Source: an uncultured Pelagibacteraceae bacterium (GTDB lineage: Bacteria; Pseudomonadota; Alphaproteobacteria; Pelagibacterales; Pelagibacteraceae). From it: a stretch of 64,000 nt of DNA. Below the pieces are notes generated by a model, which worked only from the letters and a program-made list of their open reading frames with translations, made no database searches and was not told where the DNA came from. The translations under genes and the position numbers were made by a program. This document shows, in pieces, positions 1 through 64,000 of this stretch; the first letter of the stretch is position 1, and each line of letters starts with the position of its first letter. The stretch is taken from assembly GCA_902613915.1 (NCBI GenBank), contig CACMJB010000002.1:10001-74000 (forward strand). The letters run 5' to 3'.

Positions 1-757
<757 letters not shown>

Positions 758-961
758 AATAACGGCGCACACTAGCTTTAATAACTTTAAGGTAAATTAA
801 AGTTATTTTTCGTTAAAGCGTGTACGACAATTTCTTTATTAACCTAGCCGTCCACACTTCTCTTCTTAAAATTTACAATTTAAAAAAGCTAAGATTTTAC
901 AGCGTAAAATCTACACACCTCTAGCCATGTTTAATTATTAATTTCGTAGAGGTGAGCGCTG

Positions 962-989
962 GTTTTATTACAAATTTACTATAAGTCAA
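962..989 (-). promoter_or_regulatory. candidate rRNA promoter
   Basis: On the minus strand a TTGACT (-35, 984-989) is followed after 16 nt by TAAAAC (-10-like, 962-967). This places a start about 200 nt upstream of mature 16S. The -35 lies in one arm of a 7-bp inverted repeat (983-989/998-1004). The -10 match is only moderate, and other spacings are possible. This is a pattern call only. Confidence 0.3.
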
Positions 990-1033
990 GACGTATATTG
1001 ACTTAAAAAGCAAGTAAATTCAGGCTTTTTAAG
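973..1033. repeat. nested and overlapping inverted repeats upstream of the rRNA operon
   Basis: Three inverted repeats interlock: AATTTACT/AGTAAATT (973-980/1013-1020), AAGTCAA/TTGACTT (983-989/998-1004) and CTTAAAAAGC/GCTTTTTAAG (1002-1011/1024-1033). The second and third share bases, so the folds exclude each other. They lie where the rRNA promoter is expected. They could be an operator or an alternative-fold leader element, or chance in AT-rich DNA, although three perfect 7-10 bp stems in 61 bases is a lot. Confidence 0.5.
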
Positions 1034-1078
1034 ACGTCTGGCATTGCAAATAGGGTTATATTTTTATAAAAAACAACT

Positions 1079-2425
1079 ATGACGCTAATTCAAAAATTTA
1101 GTAATTTATTAAAGAAAAAATACAATTTAATTTCTCTAACTAGTCCAAAATCTCTTCAAGTAAAAAATTTTAATCCTGTTTTTTTAATTACAATAATGGT
1201 TATTTTTTCAGGAGTTTTTTTTATTTCATCTAATTTCATTGATAAAAAAAATAAAGAGAACATAAGTAATTTTAAAGAAATTTCTGAAAACAATGAATTT
1301 TCAAATTTAGCAAATTTTTTTATCTCTAAGATAAATAGCCCGTACGAGGAGATAGAATATATAATTAAAAATAACGATACTGTAGAGAAAATATTAAAAA
1401 AATACAAAATAAGAGATGAAGATATAAAAAAAATTTCACTAAAGTTAAAGGAAAAGAAATTAGCGAATATTTACTCGGGAAGAAAACTATCAATAATTAT
1501 AAAAAAACTAGAGGATGGATCTATTACAATCGTAAATTTTTTATATCCAATAAATAATACAACTAGTGTAGAAGTAAGAAAGGTTCAAAATAACTTCACA
1601 GTTAAAGAAAATATTTTACAATTATATAAAAAAGAAGTTGTTGTTAAAAAAGTTATAACAAATAATTTATACAGTTCAGCAGTTTCCTCGGGCATAGAGC
1701 CGAATATAATTGTAGAATTTGCTAGAGTCTTTGGATTCGAAGTGGACTTTCAGAGAGATATTAGAAAAGGAGACTGGTTTGAAATTCTTTATGAAAAATT
1801 TGAAGATGATAACAATAAAGTTAGAGATACTGGAAAAATAATTTATGCATCAATGTATGTAAATGGGGAAGAGATAAACTTATATAATTTTAAATACAAA
1901 AATGAAGAAGATTATTATGATATAAAAGGAAAAAGTATTACAAAGTCTTTAATGAAAACTCCCATCAATGGAGCTCGCTTATCTTCTTCTTTTGGTATGA
2001 GAAAACATCCAATTTTAGGTTATAATAAAATGCATAGAGGAACAGACTTTGCTGCACCTAGTGGAACTCCGATTATGGCCTCGGGTTCAGGAACAGTAAC
2101 TAGAGCTAGATGGTGTGGTGGAGGTGGCAATTGTGTGAAAATTAAACACAATTCAACCTATGAAACTATTTATGCTCACATGAAGGCATTTGCTAAAGGC
2201 ATTAAAGAAGGAAGAAAAGTGAAGCAAGGTCAAATAATTGGTTACGTTGGTTCAACAGGTCTATCGACTGGACCACATTTACATTATGAAGTTGTAGTTA
2301 ACGGAAAAAAAGTAAATTCACAAAAATTGAAATTGCCATCTGGTAAAACTCTTAAAGGCGATGAGAGAAAACAATTTGAGTTAGATAGAATTAAGATAGA
2401 TTTAAAACTGGCAGAACTTAGATAA
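1079..2425 (+). CDS. M23 (LytM-type) peptidoglycan endopeptidase, membrane-anchored
   Basis: This is a zinc metallopeptidase expected to cleave peptide cross-links of periplasmic peptidoglycan. One N-terminal membrane segment (residues ~32-52) follows a basic stretch. A LysM/OapA-like region lies at ~92-150, a Csd3-type middle domain at ~165-290, and the M23 domain at ~297-405. All key residues are visible: H319 and D323 in HRGTDF, H367 in YAHMK, and H400 and H402 in GPHLH. The length of 448 aa fits the MepM/NlpD-like group. The ATG at 1079 has no clear Shine-Dalgarno. The gene is divergent from the rRNA operon and convergent with the DUF4167 gene, 7 bp away. With all catalytic residues kept it is likely active and not just an amidase activator. 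Confidence 0.93.
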   Translation: MTLIQKFSNLLKKKYNLISLTSPKSLQVKNFNPVFLITIMVIFSGVFFISSNFIDKKNKENISNFKEISENNEFSNLANFFISKINSPYEEIEYIIKNNDTVEKILKKYKIRDEDIKKISLKLKEKKLANIYSGRKLSIIIKKLEDGSITIVNFLYPINNTTSVEVRKVQNNFTVKENILQLYKKEVVVKKVITNNLYSSAVSSGIEPNIIVEFARVFGFEVDFQRDIRKGDWFEILYEKFEDDNNKVRDTGKIIYASMYVNGEEINLYNFKYKNEEDYYDIKGKSITKSLMKTPINGARLSSSFGMRKHPILGYNKMHRGTDFAAPSGTPIMASGSGTVTRARWCGGGGNCVKIKHNSTYETIYAHMKAFAKGIKEGRKVKQGQIIGYVGSTGLSTGPHLHYEVVVNGKKVNSQKLKLPSGKTLKGDERKQFELDRIKIDLKLAELR

Positions 2426-2432
2426 ATTAAGT

Positions 2433-2813
2433 TTAGTTAGTAGTTTGTTGAATTTCTAATTTTTGATTTTCTTCTTTTGACAAAGTTTTTTCTTCTGGGG
2501 TAGATTTTTCAATTGAATTTTCTCTTCTCTCATTGAGTTCATGATATCTTCTCAGGTAGTGGTCAGCATGTTGTAAATAGTTTTGCATTAAAACTGGATC
2601 ACCATTGCTTTGTGCATCTTTTGCTAGTTGTTGATATTTCTGCATTGTCTTTTCTACATTATGGATGTTATTCATAGATCCATTTCTATTAAAATTCATA
2701 TTGCCGTTATTATTTAAACTGTTTGAATTACTTGGGTTAACTGAACCACTTCTTCTTCTGAAGTTATTCTTCATAACTCTGGGTCTGAAATTTCTTCTTC
2801 TATTGTTATTCAT
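2433..2813 (-). CDS. DUF4167 family protein
   Basis: This 126-aa protein has a basic, Asn/Arg-rich N-terminus (residues 1-48) followed by a helical DUF4167-like core at ~50-95, which contains QLAKDAQSNGDPVLMQNYLQ and a DHYLRRY motif. The tail is polar. DUF4167 is an alphaproteobacterial family of unknown function usually found directly downstream of prmC, as here, where its start abuts the prmC stop. The Arg/Asn-rich head suggests nucleic-acid binding, which is inference only. Confidence 0.88.
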   Translation of the reverse strand: MNNNRRRNFRPRVMKNNFRRRSGSVNPSNSNSLNNNGNMNFNRNGSMNNIHNVEKTMQKYQQLAKDAQSNGDPVLMQNYLQHADHYLRRYHELNERRENSIEKSTPEEKTLSKEENQKLEIQQTTN

Positions 2814-3653
2814 CTATTTGTACTCTGCAATTACGCACCTTACATTGTTTTTATAATCTTTAATAATATAATTAATTCTAAATTTGTTATCTATTAATAT
2901 TCTAGAAACTTTTTTTATTTGCTCATTACCAATTTCTAGAGCGAGCGTTCCATTAATCTTTAAGATTTTTTTTGATTTGTAAATAATTTTTTTAATAAGG
3001 TCAAGTCCATCATTTCCACCGTCTAAGGCCATTTTAGGCTCGAACTTTTTTATATCATCGCTTAAATTTTTAATATCCTTTCTCTTTATATAAGGTGGAT
3101 TAGAGACAATTAAGTCAAATTTTTTTCCGTAGAGATTTTCAAAGGGTTTATGTAAAAACTTAATTCTATCGGAAAGCTCAAATTTATTAGCATTTTTCTC
3201 TGCAACAAGAATTGCCTTTCTAGAAATATCAACTGCCATGCCATTAGAATTTTTTAGCTCACTTAGTAGACTTATAATTATACATCCTGAGCCGGTCCCT
3301 ATATCTAAAATAGTTATTTTTTTTTTTTTAAAAATAGTTACTAATTTGTTGACTAATAGTTCTGTTTCGGGTCTTGGTATTAAAGTATCTTTATTTACAA
3401 AAAAATTTTTACTCCAAAACTCTTTTTCCCCGAGTAAATAAGCTATAGGTTCTTTTTTCGATCTTCTGAGCAGATATTTGTTAAAATCTTCTAGAACTTT
3501 TTTATTTATATTCAAATCTAAATTTATCAAAATTTCCTCTCTTGGTTTATTTAAGCTTTTTGAAATAAGTAACTCTGAGTCAAGAATATATGTAGAAATA
3601 TTTTTTTCTTTCAGTAATTTTGATCCTGCTTTAATTGCTTCTAAAACTTTCAT
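2814..3653 (-). CDS. prmC: peptide chain release factor N5-glutamine methyltransferase
   Basis: PrmC methylates the Gln of the GGQ motif in release factors using S-adenosylmethionine. The 279-aa protein shows an N-terminal helical domain, an IPRPETE signature (~92-98), the SAM-binding DIGTGSG loop (~117-123) and the catalytic NPPY at ~185-188. Its start overlaps the end of prfA, whose product is its substrate, by 4 bp (ATGA), so the two are translationally coupled. It belongs to the leftward operon lysC-ispG-prfA-prmC-DUF4167. Confidence 0.96.
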
Positions 3654-4726
3654 GAATTTAGATTTTCAAGTTTTAAATTTTGTTCTTGCAGTCGAAGTTC
3701 TTGGTTCATTTCCTCGTGAATGTCACCACTTAAAAATTCGTCTAGTTTATGTAAAGTTAAATTAATTCTATGATCTGTAACTCGTCCCTGCGGAAAATTG
3801 TAAGTTCTTATTCTCTCTGATCTATCTCCTGATCCAATTTGACTTCTTCTATTGCTTGATCTTTCTTGATCTTTTTTTCTTTTCTCTGCCTCGTAAACTC
3901 TTGATCTTAAAATCTTTAAAGCTTTAGCTTTATTTTTATGTTGAGATTTTTCATCTTGTTGGCTCACGACTACACCACTCGGAATGTGCGTTATTCTTAC
4001 AGCGCTATCAGTTGTATTAACTGATTGCCCTCCCGGTCCGCCAGCTCTAAAAACATCAATTCTTAAATCTGAGTCCTTAATTTCTATGTCGACCTCTTCA
4101 GCTTCTGGTAGTACTGCAACAGTTGCTGCTGACGTGTGCACTCTTCCCTGAGTTTCCGTTTCAGGTATTCTTTGAACTCTATGAACACCAGACTCATATT
4201 TAAGGTATGAATAAATATCATTTCCATTAACTGAAAAAATAACTTCTTTAAAACCGCCTGCTTCACTTTTAGAAATATTAATAATTTCTAAATTCCATTT
4301 TTTTTTAGAACAAACTTTTTCATACATTTTAAATAAGTCCGCACAAAAAAGTGAAGCCTCCAATCCTCCAGTTCCAGCTCTAATTTCTACAATTGCGTTT
4401 TTATCATCGTCCTCATCTTTTGGTAGTAAAAAGATTTTTAGGTCATTCTCCCACTTTTGTTTTCTTTTAAGTAGTTCACTTAGATCTTTCTCGGCTAATT
4501 CAATTATTTCAGGATCATTAGATTTATCATGAGCTATATTTTCTAAATCTTTTTTTTCATCCTCAAACTTAACAAATAACTTAGCTGTATCAATGATGCT
4601 ACCAAGATTTGAATATTCCTTTGATTTTTTTGCAAATAACTTTGGATCAATATTTCCAGCAGAAAGCTCTTTTTCCAAATTAATATGTTTATTTATAATC
4701 TCTTTTACTTTGTTTATTGGAACCAT
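3650..4726 (-). CDS. prfA: peptide chain release factor 1
   Basis: RF1 recognises UAA and UAG and triggers release of the finished peptide. The 358-aa protein has the helical N-terminal domain, the codon-recognition tripeptide as PET (188-190, in [13 protein letters not shown]), and the universally conserved GGQ at 232-234. Length is normal. Its stop overlaps the prmC start by 4 bp. TAG stops are used in this window (for example infA), in keeping with a working RF1. Confidence 0.97.
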
Positions 4727-4733
4727 AACTAAG

Positions 4734-5819
4734 TTAATCTTTAACTTTTTCTTCTACCATTTTTACAATTTTTTCAATGATTTCAGAACTTGGAACCTTT
4801 GAATGAGGTACACCTGAGAGGTATAAAAGATTACTATCTTGACCGCCGCCGGTAAGACCTATTTCAGTTTGAGCAGCTTCACCCGGCCCATTAACTACGC
4901 AGCCAATTATTGACAGGCTAACGGGTTTTTTAATATGTGATAATTTTTCCTCTAACACTTTTACAGTTTCAATTACTGGAAAAGCTTGTCTTGCACATGA
5001 TGGGCATGAAATAATATTTACACCCCTTGATCGTATCCCTAAAGATTTAAGAATTTCAAAACCAGCTTTTACTTCATCAACAGGGTCTGATGACAGAGAA
5101 ACTCTTATTGTGTCTCCAATTCCATCCATTAAAAGTTGACCAATACCAATTGAAGATTTTATACTTCCTGTAAATAAACCCCCGGCTTCAGTAACTCCAA
5201 GATGTAAAGGATAATTGCAAATTTGTGATAATTTTTTATACGCCTTTACAGTTAAAAAAATATCTGAAGATTTGACACTTATTTTAAAATTAAAAAAATC
5301 ATTATCTTCCAAAAGTTTTATGTTGTGTTGAGCGCTTTCAACTAGTGCTTCCGGACATGGTTCTTTATATTTTTCTAATAAATTTTTTTCTAGTGAGCCT
5401 GCATTAACCCCTATTCTAATTGAACAATTATTAGTTTTAGCGGCTTTAATCACCTCTAAAATTCTTTGCTTATCTCCTATATTGCCAGGATTAATTCTCA
5501 AACAACTTGCTCCCATTTCAGCAGCTTCTATTGCTCTTTTATAGTGAAAATGAATATCAGCGACGATTGGTACTGTAACTTCTTTAATAATTTCTTTTAA
5601 AGCCTTAGTGGAATCTTCATCTGGACAAGAGACCCTAACAATATCTGCGCCTGCATCCTCCAATGAGTGAATTTGATTAATAGTTCCTATAATATCTGTT
5701 GTAAGTGTGTTTGTCATCGATTGAACACTAATTGGTGCATTACCACCAACTATAACGTTGCCTACCTTAATTTCTTTTGTAATTTTTCTATTAATTATTC
5801 TGTGAGGTCTAACTTCCAT
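4734..5819 (-). CDS. ispG: 4-hydroxy-3-methylbut-2-enyl diphosphate synthase (flavodoxin type)
   Basis: IspG is the penultimate [4Fe-4S] enzyme of the MEP isoprenoid pathway and turns ME-cPP into HMBPP. The N-terminal TIM-barrel starts with [10 protein letters not shown] near residue 30. The C-terminal cluster domain has C272 and C275 (SCPSC), C307 and E314 ([10 protein letters not shown]). At 361 aa it is the short bacterial form. Its start shares one base with the lysC stop (TAATG), so the two genes are probably co-transcribed. Confidence 0.97.
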
Positions 5820-7030
5820 TAATCAAGATCAAAAATTGTATGTAATTTTTTTACTGCTTTTAAAGTATTATCTTCATCTATAATAACTGATAATTTAATT
5901 TCAGAAGTAGAGATAGCTAAAATATTTATTCTCTCGTCTGAAAGACCTCTAAACATTTTATAGGTAACTCCGGGTGTAGAAACCATTCCTGCTCCTACAA
6001 TAGAAATTTTTGCAACTTTATCATTGTGAATAATGTCTTTATATTTTATCTCACTTTTTTCTTTTAAAATTTCTTTAGTTTTTACTACATCATCCCTTTT
6101 TACAGTAAATGTAACATCTGTAGTTTTTTGATCTGATGAAATATTTTGTATTACCATATCAACATTGATCTGTGCTTTACTAAGAGGTTCAAAAATATTA
6201 GCAGCAACTCCTGGTCTATCCTCTACACCAATAAGAGTAATTTTTGCGTCATCTTTTGAATAAGCTACGCCTGTAACACTTTTTGTGTAATCAATATTTT
6301 CTTGGTTTAAAATTTTTGTGCCTTTTCTTTCAGTAAAAGTTGATTTAACTTCTAAACGAATATCATACATCATCGCGGTTTGAACAGCAGATGATTGCAT
6401 TACTTTTGCTCCCAGAGATGACAATTCCAACATTTCATCATAAGAAATTTTATCAATTTTTTTTGCCACTGGAATTTTATTAGGATCTGTAGAATACACT
6501 CCATCTACATCAGTATATATATCACAAGTGTCCGCGTTTAATAACTTTGCTACAGCTACGGCTGTTGCGTCGGAGCCACCTCTACCAATTGTTGTAATAT
6601 CTGCACTTTTTGAAATACCTTGAAAGCCTGGAATAATCACAACCTCTTTTTCATTCAAATGCTCATTTACTCTTTCAACATTCATATTAGTTATTCTTGC
6701 GTTAGAATGTTCTCCCTCTGTTATAATTGGTATCTGCCAATTCAACAATGATTTAGCTTTAACATTTAATTTCATTAATGCGCCAGCGAGAAGCGCGCAT
6801 GTCACTTGCTCTCCTGAAGATAAAAGAACGTCTAGCTCTCTTTTGTTGAATTTATCAGAAATTTCTTTTGAAAGTTCAATAAGTTCATTGGTTTTTCCTG
6901 CCATTGCTGAAACAATTACAACTAGATTATTTCCAGCTAAATGCTCTTTTCTGACAATGCTAGCAACATGCTGGATCCTTTCAATGGTTCCAACAGATGT
7001 TCCGCCAAACTTTAGTACTTTTTTAGTCAT
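5819..7030 (-). CDS. lysC: aspartate kinase
   Basis: The enzyme phosphorylates aspartate, the first step toward lysine, threonine and methionine. The 403-aa protein has the N-terminal KFGGTSVG motif (residues 7-14), a kinase core with a VYSTDP segment, and two C-terminal ACT domains from ~265 ([13 protein letters not shown]), which normally bind lysine and/or threonine as feedback inhibitors. It is the single-function form with no homoserine dehydrogenase. It heads the leftward operon and is divergent from ubiG across 56 bp. Confidence 0.96.
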
Positions 7031-7086
7031 TTAAGAATGTAATATAATAAATTATAGATATTAATATAAATTTAAATATTTTAAAA

Positions 7087-7815
7087 ATGACTACTACTAT
7101 AAATAAAGAAGAAATTCAAAAGTTTTCAAAATTATCTGAAGAATGGTGGGATGTAAATGGAAAGTTTAAACCCCTTCATATGTTTAATCCTATTAGAATT
7201 GAATACATAACAGAAAATATTAAAAAACATTTCAATATAAAAAAAGATAAAATAAATTCACTAGAGGGCTTAAAAATTCTAGATATCGGATGTGGTGGAG
7301 GGTTGATAAGTGAGCCAATGACAAGGCTTGGAGCTAAAGTTACAGGAATTGATGCATCTGAAAAAAATATCAATATTGCAAAAATGCATTCTAAGCAAAA
7401 TGGTTTGGAAATAAATTATGTCAATACTTCGCCAGAAAAATTAGAAGATTTTGAAACTTATGATGTAATTTTAAATCTAGAGATTGTTGAACATGTTGAT
7501 AATGTTGATCTATATATAAAATCTTGCCAAAAATTATTAAAAAAAAATGGATTAATGTTTACTGCTACTTTAAATAGATCTTTTATTTCGTATATTAAAG
7601 CAATTATTGGTGCTGAATATATTTTAAGATGGCTTCCTATCGGAACCCATGATTGGAATAAGTTTTTAAAACCTGAAGAATTAGAAAATCATTTAACTAA
7701 AGAAAAACTCCTTACACAAGATATTAGTGGATTAAAATTTAATCCATTTACCAAAAGATGGAAAAAATCATCAGACTTATCTGTTAACTATATTATTTGT
7801 AGCTTGAAAAATTAA
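7087..7815 (+). CDS. ubiG: ubiquinone biosynthesis O-methyltransferase
   Basis: UbiG carries out both O-methylations in ubiquinone synthesis. The 242-aa class I methyltransferase has the SAM loop LDIGCGGGL (~65-73) and an acidic turn GIDAS. A family-typical N-terminus (EEWWDVNGKFKPLH) and the segment GTHDWNKF also fit. The stop codon interlocks with that of the convergent DUF1178 gene in a shared TTAA (7812-7815). Confidence 0.95.
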   Translation: MTTTINKEEIQKFSKLSEEWWDVNGKFKPLHMFNPIRIEYITENIKKHFNIKKDKINSLEGLKILDIGCGGGLISEPMTRLGAKVTGIDASEKNINIAKMHSKQNGLEINYVNTSPEKLEDFETYDVILNLEIVEHVDNVDLYIKSCQKLLKKNGLMFTATLNRSFISYIKAIIGAEYILRWLPIGTHDWNKFLKPEELENHLTKEKLLTQDISGLKFNPFTKRWKKSSDLSVNYIICSLKN

Positions 7816-8234
7816 TTATCTTTATTGACCCAAGGTATTGATAATAAATCTATTCCTTCCTCAGATAATTCCTTCCTTTCCTCAAAAGTTGTTGTACCAT
7901 AAATTGCTTTTTTATTTTTTTTATCATAATAAATTTCTCTTACTTTTTTACTAAAGTCCTTGCCAACATAATCAAAGTTTTTTTCTATATATTTTCTTAA
8001 TTTAAGCAGCTTATTCTTATGACTCTTTAAATCTTTTTTCATAATATCAAATTCCTCATTTTTATTTTTTGAATTTGATACCATTGGAGACATTATAGAT
8101 TTATCTATATTTTTTGATGAACAATAAATACATTCCAATAATTTTCTTTTAATTAATTTTTCAAATTCCTCTGAGCTTGAAAACCAACTTTCAAACTCAT
8201 GATCTTTATCGCATTTTAAATTGTATTTAATCAT
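7812..8234 (-). CDS. DUF1178 family protein
   Basis: This 140-aa protein has a zinc-ribbon-like N-terminus with C8 and a CIYC pair (C35, C38), then a charged middle and a C-terminal helix pair ending near IPWV. These are the hallmarks of DUF1178, a widespread alphaproteobacterial family of unknown function that resembles FmdB-type zinc ribbons at its N-terminus. It starts one base after the argJ stop, so it is probably translated from the argJ message. Confidence 0.88.
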   Translation of the reverse strand: MIKYNLKCDKDHEFESWFSSSEEFEKLIKRKLLECIYCSSKNIDKSIMSPMVSNSKNKNEEFDIMKKDLKSHKNKLLKLRKYIEKNFDYVGKDFSKKVREIYYDKKNKKAIYGTTTFEERKELSEEGIDLLSIPWVNKDN

Positions 8235-9539
8235 CTAATTTCTGTAATCAGCATTAATGTCTATATAGTCGTGTGTGAAGTCACATGTATAACAAGTAAA
8301 AGTGTCGTTTCCCTGTTTAAGATTAACTTCAATTTCAATTGAACCCCACTGCATGTATTCTTTTAATTTTTTTTCGTCATAACTCTCAGAAATTTTACCA
8401 TTCTCTGCTACAATAAAATTTCCAATTTTTATTCTCAATTTTTTTTGATCCACTAATTCTCCTGATTTTCCTATACCCATAGCTATCCTTCCCCAATTCG
8501 GATCTTCTCCTGCTATAGCTGTTTTAAATAAAGGAGAGTTAGCAATTGAGAAAGCAATATTTTTTGCGCTACCTAAAGATTTAGCATTTATAACGTTTAC
8601 AGTAACAAATTTTTTTGCTCCTTCGCCATCAACAACTATTTGTTTAGCTAAATTAAGACATAATTTTTTTAAAGCTATTTCAAACTTTTGAATCGATTTA
8701 TCGTTTAAAGAAATATTAGCTCCAATTTTTACTTCCCTTGTTGAAAAAATCGAGACCATATCATTCGTTGATTGATCACTATCAACAGTAATTGCATTAA
8801 AAGAATTTGCTACAGCTCTTTTCAAGAGTGTCTTTAATAAATTGGAACTTATATCAGCATTAGTAAATATAAATGAAAGCATAGTGGCTAAATTCGGAGC
8901 AATCATTCCTGATCCTTTGGCAATAGCAGAAATTTTTATTAGTTCGTCACCTATAATCATTTCTTCATAAGCTACTTTAGGCTTCGTATCAGTCGTAATA
9001 ATTGCAGAAGCCATTTTTAACCAATACATTTTATTGTGTTCTGCTCTTAATTTGTCTACTAAGTCAGGAAGTCTATCTTTGATTTGTTCAACTGGAAACT
9101 CTTCCCCTATTACTCCTGTAGAAGCAAAAATAAGGTCTTTTATTTTTACTGTTTCACTTGTCCCTTTCTGGTTTTTAGACTCTTTAATTGTTAATATTCT
9201 AGATAAATTTTTTGCTAACGTATCAATACTTTCTTTTCCTTGTTTGCCTGTAAATGTGTTAGCATTTTTTGTGTTTACCAAAAGACCTTTAATTATTTTT
9301 TTATGAGAATTATTATTCCAAGGTATAAATTCTGCAGTGATGCTATTTGATGTAGTTAATGTTGCATAATTTGCTCCCTTTGAAAAATAAAATAACGCTA
9401 AATCATCTCTTCCATCCTTGTACAAATCTGCTGATATAGAGGCCATCTCTAAACCTTCAATCTGTTTAAGGTTCTGAAACTCACCCATTTTTGATAGTTT
9501 TGTTTTATCGCTTAGGAAATTTTTAATGTTTATTGTCAT
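8235..9539 (-). CDS. argJ: bifunctional ornithine acetyltransferase / N-acetylglutamate synthase
   Basis: ArgJ moves the acetyl group from N-acetylornithine to glutamate in the cyclic arginine pathway and can also use acetyl-CoA. The 434-aa precursor shows the self-cleavage site in GMIAPNLATML, so the cut is expected between A218 and T219, with T219 as the new nucleophile. GEDPNWGR and the C-terminal cytosolic fold are intact. The gene is divergent from secA across 44 bp and leads into DUF1178. A partner, argB, lies at 30401. Confidence 0.96.
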   Translation of the reverse strand: MTINIKNFLSDKTKLSKMGEFQNLKQIEGLEMASISADLYKDGRDDLALFYFSKGANYATLTTSNSITAEFIPWNNNSHKKIIKGLLVNTKNANTFTGKQGKESIDTLAKNLSRILTIKESKNQKGTSETVKIKDLIFASTGVIGEEFPVEQIKDRLPDLVDKLRAEHNKMYWLKMASAIITTDTKPKVAYEEMIIGDELIKISAIAKGSGMIAPNLATMLSFIFTNADISSNLLKTLLKRAVANSFNAITVDSDQSTNDMVSIFSTREVKIGANISLNDKSIQKFEIALKKLCLNLAKQIVVDGEGAKKFVTVNVINAKSLGSAKNIAFSIANSPLFKTAIAGEDPNWGRIAMGIGKSGELVDQKKLRIKIGNFIVAENGKISESYDEKKLKEYMQWGSIEIEVNLKQGNDTFTCYTCDFTHDYIDINADYRN

Positions 9540-9583
9540 TATTACAGTTTAATTTAATCGAATAATACATATATAGATGTAAA

Positions 9584-12145
9584 ATGAATTTATTTACAAG
9601 AACTTTTAGTAAAATATTTAAAAGCTCTAATCAACAAGAATTAGATAAAATTAAAAATATAATCGAGGGTATTAATAGTAAAGAAAATGAGATTAGGTCT
9701 TTAACCGAGGCAGATTTTAAAGAAAAAACATTTATTTATAAAAAAAAAGCTCAGAATGGTAACTTAAAAATTAATGAAATTATTCCAGAAACATTTGCCT
9801 TAGTAAGGGAAGCTGCTAAGAGAACGTTAGGTGAGAGACACTATGATGTTCAGTTAGCTGGCGGGTTAATCCTTCACAAGGGAAAAATAGCTGAGATGAA
9901 AACTGGTGAGGGTAAAACTCTTGTTTCAACTTTGCCGGCTTATTTAAATTCATTAACTGGGAAAGGAGTTCATATTGTAACAGTAAATGATTACCTTGCA
10001 AAAAGAGATTCTAAGTGGATGGGTAAAGTTTTCGATTATCTAGGTGTCACTACGGGCTGTATAACAAATGAAATTGACGATGTGGAAAGAAAGAAAAACT
10101 ATTCTAATGATATTACCTATGCAACTAACAATGAACTAGGGTTTGATTATTTAAGAGATAATATGAAGTATGAGCTTAATGACATGGTTCAAAGAGATCA
10201 TAACTTTTGCATTGTTGACGAAGTGGATAGCATCCTAATTGATGAATCTAGAACACCTTTAATAATTTCAGGAAAGCTAGAGGACAAAACAACATTATAT
10301 GAAACATCAAACAATTTTATTAAATATTTAGAGAAAAAAGATTATGAGTTAGATGAAAAAAATAAAAACGTAATTCTTTCAGATCTAGGAATTGATAAAA
10401 TTGAAAAATTAGCAATCCAAAAAAGAATACTTAAAAATAATAACTTTTATGATCCTGCTAATTTAGATCTGGTTCATCATGTAAATCAGGCGCTCAAGGC
10501 TAATTTAATTTTTAAAAAAGATACAGACTACATTGTGAGAGATAGCAAAGTTCAAATTATAGATGAGTTTACTGGAAGAGTCTTAGATGGAAGAAGGTTT
10601 TCAGACGGACTTCACCAGGCGATTGAGTCTAAGGAAAATGTTAAAATCCAAGAAGAAAATCAAACTTTAGCATCAATCACTTACCAAAACTATTTTAGAC
10701 TTTATAAAAAGTTAGCTGGTATGACTGGGACTGCGATGACAGAGTCTGAAGAATTTTTTGACATTTATAAATTGAATGTTGTTTCGATCCCTACAAATAA
10801 AGAGATGATGAGAAAAGATTTCAATGATCAAATTTTTCGAACTGAAAAAGAAAAATATCATGCAATATCAAATAAAATAATTGAATGTAATAGCAAAGGT
10901 CAACCGGTGTTAGTTGGAACAACTAGTATTGAAAAATCAGAAAAAATTTCAAATTATTTAAACAGTAAAAAAATAAAGCATAATGTTCTTAATGCAAAGC
11001 ATCACGAACAAGAGGCACAAATAATTGCTGAGGCTGGAAAAATTGGAGCTGTGACAATAGCTACTAACATGGCAGGTCGAGGTACAGACATAAAACTTGG
11101 AGGGAACAAAGATTTTATTCTAGATGGAAAAAAAGAAAATATTGAAGAGACCAGAGTTAATGAAAAAAAAGTCAAAGAGCTTGGTGGATTATTTATTATA
11201 GGAACAGAACGTCATGAAAGTAGAAGAATTGATAATCAGTTGCGAGGGAGATCTGGAAGACAAGGAGACCCTGGCAGTACAATTTTTTTTATAAGTCTTC
11301 AGGATGAATTAATGAGAATTTTCGGTGGAGACTCGATTGATGGAATGCTTAAAAAACTAGGTCTCAAAGAAAATGAGTCTATTGACCACCCTTGGATTAA
11401 CAAAGCTATGGAAAGAGCCCAAAAAAAAGTTGAGAGCAGAAATTTTGACATAAGAAAAACATTAATTAAATTTGATGATGTAATGAATGATCAAAGGCAA
11501 GTAATATTTTCTCAAAGATTAAAAATACTTAAAGAAAATAGTATTGAGGTAATTTTAAATGATTTTTTTGGTGAGATATTAAAAAACTTAAATACAGCTA
11601 GATTAAACTTGCAGAAATCTGGGGATGAAAAAAATTACCTTTCTGAAGTTAAAAATATAACCGGAAATTCAATTATTGACGGTGATTTAATAAATTATGG
11701 GAAGTTAAAAGAAATTGAATTTATTAACAAAATCAAAAATCTCTACTCTGATAAGAAAAATTTAAGAATTAAAATTTTAGGTAAAGATCAAAATGACATT
11801 TTAGAAAAAAAAATATTTTTACAAATTATTGATTTTTCTTGGAGATCGCACCTGCAATATCTTGAACAACTGAGACAAGTTATCGGTCTTAGACAATATG
11901 GCCAAAAAGATCCTTTATCTGAATTTAAAAAAGAAGCTTTTGTGTTATTCGAAGGATTATTATCAAAAATTAAAAATGATTTAATTAAATTTCTCTTAAA
12001 CCTTAATATTGTAGTTTCATCACAAGAAAAAACAAAAGAGAAAGAGGAAGTTATAGAGAATAAATCTGATAAAAAAGTCGGGAGAAATGAAAAATGCCCC
12101 TGTGGTTCTGGAAAAAAATTCAAACACTGTCATGGAAATATTTAA
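9584..12145 (+). CDS. secA: preprotein translocase ATPase SecA
   Basis: SecA is the motor that drives unfolded precursors through SecYEG. The 853-aa protein has Walker A TGEGKT (107-112), the DEVDS Walker B, the preprotein cross-linking region, the second nucleotide-binding fold with NMAGRGTDI and QLRGRSGRQGDPG, and a C-terminal zinc tail with C838, C840, C849 and H850 that contacts SecB and phospholipids. It is full length. It is convergent with the photolyase gene, 5 bp away. Confidence 0.98.
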   Translation: MNLFTRTFSKIFKSSNQQELDKIKNIIEGINSKENEIRSLTEADFKEKTFIYKKKAQNGNLKINEIIPETFALVREAAKRTLGERHYDVQLAGGLILHKGKIAEMKTGEGKTLVSTLPAYLNSLTGKGVHIVTVNDYLAKRDSKWMGKVFDYLGVTTGCITNEIDDVERKKNYSNDITYATNNELGFDYLRDNMKYELNDMVQRDHNFCIVDEVDSILIDESRTPLIISGKLEDKTTLYETSNNFIKYLEKKDYELDEKNKNVILSDLGIDKIEKLAIQKRILKNNNFYDPANLDLVHHVNQALKANLIFKKDTDYIVRDSKVQIIDEFTGRVLDGRRFSDGLHQAIESKENVKIQEENQTLASITYQNYFRLYKKLAGMTGTAMTESEEFFDIYKLNVVSIPTNKEMMRKDFNDQIFRTEKEKYHAISNKIIECNSKGQPVLVGTTSIEKSEKISNYLNSKKIKHNVLNAKHHEQEAQIIAEAGKIGAVTIATNMAGRGTDIKLGGNKDFILDGKKENIEETRVNEKKVKELGGLFIIGTERHESRRIDNQLRGRSGRQGDPGSTIFFISLQDELMRIFGGDSIDGMLKKLGLKENESIDHPWINKAMERAQKKVESRNFDIRKTLIKFDDVMNDQRQVIFSQRLKILKENSIEVILNDFFGEILKNLNTARLNLQKSGDEKNYLSEVKNITGNSIIDGDLINYGKLKEIEFINKIKNLYSDKKNLRIKILGKDQNDILEKKIFLQIIDFSWRSHLQYLEQLRQVIGLRQYGQKDPLSEFKKEAFVLFEGLLSKIKNDLIKFLLNLNIVVSSQEKTKEKEEVIENKSDKKVGRNEKCPCGSGKKFKHCHGNI

Positions 12146-12150
12146 TTTTT

Positions 12151-13551
12151 TTAAATTTTTTTAAAAGCATTTAAAGCTTTTGATCGAGCATCCTCATGTT
12201 TTACAATTGGATGCGGATAGTCTCTACCTACTTTAAATTTTTCATCATTTAATTCCCAAGGTTTGTGAATAAATTTTTTTGATAAATTTTTTAATTCAGG
12301 CACCCATCTTTTGACGTATTCACCTTCTTTATCAAATTTTTCACCCTGAAGAATTGGATTAAATATTCTAAAGTATGGCGCGGCATCTGCCCCGCAGCCT
12401 GCAACCCACTGCCATCCTGCAACATTACTGGCCGGACTATAATCCAATAAACAATTTTTGAAATATTTTTCACCTTCTTTCCAATTAATTAATAAGTGTT
12501 TTACTAAAAATGAGCCGACTATCATTCTAACTCTATTATGCATCCAACCAGTAGAATAAAGTTCTCTCATCCCAGCATCAACTATTGGATATCCAGTAAG
12601 TCCTTTTTTCCATGCATTTAAAAATTTAGAATTTTTTTGCCAGGGAAATTTATCAAATTTTTTGGAGTAATTACCTTTTAACATGTATGGAAAATGATTT
12701 ATTAATGAATGATTAAATTCACGCCAGCCAATTTCTGTTAGGAATTTTGAGGTTCCAATTGTTTTTGTTTTTTTTTTAATACACTCATCCCATATTGTTT
12801 CAACATGCAGCTGGCCAAATTTTATAAATGGAGACAATTTAGATGTGCCTACTATGTTTGGAAAGTTCCGCCCTTCTGAATAATTTGTAATTCTCTTTTT
12901 AATAAAATTTTGTAATTCTTTTAAAGCATATTGTTCGTCTGGATTCCAAATTTTTTCAAAATTTTTATACCAATCCTTATTAGGCAATATCTTCTCTGCA
13001 TTAATACAGTTATTAAAATATTTCATTTTATTTATACACTTTTTAATTTCTCTCTTTTTTGAGGGTATTTTTTCAGTAAACAATTTTTCTGCCGTTCTCC
13101 AAAAAGGTGTGAACACCTTGAATGGAGTTCCGTCACCTTTTTTAACTTCATCAATTTCATTAAGAGCATTTCCTTTAAATCTTTTGTAATAAATATTTTT
13201 ATTTTTAAAAATATTAAATAAATATTCATCAAATTTTAAAAAATCTGGCTCATAAACCTTATTCCAATACATTGCGAAGTCTTTTTTTTTAACCAGAGAG
13301 TCAAAGAAAACTTTAAATGAGTGAGTTTCAACTATTTCAAGAGAAATATTTAATTCATTTAGTTTTTTTTTAAAATTTGATAGCGATCTACTTAACCACC
13401 ATTTCTGAGCCTCTTGATCACTATATATATCTTTTTTATAAAGATAAAAAACCACCACTTGGCTATGATTAGTAGTAGCCTCGATTAACCCATGATTTTT
13501 TATAAACCTAAAGTCATCTCTTAACCAGAAGAGTCCAATCTTTTTATCCAT
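12151..13551 (-). CDS. phrB: deoxyribodipyrimidine photolyase (cryptochrome/photolyase family)
   Basis: This 466-aa FAD enzyme uses light to split UV-induced cyclobutane pyrimidine dimers. The N-terminal alpha/beta antenna domain begins KIGLFWLRDDFR. The C-terminal FAD domain has the family signature TGYPIVDAGMREL then GWMHNRVRM, and the segment DYSPASNVAGWQWVAGCGAD, which includes the electron-transfer Trp region. Length and motifs fit class I CPD photolyases. A DASH cryptochrome role cannot be fully ruled out from motifs alone. It lies downstream of tRNA-Phe and fits life in sunlit surface water. Confidence 0.92.
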   Translation of the reverse strand: MDKKIGLFWLRDDFRFIKNHGLIEATTNHSQVVVFYLYKKDIYSDQEAQKWWLSRSLSNFKKKLNELNISLEIVETHSFKVFFDSLVKKKDFAMYWNKVYEPDFLKFDEYLFNIFKNKNIYYKRFKGNALNEIDEVKKGDGTPFKVFTPFWRTAEKLFTEKIPSKKREIKKCINKMKYFNNCINAEKILPNKDWYKNFEKIWNPDEQYALKELQNFIKKRITNYSEGRNFPNIVGTSKLSPFIKFGQLHVETIWDECIKKKTKTIGTSKFLTEIGWREFNHSLINHFPYMLKGNYSKKFDKFPWQKNSKFLNAWKKGLTGYPIVDAGMRELYSTGWMHNRVRMIVGSFLVKHLLINWKEGEKYFKNCLLDYSPASNVAGWQWVAGCGADAAPYFRIFNPILQGEKFDKEGEYVKRWVPELKNLSKKFIHKPWELNDEKFKVGRDYPHPIVKHEDARSKALNAFKKI

Positions 13552-13604
13552 ATTAAAATAATTATCAGATTAATTTTTATTTTTCGATGTGTAAAAAATG
13601 TTAG

Positions 13605-13679
13605 TGGTGGCCTTGGTAAGAATCGCACTTACGACACATACCTTTTCAGGGTACTGCTCTACTACTGAGCTACAAGGCC
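13605..13679 (-). tRNA. tRNA-Phe (GAA)
   Basis: On the minus strand the 7-bp acceptor stem GGCCTTG/CAAGGCC, D-arm GCTC/GAGC, anticodon stem GTACC/GGTAT with loop CTGAAAA (anticodon GAA), T-arm GTAAG/CTTAC, discriminator A and encoded CCA are all present (75 nt). The first base of the tRNA is the last base (G) of the infA TAG stop codon. The tRNA is therefore embedded at the end of the hisD-infA transcript and must be released by RNase P. Confidence 0.97.
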
Positions 13680-13894
13680 TAAAATCTAAAAGTTATTCTA
13701 CCTTTAGTTAAATCATATGGCGTCATTTCAACCATTACATTATCTCCAGCTAGAACTCTTATTCTATTTTTTCTTAACTTCCCAGCTGTATGAGCTAGGA
13801 TTTCATGATTGTTTTCTAACTTAACTCTAAACATAGCATTGGGTAAAAGTTCTGTTACTTTTCCTTTAAATTCTAAAGTTTCTTGTTTCGCCAA
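13679..13894 (-). CDS. infA: translation initiation factor IF-1
   Basis: IF-1 is a 71-aa single OB-fold protein that sits in the ribosomal A site during initiation. The sequence shows the usual pattern: [19 protein letters not shown], then [16 protein letters not shown] and a [10 protein letters not shown] end. It starts directly after hisD. Its TAG stop shares one base with tRNA-Phe. Confidence 0.98.
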
Positions 13895-15193
13895 TTAATT
13901 TTCCTTTTTTAATCTTATTTTGATGGAATTTGCATGCCCATCCAAATTCTCATGCTTAGCTAAATTTATAACCGATGCGCCTAATCTTTCAATACCTGTT
14001 TTTGTTATTTTTATAAGAGAGTGACGCTTTAAAAAATCATTAACAGATAAACCTGAAGAGAATCTTGCTGATCCTGATGTTGGAAGTACATGATTTGGTC
14101 CAGCTAAATAATCACCAATAGCTTCAGGAGAAAATTTTCCAATAAATATTGATCCTGCATTGTTTATAGATTTGATAATTTCATTATCAAAAGATGTTTG
14201 TAGTTCAAGGTGTTCTGGGGCAATAATATTAATTATTTCAGGAATTTTTTTCTTACTTTGAGTATAAATTGCTATTCCAAACTTTTTTAAACTTTTAATT
14301 GCTATTTTTTTTTTTGGTAAATTACTTAATTGTTTTTTTAAACAAGCGTTCACAGAATTAATTAGTTTTTTGTCATTAGTAATAAGAATAGATTGAGCGT
14401 ATACATCATGCTCTGCTTGAGCGATCAAATCAGCTGCTATTAACTTAGGATCAGAATTCTTATCACCAACAATACTTACCTCTGATGGTCCTGCAATCAT
14501 ATCAATCCCAACATCCCCAAAAACTTCTTTTTTTGCAGATGTTACAAAAATATTTCCTGGTCCAACTATTTTATCTACTTTTACAAAATTTTTTGTTCCA
14601 TATGCAAGCGCAGCAATTGAGTGTGCTCCTCCGGTCCTATAGATTTTTTTTACCCCACATTTTTTTGCTGCATAGACTATAGCTGGATTAATTGCTGTGC
14701 TTAATGATGGGGTAGTAAGATAAATATTTTTTACTCCAGCCACTATCGCTGGAATACAATTCATAAGAACAGTACTTGGGTAACTTGCAGTTCCTCCAGG
14801 CACATATACACCTACCTTGTCAATTGATGTATATTTATAAGAAAGCTGATTATTATATTTATCTTTGAAATTAAAATTAGAAAATTTTTGTTTGGAATGA
14901 AACTTTTTTATTCTTTCAAAAGCTAAATCAATTGCCTTTTTTATTTTTTTGTCTGTTCCTTTTGAAATTTTATTAATTTCTTTTTTTGAGAAGTATACTT
15001 TATTAGATTTTGTTTTAAGTTTTGAAAATTTTTTTTCGTACTTTATAACTGCTTCATCACCATTTTTTTTAACATTTTGGATAATCTTACTTACTTTTAT
15101 AGTAGAATTCTTTTGATTTGACTTCCTTTTAAAAAGTAAAGCTTTCAAAAATTTAATTGAATTCTTTCCTTTATAGTTTAAAGTTTTTAACAT
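13895..15193 (-). CDS. hisD: histidinol dehydrogenase
   Basis: HisD oxidises L-histidinol to histidine in two NAD-dependent steps. The 432-aa protein shows VYVPGGTASYPS, the zinc and catalytic region (QAEHD near 260 and APEHLEL near 325), and HVLPTSGSARFSSGLS toward the C-terminus. It is coupled to the DUF2948 gene by a 1-bp overlap and to infA with no gap. The hisD-infA placement is conserved in alphaproteobacteria. No other his genes lie in the window. Confidence 0.97.
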   Translation of the reverse strand: MLKTLNYKGKNSIKFLKALLFKRKSNQKNSTIKVSKIIQNVKKNGDEAVIKYEKKFSKLKTKSNKVYFSKKEINKISKGTDKKIKKAIDLAFERIKKFHSKQKFSNFNFKDKYNNQLSYKYTSIDKVGVYVPGGTASYPSTVLMNCIPAIVAGVKNIYLTTPSLSTAINPAIVYAAKKCGVKKIYRTGGAHSIAALAYGTKNFVKVDKIVGPGNIFVTSAKKEVFGDVGIDMIAGPSEVSIVGDKNSDPKLIAADLIAQAEHDVYAQSILITNDKKLINSVNACLKKQLSNLPKKKIAIKSLKKFGIAIYTQSKKKIPEIINIIAPEHLELQTSFDNEIIKSINNAGSIFIGKFSPEAIGDYLAGPNHVLPTSGSARFSSGLSVNDFLKRHSLIKITKTGIERLGASVINLAKHENLDGHANSIKIRLKKEN

Positions 15194-15636
15194 TATAAAA
15201 CTTGGTGTTTAGGTTTATTTTTAGTTTCCCAAGCATCACCTTGATCATCCAGAGACACTTCGATGACCTCCGTGATAACTTTTATAATAGAGTCTCCTGC
15301 AAATATTATTTTCATTTCATAGTTATTATCAGGCATCTTATTAGTTTCAATAGCTAGAAAGTCCAAAAACATATCTTTTTTATTTTGCTCAATATTTTTT
15401 GAATGAACATTTAAAACATTTTCAAATTTTAAAACAGTTCTTATACGTTTATTATTTCTAAAAACCCCTTTTTCTACATCTTCCCACATAAAACGATTTA
15501 ACTGCAGCAGAAAAATCTTATTTTTTTTTAAGCGAGCAACATCAGAAGTATTTAATATAGCATCTTGTAAATGTGCTGAAACAACTCTTAGATCCTCTTC
15601 TGTTCTAGCTATTAATTTTAAATTTTTAATAATCAT
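15193..15636 (-). CDS. DUF2948 family protein
   Basis: This 147-aa protein of unknown function starts with LKLIARTEEDLRVVSAHLQDA and has FMWED near residue 50, both typical of DUF2948. The family is restricted mostly to alphaproteobacteria and normally sits between murA and hisD, exactly as here with 0-1 bp spacing. No catalytic motif or membrane segment is visible. Confidence 0.9.
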   Translation of the reverse strand: MIIKNLKLIARTEEDLRVVSAHLQDAILNTSDVARLKKNKIFLLQLNRFMWEDVEKGVFRNNKRIRTVLKFENVLNVHSKNIEQNKKDMFLDFLAIETNKMPDNNYEMKIIFAGDSIIKVITEVIEVSLDDQGDAWETKNKPKHQVL

Positions 15637-16893
15637 TTAAACCCTCTTTATAACAGCTCTACAACTTTTTAGTTTAGTTTCTAAAAATTCATATCCACGA
15701 TCGAGATGATAAATTCTATTTATTATCGTTCTGTTCTCAGCTGTTAAACCGGCTAAAACTAAACTTACGGAAGCTCTTAGATCTGTAGCCATGACTTCTG
15801 CGCCCATTAGTTTTGTTGGCCCTTTGATTATTGCAATATTATTTTTTGTTTCGATGTTTGCCCCCATTCTATTTAGTTCTGGTACATGCATAAATCTGTT
15901 TTCAAATATTGCTTCCTTAATTTTAGAAACACCATTAGCTTGGGTAAGAAGCACCATTAATTGAGCTTGCAGATCGGTAGGGAAACCTGGGTAAGGCTTT
16001 GTTAAAATTTTCATTGGTTTTAGATTTTTACTTTTTAAAATTGTCACAGAAGTTTTCTTTATTTTAATTTTTACTCCAATTTTTTTTAAAATATTTATTT
16101 CAGTTTTTATTATCTTTGGATTAATTCTATCAATAATAATTTTTTTACCAATAAGAGCACTTGCAATGATAAAACTACCTGTCTCAATTCTATCAAACAT
16201 TATATCATGATCTATTTTGTAATTTTTATTTTCACTTTCGAAAATTGTAATTGTCCTTCCAGATATCTTTATATTAGCTCCAAGTTTATTTAAAAATAGA
16301 ATCAAATCTTTTATTTCTGGTTCTATTGCACAATTCTTTATAATTGTTTTTCCTTTTGCATTATATGCTGCGAGCAATGCATTTTCAGTGGCACCTACAG
16401 AAATTGAGGGAAAATTAATCGTTGTTCCTTTCAGGCCTTTTTTTGCTTCAGCTATGATGTATCCATTTTTAATTTTTATATTTGCACCAAGTTTTTTTAA
16501 TGCAAATAAATGTAGGTCGACCGGTCGTGTGCCTATTGCACACCCTCCAGGCAAAGAAACTTTTGCCTTTCCATATTTTGTTAATAATGAACCCAAAACT
16601 AATACGCCAGCTCTCATTGTTTTTACAAGCTTATAAGGAGCTAATGTTTTTATGTTTTTATCATTATTGTAAATTTTTAGAATATTTTTTTTTTCTGAAA
16701 TTTTAATTTTTAATCCAATGTATTCCAACAACTCAATCATTGTAAAAATATCTTTAACTAAAGGGACATTTTGTAAACTGGCTTGATTACATAGAATGGA
16801 TGCAGCCAAAATTGGTAATGAGGCGTTTTTAGAACCGGAAATAAAAATTTTTCCTCTTAATTCTTTCTTGCCTTCAATTATGAGTTTTTGCAT
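15637..16893 (-). CDS. murA: UDP-N-acetylglucosamine 1-carboxyvinyltransferase
   Basis: MurA adds enolpyruvate from PEP to UDP-GlcNAc, the first committed step of peptidoglycan synthesis. The 418-aa protein has the substrate-binding GSKNASLP (~20-27) and the active-site loop PGGCAIGTRPVDLH with C118. Enzymes with Cys at this position are normally inactivated by fosfomycin, whereas the known resistant ones have Asp. It sits 8 bp after dcd. Confidence 0.97.
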   Translation of the reverse strand: MQKLIIEGKKELRGKIFISGSKNASLPILAASILCNQASLQNVPLVKDIFTMIELLEYIGLKIKISEKKNILKIYNNDKNIKTLAPYKLVKTMRAGVLVLGSLLTKYGKAKVSLPGGCAIGTRPVDLHLFALKKLGANIKIKNGYIIAEAKKGLKGTTINFPSISVGATENALLAAYNAKGKTIIKNCAIEPEIKDLILFLNKLGANIKISGRTITIFESENKNYKIDHDIMFDRIETGSFIIASALIGKKIIIDRINPKIIKTEINILKKIGVKIKIKKTSVTILKSKNLKPMKILTKPYPGFPTDLQAQLMVLLTQANGVSKIKEAIFENRFMHVPELNRMGANIETKNNIAIIKGPTKLMGAEVMATDLRASVSLVLAGLTAENRTIINRIYHLDRGYEFLETKLKSCRAVIKRV

Positions 16894-16901
16894 TAAGGAG
16901 T

Positions 16902-17456
16902 TTAAACTTTGGGTAATGTTACGCCTTTTTGTTTCATATACTTTCCGTTTCTTTTCGCGTAAGTAACTGCTGGTTTTTCATTGCCTTTAAGGAAAACAAA
17001 TTGCGCAACTCCCTCATTAGCATAAATCTTTGCGGGTAAGGGGGTGGTATTAGAAAATTCTAAAGTTACATGACCCTCCCAACCAGGTTCTAAAGGTGTA
17101 ACATTAACAATTATCCCACATCTTGCATAAGTAGATTTACCTAAGCAAATAACTAAAACATTATCTGGTATCTTAAAATACTCAATTGTTCTAGCTAATG
17201 CAAAAGAGTTTGGAGGTATAATGCACTCCTTGCCAACTTTTGTTACAAAACTCTCCTTCTTAAAAATTTTAGGGTCTACAATTCCTGAATTAACGTTAGT
17301 AAAAATTTTAAACTCATTAGAGACTCTGGCATCATATCCGTAAGATGAAAGACCGAATGAAATTTTTCCTTTCCTTACTTGTTTGCTCACAAATGGTTTT
17401 ATCATTCCATTTAATTTAGCTGATTTCTCAATCCATTTATCTGAAAGTACTGTCAT
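16902..17456 (-). CDS. dcd: dCTP deaminase
   Basis: Dcd converts dCTP to dUTP, feeding dTTP synthesis. The 184-aa trimeric dUTPase-fold protein has the SYGYDAR motif (~38-44), GKSTYARCG (~106-114) and the catalytic Glu in TLEFSN (~E133), followed by the glycine-poor C-terminal lid. Length is as expected. Its start lies inside the end of the upstream 40-aa ORF (20-bp overlap), which suggests coupled translation. Confidence 0.96.
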
Positions 17457-17559
17457 CTTTATTTTTTTTCTTGTTTATCTTTTTTCTTTTTTTTAAGTTT
17501 TTTTTGAGTGCCGCTTCTCGATCTCTAATAAATGAATCTTTCTTTTCAGAAATTTTCAT
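17437..17559 (-). CDS. small basic protein, 40 aa
   Basis: Reading the minus strand from ATG at 17559 gives a 40-aa polar protein, [10 protein letters not shown] then [18 protein letters not shown] and ending DDSTFR. The R-x-x-A-L-x-x-N-L-x-x-R-K pattern recurs in small alphaproteobacterial proteins encoded beside cell-wall and core genes, as I recall them. It lies 6 bp after the 64-aa gene and overlaps dcd by 20 bp. Function is unknown, but the high charge suggests RNA or ribosome contact (inference). It is short enough to be missed by automatic calling. Confidence 0.6.
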
Positions 17560-17565
17560 TATCTT

Positions 17566-17760
17566 CTATTTTTTATCTGGATTAGTCAGATCTTCAAGAG
17601 TTATCGGCTTATTAATATCGTGCATGACTTCTTGTTGTTCATTTTTGGAGGTAATGTTGTTTTTTCTTGCTCGACGTTGTTCTATACGAGCTTTTCTCTT
17701 TGCCTCTTTTTTCATCGCTTTATCGCCACGCGTAGATTTGTAGTCGTAATGAATTCCCAT
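17566..17760 (-). CDS. small basic hypothetical protein, 64 aa
   Basis: This 64-aa ORF (MGIHYDYKSTRGDKAMKKEA..., with KRKARIEQRRARK in the middle) has no domain I recognise. It is strongly basic in the middle and acidic at the end, with no membrane segment. The same-strand, 6-bp spacing to the next small ORF and dcd makes it the likely first gene of the leftward dcd-murA-hisD-infA transcript. The opposite-strand frames over the same stretch look like noise. Confidence 0.6.
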   Translation of the reverse strand: MGIHYDYKSTRGDKAMKKEAKRKARIEQRRARKNNITSKNEQQEVMHDINKPITLEDLTNPDKK

Positions 17761-17953
17761 AAGTTCTCCTGCATCTATCTACTTCTACTTCTGCTGACGA
17801 TAATTTGCAAGTATTCTTCTGAAAAAAGCTGTAAATAAATTGTTTTTATCCTTTTAAAGACTGATTATATGAAAAAAATATAACAAATCGTTCAATTAAT
17901 GAACAATAAACTGTACAAAAATTGAACAAAATGTTAATTAAACTTAATATTTA
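17761..17953. promoter_or_regulatory. divergent intergenic region with GTTC/GAAC palindrome
   Basis: These 193 bases separate the leftward core operon from the rightward phosphoramidate-type operon and hold no gene. At 17890-17904 lies a perfect GTTCA-N5-TGAAC palindrome. Further GAAC half-sites follow at 17901-17904 and 17923-17926 (ttgaac). The array ends about 28 bp before the start codon at 17954, a fitting place for an operator. The spacing does not match the alphaproteobacterial LexA box (GTTC-N7-GTTC direct repeat), so the regulator is unknown. Confidence 0.4.
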
Positions 17954-20299
17954 ATGAGCAAAACTAAAGCTGAAACTTTAAAATCATTAGAAAAAAAACT
18001 TAAACATTTTAAAGTTCCTAAAACTTATTTTTTTAATTTCAATGATTGGAAAAATAAAAAAGACTCTATACTTGAAAATATCAAATTAAATTTCAAAAAA
18101 AAAATTGCTGTAAGATCGTCAGCAGTAGATGAAGATAAACTTAGTGGATCACAAGCAGGTAAATATTTAAGTTTTTTGGATATAGATAATAAGAAGGAAG
18201 AATTAAAAAAAAAAATAACTAATATTTTTAAAAGTTATGAAAGAAATTCAAACAGTGAAAAAAACCAAATATTAATTCAAAATATGATTACAAATGTAAA
18301 AATGAGTGGAGTAATTTTTACTCATGATGCAGACAACAATTCACCTTACTATTGTATTAATTACGATGACATTTCTGGAAAGTCAGATACAGTAACATCA
18401 GGCAGAGGCATATATTCTAATAAAAGTTTATATTTGTTGAGAGGAAAAGAAAATAAACTCAAGTCGAAAAGGTTTATTAATTTAATTTGTGCTGTTAAAG
18501 AACTTGAAGATTCAGTAGATAATAATAAGATTGATATAGAGTTTGCCCTCACTAAAAAAAACACATTATATTTGTTGCAAGTAAGACCTTTAGCAAAAAA
18601 GAAATTTATATATAATCAAAAATTTTTTAACAAAATTTCTAATATAGTTTTAAATGTAGAGAAAAAATTAAAACCAAAGTTTAGAAAAAACAAATACATT
18701 TGTGGAAAAACTACGGTGTTTGGTCAAATGCCAGACTGGAATCCTGTGGAAATGATAGGCTTACATCCATCAAAATTAGCATTTTCACTTTATAAATATT
18801 TGATAACTAAATCCTCATGGTTAGTTTCAAGAAAAATGATGGGATACAAAGGTATTAAAGATCCAGATTTAATGTTAAATATAATTGGAAAACCTTACAT
18901 AGACGTAAGAAAAAGTTTTAATTCTTTCCTGCCAAAAAAATGTAACAAGATTTTAAGTAATAAGGTAATTGATGCTGCTATTGAGAAACTAAAATTAGAA
19001 CCTAATTTACATGATAAAGTTGAATTTGATGTAATTCCAAACTGTTATTGTTTAGACTTTGAAAAAAAATTCAATAAATACTCTAACACAATTAAAAAAG
19101 ATGAATTAATGTACCTAAAAAAGGAATATAAAAATATTTTTATCAAAAATTTGTTTTCTGGAAAAGGAAGCATTGATTATAACCTATTACAAATAAAAAA
19201 TTTAAAAAAAAAACAGGAGGCAGATAATATTTATAATGAGAATTTGTCAGTTTTTAATATTAAACAAATTTTAGATGACTGTAAAAATTTTGGTGTAATA
19301 CCTTTCGGAATATTAGCTAGACACGCATTTGTAGCAAAAGAAATTTTAAATTCGTTAGTAAGATTAAAAATATTGAATGAAACAGACGTTTCTATTTTTA
19401 ACACTAATATTGAAACAATTACCAACTCTTTTTTAATAGATCTAAAAAAATTAAAAAAAAGAAAAATTAGTAAAAAAATATTTTTAAATAAATACGGACA
19501 TTTAAGACCTGGTACATATGATATAAATTCAAAAAGTTACAAAGAGATGTCTTTAAATGGAATAAAAATAACTGACAACTTAGCTAAAAAAGGGTCAGTT
19601 TATTTTTTAAAAAAAAAACTAAGAAGACATGAGAAAAAAATAAATAAATTATTAAAAAAAGACCTAATTCCTTTGGAGTTTGACACTTTAATTGATTATC
19701 TAACAAAATCATTCTCTAGCAGAGAGTATGCTAAATTTATTTTTTCGAAAAACATAAGTTTAGTAATTGAAGTATTAAAAAAATACGTGAAAGAAAATAA
19801 AAAAAGGATCGATTTTGTTGACAATTTAGAAGTTACAGATTTATTTTCAAAAAATATTTTCTCAAGAAAAAATATTTATAAATCAATTAAGAACAAGAAA
19901 AAATTTCAACTTGATAGCTTAATAAAATTGCCACAAATTATTTACGATCCGAGTTATTTAAATGTAATACCTTTTCAAACGAGTTTTCCAAATTTTATTA
20001 GCTCAAAGAAAGTTACAGCTAAAGTCATATTATTAAGTAAAAACAAAAATAAAAATAAGTTAATCAATAGCATAGCTATGATTGAAAATGCAGATCCTGG
20101 ATATGATTGGATATTTGGTTTTAAAATCAAAGGTTTAATTACAAAATTTGGAGGAGCCAACTCCCATATGTCTATTAGATGTGCTGAATTAGGTATACCA
20201 GCCGCGATTGGCTGTGGCCATCAATCTTACTCTAATTATGAAAAATCAAAACTGTTAGAATTGAATTGTAAAAGTAAATCGATAAAAATAGTTAACTAA
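17954..20299 (+). CDS. L-glutamine kinase-like enzyme (PEP-synthase-related; Cj1418-like)
   Basis: The 781-aa protein has the PEP synthase plan: an ATP-grasp N-terminus with VRSSA (53-57), E60 and GSQAG (65-69), SGVIFTHD (~118-125) and QVRP (209-212); a long middle domain with YGHLRPGTYDI near 515; and a C-terminal phosphohistidine domain with H738 in GGANSHMS. It lacks the PEP-binding barrel of true PEP synthase. The size, the YGHLRPGTYD block and the His position agree with the C. jejuni enzyme Cj1418, which phosphorylates the amide nitrogen of L-glutamine via a phosphohistidine (family knowledge). The next two genes match the following pathway steps. Another phosphoryl acceptor is possible, since rifampicin phosphotransferases share this fold. 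It is the first gene of a rightward operon. Confidence 0.78.
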   Translation: MSKTKAETLKSLEKKLKHFKVPKTYFFNFNDWKNKKDSILENIKLNFKKKIAVRSSAVDEDKLSGSQAGKYLSFLDIDNKKEELKKKITNIFKSYERNSNSEKNQILIQNMITNVKMSGVIFTHDADNNSPYYCINYDDISGKSDTVTSGRGIYSNKSLYLLRGKENKLKSKRFINLICAVKELEDSVDNNKIDIEFALTKKNTLYLLQVRPLAKKKFIYNQKFFNKISNIVLNVEKKLKPKFRKNKYICGKTTVFGQMPDWNPVEMIGLHPSKLAFSLYKYLITKSSWLVSRKMMGYKGIKDPDLMLNIIGKPYIDVRKSFNSFLPKKCNKILSNKVIDAAIEKLKLEPNLHDKVEFDVIPNCYCLDFEKKFNKYSNTIKKDELMYLKKEYKNIFIKNLFSGKGSIDYNLLQIKNLKKKQEADNIYNENLSVFNIKQILDDCKNFGVIPFGILARHAFVAKEILNSLVRLKILNETDVSIFNTNIETITNSFLIDLKKLKKRKISKKIFLNKYGHLRPGTYDINSKSYKEMSLNGIKITDNLAKKGSVYFLKKKLRRHEKKINKLLKKDLIPLEFDTLIDYLTKSFSSREYAKFIFSKNISLVIEVLKKYVKENKKRIDFVDNLEVTDLFSKNIFSRKNIYKSIKNKKKFQLDSLIKLPQIIYDPSYLNVIPFQTSFPNFISSKKVTAKVILLSKNKNKNKLINSIAMIENADPGYDWIFGFKIKGLITKFGGANSHMSIRCAELGIPAAIGCGHQSYSNYEKSKLLELNCKSKSIKIVN

Positions 20300-20911
20300 A
20301 TGAGAATAGTTGTAACATTGAGAGAAACAAAAATCTCAAAAATAAAAGAGACAAGAGAGTCGATTGATAAGAAGTTAATTTCCTTATTGGTTAAAAATGG
20401 CCTAACTCCAATATTGATCCCAAGTGAGCTTGGAACGCCCAAAAATTACAAGAAATTAGTTTCTTTTTTAAAGTTATCGAGACCTAGCGGTTTATTATTA
20501 TCTGGAGGGGAGGATATCAAATTAAATTCTGCAAGATACTATTTGGAAAGAAAACTTTTTAAATATTTTTTTAGAAAAAATAAAAAGATTTTTGGTATTT
20601 GTAGAGGTTTGCAAATGATCTCTGATATTTTTCAAGTTGGTTTAAGAAGAACAAATTTGAAAGTGCGAAAAACTTATAAAATAAAAAATTTAGATAATAA
20701 AAAACATTATTTTGGAACTTGTTATTTTAAATGGGAAATTAAAAATTGCCCTAAAAACTTTTTAATTACTTTTTTATCTGAAAATAATACTATCTGGGGA
20801 ATCAAACATAAGTCGAAAAACTGTGAGGCGCTTATGCTACATCCCGAGAGAGAAAAAACTTCTAATTTAAATTTTCAAAAATATATAAAAAATTTTTATA
20901 GGAAAAAATGA
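20300..20911 (+). CDS. class I glutamine amidotransferase-like hydrolase (gamma-glutamyl-CDP-amidate hydrolase-like; Cj1417-like)
   Basis: This 203-aa peptidase C26-type protein has LLLSGGEDI (~66-74), the nucleophile C101 in GICRGLQ, and H181 with E183 in LHPERE, completing a Cys-His-Glu triad. In C. jejuni, Cj1417 hydrolyses L-glutamyl-CDP-phosphoramidate to glutamate and CDP-phosphoramidate. The similar length and the location directly after the kinase and before the cytidylyltransferase support the same role here. A gamma-glutamyl-GABA hydrolase-like activity is the alternative if context is ignored. The gene starts on the base after the upstream stop and overlaps the next gene by 4 bp. 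Confidence 0.78.
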   Translation: MRIVVTLRETKISKIKETRESIDKKLISLLVKNGLTPILIPSELGTPKNYKKLVSFLKLSRPSGLLLSGGEDIKLNSARYYLERKLFKYFFRKNKKIFGICRGLQMISDIFQVGLRRTNLKVRKTYKIKNLDNKKHYFGTCYFKWEIKNCPKNFLITFLSENNTIWGIKHKSKNCEALMLHPEREKTSNLNFQKYIKNFYRKK

Positions 20912-21615
20912 TAGGTATTATATTGGCTGCTGGTAGAGGTTCAAGAATGGGTAATTATACCTTGAATAAGCCTAAATCATTTATAGTTTATAAAAAGAAA
21001 AAACTAATTGATCATATTTTGCAAAATTTTAAAAAAAACGGAATTAATAAAATTTATATTATTACAGGTTATAAAAAAAAACTATTTGAAAATATTAAAG
21101 TTAAAAAAATTTATAACAATAAATGGAAGTCAACAAATATTTTTTATTCACTTTATAAAGCTAGAAAATTAATGCTTAAAGAACCATGTATAGTTTCCTA
21201 CGCAGATATTTTCTATGATTATCTGGCAATAAAAAAACTTAAACCACGAAAAGATTTGATTACTGTATTGTCTTATAAGCTGTGGAAAAACAATTGGAAT
21301 AAAAGATTTTTAAATCCTTTAAGCGATTTAGAAAGTTTTGATTATGATAAAAAAGGTTACTTGTTAAAAATCGGAGAAAAAGTAAAAAATGTAAAGGGTA
21401 TTAAAGGTCAATTTTCTGGTTTATTTAAAATAACACCTAAAGGTTGGCTTATAGTTGAAAATTACCTTAAAAAAAAAAACAAAAACAAATTCTTTAAAAA
21501 AGATATAACAGGGTTTTTAAAAGATTTTATCAAAACAGAAAAAAAAATTGTTAAAATTAGAAACTATTCTGGTAAGTGGAATGAAATTGACAGACAATCT
21601 GATTTAAAATTATGA
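20908..21615 (+). CDS. nucleotidyltransferase (CTP:phosphoglutamine cytidylyltransferase-like; Cj1416-like)
   Basis: This 235-aa protein of the sugar-phosphate/phosphocholine nucleotidyltransferase fold has LAAGRGSRMG (6-15), KPK (21-23), a metal-binding YAD (D100), and a WNEIDRQSDL end like LicC-type cytidylyltransferases. In the C. jejuni pathway Cj1416 joins L-glutamine phosphate with CTP to give L-glutamyl-CDP-phosphoramidate. The base specificity cannot be read from sequence, so a choline-phosphate or sugar-phosphate substrate remains possible. The gene overlaps its upstream neighbour by 4 bp. Confidence 0.75.
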   Translation: MIGIILAAGRGSRMGNYTLNKPKSFIVYKKKKLIDHILQNFKKNGINKIYIITGYKKKLFENIKVKKIYNNKWKSTNIFYSLYKARKLMLKEPCIVSYADIFYDYLAIKKLKPRKDLITVLSYKLWKNNWNKRFLNPLSDLESFDYDKKGYLLKIGEKVKNVKGIKGQFSGLFKITPKGWLIVENYLKKKNKNKFFKKDITGFLKDFIKTEKKIVKIRNYSGKWNEIDRQSDLKL

Positions 21616-21624
21616 TATAATTAT

Positions 21625-22599
21625 ATGTTGAGAATTAAAATACTAGTAACTTTAGGACCGTCATCCTTAAATTCAAAATTTTTAAAATTTTCTAAGGGAA
21701 ATGTAGATTTGTTGAGATTAAATCTATCACATATTAATAGTGATGAACTTAGTGATCTAATTGATTATATACGAAAATATAATAAAACAACACCTATTTG
21801 TATCGATACTGAAGGAGCACAAATTAGAACAAAGTTTAATAAAAAATTTTTAAGAAAGAATCAAACATTTAAAATTAACTTAGATAAAAAAAAAGCAACT
21901 TTTTACCCAAGTGAATTTTTAACAAAAATAAAACTTAACGATATTTTTTTAATCGGTTTTGAAAATTTAGAGGCGAAAGTTAAAAAAATTAATGAAAAAT
22001 TTATTTTTTTAAAAGTATTAAGGTCAGGTTATATTGAAAATAACAAAGGGGTACATTTAAAAAATAGAAAGGTAAATTTACATTTTTTAACAAAAAAAGA
22101 CAATATTTGTATTAATATTGCAAAAAAAAAGAAGATTAATAATTTTGCTCTTTCTTTTACAAATTCAAGTAAAGATGTAATAAATTTTAGAAATTTATTA
22201 CCTAAGACAAATAGGATATTTAAAATTGAGACATTGAAATCTATTCAAAATTTAAAAAAAATTATTCAATACGGAGATAATTTTTTAATTGATAGAGGTG
22301 ATTTATCCAAAGATGTAACAATAGAAAAAATTCCTTATTACCAGAGAGAAATTATAAAAACTATTAAGAAAAGTAAGAAGAAAAAAAATATATTTATAGC
22401 AACTAATCTATTAGAAAGTATGGTTAATAATCCGTACCCAAACCGAGCTGAAACTAATGATATTTATAATTGTCTCGAAATGGGCGCTACTGGATTGGTT
22501 CTGGCTGCAGAAACTGCAATTGGAAAGCATCCTATTGATGCAGTCATCTTTTTAAAAAAAATGATCCGCTCATTCAAAACTTTTGGAAATAACAAATGA
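21625..22599 (+). CDS. short pyruvate kinase-like protein of unknown role
   Basis: At 324 aa this protein holds the pyruvate kinase barrel and an inserted B-like domain but lacks the C-terminal allosteric domain (full enzymes are ~470 aa). Catalytic signatures persist: RLNLSH (31-36), DTEGAQIRT (61-69), the KIE triad (200-202), DRGDL (223-227), ATNLLESM (259-266), NRAE (273-276) and AAETAIGKHP (294-303). The core has diverged from housekeeping pyruvate kinase and is Lys/Asn-rich. It sits inside the phosphoramidate-type operon. It might regenerate ATP from PEP, or act on a PEP-derived or phosphoramidate substrate. Both are inference, and C. jejuni has no such gene in its locus as far as I recall. 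Confidence 0.75.
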   Translation: MLRIKILVTLGPSSLNSKFLKFSKGNVDLLRLNLSHINSDELSDLIDYIRKYNKTTPICIDTEGAQIRTKFNKKFLRKNQTFKINLDKKKATFYPSEFLTKIKLNDIFLIGFENLEAKVKKINEKFIFLKVLRSGYIENNKGVHLKNRKVNLHFLTKKDNICINIAKKKKINNFALSFTNSSKDVINFRNLLPKTNRIFKIETLKSIQNLKKIIQYGDNFLIDRGDLSKDVTIEKIPYYQREIIKTIKKSKKKKNIFIATNLLESMVNNPYPNRAETNDIYNCLEMGATGLVLAAETAIGKHPIDAVIFLKKMIRSFKTFGNNK

Positions 22600-23879
22600 A
22601 AATTATAAATATTGCCTCGATTAACAGACATGGTGGATCCTTACTAGTCAGATTGCTTGATGGTCATCCAGATATCGCTGCATATCCAGTTGAAAAACAT
22701 TTTTTGAGAGATGAAAAAACATTTCCATTTGCTGATAAACTCACTGGTTCACCAACATATGTTCCAGATATAGAAGATTTTAAGAAGTTTGGGAATTTGC
22801 AAAAATTTTTTGAAGTGCCTTCCCAAAAACCTCAAATTATTCATAGATGGGGTAAAGAAAAAGCTGACTCAATTGGAATAAGAAAAAATTATTTGGAAAA
22901 AGCTTTTTATCAGAATGTTCAAACTGATTTTAATTATAAAAGATTTATTAGCCTTTTAAATGAGTCAGACCAAAAATTTGATAATATAAATGATGTTTAT
23001 GACAATTTTCATAAAGCCTATTTTAAATCATGGGATGATGGCAAACATATGGGGAGTGGTGAGTTTGTTGCTTTTAATGGAAGCGGAGGTCTATTTTTAA
23101 AAAATTTCGATAAATACTTTTCGGAATTTAAAGGTTCTTTTGCTTTAATTCCAATAAGAAACATTGAGACATATATATCATCAGAAAAAACAAGGCTAGC
23201 CAGACTGTTCTTTGGCACAAGAAGATTTAATAAACCTAATTTACCATACTATTTAATTAAAAATTTTTCTTACTATGACCTTAGATCTATAATTAGAACA
23301 TGGAAAGTTTCAGTAACAAGAGCTTTTATTTTGTCGGAAAATTTAAAAAATGATAATTTTTTAATTTATAGATACGAAACACTTGTAACGAAAACTGAAC
23401 AAGTAATGAGAGATTTGTGTAATAAAACTGGAATAAAATATAATAATATCTTACTAAAACCTACGCTGGGAGGAATTCATTGGTTGGGAAATTCTCATTA
23501 CGGACCACAAAATGGAATTAACTTATCAAATCATGTTTCTAAAGTTTTAAGGAGAGATGAACTGGATATCATAAATGAAGAAACTGGCAATCTGATGAAT
23601 TCTATTGATAAAATAGACGATAGCTTTCTAAATATTAAATCTATAGATAAAAAACTTTTGTTCGACTATGATTTGCAAAAAAGTTATTCCAGAGACATTG
23701 ATAAATGGACACTATATTCAGCTTTATCTTTCAGAGGTTTTAGGTCTGCAAGAATAAAAAAAAATAGTTTCTTAAATGTAATTGCTTTTTTATTTTCAAT
23801 TTACTCGTACATTTTTAATATACCAAGATTGTTAAAGTTAAATTTTTTTCCAAATAAAGGCAAACAAAACTATACATGA
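22596..23879 (+). CDS. sulfotransferase-fold protein (candidate phosphoramidate transferase)
   Basis: The 427-aa protein starts with a P-loop-like segment NRHGGSLLVRLLDGHPDI (10-27), the position of the 5'-phosphosulfate-binding loop in sulfotransferases. It has a 3'-phosphate-binding-like motif IPIRNIETYISSEKTR around R188 and S195/S196. No signal peptide is visible; the hydrophobic stretch near residues 392-407 could touch the membrane. It overlaps both neighbours by 4 bp, with the CysC-like kinase next. A 3'-phospho-CDP-phosphoramidate resembles PAPS in having a 3'-phosphate, so I infer it transfers phosphoramidate; true sulfation is the alternative. Confidence 0.65.
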   Translation: MKIINIASINRHGGSLLVRLLDGHPDIAAYPVEKHFLRDEKTFPFADKLTGSPTYVPDIEDFKKFGNLQKFFEVPSQKPQIIHRWGKEKADSIGIRKNYLEKAFYQNVQTDFNYKRFISLLNESDQKFDNINDVYDNFHKAYFKSWDDGKHMGSGEFVAFNGSGGLFLKNFDKYFSEFKGSFALIPIRNIETYISSEKTRLARLFFGTRRFNKPNLPYYLIKNFSYYDLRSIIRTWKVSVTRAFILSENLKNDNFLIYRYETLVTKTEQVMRDLCNKTGIKYNNILLKPTLGGIHWLGNSHYGPQNGINLSNHVSKVLRRDELDIINEETGNLMNSIDKIDDSFLNIKSIDKKLLFDYDLQKSYSRDIDKWTLYSALSFRGFRSARIKKNSFLNVIAFLFSIYSYIFNIPRLLKLNFFPNKGKQNYT

Positions 23880-24430
23880 AACTTAAAAAACAACTACCTA
23901 AAGCTGGTGTTTTATGGCTAACTGGTTTATCTGGCTCAGGCAAAACAACTATAACTAAAATATTGTATAACCATCTCAGGAAAAAATATAATAAGATAAA
24001 ACTTTTAGATGGAGACGTTTTAAGGTCTAGGGAAAAAATTTATCATTCAAAAAATTCTTTCACAAAATCAAATAGAATAAAAATTGGAAAATTATATTCA
24101 CGTATTTGCAAAAAATTTGTAAATAAGGGTTATTTTGTGATTATCGCTGTTATGGCTCTTTATAAAGAAGTTCACGGGTATAATAGAAAAACAATTAAAA
24201 ACTATATAGAAATTTTTTTAGACGTTCCAATAAAAGAATTAATTAAAAGAGATCCAAAAAAAATTTATAAAAAATTTTTTCAAAAAAAAATTAGTAACGT
24301 AACCGGTTTAGATTTGAAATACGATAAACCAAAAAAAAGTAACATTACGATTAAATGGAAAAATAATGTACTGAAGGAAAATATTGTCAAAAAAATTTTG
24401 ATATATTTAATGAGAGAAAGAAAAATTTAA
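23876..24430 (+). CDS. CysC-like kinase, probably cytidine diphosphoramidate kinase (Cj1415-like)
   Basis: This 184-aa protein has the APS-kinase fold with Walker A GLSGSGKT (17-24) and LDGDVLR (44-50). It departs from true CysC at marker sites. The usual FS..DR.ENIRR is FTKSNRIKIGKLY, and the ISPYRADR loop is MALYKEVHGYNR. From memory the latter form is typical of the Cj1415 subgroup, which phosphorylates the 3'-OH of CDP-phosphoramidate. The RDPKKIYKK and TGLDLKYDKP segments are kept. No ATP sulfurylase gene lies near, and SAR11 lacks assimilatory sulfate reduction, which argues against a sulfate role. Confidence 0.75.
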   Translation: MKLKKQLPKAGVLWLTGLSGSGKTTITKILYNHLRKKYNKIKLLDGDVLRSREKIYHSKNSFTKSNRIKIGKLYSRICKKFVNKGYFVIIAVMALYKEVHGYNRKTIKNYIEIFLDVPIKELIKRDPKKIYKKFFQKKISNVTGLDLKYDKPKKSNITIKWKNNVLKENIVKKILIYLMRERKI

Positions 24431-25408
24431 ATGAAAAATATAAATTGGGCTGCACCAGATTTAGTCTGTAATAAGATAGTTTTTATAGATGGTTTGTCTA
24501 GATCAGGAAAAACAATGATTGGTCCTATTGTCTCCTCTTTTAATAGAACCTATCCTTTTCAACACCAGATCTTGATTGATAATTTGGTTCTTTTGCTCAA
24601 TAACAAATCAATCACGAAAGAGGCGTGCAAAACATTAGTAAATATTTTTTTAAACCAAAATATTTATTATCTCAATATTTCACGATGCATTAATCTGCGT
24701 CCAGATGACAATAGTAGCATAATTAAAGATAAAAATTATAAAAAGTTTATTAAAAATTTAAAAAAAAAAGAGGGAGACTATGTGATTGATAAAATCAAAA
24801 AAGATAAGTTTTTACCTGTATTTATGTCTCATGATCTTCTTAGTTATGTTAAAAATTTAGAACAAATTAAATTAAATTTTAAGATAGTTTACGTCATTAG
24901 AAATCCTATGGATAATATTTACTCTTTTTATTCAAAATATAATGCAAGGTATAAAAAAGAAAAGTATAACTTAAATAATCCAAGATTTTACTCTTTATCT
25001 GTAAAAAAAGATAATCGATTATTACCTTATTACGCATATAAAAATAATAAGAAATTTTTAAAACTCAATAATGCTGAAAAGGCAGCCTATTATTATTTAG
25101 ATTCAATGAAAAAATCTATTAAAAATTATAAAAAAATTAAAAATAAAGAAAAGAAAATTTTGGTAATCAGATTCGATGACATGACTCAAGATCATAAAAA
25201 TACTTTAATTAGAATTAGTAAATTTTTAAATATTAAAAAAAGTAAACATACATTTAAAATATTAAAAAAAGAAAGAGTGCCAAGAAAAAAAGATGACGAG
25301 ATTAAATATAAAAAAAGAAAAGTTCTTAAAAATGTAATAAGACCAAAAATTTTCAAAGAATTAGAAAAGTTTGAAAATTCCTATAAAAAAAATTCTTTAT
25401 TTGTGTAA
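24431..25408 (+). CDS. second sulfotransferase-fold protein (candidate phosphoramidate transferase)
   Basis: This 325-aa protein has a Walker-like loop GLSRSGKTM (21-29) and the sulfotransferase 3'-phosphate-binding pattern VYVIRNPMDNIYSFYS (153-168, R157 and S165). The C-terminal third is very Lys-rich. It is the last gene of the seven-gene operon and follows the CysC-like kinase with no gap. Two different transferases suggest two acceptor positions, as C. jejuni can carry more than one phosphoramidate transferase. Sulfotransferase activity is possible if PAPS is made elsewhere. Confidence 0.62.
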   Translation: MKNINWAAPDLVCNKIVFIDGLSRSGKTMIGPIVSSFNRTYPFQHQILIDNLVLLLNNKSITKEACKTLVNIFLNQNIYYLNISRCINLRPDDNSSIIKDKNYKKFIKNLKKKEGDYVIDKIKKDKFLPVFMSHDLLSYVKNLEQIKLNFKIVYVIRNPMDNIYSFYSKYNARYKKEKYNLNNPRFYSLSVKKDNRLLPYYAYKNNKKFLKLNNAEKAAYYYLDSMKKSIKNYKKIKNKEKKILVIRFDDMTQDHKNTLIRISKFLNIKKSKHTFKILKKERVPRKKDDEIKYKKRKVLKNVIRPKIFKELEKFENSYKKNSLFV

Positions 25409-25474
25409 AAATAATTCTATGGATCTTAGAGGAAATAAAAAGCTCAAATGTAGAATTTTGTATAATCAAAGGTT

Positions 25475-27205
25475 TTATTTATCAATTTTACAACCTTGAT
25501 CAGTACAGTTTCTTCCTGAACTTTTATTATTGTAATAATCTAATGCCCTTATAGCTGTTAACATATGATTTTTGTAAATATTTAAATATCCATTAAGACT
25601 ATCTGATAATTCTTTAGCTTCTTTCATCTTTCCTAGTCTGACTAAATTTATAAGCATCATTGCGTTTCCATTTGGAATAGTATTGTCACCAATATCAATT
25701 GGATTAAAAAAAATATCATTATGATCTTTCTGATTTTTTTGAAATATATTCTTTTCTTTTACATAAAATTTTGAAAAAGCTTCATCAATTAATTTATTTG
25801 CATAATCTTTATATTTAAAATTCATAGTTTTATCAAAGAGATCGTTCAATGCATTAATTAAAAAAGCATAATCTTCTAAAAACACGATTTCTTTAGAATA
25901 AGAATGTTGAATATTTTTTTTTATATATTTTTCTTCAATAATTGAAAAAAAGCTTTCCGCTAGATTAAGGTATTTTTTTTCAGGCAAAATTTCATGAGCT
26001 GCAATTAAAGAACTAACCCACAAACAATTTAAGTCAAGTTGGGACTTATCATCAAAAAAAGGTTTTTTTCTTTTTTTTCTTATCTCTAAAAGTTTATCTA
26101 TTATCACTTTCGGCGGCTTGCTTTTTTCAACTAAAATGTTTTTATTTTCCCAATTTCCTGATGCACTTACTTCAAAGTATTCATGAATTTTATCTATATT
26201 TTTAATTTCTTCATATTCGAAAACATAGTATTTGCCTTCTTCACCTTCACTGTCTGCATCATAAGCAGACCCTAATAATTTCTCTTTGTTTAAAAACTCA
26301 AACCTTAAAAAATCTATTGTCTGCTCTAATTTATCTTTAAAATACTTTTCATTATTAATTTTACAATACTTAGCTAAAAGTAAGATAAATTGAGTATTGT
26401 CATATAACATTTTTTCAAAGTGAGGAATAATCCAGGCATCATCAACGGTATATCTAGAAATGCCTCCCTCAATATGATCATAAATTCCTTTTGAACAAAG
26501 TTGTTTAATAAGAATATTAACAGGTTCTAAATATTTTTTATCTTTAGTTGTGTTGTGGAAGTATAAAAGTGTTTCGAATAAATTAAATGTAGGAAATTTA
26601 GGAGCGCCTTTGTATCCTCCCTTTTCTGGATCTAAATAATTTAAGGACGCTTCTATGATAGGTTCAAGATCCTGACTTAGAACTGAATTTTTTTTTAAAT
26701 CTAAATTTTTTATAATTAAGTCTTTTTGGTTAATAATATTTGTTTTTTGTTCTATGTATGAGTCGTAAACTTTTTGTAAAACTTCTTTAAAAGATGGTAA
26801 ACCGTTTTTTGAATTTTTTGGAAAATAAGTTCCGCCCATAAACGGTACTCCATTTTCATCGAGAAACATAGTTAAAGGCCAACCTCCTCCCGATTGATTA
26901 AATAATTGAAATGAACTTTGGAATACAAAATCAAGATCAGGTCTTTCTTCTCTATCAACTTTAATATTTAAAAAATATTTGTTCATTAAATCAGCTGTCT
27001 CTTTATCTTCAAAACTTTCATGTGCCATTACATGACACCAATGGCAACTCGCATATCCTATGCTCAATAAAATAGGTTTAGAATTTTTCTTAGCTTCTTC
27101 TAAAGTATTTTTTGACCATGTTTGCCAATAAACAGGATTGTTTTTATGCTGCCTTAAATATGGGCTTGGGTCATCAACTAAATTATTTTTATTAAGATCA
27201 ATCAT
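25475..27205 (-). CDS. thioredoxin-like DUF255 (YyaL/SSP411 family) protein
   Basis: This 576-aa cytoplasmic protein has an N-terminal thioredoxin-like domain with the CHWC motif (C54, C57) in GYASCHWCHVMAHESF, followed by an alpha/alpha-toroid region like N-acylglucosamine epimerases (blocks GISRYTVDDAWIIPHFEKMLYDN and AYDADSEGEEGKYY). The YyaL family is widespread; its precise reaction is not settled. Start and length fit the family. It overlaps the upstream VTT-domain gene by 4 bp. Confidence 0.92.
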   Translation of the reverse strand: MIDLNKNNLVDDPSPYLRQHKNNPVYWQTWSKNTLEEAKKNSKPILLSIGYASCHWCHVMAHESFEDKETADLMNKYFLNIKVDREERPDLDFVFQSSFQLFNQSGGGWPLTMFLDENGVPFMGGTYFPKNSKNGLPSFKEVLQKVYDSYIEQKTNIINQKDLIIKNLDLKKNSVLSQDLEPIIEASLNYLDPEKGGYKGAPKFPTFNLFETLLYFHNTTKDKKYLEPVNILIKQLCSKGIYDHIEGGISRYTVDDAWIIPHFEKMLYDNTQFILLLAKYCKINNEKYFKDKLEQTIDFLRFEFLNKEKLLGSAYDADSEGEEGKYYVFEYEEIKNIDKIHEYFEVSASGNWENKNILVEKSKPPKVIIDKLLEIRKKRKKPFFDDKSQLDLNCLWVSSLIAAHEILPEKKYLNLAESFFSIIEEKYIKKNIQHSYSKEIVFLEDYAFLINALNDLFDKTMNFKYKDYANKLIDEAFSKFYVKEKNIFQKNQKDHNDIFFNPIDIGDNTIPNGNAMMLINLVRLGKMKEAKELSDSLNGYLNIYKNHMLTAIRALDYYNNKSSGRNCTDQGCKIDK

Positions 27206-27930
27206 TTAAAAAAATACTTTTTAACCAGTATCGAAATTGAAACAAAAATTAAAAAGATTAATATTGGGATGTAAATTTCTTTATTCATTATTAGGTTTGT
27301 AAAATTAAAACTGTCAGAACCTCTTATAAAATTGTTTATTCCTGACCCTACAGCATTCCAAATAAAAAAATGTGGTATGAAACCTAAAAAACTAGCGAAA
27401 AAATAATTACTATTTTTTATATTAAATATAACAGGTAAAACATTTTGCAGTCCAAAAGGTATTCCTAATCCGCCAGAAAACCTAAAAGCTAAAAAGTAAT
27501 AAAATTCATTTTGCTGAAAACGATCGATATATTTTCCAAATTTATCTTTAAGTAAAAAATTGACAAAATCTTTAAAGAAAAATTTTGCTATTATGTATAA
27601 AAATAATGCTCCAATCGAAATTGAAATAGTGGAGATAAGAGTTCCAAGCCATTTTCCAAATAATATTCCTGATAACAGAAGTATTGGGGAACCGAAACCC
27701 AAAAGCATTATCCAAATTATTGTAAATGCAAAAAAAAGAACAAGGTTCAATATTAAATTTTTACCTATAAATTCATCAATATTAGCCTGGATTAACTTAT
27801 AATATGAGAAATCATCAATTCTTGAAATATCAAATCTTGAAAATAAGAAATATAGAAAGGAGATTAAAATGAATAAATAAATTGCTCCTAAAGTAATTTT
27901 TAAATTTTTACTCATATTAAACCTGTACAA
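27202..27930 (-). CDS. TVP38/TMEM64 (VTT/DedA-like) membrane protein
   Basis: This 242-aa protein has about six hydrophobic segments. The SNARE-associated/VTT signature is visible as GFGSPILLLSGILFG near residue 78 and FRFSGGLGIPFGLQNVLP near 149. VTT proteins are inner-membrane proteins linked to lipid scrambling or transport. It is divergent from rpmH, and its stop overlaps the DUF255 start (ATGA). The substrate is unknown. Confidence 0.87.
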   Translation of the reverse strand: MYRFNMSKNLKITLGAIYLFILISFLYFLFSRFDISRIDDFSYYKLIQANIDEFIGKNLILNLVLFFAFTIIWIMLLGFGSPILLLSGILFGKWLGTLISTISISIGALFLYIIAKFFFKDFVNFLLKDKFGKYIDRFQQNEFYYFLAFRFSGGLGIPFGLQNVLPVIFNIKNSNYFFASFLGFIPHFFIWNAVGSGINNFIRGSDSFNFTNLIMNKEIYIPILIFLIFVSISILVKKYFFK

Positions 27931-27965
27931 CAGACATCATTTAAAATATATACCTTAAAATATTT

Positions 27966-28100
27966 ATGAAAAGAACTTATCAACCTAGTAATTTAGTTAG
28001 AAAAAGAAGACATGGCTTTAGAGCTAGAATGGCAACTAAAACTGGTAGACAGCTTATTGCCAGAAGAAGATCAAAAGGTAGAAAAACTCTCTCAACATAA
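27966..28100 (+). CDS. rpmH: 50S ribosomal protein L34
   Basis: This 44-aa ORF begins [20 protein letters not shown] and ends [12 protein letters not shown], the classic L34 sequence. It is followed 8 bp later by rnpA, the near-universal rpmH-rnpA pair. Too short for simple ORF filters, it is nevertheless certain. Confidence 0.98.
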
Positions 28101-28108
28101 TTTATTTG

Positions 28109-28456
28109 ATGGTAAAGCTTGAAAGCTTAAAAAAAAGCTTCCAATTCAAAAAAACATTAAAAGAGAAAAAAGTTCATTCAGACTATTTTTCAATCTTCGC
28201 TACAAAGAATTTTTATAAGCCCAAAGTTAAATCTAACTTATTAATCAGTTTTGTGATGAAAAAAAAAATTGGAAATGCTGTTAAAAGAAACAAAATTAGA
28301 AGGAAATTAAAAGCAATTGTCCAAAAGCTGTTAAAAAAAAGAGGTGCAATTAATAAAGATTACACTTATATAGTTTTTGGAAAATCTAATTCCTATGCTC
28401 AAAAACATGATTTACTTTTGACTATAATGGAAAAGTGTTTTGGTAAAATAAAATGA
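28109..28456 (+). CDS. rnpA: ribonuclease P protein component
   Basis: RnpA is the protein cofactor of RNase P, which matures tRNA 5' ends. The 115-aa basic protein has the conserved KIGNAVKRNKIRRKLK block near residues 52-67. A TTG at 28106 is also in frame, but the ATG at 28109 is the simpler start. The stop overlaps the yidD start (ATGA). The N-terminal half is more diverged than usual. Confidence 0.95.
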   Translation: MVKLESLKKSFQFKKTLKEKKVHSDYFSIFATKNFYKPKVKSNLLISFVMKKKIGNAVKRNKIRRKLKAIVQKLLKKRGAINKDYTYIVFGKSNSYAQKHDLLLTIMEKCFGKIK

Positions 28457-28722
28457 TAAATATAATTATAAACTTTCAAATATACTTAATTAAGATCTAT
28501 AAATATTTATTATCACCATTAATAGGTAGTAATTGTAGATATGATCAAGAATGCTCCGAATATTATATTGGCTCGCTTAAACAACATGGTTTGTTGAGAG
28601 GTTCTTTATTAGGAGTTAAAAGAATATTTACTTGCCATCCAATAAAAATATTAGGTGGTGGGTCTAGCTACAATTATGTTCCAAGTAAAGAAGAGGTAAA
28701 GAAAGAAAAATTTAATGGATAA
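28453..28722 (+). CDS. yidD: membrane protein insertion efficiency factor YidD
   Basis: This 89-aa protein has the YidD pattern: an N-terminal amphipathic segment (IYLIKIYKYLLSPLIGSNCRY), a CSEYYIGSLKQHG block with conserved Cys, and CHP.....GG. It sits between rnpA and yidC as in most bacteria and is thought to help YidC-dependent membrane insertion. It overlaps yidC by 8 bp. Confidence 0.95.
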   Translation: MINIIINFQIYLIKIYKYLLSPLIGSNCRYDQECSEYYIGSLKQHGLLRGSLLGVKRIFTCHPIKILGGGSSYNYVPSKEEVKKEKFNG

Positions 28723-30400
28723 TAGAAACGTTTTTGTAGCAATAGCTCTTTCAATGTCTGTATTATTATTTTGGGGAGCTTTTTTTGAAACACCAAGAAA
28801 AAATGCTGAACAAAGCACTGCTCAACAAGCAGAACAAAATAGTAATCAATCTTCAATAGCGCCTACTATAAATCAACCCATAATTATTAAAAAAGTTACT
28901 AGAGAGGAGGCAATTAATAAAAGTAAAAGAATTACAATTGAAAATGATAATATTATTGGATCGCTATCTTTAGAAGGAGCTTTAATTGACGATATATCTT
29001 TTAAAAAACATAAACAAAAAGTAATTGGTGGCGAGAATACAGTTTTTTTATATCCATCGGAAACAGAAAATGGGTTTTTTATTGAAACAGGATGGACAAG
29101 TATCGGTAATAAAATAAAAGTACCATCAAATAGCTCCACCTGGACTGTAAAAGGGAATAATACTCTAACCGAAAAATCTCCAGTAATAATTCAATGGGAC
29201 AATAAGGAAGGAATTATTTTTGAAAAAAAAATAGAACTTGATGATAAGTATCTTTTTAAAATATCACAAAAAGTAAAGAACAGTACTAATAGCGTTGTTG
29301 AGCTATTTCCTTATGCTCAAATGACTAGAAACAAAATTCCAGATGACATTCAAAATTTTTACATACAACACGAGGGTTTTATCGGTGTATTTGATGACGA
29401 ATTAAAAGAAGATGATTACGATGATGCAAAAGAGAAAAAAATTGTTAGAGAGTCAAATGAAGGTTGGCTTGGCATAACTGATAAATATTGGATGACAGCT
29501 TTTGTTCCTGAATCTGGCAAAAATTTTAAATCTACTTTTCTTTATGATGAAGGATTTAAAGCTAATTATATAATTAATAAACCAACCATAATTAATCAAT
29601 CTTCAACAGGAATTAATGAACTTAGATTATTTGTTGCTGCTAAAGAAGTTGAAACAATTGATGGCTACGCTGCTGATCAAAATATTAATAAATTTGATTT
29701 AGTAATTGATTGGGGTTGGTTTTATTTTTTCACTAAACCATTATTTTTTGTAATAGATTATTTATTTAAAATTTCTGGAAATTTCGGGACAGCTATAGTT
29801 TTATTAACGATAGCTATAAGATTAATCTTCTTCCCTCTTGCAAACTTCTCATTCAGATCTATGGCAAAAATGAAAGCAGTTCAACCTGAAATGATGAGAC
29901 TTAAAGAGCTTCATAAAGAAGACAAAGTAAAATTACAGCAAGAAATGATGGCTTTATATAGAAAAGAAAAAATTAATCCTGCTTCTGGATGCTTGCCAGT
30001 TTTGATTCAAATACCATTCTTTTTCGCTATATATAAAATGTTATTTATCTCTTTAGAAATGAGACATCAGCCTTTTTTTGGTTGGATTAAAGATCTTTCG
30101 GCTGCAGACCCAACTACAATTTTTAATTTGTTTGGACTGATACCATGGGATCCACCAAGTTTTATGATAATTGGTATTTGGCCAATTTTAATGGGCGCTT
30201 CTATGTGGGTTCAGCAAAAATTAAATCCAGCTCCTGCAGATCCAATTCAAGCTAAGATTTTTGCTTTCTTCCCGCTATTTTTAACAATCATTTTAGCTTC
30301 ATTCCCATCAGGTTTAGTTGTTTATTGGACAGTAAACAATATTTTAACAATTGCTCAGCAATACGTAATCGTCAAACAAACTACTGTAAAAACAAATTAA
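28715..30400 (+). CDS. yidC: membrane protein insertase YidC
   Basis: YidC/Oxa1 inserts and folds inner-membrane proteins with or without SecYEG. The 561-aa protein has a first membrane helix (~6-24), a large periplasmic beta-domain (~50-330), and the conserved five-helix C-terminal core beginning near FFTKPLFFVIDYLF, with the FPLANFSFRSMAKMK cytoplasmic hairpin (and its Arg) and GCLPVLIQIPFF. Length is typical of Gram-negative YidC. The stop touches the argB start. Confidence 0.97.
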   Translation: MDNRNVFVAIALSMSVLLFWGAFFETPRKNAEQSTAQQAEQNSNQSSIAPTINQPIIIKKVTREEAINKSKRITIENDNIIGSLSLEGALIDDISFKKHKQKVIGGENTVFLYPSETENGFFIETGWTSIGNKIKVPSNSSTWTVKGNNTLTEKSPVIIQWDNKEGIIFEKKIELDDKYLFKISQKVKNSTNSVVELFPYAQMTRNKIPDDIQNFYIQHEGFIGVFDDELKEDDYDDAKEKKIVRESNEGWLGITDKYWMTAFVPESGKNFKSTFLYDEGFKANYIINKPTIINQSSTGINELRLFVAAKEVETIDGYAADQNINKFDLVIDWGWFYFFTKPLFFVIDYLFKISGNFGTAIVLLTIAIRLIFFPLANFSFRSMAKMKAVQPEMMRLKELHKEDKVKLQQEMMALYRKEKINPASGCLPVLIQIPFFFAIYKMLFISLEMRHQPFFGWIKDLSAADPTTIFNLFGLIPWDPPSFMIIGIWPILMGASMWVQQKLNPAPADPIQAKIFAFFPLFLTIILASFPSGLVVYWTVNNILTIAQQYVIVKQTTVKTN

Positions 30401-31270
30401 ATGTCTCAAAACATTTTTTTGGAAGAAATAAAAAAATTTTGGCCAAAAGATGCGCCAGATATAAACAATGTTCAAAAGTATGTTTCAAAATATAAAGATG
30501 AAAAGATTGTAATTAAATACGGGGGAAACGTTTTAATTGATAGAAATGTATTTAATAATTTTATTTTAGATATTAATATTTTAAATAAATTGGGTTTGTC
30601 AGTAATTGTTGTTCATGGTGGTGGCCCAAGAATTAAAAGAGAATTAGATAAAAAGAAAATTGAGTCAAAATTTATCGATGGATTAAGAGTAACTGATAAA
30701 AATATTATAAATGTTGTGGAAAAAGTTCTAATTGATTTTAATGATGATATTGTTCAAAATTTAAAGAAGTTAGGTTCTAACGCTGTATCTTTTCATCCGA
30801 AAAAAAATAATATAATCGAAGTAAGTCCTGAAAGAAAAGAGTTGGGCTTTGTTGGAATTCCAAATAAAATTAATTCAAAATTAATTGAAGATGCAACAAA
30901 CCAAAAACAAATTCCCATTGTAGCTCCACTTGGCATTGGAGCAAATCAACAAACTTATAATATAAATGGAGATACAGCAGCTAGTGCAATAGCTAAAAAA
31001 CTTAAATCTAGAAGGTTATTACTAATGACCAATGTTGAAGGAGTTTATGACGATCAAAAGAAACTAATTTCAGAAATAAAACCTTTGGATCTAGAAAATC
31101 TTATTAAGTGGAAAGTTGTTCAAGGAGGCATGATTCCTAAAATAAAAAATTGTGTTGATGCTGTCGAGAATGGAGTAAGAGGAGTTGTTATACTTGATGG
31201 AAGAAAATCACATTCAATATTGTATGAAATTTTTTCCGATCAGGGTTCTGGAACCTTAATAAGAGAATGA
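30401..31270 (+). CDS. argB: acetylglutamate kinase
   Basis: ArgB phosphorylates N-acetylglutamate in arginine synthesis. The 289-aa protein has IKYGGNVL (~38-45), HGGGPRI (~72-78), GLRVTD and the NINGDTAAS block. It follows yidC directly. In many alphaproteobacteria engB (yihA) stands between the two; here it is absent. It overlaps the following HAD gene by 4 bp. Confidence 0.96.
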   Translation: MSQNIFLEEIKKFWPKDAPDINNVQKYVSKYKDEKIVIKYGGNVLIDRNVFNNFILDINILNKLGLSVIVVHGGGPRIKRELDKKKIESKFIDGLRVTDKNIINVVEKVLIDFNDDIVQNLKKLGSNAVSFHPKKNNIIEVSPERKELGFVGIPNKINSKLIEDATNQKQIPIVAPLGIGANQQTYNINGDTAASAIAKKLKSRRLLLMTNVEGVYDDQKKLISEIKPLDLENLIKWKVVQGGMIPKIKNCVDAVENGVRGVVILDGRKSHSILYEIFSDQGSGTLIRE

Positions 31271-31932
31271 AAAACTTAACAAAAATAAAATTTTGGTTAT
31301 TTGATCTAGATAACACTCTTTACGATGGTGCAACAAAAGTTTTTGACCAAGTAGATAAAAAAATGTCAAAATTTATATCTGAAAAACTAAATGTAAGTAT
31401 AGAAGAAGCTAGGAAAATTCAAAAAAACTATTTCCAAGAATATAACACCACATTAAATGGAATGATCAAACATCATAAAATAGATGCAGATGAATTTTTA
31501 GAATTTGTACATGATGTTGATCTTAGTTTTTTACACAAAAATGAGTTTTTAGAGGATGAAATAAAAAAACTACACGGAAAAAAAATAATTTTCACTAATG
31601 GATCAAGAGCTCACGCGTTAAATGTAACAAAAAGAATTGGAATTGATAAGCTTTTCGATGGAATTTTTGATATTCGAGACTGTGAATTTATTCCAAAGCC
31701 TTCTAAAGAACCTTATAAAAAATTAGTAGAAAATTACAAAATTGAGCCACAATACTGTATATTCTTTGAAGATATTGCAAGAAATTTAAAGCCAGCTTAC
31801 GAATTAGGAATGAAAACTGTTTGGATTAAAAATGACGAACCCTGGGCAGCAAAATACTCGGATGAAAATTTTATTAATTATAAAACAGACAACCTGGCGA
31901 AATTTTTGAAGGAGATTAATGAACTTAGATAA
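31267..31932 (+). CDS. HAD-family pyrimidine 5'-nucleotidase-like phosphatase
   Basis: This 221-aa haloacid dehalogenase-fold protein has the catalytic DLDNTLYD motif (nucleophile D13, acid D15), the FTNGS motif II and EDIARNL motif IV. The pattern matches the Sdt1/PPase-like pyrimidine 5'-nucleotidase subgroup, which is common next to argB or dapD in alphaproteobacteria. Substrate assignment is by family only. It overlaps dapD by 14 bp. Confidence 0.85.
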
Positions 31933-32746
31933 ATTAGAAAAAACTATTAATGAAAGTTTTGAAATTAAAGAAAAAGTAGGTCCTAAATCAGATAAAAAAC
32001 TTATAAAAGCAATTAACGAAACAATTAATTTAGTAGATGCAGGTAAGATTAGAGTTGCGAATAAAATTAATGGTGCATGGATTGTTAATCAATGGATTAA
32101 AAAAGCAATCCTTTTAAGCTTTAGAGTAAATAAAATGGAAATGTCAAAAGGCCCTTACACCACTTGGTACGATAAAGTTCCAGGTAAAACAGTTAAATGG
32201 AAAGAAAAAGATTGGAAAAAAGCTGGATATAGACACGTGCCAAATGGAGTTGTGAGGAGAGGATCTTATATTGCAAAAAATGTCGTGCTAATGCCTTCGT
32301 TTGTAAATTTAGGAGCATATGTTGACGAAGGCACAATGATTGACACTTGGGCTTCTGTAGGATCGTGTGCTCAGGTTGGAAAAAATTGTCATATTTCTGG
32401 TGGTGCTGGAATTGGTGGTGTGCTTGAACCGCTTCAAGCTGGACCAGTCATAATTGAGGATAATTGTTTTGTTGGCGCAAGGTCAGAAATTGCTGAAGGT
32501 GTTTTAGTTGAAGAAGGCGCAGTTATTTCAATGGGAGTATATATTGGCGCATCAACCAAAATTGTAGATAGATCGACTGGTGAAATTACTTTTGGAAAAG
32601 TTCCAGCTTATTCTGTTGTAGTGCCAGGAAGTCTACCTAATAGATCTAATCCAAATGGACCCTCTTTATATTGCGCTGTAATTGTTAAAAAAGTTGACTC
32701 AAAAACAAGAAGTAAAACATCCATCAACGATCTATTAAGAGATTAA
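31919..32746 (+). CDS. dapD: 2,3,4,5-tetrahydropyridine-2,6-dicarboxylate N-succinyltransferase
   Basis: DapD succinylates tetrahydrodipicolinate in the lysine/diaminopimelate pathway. The 275-aa left-handed beta-helix protein has the family stretches [34 protein letters not shown] and [19 protein letters not shown] clear AAGGAG (31909-31914) stands 4 bp before the ATG, one of few good Shine-Dalgarno sites in the window, so this start is secure although it lies inside the upstream gene. dapE follows. Confidence 0.97.
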
Positions 32747-32754
32747 CACTAAAC

Positions 32755-33909
32755 ATGAATGAACTAAAATTAGCAAAAGAGCTTATTAAATTTCCAAGTA
32801 TTACACCAAAAGATGCAGGTGCTATTGGATATGTAGCAAAGCAATTAAGAAAGCTGGGTTTCGATTGTAAAATTTTAGAATTTAAAGATAAAAATAAAAT
32901 AAGTAAGCCAATTAAAAATATTTATGCAAGACTAGGTAAAAAAAGTCCCAATTTGTGTTACGCTGGTCATACAGATGTTGTGCCACCGGGAAATTTAAAA
33001 GATTGGACTGTTAACCCCTTTAGGCCATTAATTAAAAATAATCATTTAATTGGAAGAGGTGCTAATGACATGAAAAGCTCAATAGCTTGTTTTATATCAG
33101 CTGTAGATAAATTCTTAAAAAAAAGAAAAAAATTTAATGGTTCAATTAGTTTTCTAATCACTGGAGATGAGGAAGCCCTCGCAATTAATGGAACAAAAAA
33201 AGTAGTAGACTATTTAAAAAAGAAAAAAGAGAGAATAGATTTTTGCATTGTTGGTGAGCCTACAAATCCGAATAAACTTGGAGAAATGATAAAAATAGGC
33301 AGACGTGGTAGTATATCTGGGAATATTGTTATTTCTGGGTCACAAGGGCATGTTGCTTACCCTCATCTTTCTAATAATCCTATAAATACATTAGTAAAAA
33401 TATGTAAAAAACTTAATGAACATAAACTAGACAAAGGTAACAAAAACTTTCAACCTTCAAATTTAGAAATTACTTCGATAAATGTTGATAATGCTGCTAC
33501 TAACGTTATTCCAGCAAATTCTAGAGCACAGTTTAATGTTCGATTTAATAACCTTCATACTTCAAGTAGTTTAAAGAAAAAAATCAATTCGATTGTTAAA
33601 AATTTATGCAAAAAAAATAAATGTAAATTTAAAATAGATTTTCATGTTAATGGGGAGTCTTTTCTAACTAAACCGAATAAAACTATTTATATGGCTAGAA
33701 ATATAATTAAAAAGGTAACTAAAATTAAACCTAAATTTTCTACAACAGGCGGAACCTCTGACGCAAGATTTATAAAAAAAATTGCCCCATGTCTTGAATT
33801 TGGTTTAGTTAATAAAACAATGCATAAAGTTGACGAATGTGTTTCTTTAAAAGATTTAAAAAATCTGACAAAAATTTATCAAAATATCCTTGAGGATTAT
33901 TTTAGGTGA
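32755..33909 (+). CDS. dapE: succinyl-diaminopimelate desuccinylase
   Basis: DapE removes the succinyl group from N-succinyl-LL-DAP. The 384-aa M20-family metallohydrolase has the metal ligands in YAGHTDVVPPG (His), GRGANDMKSS (Asp), and the catalytic TGDEEA. The ending GLVNKTMHKVDE holds a further His ligand. It forms the succinylase branch with dapD and overlaps the SET gene by 4 bp (GTGA). Confidence 0.97.
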   Translation: MNELKLAKELIKFPSITPKDAGAIGYVAKQLRKLGFDCKILEFKDKNKISKPIKNIYARLGKKSPNLCYAGHTDVVPPGNLKDWTVNPFRPLIKNNHLIGRGANDMKSSIACFISAVDKFLKKRKKFNGSISFLITGDEEALAINGTKKVVDYLKKKKERIDFCIVGEPTNPNKLGEMIKIGRRGSISGNIVISGSQGHVAYPHLSNNPINTLVKICKKLNEHKLDKGNKNFQPSNLEITSINVDNAATNVIPANSRAQFNVRFNNLHTSSSLKKKINSIVKNLCKKNKCKFKIDFHVNGESFLTKPNKTIYMARNIIKKVTKIKPKFSTTGGTSDARFIKKIAPCLEFGLVNKTMHKVDECVSLKDLKNLTKIYQNILEDYFR

Positions 33910-34358
33910 AACTTTATAAAGTAAAAAAATCTAAAATTGATAATTTTGGTCTTTATGCATCTAAAGATATAAAAAAAGGAACCCGTGTAATTGAGTACAA
34001 GGGTAAAGTTATTACTAGAAGAGAAGCTGAGGAAAATCCTAAGTATGATAATGATAAAGCAATTTATCTTTTTAATTTAAATAAAAGATATGATCTTGAT
34101 GGAGATTTTAAATTTAATACAGCAAGATTGATAAATCATTCGTGTGACCCTAATTGTGAAGTTACTGGAACAGGGCTAAAGGTTTGGGTTCACGCTATTA
34201 AAGATATTAAAAAAGGTGATGAATTTTCTTATGATTACGGATTTAGTTTTGATGAAGATTATAAAAACTACCCATGTCGTTGTAAATCAGAAAACTGCTG
34301 TGGTTATATTGTTAGAGAAGGATCGAGATGGAGATTAAAAAAAAAGAAAAAAAGGTAG
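33906..34358 (+). CDS. SET-domain protein lysine methyltransferase
   Basis: This 150-aa protein is almost a bare SET domain: the N-terminal GLYASKDIKKGTRVIEYKG, the NHSCDPNCE pseudoknot motif (~77-85), YDYGF (~115), and a post-SET-like cysteine cluster CRCKSENCCG (~124-133) that would bind zinc. SET proteins transfer methyl groups to protein lysines. The protein target in this bacterium is unknown; ribosomal proteins or elongation factors are possible. It uses a GTG start overlapping the dapE stop. Bacterial SET proteins with a post-SET zinc site are a minority and point to old transfer from a eukaryote-type source. Confidence 0.9.
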   Translation: MKLYKVKKSKIDNFGLYASKDIKKGTRVIEYKGKVITRREAEENPKYDNDKAIYLFNLNKRYDLDGDFKFNTARLINHSCDPNCEVTGTGLKVWVHAIKDIKKGDEFSYDYGFSFDEDYKNYPCRCKSENCCGYIVREGSRWRLKKKKKR

Positions 34359-34359
34359 G

Positions 34360-35070
34360 CTAAATTTCAGTAACTATAAAAGCTTTGCTGCCATAACCAT
34401 ACTCGAACGCAGGTCTAAATTTAATTGATGGATTTTTCACTTTAAATTCCTCAAAAGCTGCGTATTCTCCTTTTTTTGCGCTACCTTTATAAAAAATATA
34501 GTCATCAAACATTATAATAGTTCCTTTTTGAAGTATTTTTTTCAAAAAATTAAGTGCTAAGCTCGTAGCCTCTTTTAAATCACAGTCAATCATTACAACG
34601 CGCGCTTTTTCAATTCCATAATGATATGGATCTTTATCTTTTATTGTTTCCTCAAAAAAACCTTTTATTATTTTGTATTTTTGCCCTCCTGAACACTTTA
34701 AAATATTTTTTAAAACTTGTTTTTCATTTACTGAAAAAATACTATCTTTGAATCGAGGATGTTTATCGTCATCACTTATTTTTCCAAAGCCTTTGAATGA
34801 ATCAAATCCATAAAAATCACAGTTTGCTTTCCCAAAAATTTTTTCTATTTTTTTATTAATTTTCATCGCAAAATTAAAAGAACTACCTGTAAAAATACCA
34901 AATTCTAAATAGGATCCGTACGTTTCATCATGAGCAGTAATGAACATTGCTTTTTTAATAGCTTTATATTTACCAATAGTAAATTCTAAATAAGGTGAAA
35001 TAAGTGAAAAAATTGAAGCAATAACATTTTGTATGAATAAAAATTTTTTTAATATTTCAAGTAAATTCAT
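34360..35070 (-). CDS. TylF/macrocin O-methyltransferase-like protein
   Basis: This 236-aa class I methyltransferase has the TylF-family pattern: YLEFGIFTGSSF (SAM loop, ~53-64), FYGFDSFKGF, a DCDLKEAT acidic pair and IIMFDDYIF with metal-binding aspartates. Such enzymes O-methylate sugars, often in surface glycans. The surrounding glycosyltransferases support a glycan role. It is one base from the SET gene stop and is encoded on the opposite strand. Confidence 0.85.
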   Translation of the reverse strand: MNLLEILKKFLFIQNVIASIFSLISPYLEFTIGKYKAIKKAMFITAHDETYGSYLEFGIFTGSSFNFAMKINKKIEKIFGKANCDFYGFDSFKGFGKISDDDKHPRFKDSIFSVNEKQVLKNILKCSGGQKYKIIKGFFEETIKDKDPYHYGIEKARVVMIDCDLKEATSLALNFLKKILQKGTIIMFDDYIFYKGSAKKGEYAAFEEFKVKNPSIKFRPAFEYGYGSKAFIVTEI

Positions 35071-35109
35071 GATAATAATTTATTATAAATTTACAGTATA
35101 TACATTTTA

Positions 35110-36438
35110 ATGGATTTTCAAAATTTAAATAAAAAATTTAACTTATGTATCTATATAGTTATTTTTTTTTCAGTATTTCTTTTTTTAATTGGTTTTTTTT
35201 TTCAAGAAAATTCTGCTGGTGCTGGTGGTTTCAAAGGTGATTTTCAAAATGTTTGGAACAACTTATCTATATTTAAAAACAACGATTTTAAAGAAGGCCT
35301 CAAAGCTACTGCTGGTATAGGAGAAATAAAATACGCAAGTAGTCGTACGCCATTGATCTATATTTTAAATGCTTACCTAAATCCATTTGCAGGTAGTAAA
35401 AATGTTTATATTTTAAGTATCTTTTTTTTTTCAATTTTTATATTTTTTTTATTTTATCTTTCTTTAAAGAAAAAATATAAAAATGAGTATCAAAGTCCTT
35501 ATATTGTATTTTTATCATGCCTTATCTTGCTCAGCCCTTATTTTAGAACTAGTTCTTATTGGGGTTTAGAAGAAAATTTTGGTATTTTTGCTGTCTTACT
35601 TTCATTCATTTTTTTCATGAAGGTAAAGGAAATGAATAAAACTACTAGTAATTATGATATATTCTTGTTAGCTCTTTTTAGCTCTCTAGGTGTTTATTTC
35701 GATCATAAACTAGTAGTAATACCTTTTTACTTTTTGTTTAACTTACTTTTAGAAGTTAAAATTTCTTTAAGGAAAAAATTTAATTTAAGTCTGTTTTATT
35801 TAATTTTTTCTATCCCATTCATATATTTAATCAATTTATGGGGCAATATAATACCAGTCAGAGATGCTGAACTCAGAGGTACTTTACAAACAGTTTATTT
35901 AGAGAATATTGGCTTCGCACTTACAATTATAGCTTTTTATATGGTGCCTTTTTTATTTTTGAAAGAACAAAGTCTGTTAAACATATTAAAAAATAAAATT
36001 AAGAATACGAATTTTTATATAATTTTAATTATTTTAATTGCTTATGTTTTAGTGCTTATTAATTTTAATATTATCGAGAAAGAATTTTTAGGTAATGGAA
36101 TAATTTATAAGTTTTCAATTATTGTTTTTAGCAATTTTGAATTAAGTAAAATATTTCTTTATATTAGTTTTTTTATTTCTGCATTAATAATTTATTTATA
36201 TATAGATAGCCCTAAGGATTATATATTTATATTTTACTTAGTATTAAGTTCGATTTTAGTAACACCATTGCTGCAAGAATATTTCGACCCTTTAATTTTA
36301 ATTCTTATTTTATTATTTTTTAACACAAGGATATTTCTAAATTATAAAGGATTATTTTTTATTTATTCTTATTTCTTAATTTTTCTTATAATTGCAAACT
36401 TACATTATAGTTTAAATATTTTTTCATATTTTGGCTGA
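35110..36438 (+). CDS. polytopic membrane protein, probable GT-C glycosyltransferase
   Basis: This 442-aa protein has about ten membrane helices. After the first helix (~12-31) comes a long exoplasmic loop containing GGFKGDFQNVW and YASSRTPLIYIL. An acidic residue in this loop is typical of lipid-linked GT-C enzymes (ArnT/PMT-like). No closer family is recognisable. It would act at the inner membrane using a polyprenyl-phosphate sugar, possibly one made by the neighbouring ALG5-like GT2. It overlaps that gene's 3' end by 15 bp. Confidence 0.65.
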   Translation: MDFQNLNKKFNLCIYIVIFFSVFLFLIGFFFQENSAGAGGFKGDFQNVWNNLSIFKNNDFKEGLKATAGIGEIKYASSRTPLIYILNAYLNPFAGSKNVYILSIFFFSIFIFFLFYLSLKKKYKNEYQSPYIVFLSCLILLSPYFRTSSYWGLEENFGIFAVLLSFIFFMKVKEMNKTTSNYDIFLLALFSSLGVYFDHKLVVIPFYFLFNLLLEVKISLRKKFNLSLFYLIFSIPFIYLINLWGNIIPVRDAELRGTLQTVYLENIGFALTIIAFYMVPFLFLKEQSLLNILKNKIKNTNFYIILIILIAYVLVLINFNIIEKEFLGNGIIYKFSIIVFSNFELSKIFLYISFFISALIIYLYIDSPKDYIFIFYLVLSSILVTPLLQEYFDPLILILILLFFNTRIFLNYKGLFFIYSYFLIFLIIANLHYSLNIFSYFG

Positions 36439-37176
36439 TAATTTTAAAATACCTAAAAACATTTTTATAGAGTCTTTAAATAAATGCAACTTACTTTGCC
36501 CAACATGATGCCATTTAACAGGTAATTCTTCTATTTTTTGGTTAATTTTTTTTGCTAGTATTACTATTTCTAAATCATGATCAAAGCCATACATTGTAAG
36601 TTTTCTAAATATTTTCTTTGCAATTTGATTTTTATATAATTTAAATCCACATTGGGTGTCTTTAATTTTGATATTTAAAAAAAATGAAATTAAAACTCTA
36701 AAAATTTTTCCAATAAGTAATCTATGTTTTGCAGTTTTCACTTTGGAGCTTTCTAATGCTCTTGAACCAAAAAAAATGTAATTATCAATAGAAATTACCC
36801 TTTTTTTTATCCAAAGGTTTATTTGTGTTAATGGGACTGAAAAATCGAGATCAGTTGTTAAAATCCATTCTTTTTTTGCTGCTAAGCATCCTTTTTTTAG
36901 AGCGAAACCTTTACCGCAATTTTTTTTAACTCTAATTAATTTATAGGATAAGTTTTTACTTTTTTGTAAACTATTAAAAAAGTTTTTTATAATAATATAT
37001 CCTTCATCATCGCTTCCATCATCAACGAATAATATTTCAATTTGAGAAGTAATATTTTTTTTTAAAAAAATATTAATGTTTTTAAATGCTAAATTTAATC
37101 TTTTTTTTTCATTATAAAAAGGGATTACAATAGATAATGAATTTATTTTATGAATATTTTTCTTTTTCACCAACAA
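36424..37176 (-). CDS. GT2 glycosyltransferase, polyprenyl-phosphate-sugar synthase type (ALG5-like)
   Basis: This 250-aa GT-A protein has SIVIPFYNEKKRL (~16-28), VDDGSDDEG, the DLDFS metal-binding site, FFGSRALE and DTQCGFKLY. This set is characteristic of dolichyl/undecaprenyl-phosphate glucose or mannose synthases. It would charge a lipid carrier on the cytoplasmic side. The start overlaps the end of the upstream methyltransferase by 29 bp, so the true start may be a few codons later. Confidence 0.85.
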   Translation of the reverse strand: MLVKKKNIHKINSLSIVIPFYNEKKRLNLAFKNINIFLKKNITSQIEILFVDDGSDDEGYIIIKNFFNSLQKSKNLSYKLIRVKKNCGKGFALKKGCLAAKKEWILTTDLDFSVPLTQINLWIKKRVISIDNYIFFGSRALESSKVKTAKHRLLIGKIFRVLISFFLNIKIKDTQCGFKLYKNQIAKKIFRKLTMYGFDHDLEIVILAKKINQKIEELPVKWHHVGQSKLHLFKDSIKMFLGILKLSAKI

Positions 37177-37885
37177 TTATAATAGACATGCCAAATGGAA
37201 AGTCTATATATTTTAGAAAAAATAACTCCAAACTAAAAATAAAATTTAATAAATTATTAATTATTCTATTTGGTGTTTTTTCTACATCATCAATGTAATC
37301 AATCTTAAGCACTTTTAAAATAATTGTAATCAGAGCTATTGGAAAAAATAGCAAAGTATTAAAAAATGTAATTCTTTTCACTCTATAATCTTGTGAAACT
37401 AATTTTTTAATCTTATTATAACTGTATCTTCTAAAATGTTTAAGGACCTCATCTTTTTTTGAAAATAAAAAGTTATACGCTGGCACTGTAAGTAATATTT
37501 TACCTTTTGGCCTTATATATGTTTTCAGTTTTTTTATTGCAATACCGTCATATTTTATATGCTCCAATACATCAGCAAGTATAATGTAATCATACTTTAT
37601 TGATTTATCTAATTTTTTGAAAACTTTTACTTTTTTATCCTTTTTGTATTTAGATAATAAATAGTTGGTTGTTTTCTTATCTTTCTCATAACAAAACACT
37701 TTGCCAAATTTTGCTAAAGCTTCTATATTTGTCCCACTGCCGCAACCATAATCGAGTATCTTTAAATTTTTTTTTTTATTAGTTGAGTTTTCTTTAATAA
37801 ACTCTGATATAAGTTTTCTTCTTACATTAAACCACCAGTGAGTTTTTTGATTTTTTATGTGTCTATTGTAAACTTTTCTTTCCAT
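37148..37885 (-). CDS. class I SAM-dependent methyltransferase
   Basis: I place the start at the ATG at 37885 (MERKVYNRHIKNQKTHWWF), because the frame upstream overlaps the divergent gene and the KTHWWFNVRR pattern is the usual N-terminus of this family. The SAM loop ILDYGCGSGTNI and a DVLEHIK motif are visible. The C-terminal ~70 aa hold hydrophobic segments, as in membrane-associated glycan or lipid methyltransferases. It pairs with the ALG5-like GT2 gene. The substrate is unknown. Confidence 0.8.
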   Translation of the reverse strand: MERKVYNRHIKNQKTHWWFNVRRKLISEFIKENSTNKKKNLKILDYGCGSGTNIEALAKFGKVFCYEKDKKTTNYLLSKYKKDKKVKVFKKLDKSIKYDYIILADVLEHIKYDGIAIKKLKTYIRPKGKILLTVPAYNFLFSKKDEVLKHFRRYSYNKIKKLVSQDYRVKRITFFNTLLFFPIALITIILKVLKIDYIDDVEKTPNRIINNLLNFIFSLELFFLKYIDFPFGMSIIIVGEKEKYS

Positions 37886-37922
37886 TACTTTATATTTTAA
37901 TATAAAACTATATACATTTAAA

Positions 37923-38567
37923 ATGATCAATTTTTTATTAAAATATCCTTTTCTCTATAGATTGTATCAAACACTCGTAAGAAAAAAATTTGATGAATAT
38001 GATTTTCTTCAGTATATTATTAACTCACAATCAAAGATAAAATCTGTAAGAATTTTAGATTTATGCTGTGCAGATAGTTTTATTCTTAAATATATTCATG
38101 AAGATATTGATGAATATACGGGAATAGACTTTAATGAGCATTGTATAAATCAAAACAAAAAAAATTGGGAAAAATTTCGTTTTGAACAATTAGATTTAAC
38201 AAAAAAAGTAACCTTCGAGAAATTGTTAACATTGAAACCTAATTTTATTTTAGTCCATGGTGCTATTCATCACTTGGATGATGGAACAGTAAAAAAAATA
38301 ATTAGCTTAATTAAAAATTATTTTCCTAATTGTATTTTTATTTCAGTGGATCCTGTTAAGCATAAAAATCAATTTTTAAATAAATTAATGATTATGTTAG
38401 ATAGAGGAAAATTCATTAGATCTCCGAAATCTTATAAAGAAATAATAGGTAACTTTAATTATTTAATAACTGACGATTTTTATAAAATGAGCTTTAAATA
38501 TATTTTTTATTATAACAATATTGATATTCAAAAGCTTTATAGTGACTGGAAAACTCTGATAAAATAA
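37923..38567 (+). CDS. class I SAM-dependent methyltransferase
   Basis: This 214-aa protein has the SAM loop as ILDLCCADSFI (~44-54), an acidic GIDFNEH and the HGAIHHLDD catalytic-loop region. The two Cys in the glycine loop make it unusual. It is similar to methyltransferases in O-antigen and capsule clusters. It is divergent from the other methyltransferase gene and 11 bp from the following GT2 gene. Confidence 0.78.
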   Translation: MINFLLKYPFLYRLYQTLVRKKFDEYDFLQYIINSQSKIKSVRILDLCCADSFILKYIHEDIDEYTGIDFNEHCINQNKKNWEKFRFEQLDLTKKVTFEKLLTLKPNFILVHGAIHHLDDGTVKKIISLIKNYFPNCIFISVDPVKHKNQFLNKLMIMLDRGKFIRSPKSYKEIIGNFNYLITDDFYKMSFKYIFYYNNIDIQKLYSDWKTLIK

Positions 38568-38578
38568 TTTTTTTATCT

Positions 38579-39337
38579 ATGAAAAAAATACCTGAAGTAT
38601 CAGTAATACTTCCTAATTATAATAGCCATAAATTTATTCATGATACGGTTAGATCAGTTTTAAACCAGAAATTTAATAGTTGGGAATTAATTATAGTTGA
38701 TGATGACTCTAATTATAAAACAAAAAAAATTTTAAAAAAATTTGCTCAAAATAAAAAAATTAAAATCTATTGGTTAAATAAAAATAAAGGGGCTGGATAT
38801 TGTAGAAATTTAGCAATAAAAAAATCAAAATCTAAGTACCTCGCTTTTATCGACTCGGATGATATCTGGAAAAAAAATAAATTAAAAACTCAAATTAATT
38901 TTATGAAAAAAAATAATTATTTTTTTACCTATACTAACTACGAAACTTTCGGTAAAAAAATGAAAAAAATTTATAATCCGCCAAAATTAGATTATTCAAA
39001 TTTTATAAAAAATACCTCAATAGCAACGAGTACGATGATGGTCAAGAGAGAGAAAATTAGAAATATTAAATTCACTAATAGTAAAATTTGTGAAGACTAC
39101 TATTTTAAATGTAAGCTTTTAAAAAAAGTTAAGTTCGCCTACTGTTTAAAAAAAAATTTAACTAAATATAGAATTAGAGATAAATCACTTCAGAGTAGTA
39201 ACATTAGAAATTTTTATTGGATTTGGAAAATAAACAAAGATTTTAATAATTTAAATTTTTTTGAAAACTTTATCTCTTTATTTTTTATTTCCCTTAATTC
39301 CATTAAAAAGTATGGCGGAAAAAATATTTTTGATTAA
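38579..39337 (+). CDS. GT2 family glycosyltransferase
   Basis: This 252-aa GT-A protein opens with PEVSVILPNYNSHKFIHDT and has VDDDSN, a FIDSDD metal-binding motif (~97-102) and EDYYFKCKLL, as in WcaA/WbbD-type transferases of surface polysaccharides. There are no membrane helices apart from a weak C-terminal hydrophobic patch. Its stop interlocks with that of truA in a shared TTAA (39334-39337). Donor and acceptor are unknown. Confidence 0.85.
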   Translation: MKKIPEVSVILPNYNSHKFIHDTVRSVLNQKFNSWELIIVDDDSNYKTKKILKKFAQNKKIKIYWLNKNKGAGYCRNLAIKKSKSKYLAFIDSDDIWKKNKLKTQINFMKKNNYFFTYTNYETFGKKMKKIYNPPKLDYSNFIKNTSIATSTMMVKREKIRNIKFTNSKICEDYYFKCKLLKKVKFAYCLKKNLTKYRIRDKSLQSSNIRNFYWIWKINKDFNNLNFFENFISLFFISLNSIKKYGGKNIFD

Positions 39338-40074
39338 TATTTAATATTATAAAGATATAATCCGCATGCTGGAGCTGGTGGTGCACATTTAGATCTTTTT
39401 TTTGACTTAAATGCTAATTTAAAATCATTAATACTCCACTTATTTGTAGCAAGATACTTTAAACAACCTACCATGGATCTTACTTGATTTTGAAGAAAGG
39501 ATTGAGAACTAAATCTGATTTTAATAATGTCATTTAATTTTCCTATTTTAATATTATTCATTTTTTTTATTGGTGATTTTGCGCTGCAACTAGCCGCTCT
39601 AAATGTTGAAAAGTTGTGAGTTCCCTCTAGTAGTTTTGCTCCTTTTTTTAATAGATTTAAGTTCATCTTTTTTTTTACATGCCAAGCTCTATTTTTATTT
39701 ATTGATAAGTTGGCTTGTCTATTAGCTATTAAATATTCATAAGTTCGTAATTTTGCGCTATGTCTCGCATGAAAATTATTTGATTTTTTTCTTACATCCA
39801 GAATAGAAATTAGTTTATTTTTTAAGAAATAGTTAGCAGACTCTAAAAAAACTTTTTTATTTTCAATTTTTTTTTTTACTTTAAAGGAAGCATATTGAGA
39901 GAATGCATGAACCCCTTTATCTGTTCTACCAGCTCCAGTAATTCTTATTTTAGTTTTTAGAATTTTTTTAAAAACTTTCTCAATTTCGTCTTGAATTGAT
40001 TTGCCATTTTTTTGACTTTGCCATCCCACAAAATTTGTGCCTTCGTATTCAACTTTGATTAAATAATTTAACAT
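39334..40074 (-). CDS. truA: tRNA pseudouridine(38-40) synthase
   Basis: TruA modifies uridines 38-40 in the anticodon arm of many tRNAs. The 246-aa protein has YEGTNFVGWQSQ near the start and the catalytic Asp in GAGRTDKGVHAFSQ, plus the C-terminal FLQNQVRSMVGCL block. It is the third gene of def-fmt-truA, 1 bp after fmt. Confidence 0.96.
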   Translation of the reverse strand: MLNYLIKVEYEGTNFVGWQSQKNGKSIQDEIEKVFKKILKTKIRITGAGRTDKGVHAFSQYASFKVKKKIENKKVFLESANYFLKNKLISILDVRKKSNNFHARHSAKLRTYEYLIANRQANLSINKNRAWHVKKKMNLNLLKKGAKLLEGTHNFSTFRAASCSAKSPIKKMNNIKIGKLNDIIKIRFSSQSFLQNQVRSMVGCLKYLATNKWSINDFKLAFKSKKRSKCAPPAPACGLYLYNIKY

Positions 40075-40075
40075 C

Positions 40076-40999
40076 CTAGCTTAAGATTTGACCAGTTTTT
40101 ATCTTATTTCCTTTTAAAAACTCGTCAACTTGCATTAATTTTTTTCCTTCTTTTTTTAACTCTAAAATCTGTAAGGCATTTTTTTTACATGCAATTATCA
40201 TTTTATTAGGATCAATTATTGCTCCAGCCTTATCTTTTTTTTCAACTATCGTTGCTTTAGTGATCTTAATTCTTTTACCGTTAAGCACAAACCATGTTCC
40301 TGGATTTGGATAAAAAGCTCTTATTTTAGCTAAAATTTCTTCCGCATTTTCGTTCCAGTTTATTTTAGATTCAATTTTTTCAATTTTCTTTGCATAAGTA
40401 ACTTTCGTTTCATCTTGTGGGGTAAAATTTGCTTTATTATTTTTAATTAATTCCAGTGCTTCAATTATTAGTTTTCCTCCAAGTTCTGACATTTTTTCAC
40501 TTATTTCTTCATAATTTATTTTATTACTAATCTGTATTTTTGATTGAATTAAAACAGGCCCAGCATCAAGTTTAGGAACAATTTTCATTATAGAAATTCC
40601 TGTCTGTTTGTCTCTCATCATAATAGCTCTTTGAATTGGTGCTGCTCCTCTCCACCTGGGCAGTAAAGATGCATGGACATTCAAAAAGGATAAATTTTCA
40701 ATGTTTAATAATTTTTCTGGTAAAATTTTACCATAGGCGACAACTACAACTATATCGGGTTTTAATTTTTTTAAATGATTAATTTCGCTCTCTTCATCCA
40801 GCTTAACAGGGTATCTTACTGGAATATTTAATTTATCAGCATAGTCATGAACTGCAGAATTTTGAACTTTCAAACCTCTACTCTTTTTATTAGGTGGCTG
40901 TGTATAAACTTCTATGATTTTGTGATTTGAATTATTTAGTGCTTTCAATATAGGAACAGAAAAACTTGGGGTTCCCATAAAAACAATTTTAAATGACAT
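40076..40999 (-). CDS. fmt: methionyl-tRNA formyltransferase
   Basis: Fmt formylates initiator Met-tRNA with 10-formyl-THF. The 307-aa protein has FMGTPSFSVP at the N-terminus, the catalytic NVHASLLPRWRGAAPI block and the C-terminal OB-like domain. It is 5 bp after def, the enzyme that later removes the formyl group. Confidence 0.97.
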   Translation of the reverse strand: MSFKIVFMGTPSFSVPILKALNNSNHKIIEVYTQPPNKKSRGLKVQNSAVHDYADKLNIPVRYPVKLDEESEINHLKKLKPDIVVVVAYGKILPEKLLNIENLSFLNVHASLLPRWRGAAPIQRAIMMRDKQTGISIMKIVPKLDAGPVLIQSKIQISNKINYEEISEKMSELGGKLIIEALELIKNNKANFTPQDETKVTYAKKIEKIESKINWNENAEEILAKIRAFYPNPGTWFVLNGKRIKITKATIVEKKDKAGAIIDPNKMIIACKKNALQILELKKEGKKLMQVDEFLKGNKIKTGQILS

Positions 41000-41004
41000 T
41001 AAGT

Positions 41005-41529
41005 TTACAGTATCGCTTTATCTAACTCTTTTTTTTGTTTTTTTAATTTTTTAATTATCATATCTTTTTTTAATTTAGATAAATAATCTATAAATAGAAT
41101 TCCATTTAGATGATCAATCTCATGCTGAACACAGGTTGACAATAATCCCTCGGCCTCTAACTCAGCTTTCTTTCCATGATAATTAATATAATTAATTTTA
41201 CATTTAGCTGGTCTTTCAATTTCTGCAAAATGGCCTGGTAGTGATAAACATCCCTCCTCATATGTTGAAGTTTCTTTTGATTGATATGTAATCTCAGGAT
41301 TGATTAGAAAAATTGGATTTTTCTTTTCTTCTTTTTTAGAAATATCTATTACTATTATTCGTTTAAGAATACCGATCTGTACTGCGGCTAAACCAATACC
41401 AGGCGCAGCGTACATAGTTTTCAGCATATCATCTAAAAGTTTTTGGGTATCGTTATTAACTTGATGCAAAGGTTCACTTTTTTTTCTTAAAATAATGTCT
41501 GGCTCAATAATAATGTTTCTTATTGACAT
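41005..41529 (-). CDS. def: peptide deformylase
   Basis: Def removes the formyl group from nascent proteins. The 174-aa protein shows all three motifs: GIGLAAVQIG, EGCLSLP (metal Cys) and QHEIDHLNG (metal His pair with catalytic Glu). The gene starts 3 bp after the 578-aa hypothetical gene. Confidence 0.97.
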   Translation of the reverse strand: MSIRNIIIEPDIILRKKSEPLHQVNNDTQKLLDDMLKTMYAAPGIGLAAVQIGILKRIIVIDISKKEEKKNPIFLINPEITYQSKETSTYEEGCLSLPGHFAEIERPAKCKINYINYHGKKAELEAEGLLSTCVQHEIDHLNGILFIDYLSKLKKDMIIKKLKKQKKELDKAIL

Positions 41530-41532
41530 TAT

Positions 41533-43269
41533 TTATGTCCTTTCAGGAAAAGCTGAAACTATTACTTTATTTCTGATAGCAATTAAATTCATTTTATTTA
41601 ATAAATTGGTCACAAAGTATATTGTTTCAGGATCCAGCTGGTAAATTTCATCCTCACCTATAATTTCAACAATTTTCAAACTTAAAAATGCTTTTTGTTC
41701 ATTGTCAATTAATTTTAATAAATTTTCTGGTATTTCAAATTTTTTTGATAAATCTTCATATTTAAAACTCTCTGGTAAAGAAAAACCGTCATTAATAAGT
41801 GAGTCTGCTAAAGCTAGATCTTTTGCTGATATAAAATATTTTTTATTTTTTGAAACTTTTTTAAAAATTTTGTTTATATCTTTTTGTATTTTTTTTTTGT
41901 CCTCATCTTCTATATAATATTTAAGTATTTTAGATTGATGTAAAATTTTATCATTATATTTGATTTTTCCCTTAAGAAAATTTGTTTCAGATAAAATTCT
42001 ACTTTGAGCGGTTTCTTGATACTTTTCTGGAACATTCTCTAATCCGATTCCTTCAATTTGATCGCTAAGAAATTTTGGATAAATATTTGTTAAATCAGAT
42101 TTTTTAAATAAATCCTCTAAGAGGAACAAGTACTCTATTTTATTTTCAATAGACTCGGAAAGTAAATATTTTTGATAAATTAATGCCCTTGCATCACTTT
42201 CATCAAAAGTTTGATAGTTATTTTTTGCATTAATCAAATTATTTAAATTAAATGGAATTTGTTTATAAAACTCAAAAATTGTTTTTTTATCTAATTTATT
42301 ATTATTTGCTGCAATTTCTAATTCTTTTATTTTTTCTTTATTTGTTGAATCTTCAAGTTTTATTAAATTTGCTGAATTTAAATATTTCCAAATTTCTGGT
42401 TTCGTTTTTGGTGTTGGCTCATATTTAAAATTTGGGACAGTAATACTTGAAAGATAAAAGTTTAAAAGATTTTTTTCACTAATTTTATTATCAGTTTTTT
42501 CTGTTATACCTAAAAGATAATTAATTTTATCATCATAAAATTTGCTAGATAATTTTTGTTCACGTAAAAGATCCAATAAAAGTTGAGCTTCCGAATTTTT
42601 TTTATTGAAAACTAAACAATAAATTTTAAATTTTTCTAAGTATGGATCTTTGATTTTAGCATCTATGAATTGAATCTTATCACAGCCATCTTTAATGTTT
42701 GCGCTAGCAATATTCTTATCAACTAAAAACTGAACAGCTTTATCTTTGCTTGCGAATTCTTGATTTTGATTTAAGAAACTTTCAATCAATTCAATCCTGT
42801 TATTTTTAATTAACCAATCTATTTTTAAATTTACAAATTCTTCTTCGGTCATTCCTTGAGGTGGGTAAGAAAATGAAAATAAAACAATTTCTAAGATTTC
42901 TTGAGATGACTTTGAAAGATTAATTTTATTCAATCTTTTTAAACTTAATTTTAAATCTTCAGCTTTTGTATTAGACCACATATTTAAATCAAAATTGTAA
43001 TCTGCCGGTTGGAAAATTCCAAAAACATTTCTTTCCTCTGTTTCAATTTCACTACCTTCTTGAATTTCTATTTTTTCTGAGCTTTTGATTACATTTGAAG
43101 CTTTTGTGTTATCAGTCTCTTGAATTTCTTTGTTTGAAGAATTAGAGGTCTCGATATTATTATTATTTGTATTATTTTTCCAAATATCTATTTTTTCATC
43201 GCTCCATAAATAGGAAGATAAAAAAAAAACTAATAAGCTAATTAAATAGTTAAAGTTTTTTAATCTCAT
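41533..43269 (-). CDS. exported hypothetical protein, 578 aa
   Basis: I recognise no family. The N-terminus (MRLKNFNYLISLLVFFLSSYLWS) is a clear Sec signal with a probable cleavage after the WS region. The Asn/Ser-rich, charged linker to ~70 is followed by ~500 aa of mostly helical, repeat-like sequence reminiscent of a TPR/solenoid protein, with only a few cysteines. This suggests a periplasmic scaffold or envelope protein. It overlaps the upstream small membrane gene by 20 bp and precedes def by 3 bp, so it is part of the same transcript. Confidence 0.8.
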   Translation of the reverse strand: MRLKNFNYLISLLVFFLSSYLWSDEKIDIWKNNTNNNNIETSNSSNKEIQETDNTKASNVIKSSEKIEIQEGSEIETEERNVFGIFQPADYNFDLNMWSNTKAEDLKLSLKRLNKINLSKSSQEILEIVLFSFSYPPQGMTEEEFVNLKIDWLIKNNRIELIESFLNQNQEFASKDKAVQFLVDKNIASANIKDGCDKIQFIDAKIKDPYLEKFKIYCLVFNKKNSEAQLLLDLLREQKLSSKFYDDKINYLLGITEKTDNKISEKNLLNFYLSSITVPNFKYEPTPKTKPEIWKYLNSANLIKLEDSTNKEKIKELEIAANNNKLDKKTIFEFYKQIPFNLNNLINAKNNYQTFDESDARALIYQKYLLSESIENKIEYLFLLEDLFKKSDLTNIYPKFLSDQIEGIGLENVPEKYQETAQSRILSETNFLKGKIKYNDKILHQSKILKYYIEDEDKKKIQKDINKIFKKVSKNKKYFISAKDLALADSLINDGFSLPESFKYEDLSKKFEIPENLLKLIDNEQKAFLSLKIVEIIGEDEIYQLDPETIYFVTNLLNKMNLIAIRNKVIVSAFPERT

Positions 43270-43429
43270 TAGTCACATCAATTTTAAATTCTTTTTCAGG
43301 ACTTGGAAATTTGATTTTTTCAATCAGGAAAATTGAAAAAATTATTACAACAATCACTAAAATTGTTTTAATTAGGATTCTAAATAGTGTATTTCCAATT
43401 TTAGGTTGCCTATTGTATTTAAGTTGCAT
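43250..43429 (-). CDS. small single-pass membrane protein, 59 aa
   Basis: Translation from the ATG at 43429 gives a 59-aa protein: a basic head (MQLKYNRQPKIGNTLFRILIK), one strong membrane helix at ~18-36 and a short charged tail ending NEIKKL. Its stop lies 20 bp inside the exported 578-aa gene, so the two are probably translationally coupled and may act together at the inner membrane. By topology the head is likely cytoplasmic and the tail periplasmic. No family is recognised. It is just below a 60-aa ORF cut-off and so is easily missed. Confidence 0.68.
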   Translation of the reverse strand: MQLKYNRQPKIGNTLFRILIKTILVIVVIIFSIFLIEKIKFPSPEKEFKIDVTNEIKKL

Positions 43430-43500
43430 ACTTTTTGATTTTATTTAAACTCAATAAATAAGACATAATTATGAAAAATCAAATCGTTAAAATTATATAA

Positions 43501-44016
43501 ATGGAAAAAAACCTTACTTTGACCGGTATGATGGGTGTGGGTAAAACAACTATAGGTAAAAGACTGGCCAAAAAATTAAATTATGCTTTCGTAGACGTAG
43601 ATAAAATTATCGAAAACCAAGAAGGTGAGTCTATAAGCTCAATATTCAAGAATAAGGGAGAAAATTATTTTAGAAAAATTGAGACACAACAAACAATAAA
43701 AGAACTTAAAAAAGATAACTCGGTTATTTCACTTGGTGGTGGGGCTTTTTTAAATTCTTCAATACGACAATACTCAAAAAAACACTCTGTTAGCTTTTGG
43801 TTAGATGTTCCAATTGAAACATTGTTAAAAAGATTAAAAAAAAGTAAAAATCGACCTGTGCTAGGAAAAGGAAAAACTGATGCTTCAATAAAAAAAATTT
43901 ATTTTATAAGAAAAAAATTTTACAATATAGCTGATCATCGAATTAAATGTAAAAAATTAACCTTAAAACAAATTGTTGAAAAAATTTTAAACTTCTATGA
44001 AAAATCAAGAAATTAA
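43501..44016 (+). CDS. aroK: shikimate kinase
   Basis: AroK phosphorylates shikimate in aromatic amino-acid synthesis. The 171-aa P-loop kinase has GMMGVGKTT (8-16), the substrate-binding D and R residues in FVDVD and YFRKIE, the GGG (80-82) motif and the RPVLG lid. It overlaps aroB by 20 bp, the common aroK-aroB pair. Confidence 0.96.
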   Translation: MEKNLTLTGMMGVGKTTIGKRLAKKLNYAFVDVDKIIENQEGESISSIFKNKGENYFRKIETQQTIKELKKDNSVISLGGGAFLNSSIRQYSKKHSVSFWLDVPIETLLKRLKKSKNRPVLGKGKTDASIKKIYFIRKKFYNIADHRIKCKKLTLKQIVEKILNFYEKSRN

Positions 44017-45109
44017 GTTTCAAAATAAGTCTGAAAAGTATTCAATATTTATCGGTGAAAATTCAATTAATTTGTTGCCAAATAAAATTAAAACCTTGTG
44101 TCCTGAAACAAGAAAAGTAGGTGTAATAATAGATAAAAATATACCTTTAAATTACAAACAAGGACTTAAGAAAAAATTGAAAGGTTATGATGTTACATTT
44201 TTACCATTTTTGGCTAATGAAAAAAATAAATCATTAATCAAAGCTTATTCATTATTAAATGTTTTATTGTCAAAAAATTTTAATCGTTCAGATTTAATAA
44301 TTGGTTTCGGTGGAGGCATCACTGGTGACGTTGCTTCTTTTGTTGCAAGTATCTTTAAAAGAGGAACAAATTTTATCAATATTCCAACAACTTTGTTAGC
44401 ACAGGTAGACTCATCTATTGGCGGAAAGACCGGAGTAAACTCTAGTCACGGCAAAAACCTCATAGGATCATTTTATCAGCCTAAATTAGTATTAATCGAT
44501 ACCACATTTCTAAAAACATTGCCAAAAAAAGAAATGATTTGTGGCTATGCTGAAATATTAAAACATTCAATTATAAAAGATAAAATTTTCTTTAACTGGT
44601 TAAAAAAGAATACAAAATTAATTTTAGATAAGAAAAAAAAAGAATTAATCTATGCAATAAAAAAAAGTTGTCAGATAAAAATGTTTTTTGTAAAGCGGGA
44701 CACTAATGAGAAGAATTTAAGAATGACTTTAAATTTTGGCCATACATTTGCTCACGCGATTGAAACTAAAAATAATTATTCAAAAAAATTTACCCATGGA
44801 GAAGCAGTTCTATCAGGCATGATATTGGCTAGTAAATTTTCAGTTTATAAAAAATTATGTTCTAGTAAGACATTAAATGAAATTAAAAATATTTATATTC
44901 AAAATAATTTAGATTACACATACAAAAAATATTTTGATAAAAAAGAAATTGATAAACTTCTTCCTTTCTTAAAAAATGATAAAAAAAATAATGATGGGAG
45001 AATTAATTTTATTTTGTTAAAAAAAGTGGGTAAAACAACTTTATCAAATCAAAATAAAATATCTTTAAAAGATTTAAGAAGTATTACGAAAACTATTGCT
45101 CAATACTAA
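43997..45109 (+). CDS. aroB: 3-dehydroquinate synthase
   Basis: AroB closes the ring of DAHP to give dehydroquinate, using NAD and a metal. The 370-aa protein has GFGGGITGDVASFVAS (NAD loop), PTTLLAQVDSSIGGKTGVN, and the metal His ligands in LNFGHTFAHAIE and the following FTHGEAV. Length is normal. The 3' end overlaps the convergent bolA by 17 bp. Confidence 0.96.
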   Translation: MKNQEIKFQNKSEKYSIFIGENSINLLPNKIKTLCPETRKVGVIIDKNIPLNYKQGLKKKLKGYDVTFLPFLANEKNKSLIKAYSLLNVLLSKNFNRSDLIIGFGGGITGDVASFVASIFKRGTNFINIPTTLLAQVDSSIGGKTGVNSSHGKNLIGSFYQPKLVLIDTTFLKTLPKKEMICGYAEILKHSIIKDKIFFNWLKKNTKLILDKKKKELIYAIKKSCQIKMFFVKRDTNEKNLRMTLNFGHTFAHAIETKNNYSKKFTHGEAVLSGMILASKFSVYKKLCSSKTLNEIKNIYIQNNLDYTYKKYFDKKEIDKLLPFLKNDKKNNDGRINFILLKKVGKTTLSNQNKISLKDLRSITKTIAQY

Positions 45110-45350
45110 TTTCTAAAGCATGTATTTTGTTTGAAAGTTCATCTTTTAAAACTTTCATTACTTCCTTTTGAGCTGTTACTCTTGAAAGTGAATTTAAATA
45201 CAAAGATTTTATTCTTAGGTGTAGGTAAAATTTATTTCTTGAAAATAATTTATGTTTGACATGTTTATGTGAATTATCAACAATCTCTATTTGTTCAATT
45301 TCTATTTCTTTTTTTAATTTAGTAATAATATCTTCAAAAAAATTATTCAT
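45093..45350 (-). CDS. BolA family protein
   Basis: The 85-aa BolA fold starts at the ATG at 45350 (MNNFFEDIITKLKKE). It keeps the DNSHKHVKH motif with the His used to bind [2Fe-2S] with a monothiol glutaredoxin, and the terminal IHALEISI. An in-frame extension upstream to 45485 would overlap the divergent J-protein gene and has no BolA similarity, so I reject it. In alphaproteobacteria bolA commonly lies next to a J-protein gene and cobS, as here. Confidence 0.9.
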   Translation of the reverse strand: MNNFFEDIITKLKKEIEIEQIEIVDNSHKHVKHKLFSRNKFYLHLRIKSLYLNSLSRVTAQKEVMKVLKDELSNKIHALEISIEQ

Positions 45351-45380
45351 AACTAAGATTTTACTATATAGATTAATTTT

Positions 45381-45896
45381 ATGAAAATAATTTGTGATTG
45401 GGAAAATTGTAAAGAAACTGGATCTTATAAAGCTCCAATAGAAAAAGATAACAGTAAAAAGTACCGATTGTTGTGTCTTAATCATATTAAAATATTTAAT
45501 AAAAATTGGAATTATTTTGAGAATATGAATGATCAGGAAATAGAATTTTTTATAAAATCGGATTTAACTTGGCATAAATCTACAAAAACTTTTGGTTCTT
45601 CAGATAACTTTTTTAATATTTTATGGAATAATGCTCTTGATGATAAATTAAATATTTTTAAAAGCTCAAATTTTAGAGATTTTAAGAAAACAAAAATCTC
45701 TCAGCAGGATAAGGATGCTTTACAGGTTATGGAATTAAACGAAGACGTTAAATGGGAACAAATTCACTCAAAATTTAAAGAACTTGTAAAAAAGTATCAT
45801 CCTGATAAAAATCAAGGAAATAAAAAATTTGAAGATAAATTAAAAAAGATTACTTTGGCTTATAGCCAACTTAAGAAAACTTTAGGAAAAAAATGA
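45381..45896 (+). CDS. J-domain (DnaJ-like) co-chaperone
   Basis: This 171-aa protein has a compact J-domain at its C-terminus (~112-170) with the HPD motif at 140-142. The N-terminal ~70 aa have two Cys pairs (C5/C10, C32) and conserved aromatic residues, as in the alphaproteobacterial group of small J-proteins found before cobS. It would stimulate DnaK ATPase, perhaps for a client encoded nearby. It overlaps cobS by 4 bp. Confidence 0.9.
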
Positions 45897-46870
45897 AAAT
45901 GGAACAATTTTTACAAAAAACAGATATCAAATTATCAGTAAAACAAACATTTGGATTTGATAGTGATATGCAAGTTGGGGCTTTTTCAAAAAAAAATGAA
46001 TACGTTCCAAAAATAGATCCTGATTATAAATTTGATAAAGATACAACTCTAGCTATCCTAGCTGGCTTCTCTTTTAATAAGAGAGTTTTAATTCAAGGTT
46101 ACCACGGAACAGGAAAATCTACTCATATCGAACAAGTAGCTGCAAGACTAAACTGGCCTTGCGTAAGAGTTAATTTAGACAGCCACATAAGTCGAATAGA
46201 TTTAATAGGTAAAGACGCCATTGTATTAAAAGATGGAAAACAAATTACAGAGTTCAAAGAGGGCATTTTACCGTGGTCAATTCAAAATCCAGTTGCATTG
46301 GTTTTTGATGAATATGATGCTGGAAGACCTGATGTGATGTTTGTGATTCAGAGAGTTTTAGAAAATGAAGGAAATTTTACATTGTTAGATAAAAACAAAG
46401 TTTTGCAACAACACGATTTATTCAGAATTTTTGCAACAACAAATACTGTAGGTCTGGGTGATACAACTGGACTGTATCACGGAACACAGCAAATTAACCA
46501 AGGTCAGATGGATAGATGGAATATTGTTTCAAATTTAAATTATTTACCGTTTGAAAAAGAACTAGAAATAGTTTTAGCGAAAAATAAGAATTTAAATAAT
46601 AAAGAAGGAAAAGAACTTTTATCAAACATGATAAAAGTTGCTGATTTGACAAGAAAAGGTTTCATTAATGGTGATATTTCCACTGTTATGAGTCCTCGTA
46701 CAGTTTTACATTGGGCAGAGAATACAAGTATATTTAAAGATCAAGGATATGCTTTTAGAATTACATTTTTAAATAAGTGTGATGAATTAGAGAAAAAAAT
46801 AATTTCTGAGTACTACCAGAGATGTTTTGGAGAAGATTTGCCAGAATCATCTATAAATATCACTTTATAA
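45893..46870 (+). CDS. cobS: CobS-like AAA+ ATPase
   Basis: CobS is the MoxR-type AAA+ subunit that, with CobT and CobN, inserts cobalt in aerobic B12 synthesis. The 325-aa protein has Walker [10 protein letters not shown] (69-77), Walker [11 protein letters not shown] (135-144) and the sensor ATTNT motif. A second ATG 6 bp further in is also usable. No CobN or corrin genes lie in the window, and many alphaproteobacteria without B12 synthesis keep CobS/CobT, so a different chelatase-like or remodelling role is likely here. Confidence 0.9.
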
Positions 46871-46871
46871 A

Positions 46872-48671
46872 GTGGAAAATAAAAAAGAAAAAATAGCTGA
46901 TTTTAAAACTGCAATAAGTTCCACAGTAAAATCACTGTCAAATACAGAAAAAATTGAAGTTTCGTTTGGTAATGAAATTTCCAAATCTGGAACAAATACA
47001 ATTAGATTGCCAGAATTAAGCTCTATTAATAATAAATTAAATTATAATCAAATAAGAGCAATAGCGGACTCGAAATCCTTGAGGCATAGATTCTCTGACC
47101 TTAAAACATTTAAACAATATGAGCCCGATGGAAATATATCTAAGCAATTATATAGGATTGCAGAGAAGATTAGATGTGAAAAAATTGGAACTAGCTATTT
47201 TAAAGGAGTAAAAAACAATATTGAAACTTTTTACCAAGAAAGAGTCTCTGGCTTAGACCTTAAAAGTAGTGAAGATAAAATTGTTGAGTCTTTTGAAAAT
47301 TATTTGCGAACTAAATTCCTTGATTTTGAAAATAATAGTCAAATCGATAAAAAACTAAAATCTTATAAAAAGGATTTAAATGAGAAATTTAAAAATAAGA
47401 TAGGTCAATTGAATGAATTTGCTTTAGATCAAGAAAAATTTAATTCCCTAATTTCTGAGCTTATTGCAAATATGAATCTAGATGAAAATCTAGATGAAGA
47501 AGAAAAAAAAGATGATGAAAAAAATAATGATGATAAACAAAATAAACCTGATAACCAGGAAAAGCATGCAAAAGAAAAAGAAGACAAGCAGCAAGAGATG
47601 TCGATAGACTCTAGTATACCTGACCTTGAAAATGAGGCTAAAGAGTCAGACCAAGTTGAGGAAGATGTTGAAATAGAGGATAGCTCTCAACCAGATTTAA
47701 GAAAAAAAGGTAAGAGTGCTTTAGGTGACATAGGTTATAAAACCTACACTGAAGAATTTGATGAAATTATCAAAGCAGAAGAACTAGAGAATACTGAAGA
47801 ACTTACAAGACTAAGAAAAAATTTAGACCAGCAATTACTTCAACTTAAAAATTTCATTTCTAAACTTGCAAACAAGTTACAGAGAAAACTTTTAGCTAAA
47901 CAAAATAGATCTTGGAATTTCGACCTTGAAGAGGGTTTATTAGACACATCAAAACTACCAAGAATAATTATGGATCCATTCAATTCTTTATCTTTTAAAA
48001 AAGAAAAAGATATCGAGTTCAAAGATACGCTGGTAACAATTTTAATTGATAATTCTGGTTCAATGAGAGGTAAACCTATCTCAGTAGCAGCAATCTGCGC
48101 TGACATACTTTCAAGGACATTAGAACGATGTGCAGTTAAAGTAGAAATACTTGGTTTCACTACAAAACATTGGAAAGGAGGATCTTCTAGAGAAAAATGG
48201 ATGAAAAATGATAAACCAACTTTACCAGGAAGATTAAATGATCTTAGACACATTATTTATAAATCAGCGGATACTCCTTGGAGGCAGTCTAAAAATAATA
48301 TGGGTCTAATGCTTAAGGAAGGGTTGTTAAAAGAAAATATTGATGGTGAAGCACTTAAATGGGCTTACAATAAAATGAATCGAAGAAAAGAAGAAAGAAA
48401 AATCCTTATGGTTATTTCAGATGGAGCTCCAGTGGACGACTCTACTCTATCAACTAACACCAGTGACTATCTAGAGTCTAATCTTAAAAAAACGGTCAAA
48501 TGGATTGAAAATAAAACAAATATTGAATTATTGGCTATTGGAATTGGTCATGATGTTACAAGATATTATAATCAAGCTGTAAAAATTACAGATGTTCAGG
48601 ATTTAGGAGATGTAATGATTAATCAGCTAACTGACTTATTTGTCGAAAAAAATAAAAAAACAATTCACTAA
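46872..48671 (+). CDS. cobT: CobT-like VWA-domain protein
   Basis: This 599-aa partner of CobS starts with GTG one base after the cobS stop. The N-terminal CobT domain is followed by a long acidic linker (~210-280, Asp/Glu/Lys-rich) and a C-terminal von Willebrand A domain with the MIDAS motif DNSGSM near 392. The plan is that of MoxR-VWA systems, where the ATPase ring and the VWA protein remodel a target or load a metal. The usual third subunit, CobN, is not seen here. Confidence 0.9.
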
Positions 48672-49243
48672 TTCTTAATTTCAGAAACTGAACTTTCCGA
48701 AAAGTCTTTTATTTTGTTAACCAGCAATCTAAATGGAATTAACATTAACAATGCAATTAGTAGTTTAACGGCTAAATCTCCAATAGCTAAAGTTACCCAG
48801 GGTATTCCTGTTGCGTAAAAAGCGATTGAAAAAAATAGAAACGTATCGGTAATAGATCCAATTATTGATGATGCGAGAGGAGCTACATACCATATTTTTT
48901 TTCTTAAAGAGTCAAAGATTTGAACATCTAAGTTTTGAGCAATAAAAAATGCAACTCCAGAACCGACGGCAATCCTAATAGAAATAATATCTAAAAAATT
49001 AGTTGATACAAATAATGTTAAAAGAACTCCAATACTAAATCCTATATATACAACTTTTCTTGCTACCAATTTGCCATAAGCGCGGTTTGCTAAATCTGTT
49101 ATTAAAAACGTAATCGGATAACTAAAAGCACCATAAGTTAAGATTTCATTTAATCCAAAATGTTGAATCGGAAATTGAACTAAGTAATTTGAAAGAACTA
49201 CAACCAAACCCATTAGAAGAGAGAGTTTGTAAAATAAATTCAT
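48668..49243 (-). CDS. yhhQ: queuosine precursor transporter (YhhQ/VUT family)
   Basis: This 191-aa protein has about six membrane helices and the YhhQ signature [21 protein letters not shown] near residues 34-54. The family imports queuine precursors (preQ0/preQ1) for tRNA modification. It is 7 bp downstream of rpmB on the same strand. Its stop interlocks with that of cobT in CTAA (48668-48671). Confidence 0.87.
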
Positions 49244-49250
49244 TGTAGAA

Positions 49251-49529
49251 TTATGATTTTGCTGATATTGAAGCTTTAATTTTTTTTACTTTTTTTGATA
49301 ATTTAGCGTTTTTTGCTGATATTAAAAACTTGTCTATGCCCCCTTTAAAATCTACAGTTCTTAATGCAGCGTTTGCTACATTTAGTTTAATATCTTTCTT
49401 TAAGATATCGCTTCTAAAAGTGACTTTCTTTAAATTTGGTAAAAATCTTCTTTTAGTTTTATTTTTAGCGTGGCTAACGTTGTGACCTTTTAGAGGTGAT
49501 TTTCCTGTTAATTCGCATCTTTTAGACAT
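49251..49529 (-). CDS. rpmB: 50S ribosomal protein L28
   Basis: This 92-aa basic protein begins MSKRCELTGKSPLKGHNVSHA and continues TKRRFLPNL, the classic L28 N-terminus. It has the alphaproteobacterial C-terminal extension with many Lys. Confidence 0.97.
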   Translation of the reverse strand: MSKRCELTGKSPLKGHNVSHAKNKTKRRFLPNLKKVTFRSDILKKDIKLNVANAALRTVDFKGGIDKFLISAKNAKLSKKVKKIKASISAKS

Positions 49530-49570
49530 AATTTTTTCCTGCTGTTATATAATTCTTGTTAACAGTGGGG

Positions 49571-50617
49571 TCAAGCGTTAATTCCAACCGCATCACTAAC
49601 TTTTTTAAGATTTTCTTTTTTTAAAATTGAAATAAGGTCTTTCTTAATCTCTTTAACAATACCCGGTCCTTTATAAACCATGCCTGTATACAGTTGTACT
49701 GCATCAGCACCTGCGGTTATTTTTTCAAAAGCACTTTCTCCGGAGTCCACTCCCCCTACTCCTATAATCTTAATGTTACCTTTGGTTTCTTTGTAGAATT
49801 TTTTAATTAAATTTGTTGAAACATCTTTAAGAGGTTGACCAGATAATCCACCAATTTCATGTCTTTTGATATCAGAAAGATTATCACGATTGCTGTCTGT
49901 TGTATTAGAAACTATTATACTTTGTATTTTATGGCTACTTACTAATTCTACTATTTTGCTTATTTCATTATCATTAATATCAGGTGAAATTTTAATTGCT
50001 ATTGGACAGTCAATTTTTTTTTCTTTTATAATTTTATTTATTCCAGATAAAAGTTTTTTCATCTCCCTTTGGTCATGAAAATCTCTTAAACCTTCAGTGT
50101 TTGGAGAGGAGATATTAATTGTTATATATCCGGCATACATTCCAAGTCTTGAAAGACAAATATAATAATCATCTTCTTTATTTTTTGTTTCTTTATTTGG
50201 CCCAATATTAATTCCTAAAAACCCATCAGGGTGATTTCTCGATATTCTTTTTGACACAGTTTCTGACCCATGATTATTAAATCCAAGACGATTAATAAGT
50301 GCTTGGTCTTTTTCTAGTCTAAATATTCTTGGTTTTGGATTTCCTAATTGTTGTTTTGGGGTAACAGTGCCCACTTCAATAAAACCAAAGCCAAATTTAA
50401 ATAGAGAGTTATAAACTTCAGCGCTTTTATCAAAACCAGCTGCTAAACCAATTGGGTTTGAAATTGTTTTTCCTAAAAGATTAGTTTCAAGCATTTCCTC
50501 ACTTTCCACTTTAAAAAAACTTTTTGGAAAAATATTTACTTTTAAAGATTTAATAGCTAGATCGTGTGCCACCTCAGGATCTAGAGAAAATATATAAGGT
50601 CTTAAAATTGAAAACAT
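49571..50617 (-). CDS. pyrD: dihydroorotate dehydrogenase (quinone), class 2
   Basis: PyrD oxidises dihydroorotate in pyrimidine synthesis and passes electrons to quinone at the membrane. The 348-aa protein has the N-terminal amphipathic helix region of class 2 enzymes, GLAAGFDK (~58-65), NISSPNT (the catalytic Ser region) and GVGGVDSGESAFEKI (the FMN-phosphate site). It shares one base with the lysS stop. Confidence 0.97.
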   Translation of the reverse strand: MFSILRPYIFSLDPEVAHDLAIKSLKVNIFPKSFFKVESEEMLETNLLGKTISNPIGLAAGFDKSAEVYNSLFKFGFGFIEVGTVTPKQQLGNPKPRIFRLEKDQALINRLGFNNHGSETVSKRISRNHPDGFLGINIGPNKETKNKEDDYYICLSRLGMYAGYITINISSPNTEGLRDFHDQREMKKLLSGINKIIKEKKIDCPIAIKISPDINDNEISKIVELVSSHKIQSIIVSNTTDSNRDNLSDIKRHEIGGLSGQPLKDVSTNLIKKFYKETKGNIKIIGVGGVDSGESAFEKITAGADAVQLYTGMVYKGPGIVKEIKKDLISILKKENLKKVSDAVGINA

Positions 50618-52185
50618 TAATTGTTTTTTATTTTATCTTTCATTAACTCAATTGTCTCTTTCAATCCGAAGAAGCTGACAAAATAACCCATTCTAGGACC
50701 ATTTTCTTCTCCAAATACAACTTCGTAAATTAATTTAAACCAGTCTCTTAGATTTTGTTCATACCCATTTTCTTTACCAGTTGCGTAAACAATAGTTTGT
50801 ATTTCCTCAGGTTTTAAGTTTTGTTTAATTTCAGATAATTTTTTAATTAGATTTTCTAAAGCCTTCCTCTCATTTGATGAAGGCTTTTTAAATTTTTTAT
50901 TTGGCTCAACTTTGTCTTTAAAATAATTTATGGCATACTCAGTTAATCCATTTAAAATTGGATAATCTTTAGGTTTAATCTCTTGATGGAATCTATTTAT
51001 AAACTTCCACAAAATTTCTTTATTATCTGCATTGCTAGACCCAACTAAGTTTAATAACATTGAAAAAGGCATTACGATTTTTTCTGCTGGTGGTTTTCCA
51101 TTATGAACATGCCAAACAGGATTTAAAATTTGATCTTTTTCTTTTTGACTTGGATATTTTTCAATGCTTGTTAAATACTCATCAACTGTTTTAGGCACAA
51201 GCTCTGCGTAAAGTTTTTTAGCTCTTTTTGGATTTGGGTACATATATAAAGACAAGCTTTCCGGTGAAGCATATCTTAACCATTGATCAATAGAAATTCC
51301 ATTTCCTTTTGATTTAGAAATTTTTTCTCCTTTTTCGTCTAAAAAAAGTTCATAAGCGAAACCGTTTGGAGGATTTTTTCCAAGAGTTTTACAAATCTTA
51401 TTAGATAAAATAGCACTTTCGGTTAAATCTTTACCGTACATTTCAAAATCAACATCGAAAGCAAACCATCTCATCGCCCAATCTACTTTCCATTGTAATT
51501 TACAATCACCATCTAAAATGCTTGTCTCTATTTTTTCTCCCTTATTGTCAAAAATTGCCTTTCCAGTTGTATTATTTATTTCTAACAATGGTATTTCCAA
51601 TACCTTGCCTGTTTTTGGGCATATCGGTAAAAATGGACAATATGTTTTTCTTCTCTCCTCTCTTAGAGTAGGAAGAATAATATTCATTATATCTTCATAT
51701 TTTTCTGCTACTCTTATTAGCGATTTATTGAAGACACCATTTTTATAATTTTCTGTTGAACTTTTAAAAGTAAATTTAAACTTGAATTTATTTAAAAATT
51801 TTTTTAGCATTTCATTGTTATGCTCACCAAAGCTATTAAATTTTTTAAATGGATCTGGTATATTTGTTAAAGGTTTCCCCAAATTTTCTTTTAAAACTTT
51901 ATCGTTGGGAATATTATCTGGGACTTTTCTTAGACCATCCATGTCATCAGAAAAAGTAATAAGTTCATGATTTATTTTTTCTATATGATTAAGAGCATTA
52001 ATCATCATAGTAGTCCTAGCAACCTCGCCAAAAGTGCCTATATGCGGTAATCCACTTGGCCCATAACCAGTCTGAAAAGTTATTTTGCCTTTTTTTTTTA
52101 TTATATCTTTTCTTTCTTTTAATAGCTTTCTAATTTCAACAAATGGCCAGGATGAAGTAGATTGAACTAAGTTATTATCCAACAT
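50617..52185 (-). CDS. lysS: lysyl-tRNA synthetase, class I
   Basis: The 522-aa protein belongs to the class I (archaeal-type, LysK) LysRS used by alphaproteobacteria and spirochaetes. It has the HIGH-like PHIGTFGEV (~52-60), the KMSKS-like KISKSKG (~290) and a C-terminal helical anticodon cage. A unique class II LysRS would normally replace it, but none is in the window. It is divergent from trkH across 93 bp. Confidence 0.95.
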   Translation of the reverse strand: MLDNNLVQSTSSWPFVEIRKLLKERKDIIKKKGKITFQTGYGPSGLPHIGTFGEVARTTMMINALNHIEKINHELITFSDDMDGLRKVPDNIPNDKVLKENLGKPLTNIPDPFKKFNSFGEHNNEMLKKFLNKFKFKFTFKSSTENYKNGVFNKSLIRVAEKYEDIMNIILPTLREERRKTYCPFLPICPKTGKVLEIPLLEINNTTGKAIFDNKGEKIETSILDGDCKLQWKVDWAMRWFAFDVDFEMYGKDLTESAILSNKICKTLGKNPPNGFAYELFLDEKGEKISKSKGNGISIDQWLRYASPESLSLYMYPNPKRAKKLYAELVPKTVDEYLTSIEKYPSQKEKDQILNPVWHVHNGKPPAEKIVMPFSMLLNLVGSSNADNKEILWKFINRFHQEIKPKDYPILNGLTEYAINYFKDKVEPNKKFKKPSSNERKALENLIKKLSEIKQNLKPEEIQTIVYATGKENGYEQNLRDWFKLIYEVVFGEENGPRMGYFVSFFGLKETIELMKDKIKNN

Positions 52186-52278
52186 AGTAATGGTTTATTA
52201 AATTTTATATGCAAAATACAGATATAATTGCGTCATATTAAGTTGAATTTTAAAACTATTTAAATAATCTCATTTTTA

Positions 52279-53727
52279 ATGAACAGTAACAAAACAGTTT
52301 TTTTCTTAATCGGCGTATTACTTATTGTATTGGGGTTCTCAATGCTAGCGCCATATTCTATGCAGGTAATATATAAAGAGAATAGCCACAGCTTTATTTC
52401 GTCTTCTTTTGTAACAATTTTTATTGGTATTTTATGTATATTAGCAAATCTTGAAAAAGATTTAAAATTAAGCCTTAGACAAACTTTTTTATTCTCAACA
52501 CTTGCATGGGTAACTGTTGCGATTTTCGGAAGCCTTCCTTTTGTGTTATCAAATCAAACTTTTTCATTTAGTGATGCTTTTTTTGAAAGTATGTCAGGTA
52601 TAACTACTACTGGTGCGACTGTTATATCTGACTTGGATAATAGCCCTAAAAGTATTTTATTATGGAGAGCTATCATGCAATGGCTAGGTGGAATTGGTAT
52701 TGTTGTCATGGCTATTACAATTTTGCCTTTGTTAAAAGTAGGTGGAATGCAGCTTTTTAAAATGGAAGGTCCGGATAGCACTGAAAAAATTTTACCAAGA
52801 ACAATTGAAGTTGCAGCTATTATAATTACAACTTATATAGTTCTTACTCTATTTTGTGGTTTCTTTTATTGGATATTTGGAATGACTGTATTTGACAGCA
52901 TTTGTCACGCAATGACAACTATAGCAACAGGTGGTTTTTCAACCCATAATGACTCGATAGGTTTTTTCAAAAATTCAAACATTGAAATTGTTGCAAGTTT
53001 GTTCATTATTTTAGGCAGTATACCTTTCATCTCTTATCTAAAATTTTCTCAAGGAAACAAAAAAATATTTTTTCAAGATGTGCAAATAAAAGGTTTGGTT
53101 TACTTATTGGCTTTTTCAATATTGGTTATGTTTCTTTACTTATTGTTTATAAATTATGAAAGTAATATATTTGAAAAAATAAGAATTTCTTCGTTTAACG
53201 TTATTTCTATTTTATCAGGCACGGGTTATGTAACAGATGACTTTGGTCTATGGGGAAAATTTTCTTTAATTTTTTTCTTATTTTTGATGTTTATTGGCGG
53301 ATGTGCTGGCTCAACAGCATGTGGAATAAAAATTTTTAGGCTACAGATGCTTTTAATTTTTCTTAAAAACCAAGTAAAAAAATTAATTTATCCAAATAGT
53401 ATAATTATAACAAAATATAATAATCAAAAAATTTCGGATGATTTTATAAGATCTGTAATTATTTTTATTTTTTCATTTTTATTTATTTTTTTAATTATTG
53501 CGATGCTTCTTTCCATAAGTGGATTAGATTTTGTAACCGCAATATCTGGCGCTGCAAGTTCAATTTCTAATGTTGGACCTGGATTAGGTGAGATAATTGG
53601 ACCTGATGGGAATTACAAAAGTTTGCCTGATTTATCAAAATGGATTTTAGCAACTGGTATGTTGCTTGGAAGATTAGAATTATTTGCAGTCCTGGTGCTT
53701 TTCTTTCCATCTTTTTGGAGAAATTAA
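52279..53727 (+). CDS. trkH: Trk-type potassium uptake channel subunit TrkH
   Basis: This 482-aa membrane protein has the four pore repeats of the TrkH/KtrB family. The selectivity-filter glycines are seen in TTGATVI, ATGGFSTH, LSGTGYVTD and SNVGPGLG, and the cytoplasmic-gate Arg region lies in the M4-like segment with GCAGSTACG. It needs a TrkA RCK subunit, which is not in the window. It imports K+ driven by the membrane potential or Na+. Confidence 0.94.
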   Translation: MNSNKTVFFLIGVLLIVLGFSMLAPYSMQVIYKENSHSFISSSFVTIFIGILCILANLEKDLKLSLRQTFLFSTLAWVTVAIFGSLPFVLSNQTFSFSDAFFESMSGITTTGATVISDLDNSPKSILLWRAIMQWLGGIGIVVMAITILPLLKVGGMQLFKMEGPDSTEKILPRTIEVAAIIITTYIVLTLFCGFFYWIFGMTVFDSICHAMTTIATGGFSTHNDSIGFFKNSNIEIVASLFIILGSIPFISYLKFSQGNKKIFFQDVQIKGLVYLLAFSILVMFLYLLFINYESNIFEKIRISSFNVISILSGTGYVTDDFGLWGKFSLIFFLFLMFIGGCAGSTACGIKIFRLQMLLIFLKNQVKKLIYPNSIIITKYNNQKISDDFIRSVIIFIFSFLFIFLIIAMLLSISGLDFVTAISGAASSISNVGPGLGEIIGPDGNYKSLPDLSKWILATGMLLGRLELFAVLVLFFPSFWRN

Positions 53728-53730
53728 TTC

Positions 53731-55104
53731 ATGGAAATATATAAAAAACAAACGCTTGCTGAAACATTCTCTGTTTATTTTGATAGCAGAATGATAAAAA
53801 TATTATTGCTTGGTGCTATAAGTGGATTTCCCTGGGTAATTATTGGAAGCAGTCTAAGTCTTTGGTTAAAAGAAGATGGTTTAAGCAGAAGTACTATAGG
53901 ATGGGCTGGATTAATTTTTGCAGTTTATGCTTTCAATTATTTATGGGCTCCAATTATAGATAGAGTTAAAATTCCTTGGTTAACAAAAAAAATTGGTCAC
54001 AGAAGAGGATGGATTGTTTTAATGCAATCTATCATCCTTATAAGTTTAATATTTTGGAGTTTAATAAATCCCACTGCAAATTTAGCGCTAGTGATAAGTG
54101 TTGGTCTGATAATTGCAATTGCTTCGGCTACACAAGATATAACTGTAGATGCATTAAGAATTGAACAAATTGGAGAGAATGAGGGAAAATCTATGCAAGC
54201 TGGTGCTGCAATGGCGGTTGTAGGTTGGTGGACTGGATATAAGTTGGGCGGTGTAGTTTCTCTTACTTCAGCAGAATTCTTTCAAAATCTAGGGTTTGAC
54301 AATTATTGGCAAATAACTTTTTTGGTTCTAGGTGCTGTAATTATAGCCTGCAACATTGGTTTAATGTTTGTAAACGAAGTTTTACAAACAGATAGAAGCG
54401 AGTCTCAAAAAAAAACTGACAAAATGATTGAAGATAAATTAGGTGCCTCAAACCTTTTAACAAAAATTATTGCATGGCTTACGGGAACAGTTACTGGTCC
54501 TATTATAAGTTTTTTTAAAAAAAATGGTTTTAATATTGCTTTAGCAATACTAGCTTTTATTTTTCTTTTTAAAATCGGAGAGGCTTTTCTTGGTAGAATG
54601 TCAGTAATTTTCTATAAGGAAATAGGTTTTACTAAGACAGATATAGCATTGTATTCCAAAGGTCTTGGGTGGTTAACCACAGTAATTTTTACACTTCTAG
54701 GTGGGTTATTCGCTATTAGATCTGGTGTGATAAAAGCTATGTTTGTTTCAGGAATATTGATGGCCTCTACGAATTTACTTTTTTCTTTGTTAGCATGGTC
54801 GGGGAAATCAGAATTATTATTTGCTATTGCAGTTATATTTGATGATATGGCAGCAGCATTCGCAACAGTGGCTTTTGTTGCTTTCATTTCGATGTTAGTA
54901 GATAGAACTTATACTGCAACTCAGTATGCTTTGTTAGCTTCAATTGGTACAGCGGGACGAACAACTTTAGCGGCATCATCTGGGGCTTTGGTAGATTGGT
55001 TAAATGGAGACTGGGGTATTTTTTTTGTAATCACTGCTTTAATGGTGATACCCTCACTTATATTTCTTTACATGATAAGACATAAACTTAATTTAAATGA
55101 TTAA
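53731..55104 (+). CDS. MFS permease of the AmpG family
   Basis: This 457-aa protein has about 12 membrane helices of the major facilitator fold, with the AmpG-like opening LLLGAISGFPWVIIGSSLSLWLKEDG and the DAGRIE-like block TQDITVDALRIEQI. AmpG imports anhydro-muropeptides for cell-wall recycling. The next gene, a NlpC/P60 peptidase with no signal peptide, supports that use. Transport of another acidic or peptide substrate is possible. Confidence 0.87.
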   Translation: MEIYKKQTLAETFSVYFDSRMIKILLLGAISGFPWVIIGSSLSLWLKEDGLSRSTIGWAGLIFAVYAFNYLWAPIIDRVKIPWLTKKIGHRRGWIVLMQSIILISLIFWSLINPTANLALVISVGLIIAIASATQDITVDALRIEQIGENEGKSMQAGAAMAVVGWWTGYKLGGVVSLTSAEFFQNLGFDNYWQITFLVLGAVIIACNIGLMFVNEVLQTDRSESQKKTDKMIEDKLGASNLLTKIIAWLTGTVTGPIISFFKKNGFNIALAILAFIFLFKIGEAFLGRMSVIFYKEIGFTKTDIALYSKGLGWLTTVIFTLLGGLFAIRSGVIKAMFVSGILMASTNLLFSLLAWSGKSELLFAIAVIFDDMAAAFATVAFVAFISMLVDRTYTATQYALLASIGTAGRTTLAASSGALVDWLNGDWGIFFVITALMVIPSLIFLYMIRHKLNLND

Positions 55105-55834
55105 ATATTTTACAAATAATTTCTCGGTAATAAATCTTTATAAGAAACCTTCGGTAAAATCTGAGATTGTTACACAGATGATTTATGGAGATAGCTTTTC
55201 TATATCTAAGAGATCAAAAAAATGGCTTAAAATAAAAATAAAAGAAGATAATTACAAGGGTTATATAATAAATAAAAAATATTCTAATTTTTTAAAACCT
55301 ACTCATAAAGTTAATATTTTAAAAGCAAAAATTTTTAAGTTTCCTAATAAAATTAAAAAAAATGAAATTTCTTTTGCTTCTAAAATTAAAGTGACTGAAA
55401 AAAATTCGAAATATTTCAAGTTTCAAAATGGATGGATAAAAAAAAATGATGTAAAACCTATTTCATATAAGGAAAAAAATCTTTTTAGAAAAATAACCTC
55501 TTTTAAAAATATTAAATATAAATGGGGTGGCAAATCTTTCAAAGGAATTGATTGTTCAGCGCTTGTCCAAATTTTTTTAAATTTCAATAATAAATTTTGT
55601 CCAAGAGATGCTAAAGATCAAGTAAAGTACTTCAAAAAAAACATTAAATTAAAAAATATAAAAAAAAATGATGTTATCTATTGGAAAGGTCACGTTGCTG
55701 TAGCCTTGTCTAACAAAAAATTGATTCATGCATACGGACCTATGAAAAAGACTGTGATCATGGATATTAATCAAACGATTAAAAGAATTAAGCGGACTGC
55801 TAAATTAAAAGTAATTGGAATTAAAAGGCTATAA
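55097..55834 (+). CDS. NlpC/P60 (C40) peptidase with SH3b domains, cytoplasmic
   Basis: This 245-aa protein has two SH3b-like modules (~1-65 and ~70-120) and a C40 peptidase domain with C153 in GIDCSALVQ, H199 in KGHVAVA and a third polar residue H211 in HAYGP. No signal peptide is seen. These features fit gamma-D-Glu-diaminopimelate endopeptidases that digest imported muropeptides (YkfC-like). It overlaps the AmpG-like gene by 8 bp, so import and breakdown are coupled. Confidence 0.87.
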   Translation: MIKYFTNNFSVINLYKKPSVKSEIVTQMIYGDSFSISKRSKKWLKIKIKEDNYKGYIINKKYSNFLKPTHKVNILKAKIFKFPNKIKKNEISFASKIKVTEKNSKYFKFQNGWIKKNDVKPISYKEKNLFRKITSFKNIKYKWGGKSFKGIDCSALVQIFLNFNNKFCPRDAKDQVKYFKKNIKLKNIKKNDVIYWKGHVAVALSNKKLIHAYGPMKKTVIMDINQTIKRIKRTAKLKVIGIKRL

Positions 55835-55974
55835 ATAGCAAAGGCAGCTTCAGTCTCCCTCTACTGCCCTTAAAAAAAATTTATCTGATTCGTAAAATTT
55901 ATTTAAGACTCTTTTAGGTTGTATGTGGATATTAAATATACCAACATTGTAATAAATTTCTTAATCAATAGAAA
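55835..55974. other. intergenic stretch with one imperfect hairpin
   Basis: No gene is seen. Just after the P60 gene, 55840-55847 and 55864-55871 form an 8-bp stem (one mismatch) with a 16-nt loop, which is more GC-rich than its surroundings. The run after it is A, not T, on the plus strand, so it is not a standard intrinsic terminator for the P60 gene. It may be a processing or decay barrier, or a small RNA on the minus strand, but that is unproven. Confidence 0.35.
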
Positions 55975-56046
55975 TGGCGGAGAGAGGGATTCGAACCCTC
56001 GAAACGGTTTCCCGTTTACACGCTTTCCAAGCGTGCGCCTTCAACC
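55975..56046 (-). pseudogene. truncated tRNA-Ser(GGA) copy (probable att remnant)
   Basis: This 72-nt block is identical to bases 58047-58120 of the intact tRNA-Ser(GGA), except for a 2-nt (AG) loss in the acceptor/T-arm junction. It keeps the anticodon arm, variable arm, T-arm and CCA but stops in the D-loop. The acceptor 5' strand and D-stem are replaced by unrelated sequence, so it cannot form a tRNA. A duplicated tRNA 3' portion at the far end of an island is the usual mark of tyrosine-recombinase integration. Confidence 0.9.
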
Positions 56047-56110
56047 TGGCGGCTTAGAATCGTTGATTAACTTTCAATTTATTTTTAAGACTTTAAAAAA
56101 ATTGGTCTAG

Positions 56111-56129
56111 CGACGACCATATGGCGACC
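56111..56129. repeat. GC-rich 19-bp repeat, left copy
   Basis: CGACGACCATATGGCGACC matches 17 of 19 bases of the copy at 57983-58001. It lies 9 bp from the 3' end of the autotransporter gene and is wrapped by a 7-bp inverted repeat ATTGGTC/GACCAAT (56101-56107, 56126-56132). Its base composition is far above the local average. It could be a recombinase arm-type site. Confidence 0.75.
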
Positions 56130-56137
56130 AATCTTAA

Positions 56138-57877
56138 TTAGAAATTTAGTTTAAATCCTAAATTTCCACTTAAGCTTTTAACATCCTGATTAGTATTTTT
56201 TGCAGAAATACCAGCAGTAAATTTTCCATTATCTGTAATCTTTTTTTCGTAACCTAAATTAACAACTAATGAAATCTCTCTTGTAAGAGCATTATCTTGT
56301 TTGTACGTGGCGCTTGTGCCATTAATTGAATAAACTTGAGATTTGTCTCCTACCAAATTTCTAAAATCTAATAACCAACCTAGATTAAAATTATTATTAT
56401 CATTATTTATAAGATTGTATTTATCAGAAAAAAATACAGACACGTTTCCCACTTTTCTATTTCTCCATGAATAATATTTGCTCTCGTCATAACTTGGTGT
56501 AATTGAAAAACTTCCAGTTAATCCAACATTTGGAATAAGCTTGGAGTTAGTTTTTGTTACACCAGAATGTACTTCGAAAGTTTGGTAATTACTGTTTATA
56601 TCTAATTTACCTGATGATGTTGTGTTTGTTAAAATTGTTCTCTCACCCTCTTTTAAAGTAATTCCACCTAAAATAAAAGAATCTAAGTTTAAAAGATATT
56701 TATTGCTTGGAAGATACAATCCAGCAGAAACATTTTGATATGTTATTTTATGATCTTTTTCAAAATCTTGAACTCCAGCTTCAAAAGCAAGAATGAAATC
56801 TGAATTTTCTAAAGGTGAAATTAAATTAGCTCCCACATTAAGTAAATCGTACTCTAAAGCCAAATTTGTGGCATGTTCTTTTCGATTTAAAAGAGAGGTA
56901 TAAGTTTCTCCCCAGCCATTACCATCATAAAAATTTTCTGAGTCTTTGTATCTGTTTATAAATTGTCTTATGTTTAGTGATTTATAACTTAAAAGTTCAT
57001 CTAACGTTTCACTTCCACCTTGACCTACTGATCCTGCTGATCCTTTTACTACTTGGTTCCCATCTAAATCTTGTAAAGTAAAGCTTCCTGCAGTTTCATA
57101 AAAGTAACCTTGACCAACACCATGTTGAAACTTTAATGTGTTTCCAGTTGTTGTTCCCCCGTCAATTTTACCAACTAAAATACTTTTACCTTTAAGTGTA
57201 ATAGTGTTGTCGTTACCAACTATAGCTATACCTATATTTGAGGGACTGTTTCTATTATCAATAGTTCCGCTATTAACTAAAGTAGAGCTAGTATCTATTT
57301 GCACCGTAGCATCTGAGGCTGTGTTATAAATAATTCCACCTGACTCATTTGTAAGAGTTGCGTTTGTTGCTCCGTCATAAAAATAAATCGCTCTATCGTT
57401 AACACTATAAATTGTTCCTGCATTAGTGATTGTAGTGTTTTCTGCATCCTCTGTGCCAGCAGATTGTTGCACGATAGCATTTGTATTAGCAAATATAGTT
57501 CCGCCAGATTTATTTGTAATTGTAGCATTCTGTGCATCAAGTAATTGAATAGCTTTAGATGAAGTTGCTTCAATAGTTCCGGAATTGATGACTGTTAAAC
57601 TATCTGTCTCCCTACCCATTATAGCATTACTTTTACCTTGTATGGTTCCGCCGGACTCTACTACAACGGTTGCACTATCAATTTCATTGCCTGCAGCAAT
57701 GTAACCTCTTACAATATTATTTAGATCACCATCGAGCGTACCACTTATAGTTAGTGTTGAGCTTGCTTGAAGATCTTCCCTAGTTGCTTGCGTTCCAGAA
57801 ATTTCAACATCGGCGGCATATACATGCTTTAAAGATATTAGATAAATCAGGATTGTAAGTTTTTTTAAAAATTTCAT
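56138..57877 (-). CDS. autotransporter-like outer-membrane protein
   Basis: This 579-aa protein has a Sec signal (MKFLKKLTILIYLISLKHVYA, cleavage probably after YA), a passenger of short Thr/Gly/Ser-rich beta-helix repeats (~25-275, recurring SGTI, SGGTI and NAGTI turns at ~20-30 aa spacing), and a C-terminal beta-barrel (~330-579) ending in FKLNF with a terminal Phe, the OMP signature. It is likely displayed on the cell surface and could be an adhesin or phage-related receptor. It is the only gene of the tRNA-Ser island. Base composition of the passenger is more balanced than that of its neighbours. Confidence 0.85.
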   Translation of the reverse strand: MKFLKKLTILIYLISLKHVYAADVEISGTQATREDLQASSTLTISGTLDGDLNNIVRGYIAAGNEIDSATVVVESGGTIQGKSNAIMGRETDSLTVINSGTIEATSSKAIQLLDAQNATITNKSGGTIFANTNAIVQQSAGTEDAENTTITNAGTIYSVNDRAIYFYDGATNATLTNESGGIIYNTASDATVQIDTSSTLVNSGTIDNRNSPSNIGIAIVGNDNTITLKGKSILVGKIDGGTTTGNTLKFQHGVGQGYFYETAGSFTLQDLDGNQVVKGSAGSVGQGGSETLDELLSYKSLNIRQFINRYKDSENFYDGNGWGETYTSLLNRKEHATNLALEYDLLNVGANLISPLENSDFILAFEAGVQDFEKDHKITYQNVSAGLYLPSNKYLLNLDSFILGGITLKEGERTILTNTTSSGKLDINSNYQTFEVHSGVTKTNSKLIPNVGLTGSFSITPSYDESKYYSWRNRKVGNVSVFFSDKYNLINNDNNNFNLGWLLDFRNLVGDKSQVYSINGTSATYKQDNALTREISLVVNLGYEKKITDNGKFTAGISAKNTNQDVKSLSGNLGFKLNF

Positions 57878-57982
57878 TAATTATTCATCAGTTATAAATT
57901 TAAAAAATTTCAATGAAAACTTTTAGTGTCCCATTTGGGTTAATAAATTTATATCAGCTTTTATTAACGTGATTTAATTTGC

Positions 57983-58001
57983 CGACGACCATACGACGAC
58001 C
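57983..58001. repeat. GC-rich 19-bp repeat, right copy
   Basis: CGACGACCATACGACGACC is the partner of 56111-56129 in the same orientation. It sits 45 bp from the 3' end of tRNA-Ser and 105 bp upstream of the autotransporter start. Its internal CGACGACC units are themselves repeated. Paired copies near both island ends suggest recombinase binding or a past duplication. Confidence 0.75.
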
Positions 58002-58046
58002 GTTTCATTTTAATATAAATCCCTAGTTGTGCAAGACTGTTAAAAA

Positions 58047-58136
58047 TGGCGGAGAGAGAGGGATTCGAACCCTCGAAACGGTTTCCCGTTTACACGCTTT
58101 CCAAGCGTGCGCCTTCAACCACTCGGCCACCTCTCC
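58047..58136 (-). tRNA. tRNA-Ser (GGA)
   Basis: This is an intact 90-nt class II tRNA on the minus strand. It has acceptor GGAGAGG/TCTCTCC, an anticodon stem CACGC/GCGTG with loop TTGGAAA (anticodon GGA), a long variable arm, T-arm GAGGG/CCCTC, and encoded CCA. It reads UCC and UCU. Its 3' 74 nt are repeated as a decayed copy at 55975-56046. Confidence 0.97.
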
Positions 58137-58179
58137 CTAGCTAACTTTTTTTTTTATAATATATAGTCTATAAAATAAA

Positions 58180-59220
58180 ATGGACAATTTAATTGTTTTA
58201 AATAACGAAAGAATTTCAGAAAAAAATAAGAATTTCTACTGTAGAAATTTTAATTTTAAAATTCTTCCTGAGGGACTAAACAAATTTTTTAATGTTGAAT
58301 ATATAGCACGAAAATCAAGAGCAGATGAACACCATAAATTAAATTTGGAAAAAGTAAAAATTGCATCTAATATTTTTCAATTCATATATTACGTAATTTC
58401 AACGTTTAAAAGAGAAAACACAAAATATTATATAATAACAATTACACCTTACACATTTTTAGCAGCTTTGTTTTTATTTTTATTTAGAAAGAAGGTATTT
58501 GTATATCTAATAAGTAGTGGATACGAGGAATGGCGATTTATACTTGGATCTTGGACAGTCTGGATTTATCATATTATGTATTCAATAGTAACTTCAAAAG
58601 CAACTGTGATTGCCTTGCATGAAAGACTTTATCAAAAAGAAAATGGCTATGTTATTGAGTCGTCAACTTTAAATAAAAATTGGCTACAAAATTTTAAGAA
58701 ACCTAATCTAGAAAAAGTAAAATTTTTAAACGTCTCAAGGGTTAATCCTGAAAAAGGAATTTTTGAATTTCTTGATATGTTTAAGCAACTTACAATAGAT
58801 GCTGAAATTTCTATAATTGGTAAAATCAAAAATCAAGCATTACAAAATAAATTTAATTCAATTATACAAGGTCATTCAAATATCTTTTTTCCAGGCTATA
58901 TTTCAAATAGAGATGCATTAATGGAAGCATATGATAATCACAATATTTTAATTCTTCCTTCATATACAGAAGGGCAGCCTTATGTTGTTGACGAGTCTCT
59001 TGCAAGAAAACGTCCAGTTCTAATTTTTGAGGATATAAAACATATAATAAAAGGTAGAAAGGGAATTTTTGTCTCCGAGAGAAATATCAAATCTCTTACA
59101 AAAAATATAAATTTTATAATGGAAAATTACTATAAGATTCAAAGTGAGATAGAGCAAAATAAATTTCCACTAGAAGAGGATATGTTCAAGCAAATTTCTA
59201 ATGTGATAAATAAATACTAA
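58180..59220 (+). CDS. GT4-family glycosyltransferase
   Basis: This 346-aa GT-B protein shows the GT4 C-terminal signatures: VSRVNPEKGIFEFLDMF (~184-200), FFPGYISNRDALMEAY and the donor-site SYTEGQPYVVDESLARKRPV with the catalytic EGQPYVVDE (E-x7-E). The N-terminal half is diverged, with a hydrophobic patch that may hold it at the membrane. It lies next to the tRNA-Ser island and interlocks its stop with the epimerase gene in CTAA (59217-59220). It probably acts on a surface glycan. Confidence 0.85.
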   Translation: MDNLIVLNNERISEKNKNFYCRNFNFKILPEGLNKFFNVEYIARKSRADEHHKLNLEKVKIASNIFQFIYYVISTFKRENTKYYIITITPYTFLAALFLFLFRKKVFVYLISSGYEEWRFILGSWTVWIYHIMYSIVTSKATVIALHERLYQKENGYVIESSTLNKNWLQNFKKPNLEKVKFLNVSRVNPEKGIFEFLDMFKQLTIDAEISIIGKIKNQALQNKFNSIIQGHSNIFFPGYISNRDALMEAYDNHNILILPSYTEGQPYVVDESLARKRPVLIFEDIKHIIKGRKGIFVSERNIKSLTKNINFIMENYYKIQSEIEQNKFPLEEDMFKQISNVINKY

Positions 59221-60125
59221 GAATTTAGTAAATTTTTAATCCCTTTTTCGATAGAAATTTTAGGTTTCCAATTAATTTTCTTTTTAATTTTTGAAATATC
59301 TGCAAGTGAATTTTTGGGTTCTCCTGGTCTTTTTGGGATAAACTTTTTTGTTCCTCCAAAAATTTTAGCAATATCATTTATTGATGTTTTTTTTCCAGAA
59401 CCTAAATTGAATATTTCATTAACAGTTCTACTTTTTATTGTTTTTAAAAATGCATTAACTAAGTCATATACATGTATAAAATCTCTAGTTTGTTTCCCAT
59501 CTCCAACTACAGTTAACGGTTTATTTTTTTTGTTTTGTTCTAAAAAATTTCCCATAACAGCACTGTATTGTCCTGATGTATTTAATCTTGGCCCATAAAC
59601 ATTAAAAAATCTAAAAGAAATGTTTGGCATATTATAAATTGAAGCATATTTCATCACCAGTTCTTCCCCCATAAATTTTGTTACCGCATAAGGATGTTTT
59701 AAATCAATTTTACTTTTTTCAGAAGTTGGGAGTTTTTTAGCTGCGCCATAACAACTAGAAGATGCTGCATAAATAAATTTTTTAATTTTAGCTTTTTTTG
59801 CAGCTTCAAGAACATTAAGCGTACCTAGGACATTGTTTACAAAATATTTCTTAGGATTTTTTATACTTGGAATAATTTCAGCTAAGCCTGCAAGATGAAA
59901 AACGTAATCAGCACCCTTAAAGTATCTTTCTAACTCCTCATTTTTTGAAATATCAGTCTTGATAACTCTTACATTTTCTTTTTTATGATGAGATAAATTT
60001 TTTTTATTTCCAGAAATAAAATTATCTAACACAATTACATTGTGATTATTTTTGACTAAAAAATCTGTCAGATTGCTCCCAATAAATCCTGCTCCACCTG
60101 TAATAATTGATTTTTTAATCTTCAC
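59217..60125 (-). CDS. NAD-dependent nucleotide-sugar epimerase/dehydratase
   Basis: This 302-aa SDR protein has the TGGAGFIGSNL NAD loop near the start, SSSCYGA (catalytic Ser region), YAVTKFMGEE (Y-x3-K) and NVYGPR. It is like UDP-glucose or UDP-GlcNAc 4-epimerases and WbpP/Gne types. The neighbouring UDP-sugar dehydrogenase suggests a UDP-uronate or UDP-N-acetylhexosamine product. The exact substrate cannot be read from sequence. Confidence 0.85.
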   Translation of the reverse strand: MKIKKSIITGGAGFIGSNLTDFLVKNNHNVIVLDNFISGNKKNLSHHKKENVRVIKTDISKNEELERYFKGADYVFHLAGLAEIIPSIKNPKKYFVNNVLGTLNVLEAAKKAKIKKFIYAASSSCYGAAKKLPTSEKSKIDLKHPYAVTKFMGEELVMKYASIYNMPNISFRFFNVYGPRLNTSGQYSAVMGNFLEQNKKNKPLTVVGDGKQTRDFIHVYDLVNAFLKTIKSRTVNEIFNLGSGKKTSINDIAKIFGGTKKFIPKRPGEPKNSLADISKIKKKINWKPKISIEKGIKNLLNS

Positions 60126-60155
60126 TTTAATTTCTGGTTTTTAATATAATCTCAC

Positions 60156-61469
60156 TTAAATCCATTCTCTATCTCCTGTTAAATGATAATTATTTTTTAA
60201 ATTATATTTTTTCCATGCACCATCATGATCGATAATTAATTTACAATTTTTAGTATTTTTTTCTAAAACTTTTTTAGAAATATTAAACAGTTTATGATTG
60301 ACAGAAACTACTAAACCATCAAATTTTTTTAATTCTCCAGGAAATTTAAAAGTTTTTACTTTTACAGCTTTAAATATTTCTTTATCGGTAAAGTAAGGAT
60401 CAAATAATTCAACTTTTAATCCTTTCTTTTTTAATGATTTAACTAAAGGGATAACTTTAGAAAGAACACTTACTTTTAAATCACCTTTGTACGATAGGCC
60501 TAATACACCAATTTTCTTTAAACCTTTTTTTTTAATTGAGTTGGCTATAAATTTACTCATCCCGTCGTCTGTTTTTATAGTTTCTCTGAGTAAAGATAGT
60601 TTATTTAAACTTTTAACTTGGGATAAGATATATCTACTAGACAAGGGTATACAATAGCCCCCGGCACCTATTCCAGGATTAAATGTTTCAACATTCCATT
60701 TAGTGCCTACCAGCTTCAAAACTTCTCTAATGTTATCTTTTGGAAAAGCTAAAGAGAGTTGATTAGCAAGTGTGATATCCATATGTCTGTATGCATTCTC
60801 AACACTTTTAACCATTTCCGAAACTCTATAAGAGCTAGCTAAGTGTAGTTTTTTACAAACAATAGACAAAACATCCTTTGTAACTTTTGTAGATTGTTTG
60901 TCTGTGGATCCATAAACTCTATCTAAATTTTCAAGATTTTTTCCTCCCTCAATAAACCAATCTCTTCTTGGAGCTATTGAAAGCAAAATATTTTTTCCAA
61001 CTTTAAGTTTTTTTCTTTTTAAAAAAGGAATTATTTTTTTGTCGGAGACTTTAGGTGCTAATGTCGACTCTACAATAATAATTGGTGGATTTTTGGCGTT
61101 ATTGTTTATTTTGGCTATGTTATCCAAAACACTAAGTAAAGGTTTGTAATAAGGTTTCCCATTTTTCTCGGTTGGTATCGCTATAAAATGAACTAGAAAT
61201 TCTTCGGTAATTAGTTCCTTGTAATTAGATGTGGCTTTTAAATAATTAGATTTAACTAAACTTTTTATATCAAATCCGAACCACTTTTTTAAATCAGCAA
61301 GCGGGAGCACGCCCGAATTAATCTTCTTAATTTTTTCTTTATTAATATCAAACCCTACACATTTAATTTTTTTCTTTGAGAAATACACCATTGTTGACAA
61401 CCCAATATAACCGGTTCCCCAAACGGCAATTTTATATTTCTTTGATTTAAGTAGTTTTTGATAATTCAT
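60156..61469 (-). CDS. nucleotide-sugar dehydrogenase (UDP-ManNAc/UDP-Glc DH family)
   Basis: This 437-aa protein has the NAD loop VWGTGYIGLST (~16-26), IPTEKNGKP, a central ENAYRHMDI helix with K221 and the catalytic C273 in GAGGYCIP. It oxidises a UDP-sugar to the uronate in two steps. The closest pattern is WecC/TviB-type UDP-N-acetyl-hexosamine dehydrogenases, but UDP-Glc is possible. With the downstream epimerase it would supply an acidic sugar for a surface glycan, a plausible acceptor for the phosphoramidate group encoded at 17954-25408 (inference). Confidence 0.88.
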   Translation of the reverse strand: MNYQKLLKSKKYKIAVWGTGYIGLSTMVYFSKKKIKCVGFDINKEKIKKINSGVLPLADLKKWFGFDIKSLVKSNYLKATSNYKELITEEFLVHFIAIPTEKNGKPYYKPLLSVLDNIAKINNNAKNPPIIIVESTLAPKVSDKKIIPFLKRKKLKVGKNILLSIAPRRDWFIEGGKNLENLDRVYGSTDKQSTKVTKDVLSIVCKKLHLASSYRVSEMVKSVENAYRHMDITLANQLSLAFPKDNIREVLKLVGTKWNVETFNPGIGAGGYCIPLSSRYILSQVKSLNKLSLLRETIKTDDGMSKFIANSIKKKGLKKIGVLGLSYKGDLKVSVLSKVIPLVKSLKKKGLKVELFDPYFTDKEIFKAVKVKTFKFPGELKKFDGLVVSVNHKLFNISKKVLEKNTKNCKLIIDHDGAWKKYNLKNNYHLTGDREWI

Positions 61470-61517
61470 TATTAATATTTAAATAAAATTATACTCATTT
61501 TGAAAATTCTTGATACT

Positions 61518-63329
61518 TTAATTGCCCTCTTTATTTATTTTTAATACACCAATAAATGCTTCTTGTGGTATTTCAACTTTACCAAATTGTTTCGATCTCG
61601 CCTTACCTCTTTTTTGTTTCTCTAATAATTTTCTCTTACGATCTGTAGCGCCTCCACCATGAATTTTAGTGAGTACGTCTTTTTTAAACCCTTTAATTGA
61701 TTCTCTTGCAATTATCTTTCCGCCAATTGCAGCTTGTACAGGTATCATAAAATTATGCCTTGGAATTAGATCTTTTAATTTTTCGCAAACTTGACGCCCT
61801 GTTGATTGTGCAAAGTCTTTATGAATAATCATTGCTAATGCATCAACTGGCTCCGCATTTACTAATATTCCAAGTTTTACCAAGTCACCTTCACGATATC
61901 CTGAAATTTCATAATCAAAGCTAGCGTATCCACTAGATATTGATTTAAGCTTATCATTAAAATCAAAAACAACTTCATTAAGGGGAAGGTCGTAAGACAA
62001 GACTGCTCTTTTTCCAGAATAACTTAAATTTCTTTGAATACCTCTTTTGTCCTGACAAATTTTTATAATAGATCCTAAATACTCGTCTGGCGTTATTATT
62101 GTTGATTTGATCCAAGGTTCCTCTATTTTTTCTATCTGAGAAGGATCTGGCATATTAGATGGATTTTGTAAATCCATAGCTTCTCCTTTTGTTGTGTGAA
62201 CTTTATAAATTACGCCAGGTGTGGTTGTTATAAGATTTACATCAAACTCTCTTTCTAATCTTTCAGTTATAATTTCAAGATGAAGTAGTCCTAAAAAACC
62301 GCATCTAAATCCTAAGCCTAATGCGCTAGACGATTCTGGTTCATAAGAAAAACTTGCATCATTTAATTTTAATTTTGCTAATCCATCTTTTAATTTTTGG
62401 TACTCAGAACTATCGACTGGGAAAAGTCCACAAAAAACTACAGGTTTACTTGGTTTAAATCCTGGTAAAGGAGTTTTAATTGGGTTTGTTACATCGCATA
62501 TTGTATCTCCGACTTTTGTTTCAGAGAGAGATTTTATGCCTGTAATTATAAAACCAATTTCTCCAGAATTTAACTCGGGAATATCATTAGGTTTAGGAGT
62601 AAAAACGCCAACTTTCTCGATTAAGTATTCTTTGTCGTTGGACATTAATTTTATTTTCATATTTTTTTTTAATTTGCCATTAATCACTCTAACTAATATG
62701 ACAACACCTAAGTAGCTGTCATACCAGCTATCAACTAGCAAACATTTTAGTTTTTCCTCAGGGCTTCCCATTGGTGAAGGTAATTTATTTATTATTGCTT
62801 CTAAAATATCATCAATTCCTTCGCCTGTTTTACCAGAACAAGAAATTGCATTAGTCGTTTCTATCCCAACTACATCTTCAATCTCAGTTTTAGTCTTTTC
62901 GATATCTGAAGCTGGCAAGTCAATTTTGTTTAAAATTGGTATTACTTCATGATTAATTTCTAAAGCCTGATATACATTAGCTAATGTCTGTGCTTCTACT
63001 CCTTGGGTGCTATCAACAATTAGCAATGAACCTTCACATGCTGATAAGGACCTACTTACTTCATAACCAAAATCTACATGGCCTGGTGTATCAATAATAT
63101 TTAAAATATAATCTTTTCCGTCTTTGGCTTTATAATTTAGTTTAACTGTTTGTGCTTTTATTGTTATTCCTCTTTCTCTCTCGATATCCATTGAATCTAA
63201 GACTTGTTGTTTCATTTCTCTGTCAGTCAAACCACCACACTTATGAATAATTCGATCAGCAATAGTTGATTTACCGTGATCTATATGCGCAATAATAGAG
63301 AAATTACGTATTCTTTTTATATCTGACAT
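61518..63329 (-). CDS. lepA: elongation factor 4 (back-translocase LepA)
   Basis: LepA is a ribosome-associated GTPase that helps stalled or misassembled ribosomes. The 603-aa protein has AHIDHGKST (14-22), DTPGHVDF and NKIDLP G-motifs, and the LepA-specific C-terminal domain with [16 protein letters not shown]-like tail. It shares a TAATG overlap with the end of pheT. Confidence 0.97.
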
Positions 63330-64000
63330 TAGGATCTAATTGTAGCGCCTGTCTTTTGGCTTACGGTATCAATAATTTTTTTACTGATTTCATCTAAATC
63401 ATTTTCTGAAAGGGTTTTATCGATAGCTTGTAAAGTCACATTAATTGCAACTGATTTTTTTCCTTTTGGAATATTTTCTCCCTCAAACACATCAAAAGTA
63501 GATACATTTTGAACTAAATTTTCATCAACTTCTCTAATAATTTTCTCTAGGGCTCCAATTTTAAAAATTTTATCTATCACGAAAGCAAAATCTCTTTCTG
63601 ATTTCTGATAATCTGAAGCTTGAAAGCTTTTTTTGCTTTGTCTCATTTTTTTGTTTGGTTCAGGTATATTCTTTAAAAATATTTCAAATCCAAAAATATT
63701 TTTGTCTTTACAATCTAGGTTCTTAATAATTGCAGGATGTATTTCTCCAAAATAAGCTAGATGAGGTCCTTTTTCTGATTTTAATGTTATCGATCCCGAT
63801 CTACCTGGATGATAACTGTGCTTTGTATTATCGCTTACAAAAAGATTTTTTTCTTCTATTCCAAGTTCTACCAAAGTTTTAATAGCATCACTTTTAATAT
63901 CGAAAACATCTACATTTCTTTCTTTTTCTAGCCAACTCTTTCTATTTATTTTACCAGATTTTAAACCACCAACTACTATCTGTTGTTCACCTGGATTTTT
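63329..64000 (-). CDS. pheT: phenylalanyl-tRNA synthetase beta subunit, C-terminal part (continues beyond window)
   Basis: The frame is open to the window edge and gives 223 residues of the PheT C-terminus: [18 protein letters not shown], then [10 protein letters not shown], the [10 protein letters not shown] segment, and the ferredoxin-like anticodon-binding domain ([16 protein letters not shown]-like [18 protein letters not shown]). It is not truncated by a frameshift. It overlaps lepA by one base. pheS should lie upstream outside the window. Confidence 0.95.

Follow-up and report, generated by a model that had tools for sequence, protein, structure and literature searches.

A SAR11 genomic island encoding a predicted Campylobacter-type phosphoramidate pathway together with two candidate transferases

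Introduction

SAR11 cells are among the most abundant in the ocean. Within a 64,000-nucleotide stretch of DNA from an uncultured Pelagibacteraceae bacterium (hereafter the window), seven adjoining genes raise the question of whether such a cell carries the means to build a phosphorus-nitrogen (P-N) group and to place it on its surface. In Campylobacter jejuni the enzymes Cj1415-1418 convert glutamine, ATP and CTP to CDP-phosphoramidate 3′-phosphate (PMC11800397), and a 2022 review still termed the glutamine kinase C. jejuni-specific (PMC9561416). Here we describe the operon, its distribution and the explanations that compete for it. We interpret it as a known pathway in a new variant, with activities predicted from sequence.

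Results

A seven-gene operon within a small genomic island

We identified seven intact, tightly packed ORFs of 781, 203, 235, 324, 427, 184 and 325 amino acids on the forward strand at 17954-25408, separated from 5′ to 3′ by 0, -4, +9, -4, -4 and 0 bp, in agreement with a prior sequence-only reading of seven same-strand genes lying 0-9 bp apart or overlapping by 4 bp. The features of the locus are as follows:

17763..17953, no strand: left end of the island and upstream region; homology with the empty site of relatives stops near 17762
17954..20299, +: predicted glutamine kinase (Cj1418-type), 781 aa; ATP-grasp (PPDK_N) and phosphohistidine (PEP-utilizers) domains, catalytic His738
20300..20911, +: predicted gamma-glutamyl-CDP-amidate hydrolase (Cj1417-type class I GATase), 203 aa; C101/H181/E183, best model NF045546
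20908..21615, +: predicted CTP:phosphoglutamine cytidylyltransferase (Cj1416-type), 235 aa; NTP_transf_3, LicC-like
21625..22599, +: pyruvate-kinase-like (PK-like) barrel protein without the C-terminal domain, 324 aa; PF00224
22596..23879, +: ST1, sulfotransferase-fold candidate phosphoramidate transferase, 427 aa; PF13469, fold match
23876..24430, +: predicted CysC-like CDP-amidate 3′-kinase (Cj1415-type), 184 aa; PF01583
24431..25408, +: ST2, sulfotransferase-fold candidate phosphoramidate transferase, 325 aa; PF00685
25409..25474, no strand: right junction with a conserved yyaL-like gene (25475-27205, - strand)

The operon is a small genomic island of approximately 7.5 kb. A blastn comparison of 17457-17953 with relatives carrying an empty site gave matches only up to about position 306 of that segment, corresponding to 17762, and the site was empty in 25 of the 29 close relatives tested. 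A promoter and terminator scan gave results at or below shuffle expectation, and the only conserved upstream sequence shared with the single-cell genome AG-910-C16 belonged to the flanking gene. Scanning a viral contig collection with the glutamine kinase returned no match.

Enzymes of the predicted pathway core

The 781-amino acid protein scored 754.6 bits against the NCBIfam glutamine kinase model NF004508 (cut-off 501) and 42.7-56 bits against PEP synthase and prodigiosin ligase models. Its putative phosphohistidine, H738, is invariant in all 85 glutamine-kinase relatives, bearing out the kinase assignment made from the sequence. PEP synthase and pyruvate phosphate dikinase share its domain order of PPDK_N followed by the PEP-utilizers phosphohistidine domain, but the match to the PEP synthase model TIGR01418 (42.7 bits) is far below the cut-off of 739.75, and the glutamine kinases carry a conserved GGxNSHM where the PEP synthase 2ols has GG(R)TCH. 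Grouping with PEP synthases, which had been raised as a possible objection, was thus not found, and the scores (754.6 bits versus about 50) rule out a PEP synthase identity.

The assignment of the 203-amino acid protein as a CDP-amidate hydrolase stood in part. Among 57 homologues the proposed catalytic residues H181 and E183 show no variation and conservation of C101 reaches at least 90 %, although the best NCBIfam match, the gamma-glutamyl-CDP-amidate hydrolase model NF045546, gave 63 bits, well below its equivalog cut-off of 250. All 57 of the hydrolase homologues adjacent to glutamine kinases match this same model. The 235-amino acid protein is a MobA-like/NTP transferase (NTP_transf_3, 2e-12) whose nearest solved structure is the CTP:phosphocholine cytidylyltransferase LicC (1jyk, E 2e-13), in keeping with its description as a cytidylyltransferase, its substrate being predicted.

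To place these genes in context we used a comparison set of 85 glutamine-kinase loci spread over numerous bacterial phyla plus two groups of archaea. The hydrolase accompanies the glutamine kinase in 69 of these, hydrolase and transferase together in 65, and the full four-gene set including the CysC-like kinase in 46. Exactly the four core genes are found at the same chromosomal site in AG-910-C16, whose glutamine kinase is 61 % identical to that of the operon. The recurrence of the trio across phyla together with this same-site set indicates that the association is not due to chance. Thus the four-gene association, whose absence from related genomes would have counted against the pathway, is retained, and the right protein families are encoded for each of the four predicted steps to 3′-phospho-CDP-phosphoramidate, as had been claimed. 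Equivalence to Cj1415-Cj1418 is based on NCBI models and gene content, and the predicted pathway is widespread and not confined to SAR11 and Campylobacter.

The CysC-like kinase and sulfate activation

The CysC-like protein (PF01583, 109.8 bits) is the only APS_kinase match detected in the genome and shares 31 % identity with E. coli CysC. It passes the 'adenylyl-sulfate kinase' model NF004041 (161.6 against a threshold of 127), though not the equivalog TIGR00455 (117.4 against 138.7). A check on whether it groups with true APS kinases gave a divided answer. In the best tree it falls outside their clade, in which SAR11 true APS kinases, CysNC-sized fusions, join E. coli CysC with a support of 98 and without the operon protein, but an AU test did not reject placing it with the APS kinases (p 0.208), nor placing there the trio it forms with the proteins of loci L057 and L058 (p 0.691). 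The tree was set aside as sole proof of a CDP-amidate kinase, the AU test not being decisive. The phenylalanine of the FTG motif of APS kinases is replaced by valine in the operon protein and in 42 of 48 glutamine-kinase-linked homologues.

ATP sulfurylase (PF01747) gave no match in the genome, which is 93 % complete, and the CysD/CysH family PF01507 gave a single weak below-cut-off match, to GMP synthase (GuaA); the genome therefore has no evident source of APS or PAPS. ATP sulfurylase is likewise absent from all ten other SAR11 genomes with a glutamine kinase. No CysC-like gene lies within 9 kb in 34 of the 85 loci, so that 3′-phosphorylation would not be universal. SAR11 CysC-like genes also occur without a glutamine kinase, and these adjoin genes that, judged by eye, probably encode PEP mutase and phosphonopyruvate decarboxylase (L150-L152, L154, L156 and L157).

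ST1, ST2 and the pyruvate-kinase-like gene

The two proteins read from the sequence as having a sulfotransferase fold do so on profile and structural evidence. ST2 matches PF00685 (1.3e-13), while ST1 is borderline against PF13469 (27.1 bits, cut-off 27), its assignment being confirmed by fold: the best PDB match of its AF2 model (pTM 0.83) is TPST-1 with PAP bound (E 9e-6). Such a PAP-type fold does not discriminate PAPS from another 3′-phosphonucleotide. ST1 and ST2 are the only sulfotransferase-family proteins detected in the genome and flank CysC, the former with a 4-bp overlap and the latter with 0-bp spacing. That they adjoin the only detected 3′-nucleotide kinase of its type, in a genome where no source of PAPS was detected, suggests that they use its 3′-phosphate, and 3′-phospho-CDP-amidate is their likely donor.

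Homologues of ST1 and/or ST2 occur in other glutamine-kinase loci (L034, L035, L058, L066, L077 and L086), and sulfotransferases of these types lie within 9.5 kb in 21 of the 61 loci with adequate flanks. Over these 61 loci their association with a CysC-like gene is weak (18 of 42 versus 3 of 19, p 0.047), and the loci are not independent. In AG-910-C16 there is no such gene beside the four-gene core and PF00685 has no match in the assembly; it may thus be that ST1 and ST2 are cargo distinct from the core, or that a different transferase is present.

The fourth gene, left unnamed in the sequence-only reading, encodes a barrel-only pyruvate kinase homologue (PF00224, 2.6e-51). Eleven further SAR11 genomes carry short paralogues with 45-59 % identity, and ten of these genomes have no glutamine kinase match over the cut-off. 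Such paralogues occur in glycan clusters that lack a glutamine kinase, often with ST-like genes alongside, while a PK-like gene lies near only 3 of the 85 glutamine-kinase loci. A role as a fifth pathway enzyme is therefore unlikely, and it is probably a modular SAR11 glycan-cluster gene outside the pathway core. As the site in AG-910-C16 holds nothing beyond the four-gene core, we regard the PK-like gene as a modular addition, and ST1 and ST2 may be further ones.

Discussion

A proposed route to a surface phosphoramidate

We consider it probable that Campylobacter-type enzymes encoded by the operon build a P-N group which ST1 and/or ST2 transfer to a surface glycan. Following the glutamine kinase, the cytidylyltransferase would attach CMP from CTP to give a glutamine-linked CDP, the GATase-fold hydrolase would cleave off glutamate to leave CDP-phosphoramidate, and the CysC-like kinase would add a 3′-phosphate. 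ST1 and/or ST2 would then grip this 3′-phosphonucleotide as sulfotransferases grip PAPS and move the phosphoramidate to hydroxyls of a surface glycan, freeing CMP 3′-phosphate. More tentatively, and with the case for and against close to balanced, we propose that sulfotransferase-fold enzymes act in this way as phosphoramidate transferases, with 3′-phospho-CDP-amidate as a PAPS analogue, which would account for the 3′-phosphorylation step, and that P-N surface decoration is not peculiar to Campylobacter but widespread across bacterial phyla and some archaea and is an exchangeable surface modification in SAR11.

Alternative explanations

The operon could instead be a sulfation cassette, in which CysC would be an APS kinase, ST1 and ST2 would be ordinary sulfotransferases using PAPS, and the genes of PEP-synthase-like and NTP-transferase type would serve glycan metabolism. 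The resemblance of CysC to its E. coli namesake, its NF004041 match, the PAP-type folds and the unrejected APS-kinase placement all fit such a cassette. However, ATP sulfurylase, CysD and CysH were not found in the genome, for which reason we reject it as the best explanation; the separate clade of true SAR11 APS kinases and the Phe to Val change also argue against it, the glutamine kinase and amidate hydrolase would be left without explanation, and we regard it as very improbable. Hardly more credible is a proposal in which the target of the GlnK-family enzyme is some other amide or amine, and the phospho-compound that the cassette activates via CTP is a different one. The CysC-like genes in phosphonate-like clusters lend themselves to it, but the frequent pairing of the kinase with a hydrolase of gamma-glutamyl-CDP-amidate type (69 of 85 loci) points to a gamma-glutamyl intermediate.

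A third account leaves CDP-phosphoramidate synthesis as in C. jejuni and treats ST1, ST2 and the PK-like protein as encoded by glycan genes that entered the island without being related to the pathway, the true transferase being elsewhere or unrecognised. The four-gene site of AG-910-C16, the PK-like paralogues in glycan clusters lacking a glutamine kinase and the presence of nearby sulfotransferases at only a third of adequately flanked loci are in its favour. We nevertheless judge it unlikely, given that ST1 and ST2 are the only sulfotransferases detected where a PAPS source was not, that they abut CysC on both sides, and that their homologues recur at six other glutamine-kinase loci. Transfer of the phosphoramidate by ST1 and/or ST2 remains our preferred reading.

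Comparison with known systems

The closest parallel is the C. jejuni Cj1415-Cj1418 system for MeOPN capsule modification, which has in one operon the four enzyme types predicted here (PMC11800397, PMC3907429). The SAR11 host differs in being free-living, and its operon additionally encodes the PK-like protein and the sulfotransferase-fold ST1 and ST2, does not adjoin glycan genes and has a hydrolase only distantly similar to the NCBI model. As the sequence-only reading had it, methyltransferases of the C. jejuni route are missing from the operon, a family profile search finding none among the seven genes. Since the putative C. jejuni methyltransferases Cj1419 and Cj1420 are without an assigned function (PMC11800397), their absence says little about methylation. 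Full-length glutamine-kinase relatives with the same partners in SAR11 and many phyla run contrary to the view of a C. jejuni-specific enzyme, and from their distribution one would expect marine surface glycans to contain biological P-N bonds. In C. jejuni the phosphoramidate group influences phage interactions (PMC3907429), and thus a similar role against pelagiphages is conceivable.

With the PAPS sulfation system of ATP sulfurylase, APS kinase and sulfotransferases the operon shares the CysC fold, the sulfotransferase fold and the logic of a 3′-phosphonucleotide donor, but differs in its linkage to a glutamine kinase, in the altered purine-side residues of CysC and in a genome with no detected ATP sulfurylase, CysD or CysH. 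The lipopolysaccharides of Xanthomonas campestris and Shewanella carry a non-methylated phosphoramidate, as cited in PMC3907429, and this unmethylated P-N surface group is the type of product expected of the SAR11 operon.

Core enzymes of a predicted CDP-phosphoramidate operon

Protein families and gene context bear out the sequence-only reading of a phosphoramidate-type biosynthesis operon, and at that level the assignment of the seven genes at 17954-25408 (+ strand) as a putative CDP-phosphoramidate operon is well supported. An ORF check of the window returned the same seven sizes and spacings. Gene 1, proposed as a glutamine kinase rather than a PEP synthase, matched NCBIfam model NF004508 over its full length with 754.6 bits (cut-off 501) while PEP synthases reached only ~50 bits, and the phosphohistidine H738 and the motif GGxNSHM were invariant or almost so across 85 homologues. 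Gene 2 encodes a class I amidotransferase-fold hydrolase whose top model, NF045546 (gamma-glutamyl-CDP-amidate hydrolase), scored 63 bits, below the cut-off of 250; all 57 hydrolases adjoining glutamine kinases in other loci matched NF045546, which had the strongest best E-value (1.4e-44) among their models. Gene 3 is a nucleotidyltransferase with LicC, a CTP:phosphocholine cytidylyltransferase, as its nearest solved structure, and gene 6 is CysC-like by profile match. A 995-aa glutamine kinase at another locus (L032:8869-11856) carries a fused N-terminal nucleotidyltransferase-like domain.

We left gene 4, a pyruvate kinase (PK)-like gene, out of the core pathway. Its product lacks the C-terminal domain and by eye retains the pyruvate kinase barrel residues; a separate full-length pyruvate kinase is also encoded in the genome. 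Short PK-like paralogues, often adjoined by sulfotransferase-like proteins or P-loop kinases, were found in 11 other SAR11 genomes, mainly in glycan clusters and mainly without a glutamine kinase. A ~320-aa barrel-only family of this kind occurs at SAR11 loci L038-L048 and L189-L198, mainly in surface-glycan clusters.

Distribution of the gene association

A genome scan for the kinase gave at least 591 pattern matches, at least 561 of them confirmed by tblastn, of which the best 80 were taken; the 85 loci compared include the window's own and five belonging to SAR11 relatives. In 65 of the 85, genes for hydrolase and transferase lay ≤ 5 kb from the kinase, and 46 of 85 also had a CysC-like gene (≤ 9 kb), both being lower bounds because many loci are short contigs. 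The four-gene association recurs in other genomes, including at the same site in the single-cell genome AG-910-C16. Hosts among the matches listed include Pseudomonadota, Bacteroidota, Planctomycetota, Verrucomicrobiota, Omnitrophota, Bacillota, Actinomycetota, candidate phyla and two archaeal groups. The kinase is sparse in SAR11 relatives (5 of 150 genomes above cut-off, many of them incomplete and the window's own not counted), and the nearest kinases and same-site loci are titled Pelagibacteraceae, a kinship on which the placing of the window in SAR11 is based.

Relatives of the glutamine kinase were also present in 15 plasmid records, and a full-length one (32 %) in MT837632.1:682-3006, a 9.5-kb record without annotation labelled Bacteriophage sp. 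A ~245-aa Formyl_trans_N-like protein carrying HxHxGxLPxxRG and a ~190-aa partner without a clear Pfam family form a recurrent pair at further glutamine kinase loci (including L098:8669-9981 and L033:5035-6181) with strong co-occurrence (20/31 versus 0/30 loci). No such pair was found in the window; it is possibly an alternative cap or transferase. The CysC-like gene of two SAR11 glutamine kinase loci has as neighbours a methyltransferase and a protein of the histidine phosphatase family (L061:14233-15659, L069:13304-14718).

A genomic island shared within SAR11

The operon is flanked by:
16902-17456, - strand, dcd gene
25475-27205, - strand, yyaL-like gene, on the opposite side from dcd

AG-910-C16 has an unbroken kinase-hydrolase-transferase-CysC operon (61, 54, 60 and 51 % identity to the window, respectively) between the same two genes, without a PK-like gene or sulfotransferase. 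The dcd-yyaL distance is ~510 bp in 25 of 29 close relatives, yyaL not being found within 1.5 kb in the remaining four. Similarity of the window to this spacer stops near 17762, and the operon stands in place of the relatives' small ORF. In the kinase tree the window and AG-910-C16 pair with support of 100, and 14 of the 15 SAR11 sequences fall into one set (support 97) together with a single further alphaproteobacterial sequence. The core is therefore an island common to members of SAR11, and genes 4, 5 and 7 were gained in the window lineage or lost in that of AG-910-C16. Operon G+C is 24.4 % versus 28.3 % in the remaining window, making the operon more A+T-rich. Elsewhere in the window of this streamlined genome (1.0 Mb, 93 % complete), CobS- and CobT-like genes adjoin each other (45893-48671).

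Sulfate or amidate as the transferred group

Sulfation as the role of the operon is unlikely, judged on gene content. Profile searches of the 93 % complete genome found the operon CysC as sole APS_kinase match and no ATP sulfurylase (PF01747), which was absent too from all 10 other kinase-bearing SAR11 genomes searched. The one weak match to the CysD/CysH-type family PF01507 was GMP synthase; matches in those 10 genomes were partial, in frames of ~520 aa (GuaA-sized) or 350-365 aa. True APS kinases occur as CysNC-sized fusions in some SAR11 relatives. The proposed separation of the CysC-like protein from these held in the best tree, where the SAR11 fusions and E. coli CysC form one clade (support 98) with the window CysC outside, but AU tests did not reject joining it to APS kinases, alone (p 0.208) or with its homologues from AG-910-C16 and locus L058 (p 0.691). 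Residue differences favour the separation. The Phe of the APS kinase FTG motif stacks on the APS adenine; it is kept in 12 of 13 APS kinases, and the position is Val in the window CysC and 42 of 48 kinase-linked homologues. Six SAR11 loci (L150-L152, L154, L156, L157) have CysC-like kinases without a glutamine kinase in phosphonate-looking clusters, with PEP-mutase-like and phosphonopyruvate-decarboxylase-like proteins identified by eye, which suggests that these kinases may make 3′-phosphorylated CMP-phosphonate donors.

Genes 5 and 7 (ST1 and ST2) are the only sulfotransferase-family matches in the genome by profile search, ST2 clear and ST1 borderline in Pfam. An AlphaFold model of ST1 (pTM 0.83, built from seven sequences) best matched a PAP-bound tyrosylprotein sulfotransferase (E 9e-6). 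On sequence reading both retain the RxG-type 5′ loop and an R...S spacing of the 3′-phosphate site. Sulfotransferase genes were commoner with CysC (18 of 42 loci) than without (3 of 19; Fisher p 0.047, a weak difference among non-independent loci). We infer the final donor-acceptor step of the operon and, because a PAPS source was undetected and from operon position, 3′-phospho-CDP-amidate as the ST1/ST2 donor.

Comparison with known systems

We found no relevant report of phosphoramidate in SAR11 in the open-licence literature, and earlier reports may exist elsewhere. The aspects of most interest are the wide distribution and the sulfotransferase-fold partners. CDP-phosphoramidate 3′-phosphate is the product of C. 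jejuni Cj1415-1418 (PMC11800397). Phosphoramidate occurs in C. jejuni in both methylated and unmethylated forms (PMC9561416), and the lipopolysaccharides of Xanthomonas and Shewanella are reported to carry it without methyl (PMC3907429). The pathway type is already known; what is new is its variant form in the window operon.
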